The notes under the pieces: generated by a model
The model's input: only the letters and a program-made list of their open reading frames with translations
What the model was told of the DNA's origin: nothing
Database searches by the model: none
Part shown: piece by piece, positions 1 to 64,000 of the stretch
Position numbering within the stretch: the first letter of the stretch is position 1
Layout: every line of letters starts with the position of its first letter
DNA from: Mesoplasma lactucae ATCC 49193
GTDB taxonomy: Bacteria; Bacillota_I; Bacilli_A; Mycoplasmatales; Mycoplasmataceae
Assembly (NCBI RefSeq): GCF_002441935.1
Contig: NZ_CP023668.1
Coordinates: forward strand, 1 to 64,000
Length of the DNA stretch: 64,000 nucleotides
Direction of reading: 5' to 3'
Translations under genes and position numbers: made by a program

Positions 1-63
1 TCCTCTGAACTTTATCTAATAAAGAATAAGAGAAAAATTGAAAAAAATCCCGAATTATTTTAA
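1..63 (+). CDS. possible C-terminal end of an upstream gene (partial)
   Basis: Frame 1 is open from the window edge to a TAA at 61-63 and encodes about 20 residues, rich in Lys and Glu (ending KNPELF). The other two plus-strand frames stop early. It may be the tail of a gene lying outside the window, but twenty codons are too few to identify a family or exclude chance. Confidence 0.3.
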   Translation, partial: SSELYLIKNKRKIEKNPELF

Positions 64-116
64 ATTTCTTTTTTGTTTTTTCTTTATAAAACCGCAAGAA
101 ATAGGGGTTTTAATAG

Positions 117-243
117 TATACAATGATTAATGCGGGTTGAACCACCAAGTAGATTCCGTAAAATATTATTAAAGAAATTCTACACTTACTCAAACGTGTT
201 GAATTTCAAGGAAGGAGGGCCTTCCTTATAGAAACAATACGAA
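117..243 (+). promoter_or_regulatory. promoter and structured 5' UTR of small-peptide locus 1 (antisense target)
   Basis: A -10-like TACAAT lies at 119-124; no good -35 is seen. The UTR has a long hairpin at 174-207: GAAATTC pairs with GAATTTC and, inside a U-U mismatch, ACAC pairs with GTGT, presenting the loop TTACTCAAAC (186-195). Bases 180-192 (CTACACTTACTCA) are perfectly complementary to the 5' end of the minus-strand small RNA at 367-437. A second hairpin at about 208-227 (AAGGAAGG/CCTTCCTT) buries a very strong Shine-Dalgarno-like sequence 25 nt before the ATG. Structure and complementarity are seen; translational control is inferred. Confidence 0.5.
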
Positions 244-303
244 ATGAATCAAGTATTAATACTTGTGCTGTTAGTTATCATTATTTACATTATTTCTAAA
301 TAG
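244..303 (+). CDS. 19-residue hydrophobic peptide (candidate type I toxin)
   Basis: ATG-TAG frame encoding MNQVLILVLLVIIIYIISK: a single membrane-spanning segment with a terminal Lys and almost nothing else. An in-frame TAG at 229-231 rules out a longer N-terminus. No conventional Shine-Dalgarno lies 5-10 nt upstream; the purine-rich AAGGAAGGAGG is about 25 nt away, inside a hairpin. The ORF sits between a structured UTR and a strong terminator and faces a convergent small RNA. Size, composition and context resemble membrane-active toxins of type I systems (Fst, Ldr and TxpA families), although the sequence is not recognisably one of them. It could instead be a chance ORF in a non-coding RNA. 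Confidence 0.45.
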   Translation: MNQVLILVLLVIIIYIISK

Positions 304-327
304 TTATTTAATAAATTAATAGTTAAA

Positions 328-356
328 ATGCATGTCGGGTGGGACATGCATTTTTA
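328..356 (+). terminator. terminator of small-peptide locus 1
   Basis: Nine-base-pair stem ATGCATGTC/GACATGCAT (328-336 with 343-351) followed by a T tract. It closes the peptide transcript about 25 nt after its stop codon. Confidence 0.8.
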
Positions 357-366
357 ATTTTTGAAA

Positions 367-437
367 TAAAAAAATAGATCTCGAAGGATCTATTTGTATG
401 CAATATTATGTAAATAATATTCCTACACTTACTCATA
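367..437 (-). ncRNA. small RNA complementary to the locus 1 5' UTR (candidate antitoxin)
   Basis: On the minus strand a perfect TATAAT (443-448) precedes a predicted start near 436. The first bases read UGAGUAAGUGUAG and are perfectly complementary over 13 nt to the UTR of the peptide transcript at 180-192. An A/U hairpin follows (AAUAUUAU/AUAAUAUU), then a terminator stem ATAGATC/GATCTAT (374-393) with seven U. The RNA would be about 70 nt. It converges tail-to-tail with the peptide mRNA and ends only about 10 bp from it. The geometry resembles the Fst/par system, where antitoxin RNA pairs through repeats far from its own terminator. No ORF is present. Confidence 0.6.
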
Positions 438-455
438 CTTTTATTATATACAAAA

Positions 456-489
456 AATAAAAAAAGTAATCTAAATTAATAGATTACTT
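456..489 (-). terminator. terminator of importer operon 1
   Basis: Ten-base-pair stem AAGTAATCTA/TAGATTACTT followed on the minus strand by a run of U. It lies 60 bp after the stop of the binding-protein gene and just upstream of the small-RNA promoter. Confidence 0.8.
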
Positions 490-552
490 AATAGAAATTA
501 CTTATTGGTTAATAAGTAAAGTCACCAAACCTCATTTGTATTTTACATCAAC

Positions 553-2199
553 TTATTGAACAATTTTACTTCTGTTAAATAAGTCTCCAAAGTTTGTATA
601 TTTCTTAAAGTTATCATATGTAAATACTTCATTAAAGCTACTACGGTTGATTAAATAGTTATTTATCCATAAAGTACCCAAAGCTTCACGAACGAAGCTA
701 TCAGCAGGGTTATTTACTTGATAAGCACTATTTGTTAAAGGGTCTTTATTCTTTAATTCTTTGTTAATTCCATAAACTTTGCTTTCCCATTGTTTATAAC
801 CAAATTCAGTTGCAGGAATATAGTTAGCAGCATTTGCCGCCTTATTTAAATTAGTTCCTTCTTTGTAAGTTATTTTTTCATCAAGTAGATATTTTGTAAA
901 TTCTTTAACAGTTTCTTCTTTTAAATCAGCATTTTTACCAACTGATTTAAATCCGGCTAATCCAAGCCCTTGTGAGTAGAAACGATCTCCACCATTTTTA
1001 GTTGGATTGTAAACAACAGTTAGTGATTCATTATATTCACCATTAGGTTTGATTGATTTTGGGTCACCCATAATATCGTATTTTGAATCAGGGTCATTTG
1101 GATGATCGCTTTTTCACTTAATGTAATTTGGTGATTTTTTATTTATGGACATATCACCAGTTTTATAATCTTTTGGATATGCTTTATTAGCAACCCATCT
1201 ATTAGTTTTTTTATCTAAGTAGAAGGGGTCAACACTAAACGCCCATAATCCGGCACTTGAACTTGAAGTCATTAACATTTTTCCGTTTTTAAATTCAGTT
1301 GAAGTATATTGTTTTTGGCCATTCTTAACAATGGCTCCCATGAAAGCACCACTTTCATGCATTTTGTCATAATAATCAGCGTCTTTAATATTGAATTTTA
1401 AATCGAAGTTATCCCTGAATCCTGTTTTATTTACATCGAAAGTGAAATTTTGATTATTAAAAGGGTCGATTGCACCTTTGCCAGTTGATTGGTTTAAATA
1501 TAGTTGGTTAGGCAAATCATCTAAACCAAAACCTATATTTCCCTTATATTCATCTTTGCTGTTATATTGTTCAACTAAATTCAAAATATCTGAATATTTA
1601 AAATGTGGATCATTCTTTGTATCGAATTTTTGCCCAGTGATATCATAATAAACTTTAGTATTCAAAACAGTAATATCATAAGACTTAAATAAGGGTAAAC
1701 CATATTGCATATCTTTGTAGTTGTATTCAGATAATAATGTTTTATTAATTTTTCCATTAGCATCAAAAGTTCTCATTTGACTAGATGCTTGTGAAGTTGA
1801 GTACTGTGCAACTCCACTAGCTCTTGTTAAATATAAATCAGGTAATTGATAACCAGCTGATATTTTGGTATAAGTATTTTTCGGTTCTCAATAAGCATAT
1901 AATTGCGGAATTTCTTTTAATCCTTGTGACTTTCTTTGCTCATTTATTTTTGGAAGTTCAATTTCATTAAAGTTATTAACAATACCGGCGTTATTCGGAT
2001 CTGAATCTTCTTTAATTCAAGCATCTTTAGCTCTTCCAGCTGATGCCATAACATCACTATTTAAAGCTAATAGGGGTCGTTCATCTAAAACTGGATGAAA
2101 GGGTGTAAAAGCTAAAACTAAACCAAGACCAGTTACTAAAAAGATAATTACTATTAATCATCTTCATGAAGTCATTAATCATACTCTTAACTTTTTCAT
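553..2199 (-). CDS. membrane-anchored ABC importer substrate-binding protein 1
   Basis: A 548-residue protein, the last gene of importer operon 1. Residues about 14-31 form one hydrophobic segment after a Lys/Arg-containing start, and there is no lipobox Cys. It is therefore predicted to be anchored by an uncleaved N-terminal helix with the rest outside the cell. The body looks like a large family-1 type solute-binding protein, with conserved blocks such as AGYQLPDL, MLMTSSSSAGL and GLAGFKSVGKNA shared with the copy at 6432-8072. Two in-frame TGA codons must be read as Trp. The start ATG overlaps the end of the permease gene. The ligand is not known; the 2'-dG-type riboswitch upstream makes a (deoxy)nucleoside or its precursor a reasonable guess. 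Confidence 0.75.
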
Positions 2200-3083
2200 T
2201 GTTTTAAGATTCCTTTCATTAAGGGTTTGTTTAATAAAACAAACCCAACAAATAATGGCGCCACACTTAAAGTAGCAGTTGCCATTTTTAAATTAATTAA
2301 GTTAACTCCACCATTTAAGTTAGGAACAAGTTGCATTTTATTTAATTGATCTGCTGTCATAGTATTAATGTAATACATTAAAACAGGAACGGTTGCATAC
2401 TTACTTCCAGGTTCTAAAACTAAGATTGGTCATAAAACTGCATTTCAAGCAGTAATAAATCCAGTAATAAAGTTAGTAACAATCGCTGGCATGATTGCTG
2501 GAATGGCAATCATTCAAAAGTAAGCTCCAGGTTTCATTCCATCAGCAATTGCTGCTCGTTTAGTATTTCTGCTTAAACGATAAAACATACTTCTAAATTG
2601 ATAGATTCCATAAACATTACCTAAAAAAGGAACAATTAAAGCTAAAGCCATATTTTGTCATCCTAATTCAGTATTTTGAATAAATCTTCCTAAAAGTAGG
2701 GCTTCTCCTGGAATGGTCATAATTGCCATAAATAGAACTTCAATAACAACATTGAATTTAGTTCTTCAATAATAAAGTCCAAATCCAGCCAAAGCACACA
2801 TAATAGTTTGTCCGATCATCATGATGGTTGTAATTCACAATGAGTTAGTAAAGTACTGTCAGGTTGGAATACTATTATTTTCTTTTGTTAATTTAAATAA
2901 AACTTCATAAGCTTTAGTATCCCAAGTTTTTGGGAAAAAACCTCTTGAAGTTCCTAACTCTTCAAAGGATTTAAAAGAGTTAAAAACCATGTATAACATT
3001 GGAAGAAGAATTACTAATGCAACCAAAGCTAAAATAAGAATTAATGCTACTTGATAGTAATATTTTTTATTAGTTTTTCGCAC
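2187..3083 (-). CDS. ABC importer permease, UgpE/MalG-like (operon 1)
   Basis: A 298-residue inner permease with about six membrane helices. Residues 11-33 form the first helix, and the cytoplasmic coupling loop reads RRAAIADGMKPGAYFW, which matches the EAA motif of CUT1-type permeases (A-A-x-D-G). The frame runs through a TGA (Trp) at 2196-2198 to a TAA at 2187-2189, 12 nt inside the next gene, which suggests translational coupling. Its start overlaps the previous permease by 14 nt. It pairs with the 3070-3891 product to form the membrane channel. The copy at 8060-8956 has the same length. Confidence 0.85.
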
Positions 3084-3891
3084 GTTTTTTCCTCCAGACC
3101 AAGCGGTTGATAATAGTTAAAGTTAAAACTATTAAAATCAAGATAATTGATGCTGCACTTGCTTTTCCATAGTTTTGAATTTCATTAATTTGTGCATAAA
3201 TATAATAAACAATTGTTTGTCCACCATGCGCAACTGCAGCATTATAGTTTGTAAATAATCCAAACGGAATAAATTTTAAAGCAGAGATTATCCCGGTTGT
3301 TAAGGTATATAGCAAGATTGGTGCAATCTCAACTAAGTCAATCTTGAAAAACATTTTTCAAGATTTCATTCCATCAGCTTTTGCTGCTTGATAAAGTCTT
3401 TTATCAATTGCCATATAAGCAGTTGTAAACATGATGACTCTAAAAGGTAGGGTTTGAAAAACCCCATAAATTACTAATAAAGCTTTTGTTTGAGCTTGAT
3501 TGGTAAATCCCATCGGGTTAAAGATGGTTTGAAAAACCATCCCGATAGCTAAACTTGAAGCTAAAAAGGGCATAAAGAAAGCTGATTGTAAGATTCTTGG
3601 ATGTCAAACCTTACTAATTCCTTTGGCAATTAAGATTGCTAAAAATAAAGAAATTGGAATTGCAATTAATGCATAAATAACGGTATTTAAAATTGCGTAT
3701 AAGAAGTTTTTATCTTCAAAAATTTGTTGAAATTGATATCAACCACCAACAAACTCACCACTAACAGGCACTGAGTTAAATCCATTTTTGAAGATAATAA
3801 AAACAGGATAAGCAATAAATAACAGAATTAAGATTACTGCTGGCATTACTCATGCTGCTTGATATAGTCAATTAGTTTTTTGCTTACTCAT
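3070..3891 (-). CDS. ABC importer permease, UgpA/MalF-like (operon 1)
   Basis: A 273-residue permease with six predicted helices. The EAA-type coupling loop is YQAAKADGMKSWKMFF and the conserved block FNPMGFTNQAQTK lies between helices. A strongly basic tail (WRKKRAKN) ends in the cytoplasm. The start overlaps the end of the ATPase gene by 8 nt and the end overlaps the following permease by 14 nt, so the operon is tightly coupled. It is highly similar to the copy at 8940-9767. Confidence 0.85.
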
Positions 3892-4954
3892 CTTTATAGA
3901 CCTCTTCAATGTCAACGTTATAAACAACAGCGTTTTCATAAGGACTATCTAAAAGGGGATTTTCAGGATCAATTAATCTTCCTTGATCATCAAATTCAAT
4001 TACTCTACGACCATATAAATCGGCAATTTCTAAAATCTTAGAGTGGGCTGGTTTAATCATTCTAATTTCTTGTGGTTGAGTTCCAAAATCATTTGGAATG
4101 TTATAAACCAATAAGACGTTGTCTCCAACATATTCTTGATTTACCAAAGTTCCTTGACCTAAATAATGACCAGTTTGTTCATAGACAACGTCTTGAGGTT
4201 TAACTCCAATTGTTTGTCTATTTCATTTAATAATGTTTGTATTACCAACAAATTTAGCAGTGTAGATATTTGGTGGTTTATTTCAAAGTTGTGAAGGATT
4301 TCCATAACTTGAAATATGTCCACCTTCCATTAAATAAATAAAATCAGACATACTTAAAGCTTCTTCTTGATCGTGAGTAACCATAATAGTTGGTACTCCT
4401 AAATCTTTAACTAAATCACGAACTCAATCTCTTGTACCTTTTCTTAAAGCGGCATCAAGAGCTGAAAAAGGTTCATCTAATAAAAGAACTGTTGGATTTT
4501 TAACAATCGCTCTTGCTATGGCTACACGTTGTTTTTGTCCTCCAGATAAAGAGTGTGCTTCACGCTTTAAGAAGGAAGCCATACCAACTTTTTCAGCTAT
4601 GGCTTGAACACGTTCTTGGCGTTCTTTTTTTGGAATACCTTGCATTTTTAAAGGCATTTCAATGTTTTGATAAACAGTTTTATTTGCATATAACGCGTAG
4701 TCTTGAAAAACAACTCCAATGTTTCTTTTTTGAGTTGAAGTATCTAATCAAGTTTGACCATTATAAAGAATATCTCCGTCATCAACTTCTAAAAAACCAG
4801 CTATAGCATTTAAAGTTGTTGATTTACCACAACCAGAACTTCCTAATAAAGAAATAATTTCTCCATCCATTAGTTTTAAAGAAATTCCATCAACAACAGT
4901 TTTCTTATTCTTCTTGTTTCCATAACTAATAACTAGGTTATTTACTTCTAACAT
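3884..4954 (-). CDS. ABC importer ATPase, UgpC/MalK/PotA-like (operon 1)
   Basis: A 356-residue ATPase that powers the importer. Visible motifs are Walker [10 protein letters not shown] (about residue 38), signature LSGGQKQR, Walker B LLLDEP with D-loop SALD, and switch His in [10 protein letters not shown]-terminal region of about 110 residues resembles the regulatory/TOBE part of MalK-type subunits, ending in an acidic tail. TGA is read as Trp at two places in the nucleotide-binding domain. The start ATG lies 17 nt inside the end of the nuclease gene. It is closely similar to 9770-10807. Confidence 0.88.
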
Positions 4955-5663
4955 ATTGAGAACCTCTTACATTAATAATGAAATTGTCTAAAAGAACATC
5001 AACACGATGATCATAATCTTTGAAATCAAATGGATATTCTTGATAAGTTCCATCAGGTTTAATTTGAATTAAAACACCTTTTTTAAATAAGTCTTCACCT
5101 AGAGCTTTATTTAAAAGTCTTCCATACATTACAAGTTGTAATGGAGCATAATTCATATTAATAAATGCACTTGTTTTAAAATCACCAACAATATAATTAC
5201 CATCTTTATCAGTTAATAAAAGATCTGCAATTCCACACATTAAATTATCTTTATCACATAATAAAACTTCAGAACCTCATCAGTCGTATTTATCTTGACT
5301 ATCGTTTAATCAATTACTCATACCTTTGAAGTATTTTCCAACTTCATCTTTATATTTATCTTCTCAGTCATTTTCAGTATCGTTTTTAACGATTCATTCT
5401 TCAACTGTTGGAATCATTTCATCAAGATAAGATTGTTCTGCTAATTCGTGAGTCATTGTTCCGATTTTTGCTTTATATCTCATACGATCCCAATCAACTT
5501 TTTCAAACATGAAAGTTGTGATTTGTTTCAAAATTCTTGAAGGAGAATCTAACATGTCATCTCCAATTCAATAAGAATGATCTTTTGGTTTAAAAACTAA
5601 ACCTTCAGCTGCTTTATCAATTTTGGCACGTTTATCGGCATATTTCTGTTTGTTATTTCCCAT
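4938..5663 (-). CDS. RecB/Cas4-like PD-(D/E)XK nuclease
   Basis: A 241-residue protein with the ordered motifs of RecB-family nucleases: GTMTHELAEQ (the G-x-H-x-x-E helix), GSEVLL, GIADLLL (metal-binding Asp) and GDFKTS (Asp-x-Lys catalytic pair). It stands alone, without helicase domains. Four Trp codons are TGA. It is the first gene after the 2'-dG-type riboswitch and overlaps the importer ATPase by 17 nt, so nuclease and transporter are made together. That pairing suggests salvage of DNA-derived nucleosides, but this is inference; housekeeping repair or a phage-derived role are alternatives. The start has an AAAGGGA about 12 nt upstream. Confidence 0.75.
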
Positions 5664-5731
5664 TATTCAATTAATCCCTTTTTATTATTTTCTGAATAAA
5701 AAAAGACAAGAAAAGGGGTAATTTTAGAGAT

Positions 5732-5845
5732 AAAAAAAGAGTGCTTCTTCTCCTATAACGAAAAAGCTACTCTCTTAATATATCTCATAGTCCCTAATTT
5801 GGATTAGGGGTGGAGTCAGTAGCCCGTTATGCTACCCTATATAAG
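5732..5845 (-). promoter_or_regulatory. 2'-deoxyguanosine-type purine riboswitch with terminator
   Basis: On the minus strand the aptamer spans 5845 to 5784: P1 CUUAUA/UAUGAG, P2 GUAGC/GCUAC with seven-base loop AUAACGG, J2/3 UGACUCCACC, P3 CCCUAA/UUAGGG and J3/1 AC. The C of GGGAC-UAUG is the guanine-reading position (C74 in xpt numbering). J2/3 carries C where guanine riboswitches have U51, the change that defines the Mesoplasma florum 2'-dG class; the segment GGGUAGCAUAACGGGCUAC is also very close to that class as I remember it. A terminator stem follows (5738-5773) with seven U, then the nuclease gene. Ligand binding by 2'-dG would stop transcription; this is inferred from the family. Confidence 0.8.
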
Positions 5846-6052
5846 CTTTTCTTGTAATATTCAGTTTCTAACTTAATCTTACTTAATCTTTTTTGAAAAA
5901 GTAGACTTGACATTAAAATAATAGTTTCAAAATGAAACTAAAAATGTGGATAACTTAATCTAAGGTTTTACTCTTAGGCTTTGTTGCATTTCTAATTCAC
6001 AAAAAGAATTTTTTCCAATATTTAAATAAATTTTAGAGTTTATTCCAAGAAT
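5846..6052. other. non-coding stretch upstream of the riboswitch, single DnaA-box-like site
   Basis: No convincing gene. It must hold the minus-strand promoter for the riboswitch transcript; a TATTAC-like -10 lies about 12 nt before the aptamer but is weak. TGTGGATAA at 5945-5953 matches a DnaA box. Three copies of ACTTAATCT occur at about 5871, 5881 and 5953. Confidence 0.4.
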
Positions 6053-6402
6053 CATGGACTGTGATTTGTTAACAATTAATCTAATTTTGTGCTATCAATC
6101 ATGGACTGTGTTTAGCTAACACTTATTTCAAAAATATGATATATAGGAGCTTTTATGGACTGTGATAAGCCGAGAATTTTTCATTTTTTATGGTATGAAG
6201 ATCTATTTCATGGACTGCGATTTGTTAACAAAATTTTGTAATTTATGGTATGGGCTATGGACTGTGAAATGACTACAAAATTTTTATTTTTGTGATATGA
6301 GAACCCAAATTCATGGACTGCGATTTGTTAACAATTAATCAAATTTTGTGATAAATAAGCAAAGGAAAAACCGATCTTAACGACCGGTTTTGTGGACTGT
6401 GA
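6053..6402. repeat. degenerate ~50-bp direct-repeat array, seven copies
   Basis: Seven copies of ATGGACTGYGATTTGTTAACA (degenerate) begin near 6054, 6101, 6154, 6210, 6256, 6313 and 6392, at steps of 46-57 bp until the last. The second half of most units is also shared (AATTTTGTGATAT-like), so the whole unit repeats, not just a short motif. There is no ORF. The array lies between the end of operon 2 and the riboswitch of operon 1. Function unknown. Confidence 0.75.
6364..6388 (-). terminator. terminator of importer operon 2
   Basis: Stem ACCGGUC/GAUCGGU (one G-U pair) with loop GUUAA, followed by U residues on the minus strand. It lies between the last two units of the repeat array. Confidence 0.7.
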
Positions 6403-6431
6403 TTTAATCACACTTATTTAAAATTTAATAT

Positions 6432-8072
6432 CTAGTTAATAACTTTTGATTTATTATATAAATCTCCAAAGTTTGTATATTTAACAAAGTTTTCATAATT
6501 AAAGACTTCATAGAAAGAATTTTTACCTCTTCCTGGAAGATAATTATTCGTTCACATTGAGTTTAAAGTATTATAAGCAAATGTATCTGCTGGGTTATTT
6601 TCAAAATAAACATTCTTTTCTAAAGGATTATATTGAGCATATTTCTTATCTAAAGCGTTTGTTCCATTTAGTTTTGTTTCTTTTCAAGCTTCATATCCAA
6701 TGGTTGTTGTTGGAACATAGTTAGCAGCTAAAGCTAGTTTATTTAATTTATCTCCTGAAAGTACATAATCAATAAATCCATTTACAGTAGCTTCTTTTAA
6801 ACTAGCGTTTTTACCAACTGATTTAAACCCAGCTAATCCTAAAGTTCTTGATCAGTTTTTTAATTCACCACTTCTAGTAGTATCTGCTGTCATGTTTAAA
6901 CATTGTCCAAATTCATCATCATTTGGTTGTAATGATTCATTGTCTTTATTTGGATTGAAAGTTTCTTTTGAGTTCCCATCTTTGATTCATTTTTGATATT
7001 GTTTTGAATTTTGATTAATTTGCATTTTACCAAGTTTATATCCTTCAGGATAGGGAATAGCGATTGGTTTATTTCCATCATCCATTCCTTGGTTTGCTAC
7101 TCATTCATTTTTAGTTTTACTTCAACGATATGGTTTGATATCAAGTGGAAATAAACCAGCAGTTGAACAAGAACTCATTAACATTTTTCCTTTTCTCATT
7201 GTAACTGAGGTATAAGTTTTTTGACCTGAATTAACTGGTGCTCCAATAAAGTAACCTGAGTCCATAATTTTTTGGAAATAGTCTCCATCTTTGACATTGA
7301 ATTTCATGTCAAAGTTATCACCAGTTCCAGTTGTTTTATAGTCAAAAACAAAGTTTTCGTTAGGTTTATAAGCACCAGTTCCTGTAGCTTGATTTTCAAA
7401 GATTTGGTAAGTAAAATCATCAAATCCAAGCATAGGAATTTTGTTACCTTTTTCATCTCTTGAAAGGTCGGGTCTAGAATCTCAAACTTTAAGTAAATCT
7501 AAAACTTCATCATAAGTAAAGGTTTTATTTAGTACTCAATCTTTTCCTGTTAATTGTTTGTAAACTTTCGCATTCACGATATTAACGTTAAATGATTTAA
7601 AGATTGGTGCACCAATTTGACGATTTTCAAAGTTAAATTCTGGTAAAAAAGTTTCGTTAATAGTTGAGAGATTATTGAATTCTCTAATTTGATTTTTAGC
7701 TTCACTAACTGCATATTGGCGAACATTTCCAGGTCTAGTCAGAATTAAGTCCGGAAGCTGATATCCGGCAGCTATTTTTGTATAGGTGCTTTTTGTTTCA
7801 TAGTAAGCATGAATTTTAGGAAGTTCTGGATGTTCTTTTGCTCAATATTCATTAAAAGTATCAATAACACCAGTTTTATCATCATTAGTTCAAGCTTTTC
7901 TTGAAGGTTCAGCATAACCCATAACATCGCTTCCTAATGCAAATTGTGGTTCTTCATCTATTTTTGGATGAAAAGGTGTAAAGGCTAGTGTTAAGCCGAC
8001 TCCTGTAGCCAGAAATAAAACTACAAGAACTCATTTCCAGGTTTTTTGAAAGAATTGATTTATTTTGTTCAT
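6432..8072 (-). CDS. membrane-anchored ABC importer substrate-binding protein 2
   Basis: A 546-residue paralogue of the 553-2199 product with the same design: uncleaved N-terminal helix (about residues 14-31), no lipobox, large extracytoplasmic body. Shared blocks include AFTPFHP, AAGYQLPDL, GKMLMSS, GLAGFKSVGKNA and a near-identical end (KYTNFGDLYNKSK). The N-terminal 70 residues and several surface stretches differ, so the two may prefer different ligands. The start overlaps the preceding permease by 13 nt. The ligand is unknown. Confidence 0.75.
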
Positions 8073-8956
8073 TGTTTTAAGACTCCTTTCATTAATGGTC
8101 TATTAAAGATTACGAATCCAACAAAGATTGGAGCCATGCTCAATGTAGCTGTAGCCATTTTTAAGTTAACAAGGTTTACACCTGCATTAACTTTTATTCC
8201 AAATCCCATTTTTGCAAGTTGATCAGAACTTAAAGTATTAATGTAGTACATAAGAACAGGAACGGTTGCAAACTTACTTCCGGGTTCCATAACTAAGATT
8301 GGTCATAAAACAGCATTTCAAGCTGTAATAAATTGCACCATAAAGTTAGTCAAGATTGCTGGAACTATAGCTGGAATTGCTATAGTTCAGAAGTACTCTC
8401 CTGGAGTCATTCCATCAACCATAGCGGCTCTTTTTGTATTTGGTGTTAGTCTATAGAACATACTTCTAAATTGATAAATTCCATAAACATTTCCAATAAA
8501 AGGCAGGATTAAAGCTAAAGCTGAGTTTTGTCATCCTAAAGCGGTATTTTGCATAAATCTACCTAGTAATAATGCTTCAGCTGGAATTGTCATAACTGCT
8601 GCAAATAAGCATTGTACAAAGGTATTAAATTTAGTTTTTCAGTAGTATAAACCAAAGCCGGCTAAAGCACAGATAAGGGTTTGAAAAATCATCATAACTG
8701 TTGTGATTCACAATGAGTTTGTGAAGTATTGTCAGGTTGGAATATTATTTTTTTCTGAAGTTATTTTAAATAAGGTTTTATAAGCATCTGTATTCCAAGT
8801 TTTTGGTAAGAAATTATTTGAAGTTCCTAATTCTTCAAAAGACTTAAATGAATTTAAAACCATGTAAATTAATGGTAATAATATTCCAATTGCTAGAATG
8901 GATAAACCGAAAACTAAACCAATCTGAATCCAATATTTTTTATTTGTTTTTCGCAT
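8060..8956 (-). CDS. ABC importer permease, UgpE/MalG-like (operon 2)
   Basis: A 298-residue permease, same length as its paralogue at 2187-3083 and very similar throughout. The coupling loop reads KRAAMVDGMTPGEYFW. The frame passes TGA (Trp) at 8069-8071 and stops at TAA 8060-8062 inside the start of the binding-protein gene. The start overlaps the preceding permease by 17 nt. Confidence 0.85.
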
Positions 8957-9767
8957 GTTTTTTCTCCCTTCAAATTAGTGCATTAGCAATTGTTAAGATT
9001 AAAACAATAATGATCAAGATAATTGAAGCAGCACTAGCTTTTCCATAGTTTTGGATTTCATTAATTTGCGCATAAATGTAATAAACCATTGTTTGCCCAC
9101 CATGAGCAATTGCTGAGTTATAGTCAGTAAATAATCCAAACGGAATAAATTTAAAAGCAGAGATTATTCCTGTTGTTAATGTATATAAAATGATTGGTGC
9201 TATTTCACTTAAATCTATTCTTCAAAAGATTTGATATCATCTCATTCCATCAGCTTTTGCTGCTTTATACATTCTTTGATCAATTGCCATATAAGCAGTT
9301 GTAAACATAATTACTCTAAAGGGAAGGGTTTGAAAAACTCCATAAAGAATTAGTAAAGCTTTTGTTTGAACTTGGCTAGTAAATCCCATCGGGTTAAATA
9401 GGGTTTGAAAAACCATTCCTAAAGCTAAGCTTGAAGCTAAGAAAGGCATAAAGAAAGCTGATTGTAGGATTCTTGGATGTCAAACTTTGCTAATTCCTTT
9501 AGCGATAATAATCGAAATAAATAAAGAAATTGGTATGGCTATAGCAGCATAAATAACTGTATTTGCTATAGCCCATAAAAAGTTCTTATCTGTAAAGATT
9601 TGGTGGAATTGATATCAGCCACCAATAAAATCTCCACTAACAGGAACGGAGTTAAATCCGTTTTTAAAGATTATGAATAAAGGGTACGCTATGAAAAGTA
9701 GAATTAAGATTACGGCTGGTAGCACTCAATTCAACTGGTATAGCCAAGTTGTTTTCTTGTGTTTCAC
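8940..9767 (-). CDS. ABC importer permease, UgpA/MalF-like (operon 2)
   Basis: A 275-residue permease with six predicted helices and coupling loop YKAAKADGMRWYQIFW. The start chosen is GTG at 9767, because AAGGAG lies about 10 nt upstream and no ATG fits the alignment with the first-operon copy. It begins 2 nt after the ATPase stop codon. It is the partner of the 8060-8956 permease. Confidence 0.83.
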
Positions 9768-9769
9768 AG

Positions 9770-10807
9770 CTAAATAACTCCTTCTATTTCTAAAGTTAAG
9801 GAATTAAGCATTGGAGTTAATTTAACTTCTCGTTCTTTAATTAAGTTTCCATTTTCATCAAACTCAATTAATCTTCTTCCATAAAGTTCAACTACTTCTT
9901 TAATATCGGAATGAGCAGATTTAATCATTTTAATTTCTTGTCCATCTTCTAATTGATAGATTAGAATTGCATCATCTCCTGCATAATCCATTCTAATTAA
10001 TATTCCAATTCCTAATAGTTTAGAAGTTTTTTGATAAAGAACATCTTGAGGTTTAACTCCAATAGTTTTATTGTTGTAGTTAATAATGTTTGTATTACCA
10101 ACAAACTTAGCAGTATAGGTATTACATGGTAGATTTCATAAATCGTATGGATTTCCTTCACATGCCATTTTTCCATCATGAAGTAAGTAGATATAATCAC
10201 TCATACTTAAAGCTTCTTCTTGATCGTGAGTAACCATGATTGTTGGGATACCCATTTCTTTAACTAAGTCATGAACTCAATCTCTTGTTCCTTTTCTTAA
10301 AGCTGCATCAAGAGCTGAAAAGGGTTCATCTAATAAGAGAACGGTTGGATTTTTAACAATTGCTCTAGCAATAGCAACTCGTTGTTTTTGCCCTCCAGAA
10401 AGTAATGAAACTTGTTTATTTAAAAAACTAGCCATTCCAACCCTTTCAGCAATTGTTTCTACTTTTTCTTTTCTCTCTTTTTTATTCATTCCAAGCATTT
10501 TTAAAGGCATTTCAATATTTTGATAAACACTTTTATTTGCATATAAAGCATAGTCTTGAAAAACAACTCCAATATTTCTTTTTTGAGTTGAAGTATCTAA
10601 TCAAGTTTGACCATTATAAAGAATGTCGCCACTATCAACTTCTAAGAATCCTGCTATCGCATTTAAGGTTGTTGATTTACCACAACCAGAACTTCCTAAT
10701 AAAGAAATAATTTGTCCTTTATCCAAGGTTAAAGAAATATCATCAATAACTGTTTTTTTATCTTTTTTCTTTCCATAAGAAATACATAAATTCTTAACTT
10801 CTAGCAT
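9770..10807 (-). CDS. ABC importer ATPase, UgpC/MalK/PotA-like (operon 2)
   Basis: A 345-residue ATPase with [28 protein letters not shown] and MVTHDQEE, nearly identical to the operon 1 copy across the nucleotide-binding domain. Divergence is concentrated in the C-terminal regulatory part, which is about 11 residues shorter. The start ATG overlaps the end of a 50-codon ORF (AAATGCTAG), a typical coupling arrangement. The recent duplication of the operon is clear; retention of both suggests distinct regulation or ligand. Confidence 0.88.
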
Positions 10808-10953
10808 TTTTTAAAACCTTCCTTAAAGTTATTTGCTTCTATTGATAAATTTTTACAAAAAAATAAACCAACAGAAACATCAAAAATGCTTCCGTTGGTT
10901 TTATAAGTTTCTTGAGCTTCTAGGCTCAAATTCTTGTCAATAATTACTCTCAT
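10801..10953 (-). CDS. small ORF (50 residues) leading importer operon 2
   Basis: Frame from ATG at 10953 to TAG at 10801, overlapping the ATPase start by 7 nt. GGGAG lies about 11 nt before the ATG. The product starts MRVIIDKNLSLEAQETYK and ends [10 protein letters not shown], with no membrane segment or known motif. It occupies the place of the nuclease in operon 1 but shows no resemblance to it. It may be a leader peptide coupling translation into the ATPase, or a small unknown protein. Recognised only from position and reading frame. Confidence 0.4.
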   Translation of the reverse strand: MRVIIDKNLSLEAQETYKTNGSIFDVSVGLFFCKNLSIEANNFKEGFKKC

Positions 10954-10989
10954 AATCAATGTTTCTCCCTTCAATTTTTAAAGAAATAA

Positions 10990-11158
10990 TTCTAAACAAG
11001 TGAAAAAAGCCTAAAAAAAGGGTGCTTCCAAGGTTTTTGAAAGCATCTTTTTTCGGTTAATATCTCACGATATTTATTATTTAGTTATTATTTGTCTCTC
11101 ACAAATAATTTATTTCTCTTTGAAAGTTAGTATACCTAAAAATTGGTATTAATTACAA
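10990..11158 (-). promoter_or_regulatory. promoter and structured leader of importer operon 2
   Basis: On the minus strand TTGTAA (11153-11158) and TATACT (11129-11134) with an 18-bp spacer make a good promoter. The leader then has hairpin AUUAUUUGU/ACAAAUAAU (loop GAGAG), hairpin AAUAUC/GAUAUU (loop GUGA), and a terminator-like stem (about 11020-11048) followed by U at 11013-11019, about 60 nt before the small ORF. A terminator inside a leader implies conditional read-through. It does not match the purine aptamer of operon 1 or any class I recognise. Confidence 0.55.
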
Positions 11159-11180
11159 GAAAAATAAAAATTAATTTTCA

Positions 11181-11206
11181 AAATAAAAAATGGCCTAAAC
11201 CATTTT
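11181..11206 (-). terminator. terminator of the OLD-nuclease operon
   Basis: AAATGG/CCATTT stem with a U-rich tail on the minus strand, 15 bp after the stop codon of the OLD-type gene. A short stem, but well placed. Confidence 0.6.
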
Positions 11207-11220
11207 ATACAAGTCAACAA

Positions 11221-13119
11221 TTATTTTATTTCCATAAATAATTTCTCAAAATTATTTAATGTTTCTTTTGATAAATCTTCTTTTTTAACAGTTTTTTTAA
11301 AAACCGATGCATTGTTATAAGTTTTGTTTTTTAATCCAAATTTTTCTAAATCTTCTTTAGAAAATAAATCTTCAATCACTTTAAAACTAGGGTTTATATC
11401 TGTAAGAGTAATTGCTTCATAATCATTATCTTCCGCAATCTTTTTAAACTTCATACCTGCATTATCCCCATCAATCAAAAATCTTGGATTCTTCCTAATT
11501 TTTCTTAGTTTTTGTATTAATTCTTCGAATTTTTCTTTATTCATAAGAACGCCTTGAATTGGTATGAAGAAAAGAATTTTACCTAAACCGAAGAAATTTT
11601 TCATAGCAGATAGATAACTATAGTCTGTTTCACCTTCTACAAAAACAACTTCGACATTCGGATCCATAATTTGGTGTTGTTCAACGGTTAGAGCGGCTTT
11701 TAAATCATAAAGAATATCGTAATCTCCTTCTTTGCTGTCGTTCATTGTAAAACGATTTTTAATTGTTGAGTTGCTTCCTTCATCAGATTCTTGTACGATT
11801 CTTAACTCCTCTAAACAATCGTTATTTACCATCTGACAAGAGTGTGTAGCAGTAACAAAAGTTAAATCATTTTCTATAGAATAATCTTTTAAAAATTCTC
11901 TTAATTCTATAATGCCCTTTGGATGAAGTCTTGATCCTATTTCATCAATTAAAACTATATCTCCAGGCTTAAAAGGCTTTTCTAATAGATAATTGAAAAA
12001 GAAATTAAAGAATCATTTAAATCCTTCAGACGTTCTTGAAATAGATACAGCTTGCTTTTTATCGGTCATCGCAAAAGTTACATCCGATGGGTTAATTAGT
12101 AGTTTAAATTTATAACGTTCTTTTCCAACATTATAAATATTATTAAATTTTTTAGAAATTTCTTGCAGTCTTTTGTTTAGAGGCGCTTCCATGTCTCTAA
12201 TAAGGCTTAATCTCTTATTTGTTTTGTAATTGTTATATGAATCAGTGAATTCTGAAGGGTCTTGGTTTATTGCCTTAAATATTCTTTCTAAGAAGGGGTT
12301 CAATTTCATTTGACCGTCATGTACTTCAACAGATAAATCAGAATCCTTTATTTCTAAATTATCCTTATATTCATAAATGTTTGGAATTAAGTTAAAACCT
12401 AATTCATCATCAAACGGTGAGGTTAAAACCTTAGATAATTTATTATATTTTTTAGATAGAATTCTTTTTACAAATTCATTGTTTCTAGATTCACCTTCTT
12501 CAACTAAATAATTTTTTAGTCATGTCGAAAGAATTGATAGTGATTGAATATCGTTTTTCGCGTTATCTAAAATGAAGTTGCGGTTCTTAAATCATTGAGT
12601 ATTCATCTCAAATTGCGCTTCTGCAAGTTCTACTTGTTCTGTGTTATTGTAAATATATCTACCGTTGGAATAGTGACCATTATTATTTAACGCAGGTATT
12701 TCATTTTCCTTTGCTTTTTCTATAACTTTTTCACATATATCTTTGAATTCTTCAAAACCATAATCAATTCTTTCTTGTGTTTCGTTATTGCATTTTCATG
12801 GTGTACCAAATCACTCATTCTTTGTTTTCTTATAGTGGAAAGTAAAACCACTATCAGTATTTACAACAAGATCTAATGAGACGTCTTTTTCATCTTTAGA
12901 CATTGCTCTTTCGTTGATATCATAATCTGTAATTCGATTGTAGTTTGATATATTTTTAATAGCTGCTAAAACGTTACTTTTACCTAAGTTATTTGGTCCT
13001 ATTAATGTAACTAAATCTCCAATTTTTCCTTTGCTTAACGCTTGGTTTAAGATGACTTCATCATCTTTTTTAATTCCTAAATTTCTGTATTTAGAAATTT
13101 TAATTTTTCTTTGGCTCAT
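11221..13119 (-). CDS. OLD-family ATPase-TOPRIM nuclease
   Basis: A 632-residue protein. Walker A is GPNNLGKSN near residue 42. Walker B is IVLIDEIGSRLHP near residue 388, followed by FVTATHS. The C-terminal half carries a TOPRIM domain with EGETDY (about 493) and DGDNAG (about 552), the metal-binding acidic pattern of OLD nucleases. Known OLD proteins are SMC-like ATPases that nick or degrade DNA, and many act against phage. It lies 4 nt downstream of an HTH gene and is probably co-transcribed with it. Three Trp codons are TGA. The length is typical for a class 1 (stand-alone) OLD protein; no UvrD-like partner is adjacent, so it is not a Gabija pair. Confidence 0.82.
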
Positions 13120-13123
13120 ATAC

Positions 13124-13447
13124 CTATAATTCCCCTTTTAATAATTTCAGCAATTCTTTTGCTTGTTTTGTATTCATCTCATTAACAATAGCAATAATTT
13201 CTTCTTTATCTTTTGATGTCCTTTCATTGGCATCAAAATCATTCAATATGTATTTAATTACTTTGTTTTTTGAGGCAAATTTATTTTTTTCAATAAATTT
13301 AAATAATTTTAAAACTTGTCTATTTATCTCTTTTGTATGCCCGCTATCATATAGCTCTATATATCTATACAAAGTAGGTCTAGATATGTTTAAATAAGTA
13401 GCGAGTTCTGAGATTTTTATATCCATGTTTTTTAATATTTCTTGCAT
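13124..13447 (-). CDS. small HTH transcription regulator
   Basis: A 107-residue protein with an N-terminal helix-turn-helix: ISELATYLNISRPTLYRYIELY (about residues 12-33), followed by a charged helical region. It precedes the OLD nuclease by 4 nt. No good Shine-Dalgarno is seen before ATG 13447; a -10-like TATAAA lies within a few bases of the ATG, so translation may be leaderless. The palindromes at 13464-13498 sit directly upstream and make autoregulation likely. I do not recognise a named family. Confidence 0.7.
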   Translation of the reverse strand: MQEILKNMDIKISELATYLNISRPTLYRYIELYDSGHTKEINRQVLKLFKFIEKNKFASKNKVIKYILNDFDANERTSKDKEEIIAIVNEMNTKQAKELLKLLKGEL

Positions 13448-13463
13448 GAATTTATATTAACTC

Positions 13464-13498
13464 ACTTTACATTTTTTGTAAAGTATTACAAAAAATGT
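13464..13498. promoter_or_regulatory. palindromic operator upstream of the HTH-OLD operon
   Basis: Two overlapping dyads. ACTTTACA (13464-13471) and TGTAAAGT (13477-13484) are separated by five T. ACATTTTTTGTAA (13469-13481) and TTACAAAAAATGT (13486-13498) form a perfect 13-bp inverted repeat around AGTA. They overlap the expected minus-strand promoter of the regulator gene. Binding by the adjacent HTH protein is inferred. Confidence 0.6.
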
Positions 13499-13567
13499 TT
13501 TTAAATTTATTTAGAAATAAATAATTATTTACCTAATTTCACCTTTTAAAAGTGAAAGAGAATTAAG

Positions 13568-13573
13568 TATAAT
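13568..13573 (+). promoter_or_regulatory. alaS promoter (-10)
   Basis: TATAAT at 13568-13573 in the 200-bp gap before alaS, followed by about 75 nt of leader. No T-box features (specifier stem, conserved T-box sequence) are seen in the leader. Confidence 0.6.
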
Positions 13574-13650
13574 AAAAGATAACGTTATTTAAAGAAAATA
13601 AGTAACAAAACTTTATATTTAAAACAAGTTATAGAATGAGAGAAATATAA

Positions 13651-16332
13651 ATGAAAAAATTAACTTCAAATCAAATTAGACAAATGTGATTAGACTTCTT
13701 TATTTCAAAAGAACACCACTTTGTTGAACCAGTTAGTTTAATTCCAGTAAACGATCCAAGTTTATTATGAATTAACTCTGGAGTTGCTACTTTAAAACCA
13801 TATTTTGATGGGAGAAAAACACCTCCATCAAAAAGATTAACAAACTCTCAAAAAGCAATTAGAACAAATGATATTGAAAATGTTGGAGTCACTGCACGTC
13901 ACCAAACCATGTTTGAAATGTTAGGAAACTTTTCAATTGGAGATTATTTTAAAACAGAAGCAATTCACTTTGCTTGAGAATTATTAACTTCACCAGAATG
14001 ATTTGCCATTCCAAAAGATAAACTATATATCACTGTTTTTGAAGAAGATAGTGATGCTTATGATGTTTGAACTAAAGAAATCGGGATTCCCACAGATCAT
14101 ATTTTTAAAATGACTCGTGATACCAACTTCTGAGATGTTGGACAAGGACCATGCGGTCCTAACACTGAAATCTTTTTTGATCGTGGAATTAAATGAGATA
14201 AAGATAATTTAGGAACTAAATTATTATCAGAAGATATGGAAAACGACCGTTATATTGAAATTTGAAACATTGTTTTCTCACAATATAACAATGATGGTCA
14301 TGATAACTATAGTGAACTTCCAAGAAAGAATATCGATACTGGTGCTGGATTAGAACGTTTAACTTCAATCTTTCAAGATACACCAACTAACTTTGAAACT
14401 GATTTGTTCTTACCAACTATTAAAGCAGTTGAGCAATTAAGTGATGGGTTTAATTATTCAATTGAAAACTATGAAAACCCAACAAAAGAACAAACAAGAA
14501 TTAATACTGCTTTTAAAGTTATTGCAGATCACGTGAGAGCAGTTTCATTTGCCATTGCTGATGGAGCTTTTCCTTCAAACAAAGATCGTGGGTATGTTAT
14601 TCGTCGTTTAATTAGACGAGCAACTACTTATGGAAGAGAATTAGGAATTAATGAACCATTTCTATATACATTAGTTGATTATGTAATTGATGTAATGGGT
14701 GAATTCTATCCTTACTTAAAAGATAAAAAAGAAATTATTCAAAAAACTATTAAAAAAGAAGAACAACAATTCTTAAAAACTTTATCTAAAGGATTTGAAA
14801 AATTAGAAACTATTATTAAAGAAAAAAATAAAGTTGATGGAGCTGATGCTTTATTATTATTTGAATCATTTGGTTTCCCGATTGAATTAACACAAGAACT
14901 AGCTGCTAATAGAAATGTTGAAGTTGATTTAGATGAATTCAACCGTTTATTAGAAGAAGCTAAAGAAGCTAGTCGTACTTCTAGAAAAGATTTAAAAGCT
15001 TGAAATAAACAAAACGAATTATTTACAAAATTAGATGTTGAATCTGAATTCATTGGTTATGACACTTTAGAAAATCCAGAAGCTAAAATTGTTTATATGT
15101 TTGTCGATGAAACTCCGGTAGAAAAAGCTTCAACTGGAAGTGTCTTTGTGATTTTAGATAAAACTCCTTTCTATGCTGAAAAAGGAGGACAAGCTGCAGA
15201 TAACGGATATCTATTCTTAAAAGATGGTTCAAAAGTATTTGTGAGTGACGTTCAACAAGGACCAAAAGGTCAAAACATTATGGAAGTTGAATTAAAAGGT
15301 CATGAACTTAAAGTCGGTGATCTAGTTGATGCCAAAGTTAATGAAGAAAAACGTGAATTAACTATGAAAAACCATAGTGGTACTCACATGGTTCATGCAG
15401 CTTTACGTCAAGTATTAGGAAACACTGTAATGCAATCTGGTTCATATAACGATGAACACGGATTAAGAATGGACTTTACTTATGATGGTCATATTTCAAA
15501 TGAAGAACTAGAACAAGTTCAAGATACAGTTAATGACATTATTAACTTAGGTATTAATCGTGAAGTTTATCATACAACTATTCAAGATGCGATTAATAAA
15601 TATCATGCCTTAGCTTTCTTTACAGAAAAATATGATGATATTGTTCGTGTTGTAAAATTTGGTGATTTTTCTAGTGAACTTTGTGGGGGAACTCACGTTG
15701 AAAACACAAGTGATATTGAAGACTTTATTATTACTAAAATTGAATCAAAAGGAGCTGGAGTTTATCGTGTGACTTGTTTAACAAGCAACGATACAGTTTC
15801 TGAATATGTTAATAATGTTTTTGATGAACAAAAAGAAGAAGTTGAAAACTTAATGTCTAAATACAATATCTTAAAAGATACTTTAAGTGATAAAGATTTA
15901 GAAACTAAGTTTGAACAAATTAAAAAACTAACTGTTGATAAGAAAAACATTACCAAATTAAAAGAGTTAATTAATGAATTTAAACAAAGCTTTAAAGATT
16001 GAGATAAAAAAGTTGAAGAATTAAAAACTAATAACAAGATTAAAGAATACGAACAAGTAACACCAACTAAAAGCAAAAATGGTGTTGATGAAATCAATTT
16101 AACTGTTAAAGATCTAAATATTAAAGAATTAAAAGCTTTAGCTGATGTGTTAAGAAACAAATATGATGGTGTAATTGTGATTCTTTTAAGTGAAACAAAT
16201 AATGGTAATTTTGCTGTTGTTGCAGTTTCTGAAAGCTTACAAGATAAATACAAAGCAATTGATATTTTCAAAAACCTTGAAGTTTCACCAAAAGGTGGAG
16301 GAAATGCTAATATCGCTCAAGGTAAATATTAA
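13651..16332 (+). CDS. alaS: alanyl-tRNA synthetase
   Basis: An 893-residue class II synthetase that charges tRNA-Ala. The N-terminal catalytic core includes [13 protein letters not shown] and NTGAGLER-type motifs ([10 protein letters not shown]). The editing domain carries HSGTHMVH (about residue 574) and CGGTHVE (about 678), the His/Cys zinc ligands that clear mischarged Ser/Gly. A coiled segment and C-Ala domain end in [14 protein letters not shown]. Several Trp codons are TGA. It is bounded by its own promoter and terminator and splits the defence-like island, so the flanking genes may have been inserted beside a conserved gene. Confidence 0.97.
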
Positions 16333-16342
16333 TAATAGAGTA

Positions 16343-16378
16343 AAATAAGCGTAACGAGGGATTACGTTTATTTTTTTA
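16343..16378 (+). terminator. alaS terminator
   Basis: Stem AATAAGCGTAA/TTACGTTTATT with loop CGAGGGA, followed by T residues. It lies only 18 bp before the next start codon, so the following gene must be read from a promoter at the end of alaS or by read-through. Confidence 0.75.
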
Positions 16379-16395
16379 TTAGGGAGAGAAAAAAT

Positions 16396-18822
16396 ATGGG
16401 GCAAATAGAAGAACAAAAAAGTGAAGTGCTAGGACATTTAAATAGCAATATTAAGATTGATTTGCACATTCATTCAATTGGTAGCACAAAAAGGGATGAA
16501 AATTTAGTACCTGAAAGTACAATAGACAATTTAAATATTTTATTCGATAAATTAGAGGAGTATGGAATTGGTTTATTTTCATTTTCTGACCACAACAATT
16601 TTGATAAGGAAATCTTTATGGCAGCAGAGGAAATGATTTCTAAAAGAGAAAAGAAAATAGTTAAAAATATCATTCCAGGAGTTGAATTAAATGTTAAATT
16701 TGATGATTCTCCGGTTGATGGTCAGCTCAATGTATACTTTGATGCTAAAAACGAAAATGATTTGCAAAAAATTCAAGATGTTATCGCTGAAAAATGCTGC
16801 CACATACAAAAGAAAGAATTTCTAACTGAAAAACAATTAATTGAATTAATTTCAGCAATTGGTTTAAATGTTCTAATAATTCCTCCACAAACAAAAGGGA
16901 AGGACCACAAAAAAATTAATGGGTCTGCTACAGATATGACAAGAGATTTTGATAATAAGTTTGGGTATTTTTTTAATGGAGCTGAATACCAAAAACCAAG
17001 AGTCGAAGGAATATTTAGAAATGATTTAAATAGAATTAATATGCCATATGGATTGATAACTGGTAGTGATTGTCATAATTGAAACATTTATCCGTATCAT
17101 GATGAAAAAACAAGAGAAGAACAAATGGCCGAAGATCCTAAAAAGTACTTTACTAGTGTAAAAATGCTTCCGAATTTTAGGGGATTATTGTTCGCACTTT
17201 CTTCACCTACAACCAGAATAGATAGAATAATTAATGAAAATAATATGAATTATATAGAAAGCATCGACATTAATGGAGAGAAAATCCTTCTAGATAAATC
17301 AGTAAATGTTTTTATAGGAAATAATGGTTCTGGTAAGAGTGCTTTATTTCAAAATATATTAAAAGATAATTCCAAAATAAATAAGGTACCTGAGTATTAT
17401 GAAAAAATAAAAAAGATTAATGGCTTGTCTTTTAATAATGCTTCTCAGAATTTGGATATAACTTCCATTTCACAAAATGAAATAACGTATAAAGATTCAC
17501 TTATTGATGATGTAGTAAACGAATTAAAATTAAACATAAATAATGATGATTTCGTAAAATCAGTTAATTCAACAATAAAAGTTATAAAAGACGTTGTACA
17601 ACAGAATATTGATTTTGATAATCAAAAAATTGAATTAAATAGATTTGATTTTAACGTAAAAATTCTTGATGATAAACCAATGTTTTATCCAAGAATAGAA
17701 AAAACAAAATGCTATAGCAAAAAGGATTATGAAGATGTAGTGACAAAAATTAAATCTTCTATCGAAAATATACAAGACATTATTAGTGGGCTTTCCAAAA
17801 ATTTATTGAAAGAAGATATTGAAACAAATGAAGATATTCAAAACCTAAATAAGGTTATTGAATATTTAGAATTTTTAAATAAAAAATATTCTTTAAAATT
17901 TTATGAAGAAAAAGCAAAGGAACGTATGTTTGCTAAAGTTGATAGCTTAATAGGTGATAAAAATAAAGCGATGAATTCTAAAAGAAATGCAAAAGAAAAA
18001 GAACTTACTAACTATCGAGATTCTAAGGATAAAATAAACAACAAAGTAAAAGGTTTTATTAAATCCAAGATTGCCAAAGAAAAAAACAAAAACATAACTT
18101 ACGATGCTATAAGACAGGAACATTTAAGTACGTCTGGTGGAATAGCAGTATCTAAACCAGATGAATCTGGGTATGAATTTGAAATGCATACAAAATATCA
18201 CGGAATCACTTTAGAAAAAGGTGAACTTATCGCAAGCATTTTTAACAAAAATTGTGAAAAGTTTGAGTTGATAACTACTGATGAAGAATTGAATGATTCT
18301 ATAAATAAACAGTATATTTCTCCAGAAGCTAAAAATGGAATCAACGAAATAATTGATGCCAAAAAAGAGAAATTCATTAACTCTTATTCAAAAACTAATA
18401 TTATTATTAATAATTCTTATGATAGCGAAAAAGGTTCTACACCAGGTGAAGAAGCTAAAATTTATATAAAATATAAATTAACAAAAGCTGAAAATAATAA
18501 TGCCATAATTATGTTCGACCAACCAGAAGATAATATTTCTAACAAAAACATTAACGAAATAATTGAAACTATTAATGCTATTAGGGATGAACATCAAATT
18601 ATTATTATTACTCATAATCCTTTATTGGCCATTAATTTGGATGCAGATAATATAATATTCCTAGAAGCTAATAAAAAAACAAAAAAAATAACACCGAAAT
18701 TCGGTTGCTTAGAACAAGTAGACCCGTTTGATACTACAAAATTAATTATTGATGAAATGGAAGGTGGAGAAAATGCAATCAAAAGAAGATTTAAATTTTA
18801 CAACTCAACAGAAGGATTGTAA
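16396..18822 (+). CDS. PHP phosphoesterase - SMC-like ATPase fusion (defence-type)
   Basis: An 808-residue two-part protein. Residues 1-230 form a PHP-type metallo-phosphoesterase: DLHIHS (about 21), FSDHN (about 64), GVELN (about 95) and GSDCHN (about 223) supply His/Asp ligands. Residues 300-808 form an SMC/RecF-like ATPase: Walker A GNNGSGKSA (about 308), a long Lys/Glu-rich coiled region, Walker B IIMFDQPED (about 706) and IIITHNP. Similar PHP-ATPase proteins are annotated TrlF-like in some databases, and related ABC-ATPase nucleases act in phage defence. AGGGAGA lies about 10 nt before the ATG. A small gene overlaps its 3' end by 50 nt. The substrate is not known. Confidence 0.78.
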
Positions 18823-19108
18823 GGAAATAGTTATCAATCTTGAACTTACTAAAAACAATGAAATTATTTTTTGTGTCGATGACAATGAAATATATAAATT
18901 GACTTCAGAAGGAGAAAAAGTGCCTGGGGAAGTATTTGCAAAAATGTATGATGTTGATGATGTACTCAATACAAAATTCAAATTAATTTCTAACAAACAA
19001 AAAGGAATGTCAAGGGATAAATTTTTTGATGAATTATTTGAGCTATTAAAAATTCAAATTGAATCAATTAATGAAATAATTGACGAAGAATCTTTAAATC
19101 TAGCATAG
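18773..19108 (+). CDS. small acidic partner of the PHP-ATPase
   Basis: A 111-residue protein, no family recognised. The start ATG 18773 was chosen because GGTGGAG lies 4 nt upstream; it is 50 nt inside the end of the PHP-ATPase gene in another frame. It is rich in Asp/Glu and Lys, has no membrane segment, and contains EVFAKMYDVDDVLNTKF and a C-terminal acidic helix ending IIDEESLNLA. The overlap and shared terminator indicate an obligate pair. A regulator, adaptor or antitoxin-like role is possible but unsupported by motif. Confidence 0.65.
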   Translation: MQSKEDLNFTTQQKDCKEIVINLELTKNNEIIFCVDDNEIYKLTSEGEKVPGEVFAKMYDVDDVLNTKFKLISNKQKGMSRDKFFDELFELLKIQIESINEIIDEESLNLA

Positions 19109-19122
19109 CTAGATTTTTTTAT
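19096..19122 (+). terminator. terminator of the PHP-ATPase pair
   Basis: Nine-base-pair stem AAATCTAGC/GCTAGATTT with a three-base loop and a T tract. It overlaps the last codons of the small gene, whose TAG lies in the loop and descending arm. Confidence 0.85.
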
Positions 19123-19160
19123 TTTAAATTGGTGTGAATAAGTTTAGAAGATCTCATTAT

Positions 19161-19217
19161 TGATATAATCTAACTAGTGATGAAATTTTATAATTTCAGT
19201 ATTAAGGGATAATGGTT
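19161..19217 (+). promoter_or_regulatory. promoter and leader of the restriction-modification operon
   Basis: Extended -10 TGATATAAT at 19161-19169. The short leader has a small hairpin GAAATT/AATTTC and an AAGGGA nine bases before the start of the endonuclease gene. Confidence 0.65.
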
Positions 19218-20075
19218 ATGAAAAAAGATTTTAATGAGTTTATTCAAACTCTGCAACCAGGCATAATGACCTATGAAGATTTGGTTGATGTAGATAAAGT
19301 TATTTCAAATTATGAAAAATGATCTTTTGAATTTGATGAGGTAAATAAAATTATCGGAGATAAGGAAAACTTTTATAAAAATTTAAATAAAGTTTTAAAT
19401 GATAATCCTTCTATAAAACAATATGTACCACTTCTTTTTGCTACAAGAAATGAGCAAAAGAAAATGTTAGGTAAAGATTATGAATTAATTCAATTTAATA
19501 ACAAAACTCCAAACGAAGAAGTTATTGAAGTTATTAAGAATTCACCTTTAGATGAATTAGTTGGAAAAGGTTATGTTAAGAATATTAACGATTATTTAAT
19601 TGGTGTTGAAGTGGGATTAGACACTAATGCTAGAAAAAATAGAACTGGTAAAGTTATGGAAACTAAAGTTGCAGAATTATTAGCAGATAAAGGTTTAGAT
19701 GTAACTTTACAATACAACTCTAAAAATCTATTAATTAATCACTTAATCAGTGAAGAAGATATTTTAAAGATTTTCCCTGATGGTAGTGCAGATAAAGTAT
19801 TTGATTTCATGTTTGAATACGATGGAGAAATTTATTTAGGAGAAACAAATTTCTACTCATCTGGTGGTTCTAAATTGAATGAAGTTGCAAAATCATACAT
19901 TCTATTGGATGAAAGAATTAACAATGTGAAAGGTTTTCACTTTGTTTGAATTACTGATGGAGTTGGATGAAAATCTGCTAAAAATCAAATTGAAGAAGCT
20001 TATGGAGATATTGAATATATTTATAACTTAGATGAATTAAAAAACCATACAGTAAAGGAGTTGTTTTCTAAATAA
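19218..20075 (+). CDS. DpnII/MboI-family type II restriction endonuclease (GATC)
   Basis: A 285-residue endonuclease of the DpnII family, which cuts unmethylated GATC. The diagnostic block DFMFEYDGEIYLGETNFYSS-GGSKLNE (about residues 197-222) carries the catalytic Asp and Glu followed by the family's ETNFYSSGGSKLNE signature, and the length matches the usual size (about 285-290). The stop codon overlaps the methylase ATG by one base. Unusually, the nuclease precedes the methylase; no C-protein gene is seen. GATC specificity is inferred from the family. Confidence 0.9.
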
Positions 20076-20899
20076 TGAAACCATTTGTAAAATGAGCTGG
20101 AGGAAAATCCAAACTTGTTGATGAAATCAAAAGTAGAATTCCAAAGGATACTAAGAGATTAGTAGAACCTTTCGTTGGAGGTGGGGCTTTATTTCTAAGT
20201 TTAGAAATGCCAAATTCTCTAATTAATGACAATAATAAAGAACTAATTAACCTTTATAAAACAATTAGAAATAATCCTAAGAAATTAATGAACAACGTTG
20301 ATAAATTAGCAATTGAATATAACAAAAGTCCTGAAGAGTTTTATTACTATTTAAGAAATCTTGATAAAGCGGATGTTATTTACAAAAGCTTTAACCCAAC
20401 TTTTAGAGCCTCAAGAGTTTTATTTTTAAACAAAACTGATTTTAATGGATTATATCGAGTGAATGCGAATAATAAATTTAATGTACCTTGAGGAAGAAAA
20501 GAAAAAGCACCAGAAATTTATGACAAAAAAAATATTGATGAAATTTCTGATTTTTTAAAAACTACAACAATTGTAAGTAAAGACTATAGAAAACTTCAAA
20601 AAGACATTAAAGCAGGAGATTTTGTTTATATTGATCCACCGTATGACAAATTAAAAGAAGATACTTTTACAACTTATACTAAAGACGATTTCGATAGAGC
20701 AAATCAAGTTGAACTAAAAGAATTCTGCGACGAGTTAAATAAAAAAGGAATTAAATTCTTAGTTTCAAATCATAATACAGAATTTATAAGAGATTTATAT
20801 AGAGACTACAATATCTCAATTGTGATGATGGCTAGAAACATTAATTCCAATGGACAAAAAAGAAATGCTGTGGAGGAAGTATTAATAAGTAATTATTAA
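20075..20899 (+). CDS. DNA adenine methylase, Dam/DpnM type
   Basis: A 274-residue N6-adenine methyltransferase (alpha class). KWAGGKSKL (about residue 6) and EPFVGGGALF (about 31) form the S-adenosylmethionine site, and YIDPPYDKL (about 184) is the catalytic DPPY motif. It protects GATC against the upstream endonuclease. It overlaps that gene by one base and is followed after 7 nt by the KAP-type gene, which may belong to the same transcript. Confidence 0.93.
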
Positions 20900-20906
20900 T
20901 CAGAAT

Positions 20907-23451
20907 ATGAAGAATTTTTACGACAAATATGAAAATCTACTTACACCGGATAACTATGAATTATGAAGGCTAAAAGAAGATGTAAATAGAATTAACGCTA
21001 CTATAAAAGATGCTGATTTAATTTTAAGTAATGATGAGGGGAGTAAGTTTCCTAATTTTAAAAAGATTGAAAAACAAATTTACAAACTAGAAAAGTCAAT
21101 TAATTCTCTTAGTGATAAAAAAGAATCTCTGGTCAAGAAAATTAAAATCAAACGGAATATCAAACAAATTAACAAAATTAAATCAAAAATTGGTTTAGAA
21201 ACATCTACACCTACAAAAATAAAACCTGTAAAAAATGCTTTTTTAATTTTAGGAAATCCAGGTTGTGGAAAAACTTATTATATAGAAAATGATTTTTCAA
21301 CAAAAATTAATAAAAAAAATGCTTTTCTTTTCAACTGCTTTCAAATGCAAAATAATTTTAGAGATGAATTGTTTTCCCAATTTATGAACTATAGTTATCT
21401 TTTTAAGAAGGGAATATATAAAAGGTTACCTAATTTCTTTTACAAAATCTTCAATTTCTTTTCAATTTCTGTTCTTGCCAACTTTAGTAGCGATTCCAGG
21501 AGCGATAATTTCTGCCGCCGAAAACAATTGAGAATTAAAATGATATTTTTGATTGTTGATAGCTATTTCCTGCCTATTTATTCTAATCTCTATAGTTATA
21601 TGGATTGTTCATTGATATAACTTCAATTCGCACGATGTACTTGAAATTAAGAAAAGCATATTTTTAAGACATGATGAAATTTACATGATTTTTGACGATT
21701 TAGATAGAGTTGAAGATGCACAAAAAAGGAAAAATATCTTAACAGATATAAGTCTTATTGCCGACATGCTGGTTGCTTCCAATAAATTTAAGATTGTTAA
21801 TATAATTGTTTTAAATAATGGCGAACCTTATTTCAGTGTACAAAAAACACATCCGCCCACAAACTTTTCAACGACCGATAAAGTAAAAAATGAAGAGTTA
21901 ACTATTGGTAAATTTTTCGATTTTTTATACCCGTTTGGAAAAAATAAAAATGAAAATATAGAGGCAATGAAAAATTGGATAAAAAATCCGAATAATTATC
22001 AAGGTAAAAAATGAGCAAAATATAGATACGACATCATCAATGTCATTGAAACAGAATTCACAGCTGATTTTTTAAAACATATAGTTACACCATTAGACTT
22101 AAGAATTCTTCCTAACGTTTTCAATGAAATTAATATATTATTAGAGCTTTATAACGAACATATTTGAAAAATTATATTTGATTTTGATTTTTTTCTAACT
22201 ATAGCTACTTATTATTCTTTTTTTAAAAATATCGATTACATTAAATATGTGCAAATAAATGAAAAAAAATGAGTAGAATTAGATTTCTCTGATTTTCATA
22301 CCGAAGTTAAAGGATCTACAGGAAAATGAGAATCGTTATTCAACAATCTTTATTTAGGAGAAAAAAATAGAGAAATTATTTTTAGTTTGTTTGATTCCTT
22401 GACCGATGAATCATTTGGAAGCAAAATTGGTTGAACATTGTTTGATGTTGAAAATGTAATAAATAGATTGAATGATTATTTTAGCAACTACAACGAAATC
22501 TCAATTTCAGAAATTTTTGTTTTTTTGGATAGAGAATTTGGTGGACTAATGAATAGACAATCATTTTATACATATATTCCAGGTATTATTTCAGCACTTG
22601 ATAAAAAAATTAAAATTAACTATGAACCTAATATTGAAAATGTAATAGTTGAATATGGTAGCAAAGATTTTTATGGATTATACTATTTATTTTACCAATC
22701 TATCGGTTTGCCATCACAAAATTGGAGCAACACTAGATTTAGTATTTCCAACATTTTAAATGACTACTCAACGTTAGAAAAATTTAAAAATTTAAAATGA
22801 AAATATAAAAAAATTATTTTTAACATATTTATTACTAACTTTGACAAATTGATTCATTGTCGTTTCACAAATTCCTTTGTTGATTCCGACGGTCAAGAAT
22901 GAGTGCAATTTTTTGAAGACCTTAGAGAATCTAATTATCAACTTTCTCTAATGGAAAATCCATTTTTTATTCCTGACAAACATATCAAATTTTATGTTAA
23001 ATATCCAAATATTTTCATTGATGAATTTGATATAAAAAACCCATCAAGCCTAAGATTTGCTATATATAACGCGAAAGACGGGGAACACTCCCTTTTTAAT
23101 TTTAATTTTTCTCTTCTTACAGAAAGCCTTGATAGTCAAGATTTTTCTGCATTAAGTGTAAACGAAAAGGCTAGAGATATAATAGAAATCTTTAACTTAC
23201 CTTTGTTCACAGAGGAAAGCTATTCTTGATTTGCTAAAAATATTTACTACTTTGAAATATTTGTTTCTTTCTTAGTTACATTAGTGGGAACGAAAAATCA
23301 AGAAATTATAATCGAGATTAATAAAATTATTAACTTAAAATGTTTGAAAGATTCAGCAAATGAATATTATTCAATAGATGATGATAGAACGTCAAATGCA
23401 CCAACATATTTTAATAATATGATTGATAAATTAATTTCAGTTTTAAAATAA
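20907..23451 (+). pseudogene. KAP-type membrane P-loop NTPase, frameshifted
   Basis: The first frame runs from ATG 20907 through a coiled region and Walker A GNPGCGKTYY (about residue 115). Near 21430-21470 it loses sense and ends at TAA 21620. The +1 frame from about 21440 continues with two membrane helices (FLFLPTLVAIPGAI; WYFWLLIAISCLFILI) and Walker B IYMIFDDLDRVED, then about 590 residues to TAA 23451. Walker A, two helices, then Walker B is the KAP NTPase layout, so the two parts belong to one gene of about 850 residues. A one-base indel in a T-rich run, an assembly error or programmed shifting could explain it. KAP NTPases are linked to membrane-tethered phage exclusion; here it trails a restriction-modification pair. 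Confidence 0.7.
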
Positions 23452-23460
23452 TAATTAAAA

Positions 23461-23491
23461 AAAATCATTCCTATAGCGGGAATGATTTTTT
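23461..23491. terminator. bidirectional terminator between convergent genes
   Basis: AAAATCATTCC/GGGAATGATTTTT stem, T-rich on both strands, placed between the KAP-type gene and the convergent gene ending at 23527. Confidence 0.8.
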
Positions 23492-23526
23492 ATATATTAA
23501 TTTTTATTAATTAAGAGATTGTCTGA

Positions 23527-24735
23527 TTAACGTTTTAAGTATTTTTTAATTTGTTTGATATCTTTTTTATCTCTAGCAACCATAATTACTAATCCGTTGT
23601 CTAAAACGTAGTATTTATCAGCAAAGGTTGTTTCTGATTTAACAGCAGTAGGTAAGTTTTTGATTACTTCTTTTTGTTCTGAGCTAGTTAAGTTAGTAAT
23701 AGGTCTGATTTTTAAAACAGGACGATCGCTTGATGAAACTTGTTGTTTTGTTCTTTGGTTAATAATTGTATCGTTTGTAATGATGTTTGTTGTAGTGGTT
23801 GTATTAACTGGTTTTTCTTTAGTTTCAACTTTTTTAACTGGTTTTTTACTTGATTTAGCTTTGGTTGGTGTTGTTTTTTTATCAGCTTTCTTTTCAAGAT
23901 CAGCTGTTCTTTTATCAACAGCTTTTGTTTCAGCTTTAATCTTAGCATCTTGTTTAGCCATATCTTTTTTAGCTTCTTTTTGCTCAGTTTTAATTACTTT
24001 TTCTTCATGGAAGTTGGTTTTTTTAGCATCAGTTGGGTTAAACATGATTTCATTGTCATCATCGTTAATTGTTGTAACTTTTGTTGCTGGTTTATCAACT
24101 TTTTTCACAGGAGCTTTTTTAACTGTAGTTGGTTTTTTAGTAGTTGTACGTTTTTTTGGTTCAACGTTACTTGTTTTTCCTAAATCAATCATTGGTTTTG
24201 ATTTATAACCTGTTAATCATTTAATGATTTTTTGATTATCAACCATATCAACATCATTGATTTCAGCTTTTTTACTTAATCCAAGTCCATCAAAACGACG
24301 AACTACTTCTTCAGCATTGATTTTAACTGTGTGTAAGTTTAAATCTTTTTTAACTTGACTAGTAGTTTCATCAATGTTCTTTTTATCAACTACAAAGTAG
24401 ATATTTTTATATCCTTTTTCTTTTAAGAATTTTTCTGAAATTGCTTCAGATTCCATTCTTCCTGCAACTTTAGCACCACTTCAGAATTTACGATGAGAAG
24501 TAAAGATTACTCAATCTCCATCGTTCATAGTGTTTCAAAGGTTTTTACCTCTGTTTTCAAAACCATCAGCAATCCCTCATAAGTTTACAATTCCATCAGG
24601 TGATGCTTTTTGTAATTTATTATAAGTTTCATGATCTAGTAATGGTTTTAAGTCTTCAATTTGGATTGGAGTGTTAACACAACGTTTGTATTTTGCCATG
24701 TTATCTCCAACTGGTTGGAAGTATACTCTGTTCAT
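23527..24735 (-). CDS. unknown protein with EVE/PUA-like N-terminus and Lys-rich linker
   Basis: A 402-residue protein. The N-terminal 95 residues include NLWGIADG and GDWVIFTSHRKFWSGAKVAG, which resemble the G-D-x-V-x-F core of EVE/PUA-like domains that bind modified bases; this is a tentative reading. Residues about 180-330 are a low-complexity linker of Lys, Thr, Ala and Val. The last 70 residues form a compact domain ending DIKQIKKYLKR. One in-frame TGA joins the halves. AGAGAGGTG lies 8 nt before the ATG. It is next to the defence-like island, consistent with modification sensing, but no function is established. Confidence 0.6.
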
Positions 24736-24837
24736 TATTATTCACCTCTCTATAATTCTAATGGAATATTGAATTAAAAACGTGTTATAAGCGCATTATT
24801 TCAAAACACTTTGCAACTTTTTTCTAGCTATAAAGAT

Positions 24838-24902
24838 AAATTAAGTCATTTTTTTTAATCTAGCTATAGAAAAATGACTTAATTTGTTTAAATTTGTATA
24901 AT
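24838..24902 (+). promoter_or_regulatory. promoter with overlapping inverted repeat between divergent genes
   Basis: AAATTAAGTCATTTTT (24838-24853) and AAAAATGACTTAATTT (24870-24885) are perfect 16-bp inverted arms 16 nt apart. A TATAAT at 24897-24902 faces the plus-strand gene, and the second arm covers its -35 region. TCTAGCTATA also occurs twice, once before and once inside the dyad. The position between divergent genes suggests an operator rather than a terminator. Confidence 0.55.
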
Positions 24903-24968
24903 AACAAATGATTTATTTAATAAAAGTTAACAAGAGAAATAACTTTATAAAAGGGAGAAATGATTAGA

Positions 24969-26072
24969 ATGTTATATTTACAAACTAATAATGTTTTAGT
25001 AGAAATTAAGACAATAACTTATCTTGATAAGAAAGAAAACATAACAAAACAAGGTTATTTAGTTGGAGATAAACTCTTTTCTCACTTACCAAAAAAAGTT
25101 TTAAATAATAGTTTCTTATTAACTAATTGAAATAGAGCTTTAAAATACAACGTTAATGAAGAAATGATTTCTGATGGAATTGAAATCAAAAACTCAACTT
25201 CTAGTTGAAATCAAATTGAATTTGATTTGTACCTTGATTATGAAAACGAAAGGTTAAAAACTTTATCAAAAGACGTCTTTGCTAATAAGATTATTTCTCA
25301 AACTACTTTTCAAACTACTTTTTTACATAAAATCATTGAAAGTTATAACAAATTTAAAACTGATAATGATTTTATGATTGACTATGAGTTATTTTCACAA
25401 GTTATTTGTCAAACTGTTAAACAAACACCCTTAAACATTGATGGTGATTTAGTTAATAAAAACTTTGATTTGAATTATAAGAAGGTTAAATGAAACAAAA
25501 TTATTAAATTAGGTAATGAAACTAAACTTGAAAGAACTAAGAATAACCAACTTGTTTATTTAGTTAATAAAGATAAGATTAATTCACCAATCAAAGACAT
25601 CTTTAAATATATTAACTTTGCAACTGATGAATGTTTCTGCTGTGGGTATGTAAAAATTCAAAATGATGAAAAACTTTATTTAAACCTAGAGTTTGAATCA
25701 GATATATTAATTAGTGATTTAAAAGAACAAGTCTTTAAAGAACTAAAACCTTTATTTAATGATTCAAAAGAAAAGTATCTTCATTATTACAACATCACAT
25801 CAAATCTTGACTTTTTAATTGAAGATTTAAACCAGTTTAAAAATGAAGGTTATTTTGAAACAAAGAACCTACTTGAGCAACAATTTGAAGAAATTAAGCA
25901 AAATTATTATCAACAGTTTTATTCAGAAAACCTTTTAAAACAAATGCTTTTCTATAAAGTTAACACTTTAAGCGAATTAGTTGATTATCGTGAAAATTTA
26001 ACCAGATATGGGGTTGTTTCACTTGATGATAAGAAAGAAATCGATTTAAGACAAAAAGCTTTGAATAGTTAG
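24969..26072 (+). CDS. conserved-looking hypothetical protein
   Basis: A 367-residue soluble protein that I do not recognise. It is rich in Asn, Lys and Leu, has no signal peptide or membrane helix, contains a CFCCGYVKI stretch near residue 220, and its last 120 residues are predicted helical (LLEQQFEEIKQNYYQQFY). ATG 24969 was preferred to ATG 24960 because AAGGGAG sits about 10 nt before it and only 2-3 nt before the other. The gene has its own promoter and terminator and three Trp encoded as TGA. Confidence 0.65.
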
Positions 26073-26112
26073 AAAATGAGAAGGTTATTTAACGATAAAA
26101 ACCTTTATTTCT

Positions 26113-26138
26113 AGCCATTTCCTGGCTTTTTTATTTTT
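26113..26138 (+). terminator. terminator before the ribosomal protein block
   Basis: AGCCA/TGGCT stem followed by a long T tract. Confidence 0.65.
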
Positions 26139-26185
26139 TATAAAAATTAATAAAAAAATACCTTTTCTTTTTTGCTTTTTATGGT

Positions 26186-26266
26186 TATAATCTAACTTGC
26201 ATGTGTATTTTGTGTGCGTAAAAGACAACACACCAGAGAGAGTTGTCGTTAAATAGGAGGATTAAG
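26186..26266 (+). promoter_or_regulatory. promoter and hairpin leader of the S10 operon
   Basis: TATAAT at 26186-26191 about 75 nt before rpsJ. The leader contains a hairpin GACAAC/GUUGUC (26223-26248) just before the AGGAGG ribosome site. S10 leaders in other bacteria are targets of autoregulation by L4; whether this smaller hairpin does so is inference. Confidence 0.6.
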
Positions 26267-26575
26267 ATGGCTGAACAAAAAATCAGAATCAAACTTAAAG
26301 GGTATGATCACGCAACAGTTGATCAATCAGCAACAAAAATTATTGAAGCTGCTCAAAAAACTGGAGCTCAAGTAAAAGGACCAATCCCTTTACCAACTGA
26401 AAAACAAATCATTACTGTTTTAAGAGCTGTTCATAAGTATAAAGACTCACGTGAACAATTCGAAAAAAGAACACACAAAAGAATTTTAGAAATTTCTAAC
26501 CCATCACCAACTACAATGGATACTCTATCAAGAGTTCAATTACCTAGTGGTGTTGACATCGAAATCAAACTTTAA
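26267..26575 (+). CDS. rpsJ: ribosomal protein uS10
   Basis: 102 residues, full family length. The start [20 protein letters not shown] and the central [10 protein letters not shown] loop are characteristic of uS10, a 30S head protein that also acts as NusE in transcription. The ATG follows AGGAGG by 6 nt; an upstream in-frame ATG at 26243 lies in the leader hairpin and is unlikely to be used. It is the first gene of the S10 block, 62 nt before rplC. Confidence 0.98.
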
Positions 26576-26637
26576 TATTTAACTAAAGAAATAAATTAAC
26601 AAAATATACATGATTATCAATCAGGAGGATAAGAAAC

Positions 26638-27339
26638 ATGAAAGGAATCTTAGGACGTAAGGTTGGTATGACTCAAATCTTTACAGAAACTGGTGCATTA
26701 GTACCTGTAACTGTAGTTGAAGTACAACCTAACAAAGTTTTACAAGTTAAAACTGCTGACAAAGATGGATACCAAGCATTACAATTAGGTGTTCAAGACA
26801 AAAGAGCTAACTTAGTAAACAAACCTGGAACTGGTCACTTTAAAAAAGCTGGTTCTAATCCTAAGCGCTACGTAAAAGAAATCAGAGGAATGGAAGGATT
26901 TGAACAAGGAGCAGATATTACTGCTTCAGATCTTTTCAACGCTGGTCAATTCGTCGACGTGACAGGAATCTCAAAAGGAAAAGGTTTTGCAGGGTCAATT
27001 AAAAGACATAATTACCACACAGGACCTATGGCTCATGGATCAGGATACCACAGAGGTGTTGGATCAATGGGAGCAATTATTAACAGAATCTTCAAATCTA
27101 AAAAAATGCCCGGACACATGGGACATGAAAAAGTAACAATTCAAAACTTAGAATTAGTAACAATTGATGCAAACAACAATTTAATGTTCATCAAAGGTTC
27201 AATTCCAGGACCAAAAAATGCATTTGTTCAAATTCGTGAAAATGTAAAAGGTAAAAACCCAACAGAAGCAGCAACAATTTTAACAAGAAACGCTAAACCA
27301 ACAACAGAAGCAGCACCAGTTGCTGAAGAACAAGCATAA
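26638..27339 (+). CDS. rplC: ribosomal protein uL3
   Basis: 233 residues, starting [15 protein letters not shown]. It has the family loop with [13 protein letters not shown] and [13 protein letters not shown], which reaches toward the peptidyl transferase centre of the 50S subunit. The C-terminus is an Ala/Glu/Pro-rich extension of about 20 residues beyond the usual end. AGGAGG lies 9 nt upstream. Gap to rplD is 15 nt. Confidence 0.98.
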
Positions 27340-27354
27340 GGAGAGATAGTATAA

Positions 27355-27981
27355 ATGAAATCACAAGTATTAGATATCAAAGGTACTAAAGTTAAAGACA
27401 TTGAATTAAATGATTCAGTTTGAGCAATCGAACCACATGATCAAGCAATGTTTGACGCTGTTATCGCTCAACAAGCTTCAATGAGACAAGCAACTTCTAA
27501 AGTTAAAACTCGTGCTGAAGTTCGTGGTGGGGGAAGAAAACCTTGAAGACAAAAAGGAACTGGACGTGCGCGTCAAGGTTCAATTAGATCACCTCAATGA
27601 AGAGGTGGGGGAGTAGCTTTCGGACCAACAGGTGAAAGAAACTACAAACTATCTGTTAATAAAAAAGTTAGAGCTTTAGCAATGAAATCAGCTCTTTCAC
27701 AAAAAGCAAAAGAAGACAACTTAGTAATCGTTGACAAATTTGTGTTTAGTAAACCTTCAACCAAAGATATGGTTGCAGTATTAACTAGCCTAAACATTGA
27801 TGGTCAAAAAACTTTAATTATCACAAAAGAACACGATAACTTAGTAGTTAAATCAGGATCAAACCTTGAAACAGTTAACATTCTTAACCGTAGTCAATTA
27901 AACATCTTTGATTTAATGAACGCTACTAAATTATTAGTAACTGAAGATGCTATTCAAGCAATTGAGGAGGTATATGCATAA
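27355..27981 (+). CDS. rplD: ribosomal protein uL4
   Basis: 208 residues. The basic loop around [22 protein letters not shown] lines the peptide exit tunnel and is typical of uL4; three Trp in this stretch are TGA, and the conserved positions confirm the code. In other bacteria L4 represses its own operon. The stop overlaps the rplW ATG by one base. Confidence 0.97.
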
Positions 27982-28265
27982 TGCACGTAACTGAAGTAAT
28001 TAAAAAACCAGTCTTAACTGAAAAAACATACTTAGGACACGCTGATGGAACATATACTTTCATCGTTGATAGACGTGCCAATAAGACACAAATCAAAAAA
28101 ACTTTCGAAGAAATTTTCGAAGTTAAAGTTAAATCTGTCAGAACTTTAAACTATGATGGAAAAGCAAAACGTTTAGGACGTTTTGAAGGAAAAACAAATA
28201 ACTATAAAAAAGCCGTTATTACATTAAAAGACGGTGAACAATTAGATATTTTAAACGACTTATAG
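27981..28265 (+). CDS. rplW: ribosomal protein uL23
   Basis: 94 residues, starting [15 protein letters not shown], a 50S protein at the tunnel exit that contacts SRP and trigger factor. The uL23 pattern VLTEKTY near the start and [18 protein letters not shown] in the middle is clear. It is translationally coupled to rplD by a one-base overlap and followed by a 76-nt gap before rplB. Confidence 0.97.
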
Positions 28266-28341
28266 AAAGACCTAACCCTTAGGTAAATTATTGTAAGCGT
28301 ACTCACAAATAAAACATATGAGTTTTAGAAAGGGAAAACCA

Positions 28342-29181
28342 ATGGCAATTAAAAAATATAAACCTACGACTAATGGTCGTAGAAACATGACAACCATTGA
28401 TTATTCACAAGTATTAACAACTGATACTCCAGAAAAATCATTGACAACGTCATTAAATAAAAAAGCCGGACGTAACAATCAAGGACGTATTACTACTCGC
28501 CACCAAGGTGGGGGGCACAAACGTAAATACCGTATCATTGATTTCAAACGTAATAAGTTTGACGTGCCAGGTAAAGTTGCGACTGTGGAATATGATCCAA
28601 ACCGTAACGCATTCATTTCATTAATCAACTACGCTGATGGAGAAAAAAGATACATTATCGCTCCAAAAGGAATCAAAGTTGGAATGGAAGTAATCTCAGC
28701 TGAAAACGCTGATATTAAAATCGGGAACACAATCCCATTAAAAAACATCCCAGAAGGTACATTAGTTCACAACGTGGAAATGAGACCAGGTAAGGGAGGA
28801 CAAATGGCTCGTAGTGCGGGTGCATCTGTTCAAATCGTTGGTAAAGACGAATCAGGAAAATACGTAACTTTACGTTTAGCTTCAGGAGAAGTTAGAAAAA
28901 TTCTAGCTGACTGTTTAGCTACAATCGGTGAAGTTGGAAATGACGACTACAATTTAGTAAACTGAGGAAAAGCTGGACGTAACCGCTGAAAAGGTGTTCG
29001 TCCAACAGTTCGTGGGTCAGTTATGAACCCTAACGATCACCCTCACGGAGGGGGAGAAGGTCGTGCGCCAATTGGACGTAGTGGACCAGTTACCCCATGA
29101 GGAAAACCTGCTTTAGGAGTGCAAACTCGTAATAAGAAAAAAGCCTCACAAAAATTAATTGTAAGACGTCGTACTAAGTAA
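28342..29181 (+). CDS. rplB: ribosomal protein uL2
   Basis: 279 residues. [17 protein letters not shown] is the canonical start, so ATG 28342 was chosen over an in-frame ATG at 28318; AAAGGGA lies 7 nt before it. [16 protein letters not shown], the conserved GGQMARSAG and the C-terminal [13 protein letters not shown] loop, which supplies the essential His of the peptidyl transferase region, are all present. Four Trp are TGA. Confidence 0.98.
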
Positions 29182-29202
29182 GAAAGGAAATAGGAAGATT
29201 AT

Positions 29203-29469
29203 ATGTCAAGATCATTAAAAAAAGGTCCTTTTGTGGATGAATACTTAATTAAAAAAGTTGAAGCCATGGGAGATAAAAAAGAAGTTATTAAAACTTGATC
29301 ACGTAGATCAACTATTTTCCCTGAATTCATCGGACACACATTTGGTGTATATAACGGAAAAGAATTTATCCCAGTTTACGTAACTGAAGATATGGTTGGA
29401 CACAAATTGGGAGAATTCTCACCAACTCGTAAATTCGGTGGTCACGGAGACGACAAGGCTAAAAAATAG
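29203..29469 (+). CDS. rpsS: ribosomal protein uS19
   Basis: 88 residues starting [15 protein letters not shown], a 30S head protein near the A site. [25 protein letters not shown] and the [13 protein letters not shown] tail are textbook uS19. Spacing to neighbours is about 20 nt on both sides. Confidence 0.98.
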
Positions 29470-29489
29470 GTAGAGGAGAGTCATAAATT

Positions 29490-29825
29490 ATGGAAGCAAA
29501 AGCACAATTAAATATGATCCGTATCTCTGCAAGAAAAGTAAGACTTGTCGTAGATGCGATCAGAAATAAACCAGTAGATGTAGCAATCGCTAATCTACAA
29601 AACATGGATAAACGTTCAGCAGAACCAGTATTAAAATTATTAAACTCAGCAATCGCTAACGCAGTTAATAACAATGGTATGGACGCTGACAAATTATACG
29701 TAAAAGAAGCTTACGTGAACGAAGGGCCAACATTAAAACGTTTCCGCCCACGTGCTCACGGTAGAGCTTATGAAATTTTAAAAAGAACATCACACATCAC
29801 TATTGTAGTTAGTGATGAAAGATAG
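29490..29825 (+). CDS. rplV: ribosomal protein uL22
   Basis: 111 residues. The start [22 protein letters not shown] and the end beta-hairpin region [25 protein letters not shown] identify uL22, which lines the exit tunnel and is a macrolide-resistance site. It is followed by rpsC after 14 nt. Confidence 0.98.
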
Positions 29826-29839
29826 GAAGGAGCAGGAAA

Positions 29840-30589
29840 ATGGGACAAAAAGTATCACCAAATGCATTACGTCTTGGAATCGTTAGAGATTGAGAAGACC
29901 GTTGATATGCAGAAAGAGAAGAATACGTTAAATGACTAGATCAAGATATCAAAATTCGTAAAGCAGTTTTAAAACAATTAGATAACGCTGCTGTATCAAA
30001 AATTGATATTGAAAGAACTAAAAAAGAAATCACTTTAATCATCAAAACTGCTCGTCCAGCAATCGTTTTAGGTGCTGAAGGAAAAAATATTGAAAATATT
30101 GCTTTAACAGTTAAAAAAATCGCTAAAGATAAAAACTTAAAAGTTAATGTAAAAGTAGTTGAAGTTAAAAACCCTGATGCAGATGCAACACTAGTTGCTC
30201 GCTGAATCGGAGAACAAATTACAAACCGTGCTTCATTCAGAACTGTGCAAAAACTTGCTATTCGCCGCGCTTTAAAAGGCGGAGTAAAAGGAGTTAAAAC
30301 ATCAGTTTCTGGACGTTTAGGTGGAGTTGAAATGGCTCGTACAGAAGGTTATTTAGAAGGTGCAGTACCTCTATCAACCCTAAGAGCTAACATCGATTAC
30401 GCTTTATACGAAGCAAAAACAACATATGGACAAATCGGAGTTAAGGTTTGAATTAACCATGGTGAAATCATTGGTAAAATGCCAAAAGATGAAACTAAAC
30501 CAGCTGCTGAACAAGATATTAAGAGAAGACAAAACAACGCTCGTCGTAACAACAGAACTCTTAATGTTGACAGAGGAGGTCGAAAATAA
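29840..30589 (+). CDS. rpsC: ribosomal protein uS3
   Basis: 249 residues. [14 protein letters not shown], the KH-type RNA-binding region with [10 protein letters not shown], and [21 protein letters not shown] are typical of uS3, part of the mRNA entry channel. The C-terminus has an extra Arg/Asn-rich tail ([14 protein letters not shown]). Several conserved Trp are TGA. Gap to rplP is 2 nt. Confidence 0.98.
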
Positions 30590-30591
30590 TT

Positions 30592-31011
30592 ATGTTAATG
30601 CCAAAAAGAACAAAATATCGTAAACCTCACCGTGTAAGTTATGAAGGTAAAGCCAAAGGGGCTAAACAAGTTGACTTTGGAGAATATGGACTAATGGCAA
30701 TGGAAGGTGCTTGAATCACTGCAAGACAAATTGAAGCTGCCCGTGTTGCTATGACACGTTATATGAAACGTGATGGGAAAGTTTGAATGAGAATCTTCCC
30801 ACAAATGTCAATGACAAAAAAACCTGCTGAAGTTCGTATGGGATCTGGAAAAGGGAACCCTGAAGAATGAGTAGCAGTAGTTAAAAAAGGAACAGTAATG
30901 TTCGAAATCGGAGGAGTTTCAGAAGAAACTGCTCGTGAAGCATTAAGATTAGCAATGCATAAATTGCCAATCAAATGTAAATTTGTTAAGAGAGGTGACG
31001 TTAATGCCTAA
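30592..31011 (+). CDS. rplP: ribosomal protein uL16
   Basis: 139 residues starting [39 protein letters not shown] and the [21 protein letters not shown] segment identify uL16, which helps position tRNA at the A site. The end overlaps rpmC by 8 nt, indicating coupled translation. Confidence 0.98.
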
Positions 31012-31405
31012 GAATAATCAAATGACAGATCTACGCAAAATGAGCGTTGATGATCTTATCAAAACTGGTGAAGATAAAAGAGCTGAATTATTCGCTTTAA
31101 AATTCCAAGCTGTCTTAGGTAGCTTAGAACAAACTCACCGTATCAACCAAATTAAAAAAGAAATCGCAAGAATTGAATTAGTTCTTTCAGAAAAAAAACG
31201 TGAAGGACAAAACGTTAATAAATCTGTTAAAGCTGATTACAATAAAGCAGTTGAACAAGCTGATGCTGATGGAAAAAAAGTTCGCGAAAAACAATTAAAA
31301 CAATTACAAGATTTACAAAACAATTTACAACAACCAACTGAAGAAGCACAAGCTGACGCATTGGCAAAAGCTACAGTAACTGAAGCTAAAGGAGAAACAA
31401 AATAA
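31004..31405 (+). CDS. rpmC: ribosomal protein uL29 with long C-terminal extension
   Basis: 133 residues, about twice the usual 60-70. Residues about 8-70 are uL29 ([12 protein letters not shown] ... [28 protein letters not shown]). The remaining 60 residues are helical and rich in Gln, Lys, Ala and Glu, ending AEAKGETK-like. The start ATG 31004, inside the end of rplP, has GAGAGGTGA about 6 nt upstream. uL29 sits at the tunnel exit, so the extension may contact nascent-chain factors; that is inference. Confidence 0.93.
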
Positions 31406-31407
31406 TT

Positions 31408-31665
31408 ATGGAAAGAAATAGTCGTAAAGTATTAACTGGTAAAGTTGTGTCTGACAAAATGGACAAAACTATTACTGTGTTAGTTGAAACCTATAAAGAT
31501 CACCCAATCTACAAAAAACGTGTTAAATATTCTAAAAAATATAAAGCACATGATGAACAACAAGAAGCTCGTATCGGAGACAGAGTTGAAATTATGGAAA
31601 CTCGTCCCTTATCAGCAACTAAAAACTTTAGATTAGTTAGAGTTATTGAAAAAGCTGTTCTTTAA
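31408..31665 (+). CDS. rpsQ: ribosomal protein uS17
   Basis: 85 residues. [19 protein letters not shown] and the [16 protein letters not shown] segment are characteristic of uS17, an early 16S rRNA-binding protein of the 30S body. It starts 2 nt after rpmC. Confidence 0.97.
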
Positions 31666-31697
31666 TAAGAAATTATAAGAGAAGGAAGTATTAAGAT

Positions 31698-32066
31698 ATG
31701 ATTCAAGAATTATCAAAATTAAAAGTTGCAGATAACTCAGGTGCAAGAGAACTTAGAGTTATCAGAAACCTTGGGGGATCACGTAAGAAATTTTCTGGAA
31801 TTGGAGATATCGTTGTGGCATCAGTGATATCTGCTCAACCAGGAGCTGCAGTTAAAAAAGGGCAAGTTGTAAAAGCCGTTATTGTAAGAACTACTCGTGA
31901 ATTACGTCGTGAAGACGGAACATACATTAAATTCAGTGAAAATGCTGCTGTGTTAGTAAAAGATGATAAAAACCCACGTGGTACTCGTATTTTCGGGCCT
32001 ATTGCTCGTGAAGTTAAAGAATCAGGGTTTGTTAAAATCTCATCATTAGCACCAGAAGTACTATAG
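31698..32066 (+). CDS. rplN: ribosomal protein uL14
   Basis: 122 residues, exact family length. [34 protein letters not shown] and the end SLAPEVL identify uL14, which contacts the 30S subunit at bridge B8 and binds silencing factor RsfS. Confidence 0.98.
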
Positions 32067-32079
32067 GAGAAACAGAAAG

Positions 32080-32397
32080 ATGGCAAAATCAAAATTATTA
32101 AAAGGTGATATTGTTAAAGTTATTGCTGGTTCTCACAAAGGAGAATCTGGTCCAATCACTTGAATATCAAAAGATAAAACAAGAGTATCAGTACAAGGAA
32201 TTGAAGTTTCAAAACACCAAAAACCTAGTCAAGCTGATACAGAAGGTGGAATTAAACAAATTCCAGCAACAATTCATATTTCAAACGTTGCTTTAGTAGA
32301 TCCTAAGAAAAAAGATACTGCTACAAGAGTTGGTTACCAAATCAACGATGGTAAAAAAGAACGTTTTGCAAAAAAATCAGGTCAAGTTATTAAATAG
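32080..32397 (+). CDS. rplX: ribosomal protein uL24
   Basis: 105 residues with an N-terminal KOW motif ([21 protein letters not shown]) followed by a conserved hinge [18 protein letters not shown]. uL24 is an assembly initiator of the 50S subunit. One Trp (position about 28) is TGA, cutting the frame in the standard code. Confidence 0.97.
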
Positions 32398-32417
32398 TAG
32401 GAAGGAACAAGAAATTT

Positions 32418-32963
32418 ATGAACAAAAGTAGAATCGAAACAAACTACAAGGAAAATATTGTTCCTGAACTATTCAAAGAATTTGAATACCAATCAGTAAT
32501 GCAAGTACCTAAAATTGATAAAATCGTTATCAACATGGGTATTGGAGACGCTGTTCACGATTCAAAAAGAATCCAAGAAGCAGCAGATGAACTTGCAATT
32601 ATTACAGGACAAAAACCTTTAGTTACAAAAGCTAAAAAATCACTTGCCGTATTTAAATTACGTGCAGGAATGCCTATTGGAGTAAAAGTTACTTTAAGAG
32701 GTAAAAAAATGTACGATTTCTTAGATCGTCTAATCAACATCTCATTACCACGTGTACGTGACTTTAGAGGGGTTTCAAAAACAGCATTTGATGGATTTGG
32801 AAACTACACTCTAGGAGTTAAAGAACAAATCATTTTCCCAGAAATTGATTTTGATAAAGTACAAAAAATCCGTGGAATGGATATTACTATCGTTACAACT
32901 GCAAAAACTAATAAAGAAGCATTCGCACTACTTGAAAAAGTAGGAATGCCTTTCCAAAAATAA
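32418..32963 (+). CDS. rplE: ribosomal protein uL5
   Basis: 181 residues. The family blocks [41 protein letters not shown] and [30 protein letters not shown] are all present. uL5 binds 5S rRNA and bridges to the small subunit head. Confidence 0.98.
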
Positions 32964-32988
32964 TACTTAAGAAAGGATATAAGAAAAA

Positions 32989-33174
32989 ATGGCAAAAAAA
33001 TCATTAAAAACAAAACAAGCTAAACATCAAAAATTTGCTGTGAGAAATTACACTCGTTGTAATAACTGTGGAAGACCTCACGCTGTGCTAAAAAAATACG
33101 GAATTTGCCGAATTTGCTTTAGAAAATTCGCTTATGAAGGACAAATCCCTGGTGTCAAGAAAGCATCTTGATAG
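32989..33174 (+). CDS. rpsN: ribosomal protein uS14, zinc-binding type
   Basis: 61 residues, the short zinc form (C+). [20 protein letters not shown] gives the four-Cys ribbon. The protein ends KASW with TGA as Trp followed by TAG. AAAGGATA lies upstream. It belongs to the 30S head. Confidence 0.97.
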
Positions 33175-33197
33175 AAATTAATAGGAGAAAAGAATAA

Positions 33198-33587
33198 ATG
33201 ACTACAGACGTAATCGCAGATATGTTAACAAGAATCCGTAATGCAAACCAAAGATATTTACCAACAGTAAGTATGCCAAGTAGTAAGATGAAAGTTGAAA
33301 TTGCTCAAATCTTAAAAGCAGAAGGATTTATTGAAGACTTTAAAGTTGAAGGCGACAAAAAGAAAACTTTAACTATTAACTTAAAATACAAAGGTAAAAC
33401 CCGCGTAATTCAAGGACTTAAAAAAATCTCTAAACCAGGACTTAGAGTATATGCACCAGCAAATGAAATTCCTCAAGTATTAAACGGATTAGGAATCGCT
33501 ATTGTATCAACATCAAAAGGAATCATGACAGGTAAAGACGCTCGTAACCAAAAAGCTGGTGGCGAAGTGTTAGCCTTTGTCTGATAA
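33198..33587 (+). CDS. rpsH: ribosomal protein uS8
   Basis: 129 residues. [16 protein letters not shown] at the start and [31 protein letters not shown] at the end identify uS8; the last residue is a Trp encoded by TGA before TAA. uS8 is a central-domain 16S rRNA binder and, in E. coli, the repressor of the spc operon. Confidence 0.98.
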
Positions 33588-33606
33588 GAAGGGAAGTTAA
33601 GAATAT

Positions 33607-34149
33607 ATGTCACGTATCGGAAATAGATCTTTAACTTTACCTGCAGGTGTTGAAATTAGCGTAGCAGCAAATAACGAAGTAACAGTAAAAGGACCAAAGG
33701 GAACTCTTATAAAAGAATTCTCACCTTTAATTACAATTGATGTAAAAGATGGTGCAGTAACCACCACTCGTGCAAACGAACAAAAACATACTAAACAATT
33801 ACATGGAACTACAAACTCAATCATCAAAGGGATGATTGAAGGAGTTTCAAATGGATTCTCTAAAGAATTACAAATCGTTGGGGTTGGGTACCGTGCGCAA
33901 TTAGCCGGAAACAAACTTAACTTATCTTTAGGATTCTCACACCCAGTTGCATATGATATTCCAGAAGGAATTACCATTGAAGTACCTAAACCAACTATTG
34001 TTATTGTCAAAGGAATTGACAAACAATTAGTTGGTCAAGTAGCAGCTGATATTAGATCATACCGTCGTCCAGAACCATACAAAGGTAAAGGAGTTAGATA
34101 TGCTGATGAGCACATTATTAGAAAAGAAGGAAAAGCAGCCGGTAAATAG
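33607..34149 (+). CDS. rplF: ribosomal protein uL6
   Basis: 180 residues. Start [17 protein letters not shown], internal [27 protein letters not shown] and terminal [28 protein letters not shown] are classic uL6, a duplicated-fold protein near the GTPase centre. Confidence 0.98.
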
Positions 34150-34170
34150 GCTGTAAGAGGAGATTAGAGA

Positions 34171-34524
34171 ATGAAACACACTAAAGCAGAACAAAGAAAA
34201 AGAAGACACTACCGTGTTAGAAACAAAATTAGTGGTACTGCTACAAAACCTAGATTAAATGTTTTTAAATCTAACACTAATTTCTATGCTCAAATAATTG
34301 ATGATACTACTGGTAAAACATTAGTTTCAGCATCAACATTAAAACTAAACGACTTAAAATCTAAATCAAACATTGAAGCAGCAAAAGCTGTTGCCAATGA
34401 ATTAGCTAAAGAAGCTAAAAAAGCCAATATCACTGAAGTAGTATTTGATCGCAGTGGATATTTATACCATGGTAAAGTAAAAGCATTTGCTGATACTATG
34501 AGAGAAAACGGTATTAAATTCTAG
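34171..34524 (+). CDS. rplR: ribosomal protein uL18
   Basis: 117 residues. [27 protein letters not shown] and [28 protein letters not shown] identify uL18, which anchors 5S rRNA in the central protuberance together with uL5. Confidence 0.98.
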
Positions 34525-34539
34525 AAAGGGAATAAGTGA

Positions 34540-35217
34540 ATGACAAACGAAGAAACAAAAGTAACTGCTCAAACAACTGAAGTAAAAGCTCCAGTTGCTA
34601 AAGCAGACGAAAGAACAAGTAGAGCTCCAAGAAACGACAGAAACGATAAAAGAAAACCAAAACGTAATACTCAAAACCGTCGTCCTCGTCAAGAAAAAGA
34701 CGATTTCGAAGAAAAAGTAGTAACAATTAGACGTGTTACTAAAGTTACAAAAGGTGGACGTCACTTCCGTTTCGCAGCTGTTGTAGTTGTAGGAAACAAA
34801 AAAGGACAAGTAGGATTTGGAACAGGTAAAGCAAACGAAGTTCCTGATGCTATTAAAAAAGCCGTAAAAGAAGCTCGTAAAAACTTAATTACTGTACCTT
34901 TAAGAGGTACAACAATTCCTCACGAAATTTTAGGAACTTATGGAGCAGGTAAAGTTTTAATTAAACCTGCTAAAGAAGGGACTGGAGTAATTGCTGGGGG
35001 ACCTGCTCGTGCTGTAATTGAACTTGCCGGAATTTCAGATATTTATGCTAAATCTCTAGGATCAAATACACCAATCAACATGATTAGAGCTACTCTTGAT
35101 GGGTTAGCTAATGTTCAAACTCTTGACCGTGTAAACGAATTAAGAAAGAACAAACCAACAAAAAACACAACAACAGAAAAAGTAGCTCCTAAAACAACTG
35201 AAGCTGCTATTGCTTAA
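34540..35217 (+). CDS. rpsE: ribosomal protein uS5 with N- and C-terminal extensions
   Basis: 225 residues against about 165 in E. coli. The core (about residues 50-205) has [35 protein letters not shown] and [12 protein letters not shown]-like signature [16 protein letters not shown]. The first 50 residues are a disordered, Arg/Asn/Lys-rich extension, and the end is Thr/Ala-rich. rplO follows directly: rpmD (L30), found between them in most bacteria, is missing. Confidence 0.96.
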
Positions 35218-35234
35218 GGAAGGAGAAGGTATCG

Positions 35235-35672
35235 ATGAAATTAAACGAATTAAAATCAACAAAAGGAAGTCGTAAAGACGTAACTAGAGTCGGTAGAGGT
35301 ACTGGATCTGGAAAAGGTAAAACTGCTTCACGTGGACACAAAGGACAAAACTCACGTTCTGGTGGTGGAGTTAGACCTGGATTCGAAGGAGGACAAACTC
35401 CTTTATTCAGAAGATTACCAAAAGTAGGATTTAACTCACTAAATCGTAAAGAATATGTTTTAATTAACTTAGGACAAATCGAAAACTTCGATTTTAATGA
35501 TATCAACCCAAAAACCCTAGTTGATAACAAAATCATTAAAAATGAAGACGTTTTAGTAAAAATTTTGGGAAACGGTACATTAACTAAAAAAGTTAATGTT
35601 AAAGTTAACAAAATCTCTCAATCAGCAAAAGATGCTATTGAGAAAAATGGGGGAACTGTAGAGGTGTTTTAG
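35235..35672 (+). CDS. rplO: ribosomal protein uL15
   Basis: 145 residues. [38 protein letters not shown] and [23 protein letters not shown] are diagnostic. uL15 is a late 50S assembly protein. Its stop codon abuts the secY start with no gap. Confidence 0.97.
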
Positions 35673-37163
35673 TTGTCAAAACTTATTAAAGCTAGAAGAG
35701 ATAAAGAACTAGCAACTAATAAAAAAAGACATTCTAAAAAAGTAAAAAACGATTTCGACAAGTCAAATTTCTTTGTAAAAAACAAGGATTTGATTTTGAG
35801 AATCGTTTTTACTTTTTTTGTACTTGTTATAATCCGCGCAGGGATGTATTTAACTGTGCCTGGAGTTACAATCGATCAAAAAGCGATGAGTGACGCTCAG
35901 GGAATGGATTTTTTTCAATTAATGTCTACTTTAGGTGGAGGAAGTATTGGTAAATTCTCAATTTTAGCATTGGGAGTTTCACCATACATCACTGCATCAA
36001 TTATTGTTCAACTACTTTCAACAGATGTTATTCCAGTTTTAACTAACTGGGCTAAGTCTGGAGAGCGTGGGAGAAAGAAATTAGACCGCTTAACTAAAGT
36101 CTTAATGATTCCGTTTGCAATTATGCAAGCTGAAGCTACTGTCTTTACGTTAGCAAATATGAAGAGTGCTGATGGTAAATCAGTTATCAATTTAGCTTGA
36201 GAAACTGCAGGAAGCCAAGTTGGAATGGCTCCAGCTGCTTTCTACTATGTCTTGATTCCGTTAATTATGTTAGCTGGATCATATCTAATGCTATGAATTG
36301 CTGATCAAATTACTGTTAGAGGTGTTGGAAACGGAATTTCAATTATTATCTTCTTGGGAATTATTACAACATTCCCAAACAACTTTAAATCAAGTTTCCA
36401 ATATTGAATTCCTTCAATGCATGAAAGTGCTGGGATACTCTTTAGCGGAATAATTAAATTTGTAATTTATGTTGTTGTGTTCTTATTAGTTATCTTCTTT
36501 GTTGTTTTAATGAATGAAGCCGAACGTAAGATACCAATCCAACAAACCGGTAGTGGTCTTGTTAAAACAGAAGATTACACACCATACTTACCGTTGAAAT
36601 TAAATAATGCTGGAGTTATTCCTGTTATCTTCGCATCAGCGATTATTTCAACCCCAATTACAATTGCACAAATTGTAAGAGCTGGAAGTCCAAATTCTGG
36701 ATTTGTTAAGTTCTGTGACAATGTCTTGTCATTTGGAAGTTGATGAGGAATTGCGATTTATGCAGTCTTAACGATTGCCTTCACATTCCTATATGCCCAA
36801 GTGCAAATCAACCCAGAAAAAATCGCTGAAAACTTTAAAAAGTCAGGAACATTTATTCCAGGGATTAAACCTGGAAAAGACACAAGTAAATTCTTAGCTG
36901 GAACAATTAATAGACTTTCAATTATTGGGTCATTGTTCTTAGCAATTATTGCTGTGTTACCATACATCATTTCTAAAATCACTGGTTTACCCTCACAATT
37001 TGCAATTGGAGGAACTGGATTAATCATTTGTATTTCTGTTGCAATTCAAACAATTCAACAACTTAAAGGTCGTGTGATTCAACAATCATTTATCGACAAG
37101 AAAAAACAAAAATTCGGCGACAAACAAGTGATGGAACAAGAAAGAGAATCTCATATTTGATAG
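35673..37163 (+). CDS. secY: preprotein translocase subunit SecY
   Basis: 496 residues with about ten membrane helices, the channel of the Sec translocon. LALGVSPYITASIIVQLL and ERGRKKLDRLTKVL in the first half and AERKIPIQQTG in the large cytoplasmic loop are family signatures. A TTG start immediately after the rplO TAG was chosen; GAGGTG lies 8 nt before it. The N-terminus is longer and more basic than in E. coli. The last codon before TAG is TGA (Trp). The secreted and lipoproteins in this window depend on it. Confidence 0.95.
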
Positions 37164-37175
37164 GAGAATGTTAAT

Positions 37176-37826
37176 ATGAATATTATTTTATTAGGAGCAC
37201 CTGGTTCAGGAAAAGGAACACAGGCTGAAAAATTAGTTAATAATCAACATTTCGTTCAGTTTTCTACTGGAGACGTAATGCGTAAAGAAATGAAAGAAAA
37301 TACACCTCTTGGTCAAGAATGTAAAAAATACATTGATAATGGTCAATTAGTGCCAGATTCAATCGTTAACGCAATGGTTGATAACTACTTAACAAACGAA
37401 AAACACGATAACTTAATCTTCGATGGTTATCCAAGAACTTTAGATCAAGCAAAAGAATTAGACAAAATGTTAGCTAAATTAGATTCTAAAATTGATCGTG
37501 TAATCTATATTGATGTTGCGCCTGACATTATTATGGAAAGAATCAGTGGACGTTTAGTGTGTCCAGTATGTAAAAGAAGTTATCATACAACAAACCGTAA
37601 ACCAAAAGTTGAAGGAATTTGTGATTATGATGGAGCTAAATTAGTTCGTCGTAGTGATGATGAACCTGAAAAGGTTAAAACTCGTTTAAAAGAATACGAA
37701 AAAAACACTAAACCATTAATTGAATACTACAAAAACATTGAAAAAGTAGTAAAAATTGATGGACAAGATCCAAATCCAGAATATGCTTATGAACAAATCC
37801 TTAAAGACTTGGGGATGAATAAGTAA
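37176..37826 (+). CDS. adk: adenylate kinase
   Basis: 216 residues; catalyses ATP + AMP to 2 ADP. P-loop GAPGSGKGT (residues 7-15), FDGYPRT for AMP binding, and DDEPEKVKTRL. The LID has a CPVC pair with CDYD, so the zinc site is Cys3-Asp, the form common in Gram-positive relatives. It lies 12 nt after secY and 2 nt before map. Confidence 0.98.
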   Translation: MNIILLGAPGSGKGTQAEKLVNNQHFVQFSTGDVMRKEMKENTPLGQECKKYIDNGQLVPDSIVNAMVDNYLTNEKHDNLIFDGYPRTLDQAKELDKMLAKLDSKIDRVIYIDVAPDIIMERISGRLVCPVCKRSYHTTNRKPKVEGICDYDGAKLVRRSDDEPEKVKTRLKEYEKNTKPLIEYYKNIEKVVKIDGQDPNPEYAYEQILKDLGMNK

Positions 37827-37828
37827 AA

Positions 37829-38590
37829 ATGGTAACAATTAAAAACGAAGAACAAATTGAAAATATGCGTAAAGCTGGAAAGGTTCTTTCTGAAGCTCTA
37901 CACATGCTTTATGACAAAGCACAAGTTGGAGTTAATATCCTTGATTTAGATAAAGCGTTTGCTGAATTTATTGCTAAAAATGGATGTGAATCTAACTTTC
38001 TAGATTATGGTGGATTTCCAAAAACTATTTGTGTTTCAATCAATGACCAATTAGTACATGGGATTCCTCGCGACCGCGTGATAAAAGATGGGGATATCGT
38101 CAGTATTGATGCTGGATGTATCTATAATGGATGACATGCAGATTCAGCTTTTACAAAAATTTGTGGGACACCGAAAAGTGAAAAAGATGTTATACTATTA
38201 AGGGTGACTGAAAAATCTCTTGATATGGCAATCGAACTTGTTAAACCAGGTGCGAGAATCGGAGATATTGGTGCGACAATCCAAGAATATGTAGAAAGTT
38301 TTGGATTTTCTGTACCAAGAGATTACACTGGACACGGAATCGGCGCTGAAATGCATGAAGATCCCTATGTTCCAAACTATGGATCACATGGATCTGGGAT
38401 GAGACTTCGTGCTGGAATGGTTATTTGTATTGAACCAATGGTTCAAGAAGGTAGTCATTTAACCAGAACTGATCCAGATGGATGAACAGTGTATTCAGTC
38501 GACCACAGCAATAGTGCTCATTTTGAACATACTATTTTGGTCACTGAAACAGGTCATGAAGTATTGACACGTTATAAAGGAGATAAATAG
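37829..38590 (+). CDS. map: methionine aminopeptidase, type I
   Basis: 253 residues; removes the initiator Met. The five metal ligands are visible: Asp in SIDAGC, Asp in HADSAF, His in [12 protein letters not shown], Glu in CIEPM and Glu in [10 protein letters not shown]. Two Trp are TGA, one directly before the second Asp motif. It sits between adk and infA at 2-nt spacing. Confidence 0.97.
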
Positions 38591-38592
38591 AT

Positions 38593-38814
38593 ATGGCTAA
38601 AGAAGACTTATTAGAAGTTGACGGGACTGTTGTTGAAGTTTTGCCAAACGCAATGTTTAAGGTGAAATTAGAAAACGACGTTATTATAGATGCCCACGTG
38701 TCAGGTAAAATCCGAATGAATTACATCCGCATTTTACCTGGAGATAAGGTAACTGTCGCAATTTCACCATATGATATGACACGTGGAAGAATTACATATC
38801 GTTTTAAAGGTTAA
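38593..38814 (+). CDS. infA: translation initiation factor IF-1
   Basis: 73 residues, single OB fold: [38 protein letters not shown] then [27 protein letters not shown]. It binds the 30S A site during initiation. A 119-nt gap follows, which contains a terminator. Confidence 0.98.
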
Positions 38815-38888
38815 TATCCAAAAACGATATTTAAAAGGTTATAAAATCAAATCTTTTGTCAATTGTTCTTTTTGATAGAAGTAAAATA

Positions 38889-38914
38889 CTAATTTAGATA
38901 AATTAGTTTTTTTG
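38889..38914 (+). terminator. internal terminator between infA and rpmJ
   Basis: CTAATTTA/TAAATTAG perfect 8-bp stem with a 2-base loop and seven T. It divides the long ribosomal block, so genes from rpmJ onward need read-through or a local promoter; TTGTCA near 38857 may belong to one. Confidence 0.7.
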
Positions 38915-38933
38915 TAGATGGAGGGCTATAAAG

Positions 38934-39047
38934 ATGAAAGTAAGATCATCAGTCAAGAAAATTTGCGACAACTGTCGTGTAATTAGACGTAAGGGACGCG
39001 TAATGATTATTTGTATCCACCCCAAACATAAACAACGTCAAGGGTAA
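38934..39047 (+). CDS. rpmJ: ribosomal protein bL36
   Basis: 37 residues: [14 protein letters not shown] then [11 protein letters not shown]. The Cys-x2-Cys ... Cys-x4-His pattern is the zinc ribbon of the standard bL36 form. GGAGGG lies 8 nt upstream. Too short for many gene finders, but unambiguous. Confidence 0.96.
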
Positions 39048-39105
39048 TAACCTGACGAGTTTTGTTTTATTTGAATAAAAATAGTAAAAGAAAGGAATTG
39101 AATTA

Positions 39106-39471
39106 ATGGCTCGTATTAATGGAGTAGAAATACCAAACAATAAAAGAGTAGTAGTTGCTTTAACTTACATTTACGGTGTAGGACCAACAACATCAGAAAA
39201 AATCTTAAAAGATGCAAACATTTCTGAAGATATTCGTGTTAAAGACTTAACAGAAGAACAAATTAAAGAAATTACTCAAGGATTAAGTCATGTTAAAACT
39301 GAAGGAGATTTACGTAGAGAAACTTCTTTAAACATTAAACGTTTAATGGAAATTGGAAGTTACCGTGGAATTCGCCACCGTAAATCATTACCAGTTAGAG
39401 GACAATCTTCAAAAACAAATGCAAGAACTGCTAAAGGTCCTAGAAAAACTGTAGCAAACAAGAAAAAATAG
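39106..39471 (+). CDS. rpsM: ribosomal protein uS13
   Basis: 121 residues. [25 protein letters not shown] at the start and [17 protein letters not shown] with a basic tail are diagnostic. uS13 forms bridges from the 30S head to the 50S subunit. Confidence 0.98.
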
Positions 39472-39490
39472 TAGAAGGAGTTTATAAGAT

Positions 39491-39880
39491 ATGGCAAATA
39501 AAAGACCACAAGGTAAGAAAAAAATCAAAAAAAATATCCCTAAAGGTATCGCACACATTCATTCTACTTTTAATAACACAATTGTTACTATTAGTGATGA
39601 AAAAGGTAATGTATTATCATGATCAAGTGCTGGTGCATTAGGATTTAAAGGATCTAAAAAATCAACACCATATGCTGCTCAAATGATTGCTGAAGCAGCT
39701 GGTAAAGGTGCAATGGACAACGGTGTTAGAAGCATCGCTGTTGAAGTAAAAGGTCCTGGACCAGGACGTGATGCTGCTGTAAGAAGTTTACAAGCAGTAG
39801 GTTTAGAAATTTCTTCAATTAAAGATACAACACCAATCCCACACAACGGAGTTCGCCCTAGAAAACGTCCTAGAGGTTAA
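39491..39880 (+). CDS. rpsK: ribosomal protein uS11
   Basis: 129 residues. [26 protein letters not shown] and [20 protein letters not shown] ... [12 protein letters not shown] identify uS11 of the 30S platform. A TGA-encoded Trp at about residue 39 interrupts it in the standard code. rpoA follows after 5 nt. Confidence 0.98.
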
Positions 39881-39885
39881 TCAAG

Positions 39886-40833
39886 ATGAAACAATTTACA
39901 AGACCTGATTTTAATCTTTTAAAAGAAGAAAAAAGTAATTCTTATGGGGAATTTATGGTGGAACCTCTTGAAAGAGGTTTTGGAACTACTTTAGGAAACG
40001 CAATCCGTAGAACATTACTAGCAGCAACCCCTGGAGCTGCAGTGTACGCTATTAAATTAGATGGTGCACCACATGAATTCATGTCACTTCCAGGAATCGT
40101 TGAAAACGTATCAAGAATCGTTTTAAACATTAAACAACTAGTATTAAAAATCGATCCAAAAATGTACGGAGACGAAGAAGTAAAACTAAAAATTAAAACT
40201 ACTACACCTGGAGACATTACAGCTGGAGATATTGAAGTTCCTGCTGGAGTGGAAATCTTAAATAAAGATTTACACATCGCAACTCTATCAGATGGAGGAG
40301 TATTCGACTTAACTTTATATGCTAAAAATGGTCGTGGATATAAATCATTTAAAGAAAATAAAGAAGAAGTCAAAGAAGTCGGTTTAATTACTATCGATTC
40401 TAATTATTCACCAGTAACAAAAGTTGCTTATCATGTTGAACCTACCAAAATTGGTCGTTCAATTGATTTAGAAAAATTAATAATCGAAGTAACAACAGAT
40501 GGATCAATCACACCTGTAACAGCAATTTCAATTGCTGCTAAAGTGCTAGTTGCCCATTTAGAATACTTTGTAGACTTAAACCAAGAAATTAACGATTTAG
40601 AAATAATCGGTGTTGAAGAAGAAGATAATCAAGAATTGGACGAATCAATTGATGATTTAGACTTCACACAACGTTCATTAAACTGCTTAAAAAGAGCAGG
40701 AATTGAAACTTTAAGAGATTTAGTTTCTCGTTCTGAAGATGAAATTCAAGAAATTAGAAATCTTGGACGTAAATCATTCAAAGAAATTAAAGATAAAGTA
40801 AGCAATCTAGGTTTAAACTTTAAACAAGATTAA
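39886..40833 (+). CDS. rpoA: RNA polymerase alpha subunit
   Basis: 315 residues, full length. The N-terminal dimerisation domain shows YGEFMVEPLERGFGTTLGNAIRRTLLA, and the C-terminal domain shows DFTQRSLNCLKRAGIETLRDLVSRSEDEI with LGRKSFKEIKDK, the DNA- and activator-binding helix-hairpin-helix. It is downstream of rpsK and upstream of rplQ, the usual alpha-operon order. Confidence 0.98.
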   Translation: MKQFTRPDFNLLKEEKSNSYGEFMVEPLERGFGTTLGNAIRRTLLAATPGAAVYAIKLDGAPHEFMSLPGIVENVSRIVLNIKQLVLKIDPKMYGDEEVKLKIKTTTPGDITAGDIEVPAGVEILNKDLHIATLSDGGVFDLTLYAKNGRGYKSFKENKEEVKEVGLITIDSNYSPVTKVAYHVEPTKIGRSIDLEKLIIEVTTDGSITPVTAISIAAKVLVAHLEYFVDLNQEINDLEIIGVEEEDNQELDESIDDLDFTQRSLNCLKRAGIETLRDLVSRSEDEIQEIRNLGRKSFKEIKDKVSNLGLNFKQD

Positions 40834-40862
40834 TAAGAAAGTAATAGAGGAGGTTAGTTTTT

Positions 40863-41222
40863 ATGTCATACATTCAAAAACGTGGTAAAAATACCGCTTG
40901 AAGAGAATCATTAATGCGTAACTTAACAACTGAGTTAATCCTTAATGAATCATTAGAAATCACTGAAACAAGAGCTAAAGAATTAAGAAAACACTTCGAT
41001 CACATGATCACTTTAGCAAAACGTGGTGACTTACATGCTAGAAGACAAGCTAATGCTTGATTAAGAGATATCCAAGCAAACGAAAAAGAAACTGCTTTAC
41101 AAAAACTATTTACTGATTTAGGAAAACGTTACAAAGACCGTAATGGTGGATACACAAGAATCCTTAAATTAGACAACCGTAAAGGTGATAATGCACCAAT
41201 GGTTATCATTGAATTAGTTTAA
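40863..41222 (+). CDS. rplQ: ribosomal protein bL17
   Basis: 119 residues. [33 protein letters not shown] and [24 protein letters not shown] identify bL17. Preceded by AGGAGG; the last gene of the ribosomal block and followed by a strong terminator. Confidence 0.98.
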
Positions 41223-41244
41223 GAAAAAGTTAAAAAAATAAATG

Positions 41245-41270
41245 AGATGCACTTAGGTGCATCTTTTTTT
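41245..41270 (+). terminator. terminator of the S10-spc-alpha block
   Basis: AGATGCAC/GTGCATCT stem, loop TTAG, then seven T. Confidence 0.9.
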
Positions 41271-41320
41271 GTATTGTGATATTCTTATTTTGGAACTGTT
41301 AAATTTAAGGAGGTGTTACA

Positions 41321-41638
41321 TTGGCTACAACTCTTGTATATAATGATGCAAAACAACGACACGAGTTCTCTACACGTGTTAAACAGCATCCAAATTACGA
41401 AGCAATGACTTTAGACCAAGCTTGGGATTGATATTACACCACCCGTATTTTAGAAGTCTATTCTGACGATTTTAAAAAAATTCTTTCTTTAAATACTTAT
41501 AATGTTGATGAAACAATGAAAGTATTTGAAGGGGAGCTACAATTAGAAAACCGTGAAACAGCAGAATTCTTCTTAGCGTATGCTTACGATGGTAATATAC
41601 CAACCATAATTGTTAACTATAAGTTCCCATTTAATTAA
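41321..41638 (+). CDS. small hypothetical protein
   Basis: 105 residues from a TTG start (AAGGAGGTG lies 7 nt upstream, very strong). No family recognised. It is soluble, rich in aromatic residues and acidic (MTLDQAWDWYYTTRILEVYSDDF), with no membrane helix. It overlaps the convergent folA gene by 4 bp at TTAATTAA, which supplies stop codons to both strands. Confidence 0.7.
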
Positions 41639-42108
41639 GAATTTCTCACATAAGTAACTACATCAAATAATAAATGTGGTTCAACACTTGTTGAATGTCA
41701 CTCATCCGAATTGATGTTAGGTGCATAAATATCACCAACATAGTTATCTTTGATATAGCTGACGATTAATTCATCAGCATAAGGTAAAACGAGATCAAAA
41801 ACTTCTCTTCCCCCAATCACAATTAGTTCTTTTGAACTATTTTGATATGGTTTGATAAAGTTATTTAAATCTGAGATAAGCAAAACTCCTTCAGGCAACT
41901 GAAGGTTTTTTTGATGTGATAAAACAATATTTTTTCTATGTTTTAATGGTTTTTGATATAGAGAATCTCAAGTTTTTCTTCCCATTAAAACATCATGATT
42001 AATGGTTGTTTTAACAAAATGTTGCATTTCTTCTTTGATATTTCAAGGTAAATTATTATCTTTAGCTATAACACCATTCATACTTTGAGCTCAAACTAGT
42101 TTAATCAT
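41635..42108 (-). CDS. folA: dihydrofolate reductase
   Basis: 157 residues; reduces dihydrofolate with NADPH. MIKLVWAQSMNGVIAKDNNLPWNIKEEMQHF carries the substrate loop, LMGRKTWDS the NADPH motif, and VIGGREVFDLVLPYADEL the second nucleotide loop. The catalytic acidic residue is Glu in the KEEM helix. Three Trp are TGA. Monocistronic on the minus strand, divergent from the ECF operon. Confidence 0.95.
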
Positions 42109-42234
42109 TGAAATTTCGCCATTTCTTCCTATTTTTAAGTATTATCACATATAATTGAAGTAAGGTTTACTATTATTTTGTTTATAAAAAGTATAAACTA
42201 ATAGTAATAATTATACTTATCAGATGAGGTATCC

Positions 42235-43467
42235 ATGAAAGAAAACGAAGCATTAAGTCAATATAGTAAAGAACGTTTAACTAAAAAAGATCTAAACGAT
42301 TTTTCTATTAAATTAAATGATTTAAATGAAAAAGTTGATGAATCTTTAGAAGATTATTTAGATACCAAAAAACAATATAACCAAAAACAAACAACAAAAG
42401 AACAAGTTAAAGCTAAAAAAGAAGTTTATGAAAAAGCTAAAGAACGTTATAATAAAGCAATTAAAATCAAAGCTTTTAAGAATAACTTAGACAACATTAA
42501 TAGCATTGTTAATAAGATGGATGAAAATGATCCAAGTTATCAAAAAGCTAAAGAAGAAGAAAAATATGCTCAACAACTTTATAACGATTTTAAAGAAGTT
42601 GTGAGAAGTCGTGGTAAATATGGAAGTTTAGAAAAACTAAATGATATTGCTGTTGAAGTTAAAAACTTATCATTTTCATATGATGAAAACGGACCATTAG
42701 TTTTAGATGATGTTTCTTTTAAAATTAATAAGGGTGAATATGTAGCAATCGTTGGTCATAACGGAAGTGGGAAATCTACTTTATCAAAAATTTTAATTGG
42801 AGTTATTACTCCAAATCATGGAACTGTTAAAATGTTTGGAAATTTAATGACTCCACAAAACGTTGAAAAAGTTCGTCAGTTTATTGGAATTGTTTTCCAA
42901 AACCCAGATAACCAATTTATTGGTTCAACTGTTCAAGATGACATTGCTTTTGGTTTGGAAAACAAACGTGTTGATCCAAAAGATATGCCTGGAATTATTC
43001 TCGATGCAGCAACAAGAGTTGGAATGCAAAACTATTTAGATAAAGAACCATTAATGTTAAGTGGGGGACAAAAACAAAGAGTTGCGATTGCTTCAACTTT
43101 AGCCTTAAACCCAGACATTATTATCTTTGATGAAGCTACAAGTATGTTAGATCCAAAAGGAAAACGTGAAATTAAAGAAATCATGGTTGATTTAAAAAAT
43201 GAAGGTCACAAAACTATTCTTTCAATTACTCATGACATGGATGAAATTTTAAACGCAACTAAAGTTTTAGTTATGAACCAAGGAAAAATGATTAAGTTTG
43301 GAACGCCAGATGAAGTTATGAAAGATAAAAACTTCCTTCGTTCAGCTGGATTAGAACTTCCGTTTTATGGAATGGTTGAAGAAGCTTTAGAAAAACAAGG
43401 TTTAACTATTAAATCTGGTGCAAAAACATTAGATGAGTTGGTGGATAATATATGCAAAATCAAGTAA
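42235..43467 (+). CDS. ecfA1: ECF transporter ATPase EcfA1 with N-terminal coiled-coil
   Basis: 410 residues. The last 270 form an ABC ATPase: [35 protein letters not shown]. The first 135 residues are a Lys/Glu/Asn-rich coiled-coil not found in most EcfA1 proteins (about 280 residues). With EcfA2 and EcfT it powers uptake of vitamins through exchangeable S components, none of which is encoded nearby. GAGGT lies 5 nt before the ATG; the end overlaps ecfA2 by 16 nt. Confidence 0.92.
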
Positions 43468-44480
43468 ATAAACAACAACTTCGTCTTGCTAAAAAAGAAG
43501 CTAAGCTTGATGATAAAAAAAGAAAAGCTTTTGATAAGAAAAACAATAAACCTTATTTTGAACAACTTAAAGAAGCTAAAAAAACCAAATCTAAATTTGA
43601 TTACACTAAAGATATTGATTTAAAAGATGTTTCTTATACTTATTCAAAAGGCTCACCTTTTGAATTCAAAGCTTTAAACAATGCTAATGTTACTTTGAAG
43701 GATGGAAAAATTACTTGTATTATTGGAACCACTGGTTCTGGTAAATCAACTTTAATTCAGTTAACAAACGGATTATTAATTTCAGAAACTGGAGTTTCTT
43801 TAATTGGAAACTATCCAATTCCTGCTGGAGTTAAAAAACTTTATGATGTTAAAGAATTAAGAAAAGAAATTGGTTTAGTTTTCCAATTTGCAGAATACCA
43901 ATTATTTGAAGATACAGTAGAAAAAGATATTTCATTTGGACCAATTCACATGGGTGAAAACAAAAAAGAAGCAGTTGCTCAAGTTCCAAAATTATTAACT
44001 TTAGTTGGCTTACCAACTAACTATGCTTCACGTAGTCCTTTTGAATTATCTGGAGGACAAAAAAGAAGAGTTGCCATTGCTGGAATTTTAGCAATGAATG
44101 GAAATACTCTTGTTTTAGATGAACCAACTGGAGGATTAGATCCCCAAGGTGAAGAAGATTTCATGAATTTATTCTTAAACTTGAATAAGAAATATGGAAA
44201 AAGAATTATTATGGTTACTCACAACATGGATCAAGTTTTAAAAATTGCTGATGAAGTAATTGTGATGCATGAAGGAGAACTATTTAAAAAAGATACTCCT
44301 TTTAAAATCTTCTCAGACAAAGCTGTCTTAGAAGATATGGAGATTGAACCACCAAAAGTATATGAGCTAATCTATGCTTTAAAAGATCGTGGAATTGATT
44401 TAACAGGAAAAGAAATTAGAACTGTTGATGATTTCGCTTTAGAGTTTAAAAACTATTTAGACAATAAAAAGAAAAAATAA
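43452..44480 (+). CDS. ecfA2: ECF transporter ATPase EcfA2
   Basis: 342 residues. [22 protein letters not shown]-loop region, [20 protein letters not shown] and MVTHN are all present. It has a basic N-terminal extension of about 50 residues. It forms a heterodimer with EcfA1, whose gene it overlaps. Confidence 0.94.
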
Positions 44481-44506
44481 ACCATTAAAAGAAAGGAAGA
44501 AAATAT

Positions 44507-45499
44507 ATGCGCTTATCATTTGGTCGATATATCCCGATGAATTCAGTAATCCATCGTATGGATCCAAGATTTAAATTAGCAATGATTATTTTATTAATCG
44601 TAGCTATTTTCTTCCCGACTGGTTATACTGGGTATCTTGTTTTAAGTACTGCAATTTTAGGATTGTACGCTTTATCAAAACTAAGTTGAAAAATGCTTTC
44701 AAAACTATTAATTCCAGCTTCAATTATTTTCTTAGTTATTTTCATTATTAACATGTTCTTAATGAAAATAACTCCAGATATGATTAATGCAATTAATAGT
44801 AATCCAGAATTTTCAAGTTATTATCATCCTAGTGGAAACGGATTTGCTGGATTTATTCCAGGACCAAGTCAATGAATAACTTTTAATGGAAATGACGTTA
44901 AAATTACCGCTTTAGGTCATTTCTATCGTTGAAAAGCTTTCTGATTTTCAGAAAAAGCTGTATATAGTGCCTTTTTAATGGCATGACGTATTTTCTTAAT
45001 GATTACTTTAACAACAATTATTACTGGAACTACTCAACCATTAGAAATTACTTTAGGGTTAGAAGACTTAATGATGCCATTAAAATGAATTGGAGTTCCA
45101 GTTTATATTCTTTCAACTATTATTTCACTTGCTTTAAGAATGATTCCAACCTTAATGGATGAAGCTGGAAGAATTATGAAGGCTCAAGCTTCAAGAGGAA
45201 TTGATATGAAAAATGGAAATATCAAAGATAAAGCTAAAGGTTTAGTTTCTTTAATCATTCCCTTATTAGTTTCATCATTCCAAAAAGCAGAAGACTTAGC
45301 TTATGCAATGGACGCTAGAGGATATGATCCTCATGCTAAAAGAACAAGATTCCACCAATTCAAATTTAAATGAGTTGATTTAGCAATCTTTACTTTCTAT
45401 GTTGCAATTGCTGTTTTAATGATTGTTTATTCAGTTACTTGTCCAACATCTGGAAGTTTCTTACATATCCCATACATTGATAAACTAACTGTTTATTAG
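44507..45499 (+). CDS. ecfT: ECF transporter transmembrane subunit EcfT
   Basis: 330 residues with about six membrane helices. The two coupling motifs with Ala-Arg-Gly character are AQASRGID and AMDARGYDP, which engage the two ATPases. An extra polar loop (about residues 95-150) lies between helices. Several Trp are TGA, splitting the gene into four short frames under the standard code. AAAGGAAG lies 9 nt upstream. Confidence 0.93.
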
Positions 45500-45511
45500 A
45501 AAGAATTATTA

Positions 45512-46282
45512 ATGAGTATGTTAGATTTTAAATACCATTATTTATTAACTATTAGTTATGATGGTTCTAGTTTTAATGGTTGAATTATTCAAAATAATAA
45601 AAGAACCATTCAAGGTGAATTAACAAAAGCCTTAAATAAGTTAACAAAAAAAGCAGATTTCAGTCTGCTTGGCGCTAGTAAAACTGATGCTAAAGTTCAT
45701 GCTTTAGATCAAAAAGTTTTGTTAGGTGTTGATTTTGAAATTAAGAATTTAAGCTTATTTAAAAGAGGACTAAATCGTAGTTTACCTCTCGATGTTAGAG
45801 TGAATGATTTAATAACCGTTGATAAAGATTTTAAAGTTCGTGATGTAAAACAAAAAACTTATCGTTACACAATTAATGATCAAAACTTTGACTTATTTAC
45901 GCAACGTTATGAATTAAATTGGTTTGAAGAAGAAATTGATATTAATAAACTTCAAGAAATATTTAACCTTTTTGTTGGTAGTCATGATTTTTATTTATTC
46001 TCAGGTTTATCTGAAAAAGAAAAAGCTGATTTTAAAACCACAAGAGATATTGAAGAAATTAAAGTTTTAAGAAATAAAGAAAATAAGATTGAAATCTATT
46101 TCAAAGCCAAAGGATTTATCCGTTATCAAATTAGAATGATTGTTGCTGCAAGCTTACAATGTTATTTAAATTCAAAAAGAAGTAGTGTTGAATTAATCAA
46201 AGAACGTTTAAACGGTAAAGGGGATAAATCTCCTTTTAATATTGATGCAAAAGGTCTTTGTTTAATGAAAATCGAATATTAA
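45512..46282 (+). CDS. truA: tRNA pseudouridine(38-40) synthase
   Basis: 256 residues; modifies the anticodon arm. YDGSSFNGW near the N-terminus and the catalytic Asp in SKTDAKVHA (canonical GRTDAGVHA) are visible, as is KAKGFIRYQIRMIV for the C-terminal motif. The residues around the catalytic Asp differ from consensus (Ser-Lys for Gly-Arg, Lys for Gly) but the Asp is intact. It ends the ecfA1-ecfA2-ecfT-truA operon, a common arrangement in Firmicutes. Confidence 0.92.
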
Positions 46283-46374
46283 TGTTCTATAATAAAGACG
46301 TGAAAAAATGTTGGGGTTTCGAAAGAAATACAATGTAAAAGTGATTGATGTAATTTCAATCACTTTTTATTTTG
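46283..46374 (+). ncRNA. small RNA unit 1 (orphan, antitoxin-like)
   Basis: TATAAT (46288-46293) directly after truA, predicted start about 46300. The RNA begins GUGAAAAAAUGUUGGGG, has a GUUUC-GAAA-GAAAU hairpin, then a strong terminator (AAAGTGATTGA/TCAATCACTTT, 46338-46366, then T). About 75 nt, no ORF. Same layout as unit 3, but the 5' seed differs and has no complement in this window. Confidence 0.55.
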
Positions 46375-46388
46375 TCAAAAATCAAATG

Positions 46389-46447
46389 TATAATACCTAT
46401 GTGAAGAAATGATGATGGTTTCAGAAAAACATTGTTACTTTTAAAAA
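46389..46447 (+). ncRNA. small RNA unit 2 (orphan, possibly degenerate)
   Basis: TATAAT at 46389-46394, exactly 101 bp after that of unit 1. The predicted RNA starts near 46401 with GUGAAGAAAUGAUGAUG and has a weaker GUUU-CAGAA-AAAC hairpin and AUUGUUACUU. No clear terminator stem follows, so this copy may be decaying or may end in the U/A-rich stretch after 46438. Confidence 0.4.
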
Positions 46448-46488
46448 TATTTATATAAGATAGATTAATCATTATAGATATTAAGATG

Positions 46489-46570
46489 TATAATATAAGT
46501 GCGTTGAAGTAACATGAGTTTCGAAAGAAACACAATTACTTAAAAATGGTTGGCTAACAACCATTTTTTT
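46489..46570 (+). ncRNA. small RNA unit 3, complementary to the locus 2 5' UTR (candidate antitoxin)
   Basis: TATAAT at 46489-46494, 100 bp after unit 2; start near 46501. Bases 46502-46518 (CGUUGAAGUAACAUGAG) are perfectly complementary over 17 nt to the UTR of the minus-strand peptide transcript (46780-46796). Then GUUUC-GAAA-GAAAC forms a hairpin, enclosed by AAGUAA/UUACUU, and a terminator ATGGTTG/CAACCAT with seven T ends the RNA at 46570. It is convergent with the peptide transcript and stops about 7 bp from its terminator. The same geometry is seen at 117-437. Confidence 0.65.
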
Positions 46571-46576
46571 ATACCA

Positions 46577-46606
46577 AAATAAAAACACGGACTGCTATTC
46601 CCGTGT
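46577..46606 (-). terminator. terminator of small-peptide locus 2
   Basis: ACACGG/CCGTGT stem with a U-rich tail on the minus strand, 18 bp after the peptide stop codon. Confidence 0.7.
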
Positions 46607-46623
46607 GATTACCATAATTATTA

Positions 46624-46698
46624 CTATCCGAAGAGAATAATAATTATTACAATAATAGCTATGATTGAAGTCACAGCTACAATTGCTAAGAGTTTCAT
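46624..46698 (-). CDS. 24-residue hydrophobic peptide (candidate type I toxin)
   Basis: ATG at 46698 to TAG at 46624. The peptide starts MKLLAIVAVTS and continues as an Ile/Val-rich segment to IIILFG: one membrane helix with a single Lys at the N-terminus. AAAGGA lies 6 nt upstream. An in-frame TTG at 46734, 8 nt after a stronger AAGGAAGGAG, would add 12 residues including KGK; either start is possible. It is preceded by hairpin CCUUUCC-AAC-GGAAAGG, which covers the nearer ribosome site. Like the 244-303 peptide in size and context, but not in sequence. Confidence 0.5.
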   Translation of the reverse strand: MKLLAIVAVTSIIAIIVIIIILFG

Positions 46699-46734
46699 TA
46701 GTTTTCCTTTCCGTTGGAAAGGTAAATTGTACAA

Positions 46735-46859
46735 AACAATCACTCCTTCCTTTACCATTAAGGAACTAATGCTATTCTACGTTGAAGTAACATGAGCCCC
46801 TAGGACAACGCTTCGATCGAAATCGCCAGCAGTAAGACAAAGTCCATAAATTAATTTTA
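46735..46859 (-). promoter_or_regulatory. structured 5' UTR and promoter of small-peptide locus 2
   Basis: A -10-like TAAAAT (46854-46859, minus) precedes about 110 nt of UTR. The UTR folds into GGAC/GUCC around a CGAU-UUCG-AUCG hairpin, and a CGUUG/CAACG hairpin (46780-46810) whose 21-nt loop holds the sequence complementary to small RNA unit 3. AAGGAAGGAG follows and may pair with CCUUUCC downstream. The arrangement mirrors 117-243: target loop first, purine-rich ribosome-site motif next, occluding hairpin, then ATG. Confidence 0.5.
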
Positions 46860-47315
46860 CATTACATTTTTTTAATCATTTGCAAGTGAAATTTCAAACG
46901 ATTTTTAAAAATCATCCTATTAGTTTATTGAAGAAAAACTTCTTTAAATTCAGTTGTTATTATGGAATTAAACCTAAATGTGAGATATGATTTAAACAAG
47001 TGATACAGATAACTAAAACAATGTCACTAAATAATAAATAAAGTTAAGAATTAATTATTGATATTTTATTTAAGTTTTTGGATGAGCATTCCTATGAGTG
47101 TGAGAAGGAAATTAAAATTAATATGAATTATTAATTATTCGTTCTGTATGACTAATGATAGGTATAAACCTATCTTTTTTTATTCTTTTTTGTGCTGAAA
47201 TAAGTTAAAATAAACTCATAAGTTTTAATTATTATCAGATAATAGAAATATAATTATAAAAGACTTTAAAAACGTTTAAATAAATTAACAATAAAAAAGA
47301 GAAAGGGAATGTGGA
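46860..47315. other. intergenic stretch before the giant permease
   Basis: No convincing gene. Small hairpins occur at about 46898-46912 and 46930. A clear terminator, GATAGGT/ACCTATC followed by T (about 47157-47182), shows that some short plus-strand transcript ends here; its start is not obvious. Possible frames (16 codons from 46963, 43 codons from 47082) lack ribosome sites or run through the terminator. The permease promoter should lie between 47185 and 47300. Confidence 0.4.
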
Positions 47316-50300
47316 ATGAAACTTAAGGGATTTAATTTAATTGTTAAGAACTCATTTCGCAATGCCTTTCGTTCTTGATCGCTATTAATTGGGCTAACCC
47401 TTTTAATTGCGATGTTATCTTTAGTAATTTCATTAATTAGTTCAATTTCTAATGTTGTTATTAATAACTATAATGAACTTGCTTCAATTTCTAATTTAAG
47501 AGATATTGTAGCTGATGTTAATCAGCAATTTACTGTTAAAACATCAACAAATGATAGTGCTGATGGAGATGTGCCAAGAAACAATGTTGAAGCCCAACAA
47601 TACTATATCTATCGTTTAAATGAACAATACAAATACACAAACCCTAACTTAACTTTTGATTGATCTAGAACTGATGGAAGAAACTTTATGGGGGTTAAAA
47701 ATCATGATAATGATTTAACCATTAAAGGAGTTGCTAAAACAACTAGTTTTACTTCTGAACATCGTGTTGATCAATTAGTTATTTCAGAAGGAAAAGGATT
47801 TGGTAATAGTGCTAGATATACTGTTATTGATTCTACTTTTGCTAAGAAAAACAAAATTAAAATTGGTGATATTGTTCGTTTCCAAGAAGATAACTTAGGA
47901 AACCAATTTTTAGTTAAATCTTTAGAAAATAATATGGATCCTAAAATTCAAAACCAAATTGATAGTATTGAAGATTTAGATGATCCAAATGATACTTTTA
48001 ATAAGTTATTTTCAACTTATAAATGATTCCAAGTTGTTGGTTTTGGAGAATCTGTTGATTTTACAATGCCAATCATTTCTCAATCAACACCATTGCCAAA
48101 TAAAAGAACCGAATTAATTGCTTATGTTAATCCATCAAACTTTGGATTAATTCAAAATGATAAAAATGATTTAGGTTTATGAGCTTTCGATCAAAACCGT
48201 TCTCCATTAACTGCTAGTGGGAATGGGGATAGTGAAGCTTACTACTCATTAAAATTTAATAACTTAAATGGTTATAAAATCACTGATGCTGATATTAAAA
48301 AAATGAACCTTGATTTATTAACCATGATGGGAAAAGAAAACTTTATTTCATCAAGTGGGTATCAACCAATCCTTTATAAAAACGGGGATGCAGCTTATCC
48401 AATGTCTGGAAGAACTGCTGCAATTAAATCAACAATTAAGATTTATCAAATTATTGCTTCAATCATTTTAATTGTCTTAATTATTGTTGTTGTGTTCACA
48501 ATTGTTTTAGTAACGCAAAAACAAATTAATCAAACTAAATCTCAAATCGGGATTTTAAAAGCTTTGGGATATCGTAAACGTGAAATTGTTTGAAACTATA
48601 CTTCACTACCATTCTTAAGTGCTCTGTTCGGGGGATTATTAGGATTTATTATTGCACAATTCGTCCAAATCCCAATTTCAATTGTCTTTACAACATACTT
48701 TAACCTTGATTTAGTTAAATGACATTTCGATGTTGTAGCATTTGTAGTTGTTGTATTTGGAATGTGAATCTTTGTAACTGCAATTACCTTCTTGATTGCA
48801 TACTTAACAATGAGAGAAAACACTATTGATTTAGTTTATGCTGCGAAATCTTCAAATATGAGTGAACTTGGTTTATTTGTAAAATCATTAAACCGTTCTA
48901 AAAAAATTGAACCAACTATGAGAGCTTCATTATTAGGAAGCTCGTTAGGAAAAATGACTGGAGTTGGATTTGTTGTCTTACTTGCAACAATTCTGATGAC
49001 AATTACTTTTGCAATGCCAACGTTCTTAAAACATAACGAAAAAGCAAGTTATGAAGGATTGAAATATAAACAATTAGTTGAATATAACGATCCAGTTTAC
49101 AATAACCCATACACATTCTTAAAAACTTATGATGCTTCAATCAAAGTTCCAGAAGACGAAAGTATTTTCAATTATTCAAAAGCTTTAGGAAAATTAACTT
49201 CTAAACCATTGGATAAAGATGGAAATTACGACATGGATAAAATTACTCAACAATTATTATCTGGAAAAATTCCAAATGAGTATTATGCTTTAGAATTAAA
49301 AGCTGATCCTGATGGAACTGTTAATCCATTAAATGTTATGACTGCTAACTTAAAAATGTTAAACAGTTATGGAGTAATTCTTTCAACACAATACATGAAG
49401 TTAATTTCTGATTTTGCTGAAATTGATCCATTTGGTTGAAACATTTTAAATAATCAATGACCTGATTATTTAAACTTTGTAAATAATATTCATGATGTAC
49501 CAGTAATTTATCCATCAAATAAAAATGGTGAACAAACAAAAGAATACTTTAGAATTTTACAAACCTTCTATAAAACATATACTGAATCAATTGGTTTAGT
49601 TATTACTCGTGATTTCTATGACCCATTAGTTACTAAAGATGGTAAAACTATTGATAAAAAAGATATGACTTATGATGAACAAATTAATCAGTTCAACAAA
49701 AAAGTTGGTGTTGATAAAAATTATGATTACTTTGGAACTTATAAAAATGAAAGACGTAATGGTGATTTCACATTTGGAAGTTATCTAACTTCTTTACAAC
49801 CAAACAATAACTTTACAATTAGTGATTCACAATCACAAATTGGTGCAAATCACATCTTAGGACAATTAAATACACCAACTTCAACAGTTGATAAATATAT
49901 GACAATTGATCCTGATGAAATCATGAAAAAAGGTACTGATGTTGGAATTGCTGAATTAAATTCTTACATGGCTGATATGTTAGGTTGATATTCAATTTAC
50001 TTCTCACAACGAAGTGGAACTGCAATTACTCAAGCTGCATATTCACGTCCACCATACTTTGTTCGTCAATACTTTAAAAAAGCATACTATGCAATGAACA
50101 ATGCTGATGTTTATAACTTCTCATTTGGAGTTACTCCATTTAACCCTGATGAAGAACAATTAGGAGTTAAATTAAAAGTTGAATCAATTGATAAAAAACC
50201 TTTATCATTCAACATTTATGGAGTTGAAGACAACAATGAATTCGTTGACTTAAGAGATAAAAACAACAATGACTTAATCAAACGTTTATATGATAAAAAT

Positions 50301-51626
50301 AACGATGATGAAGTTAATTCAATTGTTATTAATGAATCACTTGCAACTAAGTTAAAACTAAAACAAGGTGATGATGTTGATTTAAACATGTTGTATCAAG
50401 AAATGAATTCTGATGACAACGGAAATAAAAAAGCATATGAAGTTAATGATTGAGTTCAAGATAACCCGAGAGCCAATAACTTAACTGATAATTATCAATC
50501 AATGGCTGATATGAACACTTTAAATGTTCAAGTCAAAGATCCAAACACTGGTCAGTATGATGAAATGAGTGCTGGTTCACTAAACATTAATAATAAACCT
50601 GGTGAATTATATGAAAAATTCATGGCTGGAAATGTTAGTGTTGATGAACAAATGCAAAAAACTAAATTCAAAGTAATTGGTGTTCACAAAGGTTATGGAA
50701 CCCCGATGGGTTGAATTCAAAATGATCAAGCTAAGAAATTGATGAAGTATGAACAAGCCCAAAGATATCTATGGAATACTTTATTTGTAACCCAATTTAA
50801 AAATGCCTTTGCTTATACTAACAATGTTAACTTTGAAGTTAAGTATACAAAAGCTGATGGAAAAGGACACATTCCTGGAGAAAAAAACACAGATGGTTTA
50901 ATGGCTTTAAGTTATGATGAGTTTAAAAAAGTTTATCTTGATGATGAAAACAATCCTCAACATCAACAAGCTTTAAAAATCTGACAAATCTTTAATAATG
51001 CTTTCCCTATCTTTAACTTCAAATTCTCAATGAATGAAGATATTGGAGATATTCAAGCTGGAATGCCTTCATTTGATAAACTTGGAGACTATGCTCCTGT
51101 GACATTAAACGGGGGAATTAGTGGAAACAAAACTTATGATGGAATTGGTGATAGTGCCATGAGAACAATTATGCCAATTAGTATTTCTCAAGGAATTTTA
51201 AACCAATTAACTTCAGTTGTCTTAGCAATTCTTGTTTTAGTAATTACTTTGGTTGTTATTATTACCTTTATTATTGTTTTATTAACAACATCATTAATTA
51301 TTAAAGACAACACAAGATACATCGCCACTTTAAAAGTCTTAGGCTATGAAAACAAAGAAATTGTAAACATGATCTTAGGAATGTATGCAATTATGATTGT
51401 GATTGCCTTTGTAATTGGATTTGTAGCTGGATGATTCTCATTGGTTGGAATCATACATTCATTTGCAATGAGCTCAAGTTTTGTAATTCCAGTCATCTTC
51501 CCATGATGGTTAATCTTTGCTGTCATTGCTGGAGTTGGTGGAATCTACATCATTACTTTTGCAGTTGGATATCGCTATGTTGCAACAACAAACGCAACCT
51601 TAGTTCTATCAAATCAAGAAATTTAA
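47316..51626 (+). CDS. giant FtsX-like ABC permease
   Basis: 1436 residues. An N-terminal helix (about 20-45) is followed by about 320 extracytoplasmic residues, three helices (about 370-500) forming one FtsX bundle (TQKQINQTKSQIGILKALGYRKREI is the cytoplasmic loop), another helix (about 545-572), about 700 extracytoplasmic residues, and three C-terminal helices (about 1294-1422) forming a second bundle with loop RYIATLKVLGYENKEIV. This two-bundle layout is typical of MacB/FtsX-type exporters or lipoprotein releasers. It needs a separate ATPase; none is adjacent. GAAAGGGAATG lies upstream. About ten Trp are TGA. Confidence 0.85.
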
Positions 51627-51634
51627 TAATCTAA

Positions 51635-51666
51635 AAATAAGAACCTTTGAGTTCTTATTTTTTTTC
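51635..51666 (+). terminator. terminator of the giant permease gene
   Basis: AATAAGAAC/GTTCTTATT stem followed by T. Confidence 0.85.
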
Positions 51667-51750
51667 GAGAAATTCACTAAATTTCAGTGTTGGACCACAC
51701 TTAAAAGGTACTTTACGGTAGAATAAAAACTAAGAAAAGAGGAAAAAGTT

Positions 51751-52905
51751 ATGAAAAGTTTATTAGCTGCTATTGCTGCAACCACTTTAAGTGCGTCACC
51801 AGCTGTAGCAACAACAACCACAATTCAATCAAATAAGATTGAAGAAAATAAAAATGATTACGCACTTGCTAGTGCAACAAAACCGAATATCTACAACGGT
51901 TACACTCAAAATCAATTGACTGTAATGAATGTTGATGATAAAAAAGACACTTATAAAGGAGCCGCTTACGAAGAAGGATATAAAACAAATATAAAAAATC
52001 AAACTGGTGCTGGTAAAAATAAATGGTACGAAAATAATGTAACTGACTATTCTAAAGTATTCAATAATTCAGCCGAAAAAGACAAATGAGTTGCCAATAA
52101 TAGATGAGTTACTTTAAATATCGAAGTTAAGTACAACACTTGAAACAGTTGATATGGATGAAGTAACCCTTTAGGAACTGGAGGAAAATATACAAATTTC
52201 GAAACCATTAATGAGACCTTTGCTTTACAAGGTTCTTCAACTTCAAACCATGACATAAAATATTATACTGATGGTGACCATTCGGAAAATGAAAGAGTCA
52301 AATTAGTTGCTAGAGAAATTTGAGAAGGAAATTCTTTAAAAATTGTTTTAAGTTACCAAGGATTAGTAAAATGACAAAGTGGTTCAAATGTGAAACATGC
52401 TGGAATTATTGCCGGAAGAAATTCAACTTGAGGTATGAGTAAAGATTATGGAGATTTCGATCTTAAAAATCTTAATGCTTCAAAAATATTAACAACTGTT
52501 GGATATGGAACTTATAGAGTTAATATGGATGATATCTTTATCCAAATTCTTCAAGAAAGAGAAAAATTAAACCAAGTTACTAAAGAAATAACTGACTGAA
52601 AATTATTAGTATCAACAAACATTTCAGATTTTAATAATGTTATTACTTTTAAAGTTGGTGAAAATGACGCCATTGTAAAAGATATGAATGATGTTTTGTC
52701 TGGAAAGTATAATGGATTAGGAACTGATATGGTTATGGAAGTTAGTTCAAATGGAATCACATTGAAATATAACAATGCTACAACTGGTAGAAGTTCAAAC
52801 AATGTATTTTCATTCCCTTCATCAGCATATGCTTATAAAATAGCAACTGAAAAATTAACTTGGGATGGTATTTCAGGAGCAACATTAGTTAGCTATGCCA
52901 AATAA
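51751..52905 (+). CDS. secreted protein with cleavable signal peptide
   Basis: 384 residues. The start MKSLLAAIAATTLSASPAVA is a Sec signal peptide with an Ala-x-Ala cleavage site and no lipobox Cys, so the product should be released, not lipidated; this is unusual beside the lipoproteins later in the window. The mature part is rich in Asn, Thr, Tyr and Trp (many TGA) with no known motif and looks beta-rich. A TAGAAT -10 at 51719-51724 serves it. The end overlaps the following ATPase by 11 nt, so the secreted protein and exporter are coupled. Confidence 0.7.
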
Positions 52906-53647
52906 TAAATTAATTTTAAAAGACATAAAAAAAAGCTTCAGTAAAAAAGAAGTTTTAAAAGATATAAATATAAATTTTGAGTCCGGAAAAGTATACGGAC
53001 TTTTAGGAAATAACGGAGCGGGGAAAACTACTTTAGTTAGAATTCTTTTTAATGAAATCAAACCAGATGGTGGTTCAATTCAATATACCGGACAAAACCA
53101 AGCCTCAATTAATTATGACAATTGATATTATTTCACCGAAAATCATGATTTACCATTGGAATTTTCAACATATGAATTCTTATGAACTGATGCCATGCTT
53201 GCTAAAATTAGTGAAGAAGAATTTAAAAAAAGATTAGAAAGTGCTCAAAAAATAATTCCTATTAATTTTGATTTAAAAACAAAAATTAAAAAGCTTTCAT
53301 CAGGACAAAAGAAAATGGTTTCTTGTTTAGCAGCACTAATTTGTAAACCTAAAGTTATTTTCTTAGATGAACCAACAGCTAATTTAGATCAAGAAAATAA
53401 GGGTATTATTGTTGATCTAATAAATGCTTTAAAAAATGAAAACAGAATTATCGTAGTAATCACACACTTGATTAAAGAAATTCAAGATTCTTTAACTGAT
53501 GTTGTGATTATTGATGATGGAATTGTTAAAAAAGAACAAAAGTTAACTTCTAAGGATGATGCTTATCAAATTTTCCAAAATACCATTAAGACTGGAAAAC
53601 CAAAAATTCAAAAAACTAAAAAAATGGAGGAATTCTTAAATGGGTAA
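52895..53647 (+). CDS. ABC exporter ATPase
   Basis: 250 residues: GNNGAGKTTL, signature LSSGQKKM, VIFLDEPTANLD, VVITHL. The size and signature (SSGQ for SGGQ) match ATPases of ABC-2-type exporters. It starts inside the secreted-protein gene and overlaps the permease by 8 nt. Likely substrate: the secreted protein's partner, a peptide or a drug; not determinable here. Confidence 0.88.
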
Positions 53648-55199
53648 TTTTGAAAACACAATGTACTTAACAAAAACTAGATTTAAAGCACTTAAATTCA
53701 AGAAAAGAAACTTCATCTTATATGGTGTAATAATGAGTCTAATTTTATTATGTGCAATTGGAATTGGAGTCATTGGAGTTACTAGTAAGTATCCAGATGA
53801 TTTAAGAACTTTTACAAATATTGTAGTAACTATTGAAACTATAATCATTGGAGTATTTTGCATTGTTATGAATGTTTGAATTTTTAGAATGGAGAAAGAT
53901 ACAAAAATAATTAAAAATGAACAGCATTATGGATATAATAGTCGTTCAATTTTCCTTTCGCGCTTAATCGAGTCTCTTGCTTGAGTGGTCTTAATTCTTG
54001 TTTCAATAATAATTATTAACTTAATATTTGCTGCAGGATTTGGAGCGTTTAACAATGTTAGTTTATATAAATCTTATTTAATCGCTCTTGGATGATTTGC
54101 AATTATGGCAATTATGGCAACAGCCTTAACTATTTTATTTACAACGTTTGCTTCTATAATTTGAAGTACATTATCAACTGTTCTTTTAGTTATCGTGTTA
54201 GCTATTTTTCCAGCAATCGGTTCAATAAACGCTATACCTTCAAGTCAAGATGATTTTGATCAATATCAAAATATCTTAAGATATCAAAATACAAGTAAAC
54301 TATATCCTGCTTTGAAAAGTGATAAGTATACAAAAATTTATGATAATTGAGAAGGCTTCATTATGTATTCTTCGTGGGAAGAGAAAACTTTTGGTTGACA
54401 AGAAAAATGAATGAATCCTAATAGTGAATTCGATTTATCTGAAATTAGGAATTTCTATATTACTTTTGATTCAATATTCAGAAATAATGAATCAGAGTTT
54501 GAAAAGTTTAAATACACTGATATTCAAAATTTTTATAATAAAAACGCAGCCGATAAAGTAAATGCTGAACCAATTAGAAAATTATTAAAACAAGTTTCAA
54601 AAATGGATACTGGAAATTACAAAGAATTAATTTCTATCTTGGAAGATGTCTTTTCTGATGACGATTTATCGTGAGGAATGAGATATTATGATCCATATGG
54701 AGACACAGGAAGTTATGATAACAAAATAACTTGAGAAAGTATGGCTAAAGATAGAAAGGCAACACCAGCAATGGTTATGTTTTACCAAGTCTTTGTAAAT
54801 GCAATGAATAATGTGATTGAAGATATATCAGAAATCTCACATGCAACTCCAGAACAATTAGAGAATATTAAAAAAAGCAGCTACATCTCAGAATTAGCTA
54901 ATAATACCAAGAAAAGAGCTTTTTATAATCCATTTACTCAATTTAACTTAATGTTTAGCGGAGTTGATTATAAAAATGAATTAGGTTCAAATACTTTAGC
55001 TAGTCAAGACAGTGCATTTAGTGCTGTTCCAATCATGAAAATGAATAAATTACCAACTACTGATAATCCTGAAGATTGAAAAGATATTAAAGGTGTTAGA
55101 GTTGTTAAAACTGAAGGTTTATATGTTGGATACTTAGTTTTAAACGGATTAATTATCTTTGCAAGTTACTGAATCTTTAAAAAACAAATTCAAAAATAA
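53640..55199 (+). CDS. ABC-2-like permease with large extracytoplasmic loop
   Basis: 519 residues. Helices near 28-50, 60-82, 105-135, 142-170, 180-200 and a last one at 495-515; between the last two lies a polar region of about 290 residues, probably outside the cell. This is consistent with ABC-2-type permeases with an inserted domain. It forms the membrane half of the exporter with the 52895-53647 ATPase. Several Trp are TGA. Confidence 0.75.
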
Positions 55200-55215
55200 T
55201 TAATATTATTCTTAA

Positions 55216-55250
55216 CAAAACGTAAAATTTAATTACGTTTTGTTTTTCTT
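55216..55250 (+). terminator. terminator of the exporter operon
   Basis: AAAACGTAA/TTACGTTTT stem followed by T residues. Confidence 0.8.
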
Positions 55251-55294
55251 TTGCAAAGACATTATTTTTTTGTTTTAATCTGATTAAATTTTCA

Positions 55295-55377
55295 TTGAAA
55301 AAAAGAATATTAATCCTTATAATTAATTATGCTTACGACACTTTTAACCCCGGACAAGTTAAAGGAGATTAGCAATC
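55295..55377 (+). promoter_or_regulatory. rplM: rplM promoter and L13-type leader
   Basis: TTGAAA (55295-55300) and TATAAT (55318-55323) with a 17-bp spacer: the best promoter in the window. The leader forms CUUUUAAC/GUUAAAGG (55341-55348 with 55358-55365), which overlaps the AAAGGAG ribosome site. L13 leaders of Bacilli are autoregulatory hairpins; this looks like a minimal counterpart. Confidence 0.65.
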
Positions 55378-55851
55378 ATGAAACAAACAACTTTAATCAA
55401 AGCTTCTGATATCAAAAAAGATTGATGAATCGTTGACGCTGAAGGACAAACAGTTGGGAGATTAGCTACACAAGTAGCTATGGTATTAAGAGGGAAACAC
55501 AAACCTACTTTCACTCCACATATCAACAATGGTGATCACGTTATCATCATTAACGCTGACAAAGTAGCCTTCACAGGTAAAAAAGAACAAGGGAAAAACT
55601 ACTACCACCACTCAATGTACCCTGGTGGATTAAAACGTAGAAACGTTGCCACTGTAAGAGAAAGAAAACCAGAATTCATTTTAGAAAACGCAGTTAGACT
55701 GATGTTACCTAAAGGAGTTCAAGGACATAACCAATTCCGTGCATTACACGTATTTGCTGGAACTGAACACCCTTACGCTGCACAACAACCAAAACAACTT
55801 GTTGTAAATACTACTAAGAAAAAATCACTTAAAGAAGGAGGACAAGAATAA
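55378..55851 (+). CDS. rplM: ribosomal protein uL13
   Basis: 157 residues. [33 protein letters not shown] and the [28 protein letters not shown] segment are diagnostic. uL13 is an early 50S assembly protein. The stop overlaps the rpsI ATG by one base. The two adjacent Trp near the start are TGA codons. Confidence 0.98.
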
Positions 55852-56249
55852 TGGCAGATAAAAAAGTAATTTATCGTGGAACTGGTAGAAGAAAATCTTC
55901 TACAGCTCAAGTTATCTTAACTCCTGGAACAGGGAACGTTATTGTTAACGGAAAACCTGCTTTAGAATTTTTCCCATACGCAACTTTAGTTCAAGATCTT
56001 GAACAACCATTAGTTGCAACTGGAACTGAAAAAGACTTCGATATCACAATCACTGTTAGAGGTGGAGGATTCACTGGTCAAGCAGGAGCTGCTAGATTAG
56101 GAATCGCTAGAGCTTTATTAGAAGCTTCAGAAGATTACAGAAAACAATTAAGAGCAGTTGGAATGTTAACTCGTGACGCACGTATCAAAGAACGTAAAAA
56201 ATACGGATTACGTGGAGCACGTAGAGCACCTCAATTCTCAAAACGTTAG
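55851..56249 (+). CDS. rpsI: ribosomal protein uS9
   Basis: 132 residues. [27 protein letters not shown] at the start and [20 protein letters not shown]-type tail, whose final Lys-Arg reaches the P-site tRNA, are present. It forms a two-gene operon with rplM. Confidence 0.98.
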
Positions 56250-56273
56250 TATTCAGAAATTGAAGAAACTATG

Positions 56274-56308
56274 AAAAGAAACCAAAATTATTGGTTTCTT
56301 TTTGTTTT
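56274..56308 (+). terminator. terminator of rplM-rpsI
   Basis: AAAGAAACC/GGTTTCTTT stem with a T-rich tail. Confidence 0.85.
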
Positions 56309-56393
56309 TAAACCTCATGATTCTATTTCCGTTTCATTGGAAAAGAAAGTGTAAAAACAGGCTTATTTAACCGTTTTTAAATCTGCTTATAAA

Positions 56394-56460
56394 TATAATT
56401 AAAGTAATAGAAGTTAATAGATTATAAGTTAACTTAACTATGAAAGGAAAATGGGTAAAT
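56394..56460 (+). promoter_or_regulatory. fruKA promoter region
   Basis: TATAAT at 56394-56399. The leader has the start-like ATG at 56440 in frame with fruK; the family alignment favours ATG 56461. No fructose-regulator gene is seen next to the operon. Confidence 0.55.
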
Positions 56461-57399
56461 ATGATTTATACAATTACGTTAAATCCAGCAATTGATCATG
56501 TTATTGAAACAAAAGATTTTGTTCTCGATGAAACAAACTACTATCAAAATGATTATCAAACAATTGGTGGAAAAGGGATTAATGTTGCTGTGTTATTAAA
56601 CAACCTTCAAGCACAAGTTAATGCACTTGGGATTATGGGAAAAGATAATAGTAAAGTCTTTTTAGAAAAATTTAAAGAAATTAACTTACATAATAACTTT
56701 ATTATGTTTGACGGAAACACAAGAACCAACTATAAGATAAAAGATCTTGATAATAACAAAGAAACTGAACTTAATGGGTTAGGTGACAGTTTTGATGCTC
56801 ATAAATTCAAAGATGGAATGGAATTTTTAAGAAAGAACTTAAAGGCAAATGATTTAGTTATTGCTTCTGGTTCTGTTCCAACATCATTACCAGATGGTGT
56901 TTATTTTCAAATTGGTGAACTAGTTGAAAAGAAAAAAGCTATCTTTATTCTTGATTCATCTAAAAAATGAAGTTTAGAAGGGATTAAAGCTCATCCTTAT
57001 TTAATCAAACCTAACTTGCAAGAAATTTGTGAGTTGTTAAAAATTGAATTTAGAAATGATTATTCTTTATCTGATTTAGAAAATATGATTCTTGAGGTTA
57101 GAAAACTTGGAGCTAGAAATATTTTAGTAAGTATGGGTGGACAAGGCGCTTTATACTTTTCTGAAAATGATGAACTTTATAAGGTTGGGATTGCTAAAGG
57201 TAAAGTTGTTAACTCAGTTGGAGCTGGTGATAGTATGGTTGGTGGCTTTGCTTATGGACTAGTAAATAATTTCTCAATTGAAAAAACCTTACAATATGCA
57301 GCAGCTAGCGGTGGAGCTACTGCATTTAGTGAGTGAATTGGTTCAAAAGAATTAATTGAAGAACTTGTACCAACTATTATGATAGAAAAACTAAAATAA
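56461..57399 (+). CDS. fruK: 1-phosphofructokinase
   Basis: 312 residues, PfkB family; phosphorylates fructose-1-phosphate to fructose-1,6-bisphosphate. The canonical start MIYTITLNPAIDHVI fixes ATG 56461. GGKGINVAVLL is the substrate motif and NSVGAGDSMVGGFAYG the anion hole with catalytic Asp. fruA follows after 10 nt, so import and the next step are co-expressed. Confidence 0.96.
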
Positions 57400-57409
57400 G
57401 GATAAAACA

Positions 57410-59506
57410 ATGGCATTAAAAGATATGTTTCGTTCAGAGACCTCTTTTTTTGGTTTAGAAATTAAATCTAAAGAAGAAGTTTTAGAATTTTTAAGTGATA
57501 AATTTTTAGCAAATAATATTGTTAATAGTTATGAAGATTTATTACAAGCCTTAAATGATCGTGAATCACAAGATTCTACCGGAATTGGGGATGGAATTGC
57601 CATTCCCCATGCTTTAAATCCTTGTGTTTTAAAATCAACAATTGGTTTTGTTAGATTAAAAGACCCAATTGACTGACAAAGTTTAGATGGTTCATTAGTT
57701 GATTTAGTGTTTTTAATCGCTACTAATGGTAGTGATGGAAATGAACACTTAACTGCTTTAAGCGGACTTTCTCAAGTCTTAGTTAAACCAGAAAACCAAG
57801 AAAAACTAAGACAAGTTAATTCTTTTGAAGAATTACAAGAAATCTTTTCTGAAAAACCAGAAGAAGAAAAACCAAGACAAGAAGCTAAACCTGAACATTA
57901 TGAATTGGTCGGGGTTACTGCTTGTCCAACTGGGATTGCACATACCTATTTAGCACAAGAAAAGCTTTTAGAAATTGCAAAACAACTTGGAGTTAGTGCT
58001 AAAATTGAAACCCAAGGTCGTAGGGGAGTTGAAGACAGATTAACTCCTGATGATATTAATAATGCAAAATACATTATTTTAGCACATGATAAAGATTTAG
58101 AAGGAATGGATCGTTTTAACGGCAAAGAAGTTATTGATACTTCAACTCAAAATGCGATTTATCATACTAAAGATTTAATTGCAGATTATGATAAACAACC
58201 TAAAAAGAAAATTAAAGCTAAAAAAACAGATGACAGTGTTGGAGAATTAGATTTAAAGAAATTCAAAGACTTTAAAGGAGTTTTATTAGCTGGAGTTTCT
58301 AAAATGTTACCTTTTGTTGTTGCTGGGGGAATTTTATTAGGATTAGCTTTCTTAATTGATTTCATTGCTTTAAAAGGTGACGTTCCAGTCAACGATGTAA
58401 ACGCTTTTGGAACCGTTAATAAAGGAGCTGGCTGATTTGCTGGTTTAGGGAAAGTTTCTATGTCAATGATGGTACCAATCCTAGCAGCTTATGTTGCTTA
58501 TGCATTGGTTGGAACTCAAGGTTTAATGCCAGGATTAGTAGCTGGAATCATTGCCAATCAAGACACTTTACTTTATGTAAAGAATGGTCCGACTCCTGAC
58601 GCTCCTTGAACTAACCTTTGAGGAAGATTGCTACCAAGTAATCTAGAAACAAATTCTGGATTCTTAGGTGGAATTGCTGGAGCATATCTAGCTGGAATTC
58701 TAGTCTTTGGTTTAACAATGGCTTTTAGAAACTTTTCAAAAAGCTGAACTGGTGTGAGGGATATTGTTTTAATCCCTGTTCTTTCATTACTTGGAGTTGG
58801 AGTTGGAATGTTTGCTTTAAACATTCCACTTGGATATGCAATGTATGGAATTGAATGATTATTAAAACAATTAGCCTTACACAACTTACTAATCTTAGCT
58901 GCCTTAATACTTGGTATTATGGTCTGTGTTGATATGGGAGGTCCAATTAATAAGATTGCTTATGTAATTGGGGTTCTATCTGTAACAACTGGTGATGGTG
59001 GAATTGGTGTTATAACTGATGGTGCTAACCAAACAAACGTTTTAATGGCTGCTGTAATGTTAGCTGGAATGATGCCACCATTAGCCATTGCTTTCTCAAC
59101 TCAAGTCTTTAGAAAGGCTTGAACTAACAAACAACGTGATGCTGCAAAAGCTAACTGAGTTATGGGATTATCATTTGTAACTGAAGGAGCAATTCCATTT
59201 ATGATTGATGACTACAAACGTGTAGCTGTTTCATCAATGGTTGGTGGAGCTTGTGTTGGTTTATTAGCTGGTGGATTAAAAATCGGAATGCCAGCTCCAC
59301 ACGGAGGAATCTTTGTTTCTCCTTTAGCAAAATCATATCTATTTTCAGAAAATGGAATTGCTGGAAATGGTGGAGCTGCTGTTGGATTTGGAATTGCTAT
59401 GTATATCTTAATTCCGTTTATTGGAATGGTGATTGCTGGAAGTATGATGGGTGCTTGAAGAAGTCATGATATTAAAAAAGGTAAATTACAATTAACAGAA
59501 GCTTAA
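57410..59506 (+). CDS. fruA: fructose PTS EIIABC
   Basis: 698 residues, three fused domains. EIIA (about 1-150) has the phosphoryl His in IAIPHALN. EIIB (about 160-265) has the active Cys in TACPTGIAHTY. EIIC (about 280-690) has about nine membrane helices with GLSFVTEGAIPF and MPAPHGGIFV. It imports fructose as fructose-1-phosphate, the FruK substrate. Many Trp are TGA. Confidence 0.97.
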
Positions 59507-59534
59507 TTACTAAACTAAGTTATTCTTAATAATT

Positions 59535-59570
59535 AAAATAGTTACTAAAACTAGTAACTATTTTTTGTTT
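59535..59570 (+). terminator. terminator of fruKA
   Basis: AAAATAGTTACT/AGTAACTATTTT stem followed by T. Confidence 0.9.
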
Positions 59571-59620
59571 TTAAGAGAAGATAAAAACACTTATTATAAA
59601 CTTATAAATGTATAGGGCTA

Positions 59621-59629
59621 TGGTATAAT
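59621..59629 (+). promoter_or_regulatory. promoter of lipoprotein gene 1
   Basis: Extended -10 TGGTATAAT at 59621-59629, about 50 nt before the start codon. The flanks carry TTATAA-rich repeats. Confidence 0.65.
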
Positions 59630-59678
59630 GCTATTATAAAAACACGTTATAAATTATAAAAAAATGAGAGGTTAACAA

Positions 59679-62486
59679 ATGAGAAAGCTATTAGCAATCT
59701 TGGGTTCTGTGTCACTTATAGCTTCATCTAGTTCTGCAGTTGTTGCTTGTACATCAACTAAAGAAACTAACAAAGTTAATGATGAGACATATTTTAATAA
59801 TAATCTTGCTAACATGATGGGAGCTGGTTTTGATAAAGCCAAAGCTCTAATCTTAGATGATCAATTTGGGATTTCACAAACACAAACTTTAAAAGGGTTA
59901 AGCAATATTAAAGCTAGCAAAACTAATCCTGATTTTAATCCTAATGATGGTAATTTAAACAACCATTCAATGAGTGGTGATGTGATTTCAAAATACTTTG
60001 GTAACCAAGTGATTGGTGATAAAGCTATAACTGGTAAAAATATCTCTTATGGAAATCAAAATGGAGAAATGGATGGAATTTCAGCATTAATTCCAGATCA
60101 AATTCGTCCAATTTATGAACGTGTAATTTCTGTTTTTAAAGGTTCTGAAACCTTTATTGAACCTTTTATGAATGCTAACTCATTAAACCAAAACTTAGAT
60201 GGAATTTATAATTTAGCTTCTGGATTTGGAACAACTGTAAATGATTTAATCAATAAATTATTACAAGCCTTAAAAGTTGATGTTTCTGGTTTTAATAAAT
60301 CAATTAGTGGTGCTATTACTAGTGTTAATGGGGTATTTGGATCTGAAGTTGTTAACCAAATCAGAAATGTTTTAACCCACGTTGGAAATGATTATGATAC
60401 CTTAGTTAATAATGCTCATAAAGATATTACAGATAATGTCCATAAATTTAGTGACATTAGAGGATATGTTGATACTCAAATTGAATCAATTCTTGATCAC
60501 ATTGTTGATTTTGATAGTGATGATGGCTTAGAAATTCCTTTTATGATTTCTAGTTTACAAACAACAGGAACATTAACTAGTTTAGAAGCTAAGATTATTA
60601 CTTTAGTTGATACTTTAATTAAAAAACAAAATGTACCAATTAATCCAGCTTTAAAAGGAATTGATGCTAAAAGTGCTGAAACAGCACTTATGCCTTTACT
60701 TCAACCAATTGTTTCTTTAATTATGGTTTCAAATGTTGCTTTTCAAAAATTAGATCAATATAAAGATTACGAACCAATTGATAAAGAACATTTATTTGAC
60801 GCCAAAATTAAGAATTATGATTGATTAAACACATTTAGTGATACTGCTATTAATGACCAAACTTCACCAGTTTTAGCTGATAAAGCTTTAAATATTAACT
60901 ACTTTGTATCTAATTTAAATTACTATTTTGGAAAAATCCAAGATGCTGATGATCAAGCAACTTATCGTTTACAACAACTTTTATTCTTATTATTTAATGA
61001 TAAAAGTGATAAACAAGAAAACAAAAACATTAATTATGGAGTTCAAAATTCTACTTTATTAAGCCACATTTACAATATTGGTTTTGGAATTGGATATCTT
61101 GAAACTTTACCACCAGATGATGCTGGAGAAGATTATGATTCAACTTTGAACCTAGCTCTTATGACTTGTTTAAGTTCACCACAAATTAAAACTCAAATTA
61201 TGGATGGTTTAGTAAAACCTATAATTCTTGGATTAATTAATGGTGATGATTGAAACTATGTTGTTGTGATTGTAAATGATATATTAAATACCATTTTAAA
61301 AGGTAATTTAATTCCAGCTTTAAATAATTATCCAACAAGTGAAATTATTAAAGCAGTTCAAAGAATCTTACAAAACTCAGTTAATAACCCTGATTTCTTA
61401 GCTTTCCCATTTAGAAGTTTGATGATGGGAGATTTAAGTAAATTAATTAAAGGAGTTAATATTCCTGACAATATTAAAAGTACAATTGATATTATTTTTG
61501 GACAAGGAAATAAGAATCTTTTTGGTTTATTAAATAAACCATTATGACAAATTCTATCTTTATTTGGAATGAGTGTTGGTTTACCTGGGATTAAAGGAAC
61601 TATTATTCCTAATTTCGGAGATCAATTCACTTTATTATCAATTCCAGAATTAATTTCATTATTAAACTCATACATGAATAATGTTTTTCCAAATGAAAAG
61701 AACTTGTCTAAATATGTAACTTATAAAAAAGATAAAGATGGAAAAGACACAACTGAAATTGATTTAACTCATTCATTAGAAATCTTTAATTTAAAACCCA
61801 AACTAGTTATTGATTTAATTATGCAAGTGATTGGTACAAAAACCGATGGAACAGATAACTTAATTTCTAAATTCTTAAGTGCTTTATTTGGAATTACAGC
61901 TGATGGAGGTCAAACTCCACCAAGCCCAACTTCAAAAACAATCACAGTTCAATTAGCTGATGATAGTGGAGACAAACCAAGTGATGGAGGAGATACACCA
62001 ACTCCACCAACTGTCAAAATTACAATTGATGTTCAAGGAGCTTTAAATGTCTTAGGTTTTGAAGGGTCAGATACTTATAAAAATCCTTCATTATTAGGAG
62101 ATATCATGCAACTATCTTTACCTTTATTAAAGGTAACTGGTGATACATTTACTTTAGCTGATGAAAGTGTTTTCAAAATCGACTTAATGAATAGAGAATA
62201 TAAAAACTTTATTTCCTTATTTGATATGTTTACATCACCAGCTGACTATCAAGACATGATTAGAACTTTTGTCACAGATGATAGTATTTATAACTATCAA
62301 TATGACCCAAGTAGTGTGAAATACTTTGCTGATACTAATAAGAAATTAGTAAAAAGTTATGATTTCACAATTACTTTTAAAAATCCAATTGATGGGACAA
62401 ACACTAAATATTGATTTAGTGTCAAAAGAAATTCGAATGCAGAAGTCTTTGAATTCTATAACGTTGTAAATAATACAATTATTTAA
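59679..62486 (+). CDS. large surface lipoprotein 1
   Basis: 935 residues. MRKLLAILGSVSLIASSSSAVVAC is a lipoprotein signal with lipobox VVAC (Cys 24), followed by a short polar tether and KAKALILDDQFGISQ. The rest is a long extracellular domain rich in Asn, Asp, Leu and Ile, with a Pro/Asp/Gly-rich linker near residues 740-785. It is paralogous to the gene that starts at 62531 and continues past the window. No function is recognisable; Mollicutes lipoproteins of this kind serve as adhesins or variable surface antigens. Three in-frame TGA codons break it in the standard code. Confidence 0.8.
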
Positions 62487-62530
62487 AAATTAGAAAAATC
62501 TAAATTAAAACAGAAAGGAGCAATTAAATA

Positions 62531-64000
62531 ATGAAAAAATTCTTATCACTTCTAGGTGCGATTACAATTACAGCTTCAAGCGTATCAACAGTTGTTGCTT
62601 GTGGTTCAAAAGACAACACAACAAAAGTTGAAGATAATAAAATACCTGAAACTCAACAAGTAAAAGATATTCGTCAACAATCAGTTGAAGAAGCTAAAGG
62701 CTATATTTTAGCTGATGCTTATGGATTAAACCTAAAGAAAACCGTTGAACAAGCTTTTGCAGCATCAAGTAGTGACTCACCATTAGTTAATGGAGATACT
62801 TTAAGCAGTGCTAATCTAAAAGGCTTAAATATTAACGGAACTAAAGGAACTGACTCACAAGCTTTAGTTGATTTAATTAATAACTCAAATATTAATATCC
62901 CAATTATTAACAAGCAATTTAAAGACATTATTATTCCTGGAGTTAATGAAACTCTTGGTGATTTAATTGCTCAAAACGGTAGTGCAGTTGCAAATATTAC
63001 TAAACTATTACAAAAAATGCCAATTACCCAATTACTTTCTGCTTTTGGAGCCGCTTCTGGTCCTCTACTTGGAGTGATTGCACCAAAAATTGCTGATGCG
63101 ATTAAAGGATTAAATCTACCTGGAGTGATTGGAGATAACTTAGATATCTTCTTAAACGGAGTTGCTAGTGGATTATTAACAACTGCAAATGGTTTTTATA
63201 GTAAATATTCAGTTGATGCTTCTTTAGAAGAAATTGATAGTTACTTAACTTTAGATCCAGCAATCATGAACCAAACAGTTAATGAACTACAAAAAAGTTT
63301 ATATGCATCAATCTTTGCTTTAGTTGGTTATGCTAAATTCCCAGATACTTACCAAACATATGGACTTAATACCTTATTATCTAATAAAACAGTTGACTTA
63401 TGATGAAATTTGACAGGCGCTGGTACATTCACTATGCCTGATATTACAATTCAAAACACATTATCATTGTTAATGAATAAACCTGAAAATGCAGCTTGAA
63501 ATAATTCAAAAGCTAAACCAGGATTAGTGAAAGAAAAAAATGGGGTTTTAAAATATGCTTTACAAACCTTAAAAATTCTTGAAGTTTTAATAGCAACTTA
63601 TGATTCTACTTTAAATGATAATTTTGTTATCAATGATGCAAATCATTTGTTTGATGCAAATCAAGATAACAATTCTTATTTAAAAAACTTTACAAACAAA
63701 AAAATTCCTTATGAAGTAAAAGCCATGGGCTCTAATGGTATTCATCTAGATTATTTACTGAATAAAATTGGATACTTCTTTTCTAATAATGAAGAAAACG
63801 GATTTCGAATTTTAAAACTTATGAATATTATTTTCTGAAGTATATCTTCAAACGGTAATACTAATCTTGAAAATATTTATGAGTTAATTAGAAGTGCTTA
63901 TTATTCATCACAAGGATTTGGAGCAGGAGCAAAATTAGGATGAGGAGGTGCTTCACTTGTTCTTGGAGGAGCTTTAACTAATGTGTTGTTACCAATTCTA
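62531..64000 (+). CDS. large surface lipoprotein 2 (partial, runs off the window)
   Basis: At least 490 residues; the frame is open at 64000. MKKFLSLLGAITITASSVSTVVACGSK carries lipobox VVAC (Cys 24). The segment SVEEAKGYILADAYGLNLKKT aligns with KAKALILDDQFGISQTQT of lipoprotein 1, and the repeated LLxxLG-type helical blocks match too, so they are tandem paralogues. AGAAAGGAG lies 7 nt before the ATG and there is no terminator between the two genes, so they are likely one operon. Confidence 0.8.

What the first reader, a model, noticed from the sequence alone, without database searches (positions are those of the whole stretch)
46280..46860. Second, differently sequenced module with the same geometry (locus 2)
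A 24- or 36-residue hydrophobic ORF on the minus strand has a structured UTR whose loop is perfectly complementary over 17 nt to the 5' end of a convergent plus-strand small RNA. Order, orientation, terminator placement and the purine-rich motif before the ATG repeat those at 117-437, though peptide, loop and seed sequences are unrelated. Two independent occurrences of this layout make chance unlikely and suggest a family with orthogonal specificities.
Basis: partly seen in the sequence, partly recalled or inferred. Interest (0 to 1): 0.88.

Follow-up and report, generated by a model that had tools for sequence, protein, structure and literature searches.

The report
Type I toxin-antitoxin array in Mesoplasma
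A tiny membrane-peptide gene is paired with a facing small RNA whose 5' end matches a hairpin in the peptide's mRNA, one of five mutually non-cross-matching copies in this near-minimal bacterium; this looks like a new family of RNA-silenced toxins with extra, unmatched silencer RNAs queued beside them.

Summary
At 46288-46850 a minus-strand mRNA encodes MKLLAIVAVTSIIAIIVIIIILFG. A convergent plus-strand small RNA (S3, ~46501-46572) matches its 5'-UTR hairpin over 17 exact nt, 23 bp with wobbles. The layout is not a pair but a family of five modules in this 837-kb genome (probably Mesoplasma lactucae): window 1-541, window 46.3-46.9 kb, and genome 367 kb, 534 kb and 836 kb. Each cognate sRNA-mRNA duplex (-24 to -35.5 kcal/mol) beats every non-cognate one. 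Two features were missed. First, the sRNA genes come in tandem (1-3 per locus): 5 cognate and 6 'orphans' with the same layout but other seeds and no target found. Second, in all five mRNAs the terminator loop can pair with a 5'-UTR site at the same place, with compensatory changes, suggesting the mRNA is locked 5'-to-3' as in hok and aapA. Best reading: a new type I toxin-antitoxin family whose target/seed pairs diverged while promoters stayed alike. It works like par/Fst but is not a member: no shared terminator, no Fst peptide. No relative turned up by scaffold model in 320 genomes of the order. Expression and toxicity are untested.

The parts
46624..46698 (-). toxin-like peptide ORF, MKLLAIVAVTSIIAIIVIIIILFG, 24 codons (possible TTG-start extension to 36)
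   Evidence: translation; one of only 8 ATG ORFs of 17-40 codons with KD15 >= 3.4 in the genome, 4 of which are in modules
46576..46847 (-). predicted toxin mRNA (from ~7 nt after TAAAAT, 46859-46854, to its terminator)
   Evidence: promoter-like TAAAAT and terminator by inspection; TSS inferred, not measured
46827..46833 (-). 5'-UTR site ACUGCUG complementary to the terminator loop
46760..46801 (-). target hairpin; 46796-46780 is exactly complementary to the 5' end of sRNA S3
   Evidence: fold z = -4.05, repeat
46706..46722 (-). hairpin CCUUUCCAACGGAAAGG that covers the Shine-Dalgarno
   Evidence: sequence
46576..46606 (-). toxin mRNA terminator; loop AAUAGCAG contains the 5'-pairing sequence UAGCAGU
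46489..46494 (+). -10 box TATAAT of cognate sRNA S3
46501..46572 (+). cognate antitoxin-like sRNA S3: 5' seed, GUUUC-GAAA-GAAAC hairpin (46518-46531), terminator (46542-46572)
   Evidence: fold z = -5.04; duplex with mRNA -35.5 kcal/mol
46288..46373 (+). orphan sRNA gene S1: TATAAT, other seed, same hairpin, own terminator (46337-46373)
   Evidence: fold z = -4.35; no target found
46389..46455 (+). orphan sRNA gene S2: TATAAT, related 5' region, hairpin and terminator degraded
   Evidence: z ~ 0
124..355 (+). locus 1 toxin-like mRNA: target hairpin 174-207, SD-region hairpin 208-227, ORF 244-303 (MNQVLILVLLVIIIYIISK), terminator 325-355
364..448 (-). locus 1 cognate sRNA gene U1 (-10 box at 448-443)
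   Evidence: (not in training set; E = 0.0074)
457..548 (-). locus 1 orphan sRNA gene U0, upstream of U1
   Evidence: (weak, E = 0.23)
46..68 (+). AATCCCGAATTATTTTAAATTTC element upstream of the locus 1 toxin promoter; also precedes the toxin genes of loci 3, 4 and 5

Best explanation
The locus is a type I toxin-antitoxin module, one of five orthogonal paralogous modules in this genome. The minus-strand mRNA encodes a 24-residue membrane peptide, inferred toxic. The full-length mRNA is predicted to be silent: its terminator loop pairs with a 5'-UTR site and its ribosome-binding site lies in a hairpin. 3' trimming would release the 5'-3' pairing and make the mRNA translatable. The short-lived sRNA S3, made from the convergent promoter, uses its free 5' end to invade the exposed target hairpin over 17-23 bp, which blocks translation and offers RNase III a substrate. 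If sRNA synthesis stops (locus loss, transcription shut-off by stress or phage), the longer-lived mRNA is trimmed and translated, and the peptide damages the membrane. Tandem orphan sRNAs are leftover or relative-directed antitoxins from earlier target/seed pairs. Shown in sequence: anatomy, complementarity, orthogonality, covarying 5'-3' pairing, paralogous sRNA arrays. Inferred: transcription, stabilities, processing, toxicity, biological role.
For: Seed/target match and scan controls. Orthogonality: cognate duplexes -24.0, -35.5, -24.3, -32.3, -26.1 kcal/mol; best other pairing of any cognate sRNA -19.8 and of any orphan -20.9, inside random-genome background. Target hairpins in all five loci, z -2.3 to -4.7. 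5'-3' pairing: five core pairs form in all five loci with three compensated columns; summed run length 34 versus mean 17.9, maximum 29, in 20,000 draws with other terminator loops of this genome. Hydrophobic ORF at the same place in all five; only 8 such ORFs (KD15 >= 3.4) among 6,580 genome-wide, 4 of them here. Promoters of loci 1 and 5 98% identical while UTRs are 46% identical. An RNase III gene is present.
Against: No expression, half-life or toxicity data. No orthologue in any other genome, so selection on the peptide cannot be measured. Peptides match no family. In locus 1 the 5'-3' pairing is only 5 bp and not the top-scoring one. The paralogous rows are few and related, so covariation counts rest on five sequences.
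Confidence: 0.8

Rival explanations
1. The peptide is a harmless small membrane protein that modulates a partner, and the sRNA is an ordinary cis-antisense regulator; the architecture is the same but there is no toxin.
For: Toxicity is not tested; many small membrane peptides are regulators. Locus 2 lies next to an FtsX-like permease gene.
Against: The five loci have unrelated neighbours (truA, typA, rpsO/tRNA-Trp, a Fic/Doc gene); peptide sequences share little beyond hydrophobicity, unlike a partner-binding regulator; the mRNA seems built to be silent (5'-3' pairing, SD hairpin), as in known toxin mRNAs.
Confidence: 0.12
2. The long RNA acts as RNA (a target or sponge for the tandem sRNAs) and the ORF is incidental.
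For: The strongest conservation is in promoters and RNA pairing rather than peptide sequence.
Against: All five RNAs keep a start codon and a 19-27-codon strongly hydrophobic frame at the same place, a composition rare in the genome.
Confidence: 0.05
3. The complementarity is a by-product of a local duplication and neither RNA is a functional gene.
For: Four loci share a promoter by duplication; AT-rich genomes generate repeats.
Against: Repeats are confined to seed and target, each differs between loci, and promoters, hairpins and terminators flank them; the reversed-genome control gives none; 5'-3' covariation.
Confidence: 0.03

Closest known systems
par/Fst type I systems (RNA I/RNA II, e.g. 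par of pAD1; PMC7472228)
   Same: Convergent promoters, small hydrophobic toxin-like peptide, DNA direct repeats that give the RNAs complementarity, ribosome-binding site in an intramolecular hairpin, Gram-positive lineage.
   Different: Two separate terminators rather than a shared bidirectional one; a single repeat far upstream of the start codon rather than DRa/DRb over it; peptides lack the Fst signature; tandem orphan antitoxin RNAs.
aapA/IsoA (Helicobacter; PMC6733600) and hok/sok
   Same: Toxin mRNA predicted to be held silent by a 5'-3' long-distance interaction that 3' trimming would release; several paralogous chromosomal copies; SD-covering hairpins.
   Different: Antitoxin is encoded convergently downstream and does not overlap the ORF; no sequence relation; here the 3' partner is the terminator loop and it meets a 5' UTR site, not the SD itself.
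ldr/rdl (E. coli; PMC4147584)
   Same: Repeated chromosomal modules with a short hydrophobic peptide and a ~60-nt RNA; some in tandem.
   Different: There each repeat carries both genes; here the sRNA genes alone are repeated in tandem with new seeds, and only the one nearest the toxin matches it.
Type III antitoxin RNA repeats (ToxIN; PMC4147584)
   Same: Tandem RNA repeats next to a toxin gene.
   Different: No RNase toxin; the tandem units here have their own promoters and mostly their own terminators, and act by base pairing.

Membership tests
Type I toxin-antitoxin (general) | Small hydrophobic peptide ORF | tested here: met
Type I toxin-antitoxin (general) | Adjacent antisense RNA complementary to the toxin mRNA | tested here: met
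Type I toxin-antitoxin (general) | Peptide is toxic and the RNA neutralises it | not testable with these tools
   needs expression experiments
Type I toxin-antitoxin (general) | Labile RNA, stable mRNA | not testable with these tools
   needs RNA half-lives
par/Fst | Convergent promoters with direct repeats shared by both RNAs | tested here: met
par/Fst | Shared bidirectional terminator as first contact site | tested here: not met
   two separate terminators with different sequences, 46542-46572 and 46576-46606
par/Fst | Repeat overlaps the toxin start region | tested here: not met
   target 46780-46796 is about 80 nt upstream of the ATG at 46698
par/Fst | Fst peptide signature (PXXXG-type motif, charged C-terminus) | tested here: not met
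   no such motif in any of the five peptides by eye; no family match for the four scanned
par/Fst | SD sequestered in an intramolecular stem | tested here: met
   46706-46722 hairpin
aapA/IsoA or hok-like mRNA | 5'-3' long-distance interaction | tested here: met
   pairing predicted with covariation in five loci
aapA/IsoA or hok-like mRNA | 3' processing activates translation | not testable with these tools
   needs RNA mapping and in vitro translation
Rfam RNA families | Match above gathering score | tested here: not met

The most novel reading that the evidence does not exclude
The tandem sRNA genes are an antitoxin array: when a module's target/seed pair is replaced, the old antitoxin stays in line upstream and protects against sibling toxins carried by other strains or mobile elements, giving a queue of RNA immunities beside a continually renewed toxin.
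Probability: 0.25. Interest if true: 0.82.

Novelty: new variant of a known kind. Interest (0 to 1): 0.64.

Why it matters
Type I systems have been found mainly by sequence similarity to known toxins, and the held literature gave no report of one in Mesoplasma. Five orthogonal copies in a near-minimal genome, with matching promoters but diverged target/seed pairs, would be a natural series for studying how RNA-RNA specificity evolves. The orphan antitoxin arrays raise a testable question that known type I loci rarely pose: what keeps antitoxins whose toxin is gone. The five seed/target pairs are also ready-made orthogonal RNA switches for small-genome chassis work.

Tried and rejected
DNA search of the module against 40 relatives gave only short low-complexity matches outside this genome. 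Covariance model in 60 family genomes: four weak hits elsewhere (E 7e-4 to 8e-3), none with seed repeat and ORF; most are plain terminators, while one Spiroplasma-group hit looks sRNA-like but has no convergent ORF. Model in 320 order genomes at E <= 1e-4: none outside this genome. Geometry scan of the same-genus genome (all but a few hundred bases) and 84% of a second genus: one weak candidate with a 484-nt gap and a non-matching peptide, rejected. Scaffold pattern in 85,000 genomes: 13 scattered hits in unrelated phyla, about the number I estimated for chance; none in viral contigs; no plasmid match. TruA search in genome contigs found nothing. Orphan seeds have no match longer than 13-15 nt in this or two related genomes, chance level. 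I first mistook a model hit at L071:16410 (genome 816410) for the locus 5 sRNA; corrected, the model does not detect the locus 5 sRNA. One search used the wrong locus for module 5 and is superseded. Lipoprotein signal-peptide similarity of the locus 2 peptide (genome 195.3 kb, 83% over 42 nt) may be chance.

Full report
What is there. The window starts at base 1 of an 837,471-base contig, 29.8% GC, with TGA read as tryptophan and a 2dG-I riboswitch. Size and GC fit Mesoplasma lactucae (824 kb and 29.6% after re-sequencing; PMC12239587), and the one same-genus genome (767 kb, 32.8% GC) fits M. whartonense from the same paper; both names are inferences. The finding lies between truA (ends 46282) and an FtsX-like permease gene (47316).

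Locus 2 in detail. On the minus strand, a predicted mRNA from about 46847 carries in order: a 5'-UTR site ACUGCUG (46833-46827), a target hairpin (46801-46760, z = -4.05), a hairpin over the Shine-Dalgarno (46722-46706), the 24-codon ORF (46698-46624) and a terminator (46606-46576). On the plus strand a small RNA S3 (TATAAT at 46489-46494, RNA about 46501-46572) has a free 5' end, a GAAA-capped hairpin and a terminator (z = -5.04). The 17-nt match between its 5' end and the target is exact and wobble pairs extend it to 23 bp. The two RNAs meet tail to tail without overlap, so the only complementarity is seed with target.

Five modules, not two. A scan of the genome for promoter, seed, repeated target, convergent hydrophobic ORF and terminator returned loci at window 1-450, 46.3-46.9 kb, genome 367 kb and 534 kb, with none in the reversed genome. 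A conserved upstream element led to a fifth at 836 kb. The peptides are MNQVLILVLLVIIIYIISK, MKLLAIVAVTSIIAIIVIIIILFG, MTNESLKVLTICLCFVTIIIVVILLSK, MEVKFTKTLSLVVSLITVIIIVIILS and MKTLQIVMITIIIVVIILGR. They are alike in hydrophobicity, not sequence, and the four scanned match no Pfam or NCBIfam family. Predicted duplexes show each sRNA pairing strongly only with its own mRNA.

Tandem orphan sRNAs. Upstream of the cognate sRNA, locus 2 has S1 and S2, locus 3 (534 kb) has R1 and R2, locus 4 (367 kb) has T1 and locus 1 has U0, each with a -10 box, a different seed and usually the same hairpin. S1, R1, R2 and U0 keep terminators; S2 and T1 have lost theirs. None of the six has a convincing target among the five mRNAs, elsewhere in the genome, or in two related genomes. 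The covariance model was trained on S1, S3, R1, R2, R3 and T2, so its strong scores there are by construction; of the remaining sRNAs it recovers U1 (E = 0.0074), T1 (0.061) and U0 (0.23) but not the locus 5 sRNA.

A 5'-3' lock in the mRNA. In all five mRNAs the terminator loop can pair with a site at nearly the same distance from the 5' end: CCACC/GGUGG, CUGCU/AGCAG, CCACU/AGUGG (twice) and CCGCU/AGCGG. All 25 cells pair and three of five columns change on both sides; sliding the partner destroys this. The alignment for that count was set out by hand around the core, so it leans towards the pairing; the search-based test does not: the summed run length, 34, was never reached with other terminator loops of this genome (mean 17.9, maximum 29, 20,000 draws), and of 120 ways to assign loops to UTRs only the true one reaches the observed score. 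The locus 1 pairing is weak (5 bp). This resembles the 5'-3' long-distance interaction of hok and aapA mRNAs, which 3' trimming opens (PMC6733600).

How it evolved. The promoter regions of loci 1 and 5 are 98% identical over 131 columns, yet their UTRs are only 46% identical; loci 3 and 4 share the same promoter more distantly. Locus 2 lacks this element but shares the sRNA hairpin with locus 3. So modules duplicate, then seed and target change together. A sharp promoter-body boundary could also reflect cassette exchange or gene conversion.

Distribution. The scaffold model finds nothing at E <= 1e-4 in 319 other genomes of the order (strict filters). The geometry scan, which does not depend on sequence, finds no credible module in the same-genus genome or in 84% of a second genus. 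TruA in the nearest relative is only 59% identical, so a fast-evolving family could be missed or lost; strains of this species were not available.

Comparison with known systems. It works like par/Fst (convergent RNAs, direct repeats, sequestered SD; PMC7472228) but fails three defining features: shared terminator, repeats over the start codon, and peptide signature. A 2025 paper states type I systems were known only from Proteobacteria, Firmicutes and Tenericutes (PMC12390103), so a mollicute system as such is not unprecedented; searches of the held papers found none described in Mesoplasma. I therefore file it as a new variant of type I systems, not a new category.

What is shown and what is not. 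Shown in sequence: anatomy, complementarity, orthogonality, paralogy, 5'-3' covariation. Not shown: that either RNA is made, that the peptide is toxic, that the mRNA is processed, or what the modules do for the cell.

Noticed in passing
window 47014-47180: A conserved noncoding segment follows truA in this and related genomes (85% identity over 85 bp in L117; weaker in L118, L121, L126; the AAACAATGTCACTAA part recurs in more); it ends in a terminator and has no Rfam match.
   Followed up: partly
L072:16586-17303 (genome 836586-837303): A Fic/DOC-family gene sits between modules 5 and 1, so two RNA-type modules flank a possible protein-type toxin gene.
   Followed up: partly
genome 837393-837471 and 1-79: The contig ends overlap by about 79 bases inside the repeated module promoter, so the junction at locus 1 may be an assembly seam.
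   Followed up: partly
genome 195.7-195.9 kb and 207.8-207.9 kb: Two more copies of the AATCCCGAATTATTTTAAATTTC element occur without a recognisable module; they may be remnants.
   Followed up: partly
genome 195280-195320: A lipoprotein gene start resembles the RBS and first codons of the locus 2 peptide (83% over 42 nt), a possible origin of the peptide from a signal peptide, or chance.
   Followed up: no
L084 (G050:C1:763474-763567): A Spiroplasma-group genome has an sRNA-like unit beginning TATAATATAAGTGCG, as in S3, with a hairpin and terminator but no convergent ORF.
   Followed up: partly
window 5783-5846: 2dG-I riboswitch, a family described from Mesoplasma florum, 66.7 bits.
   Followed up: no
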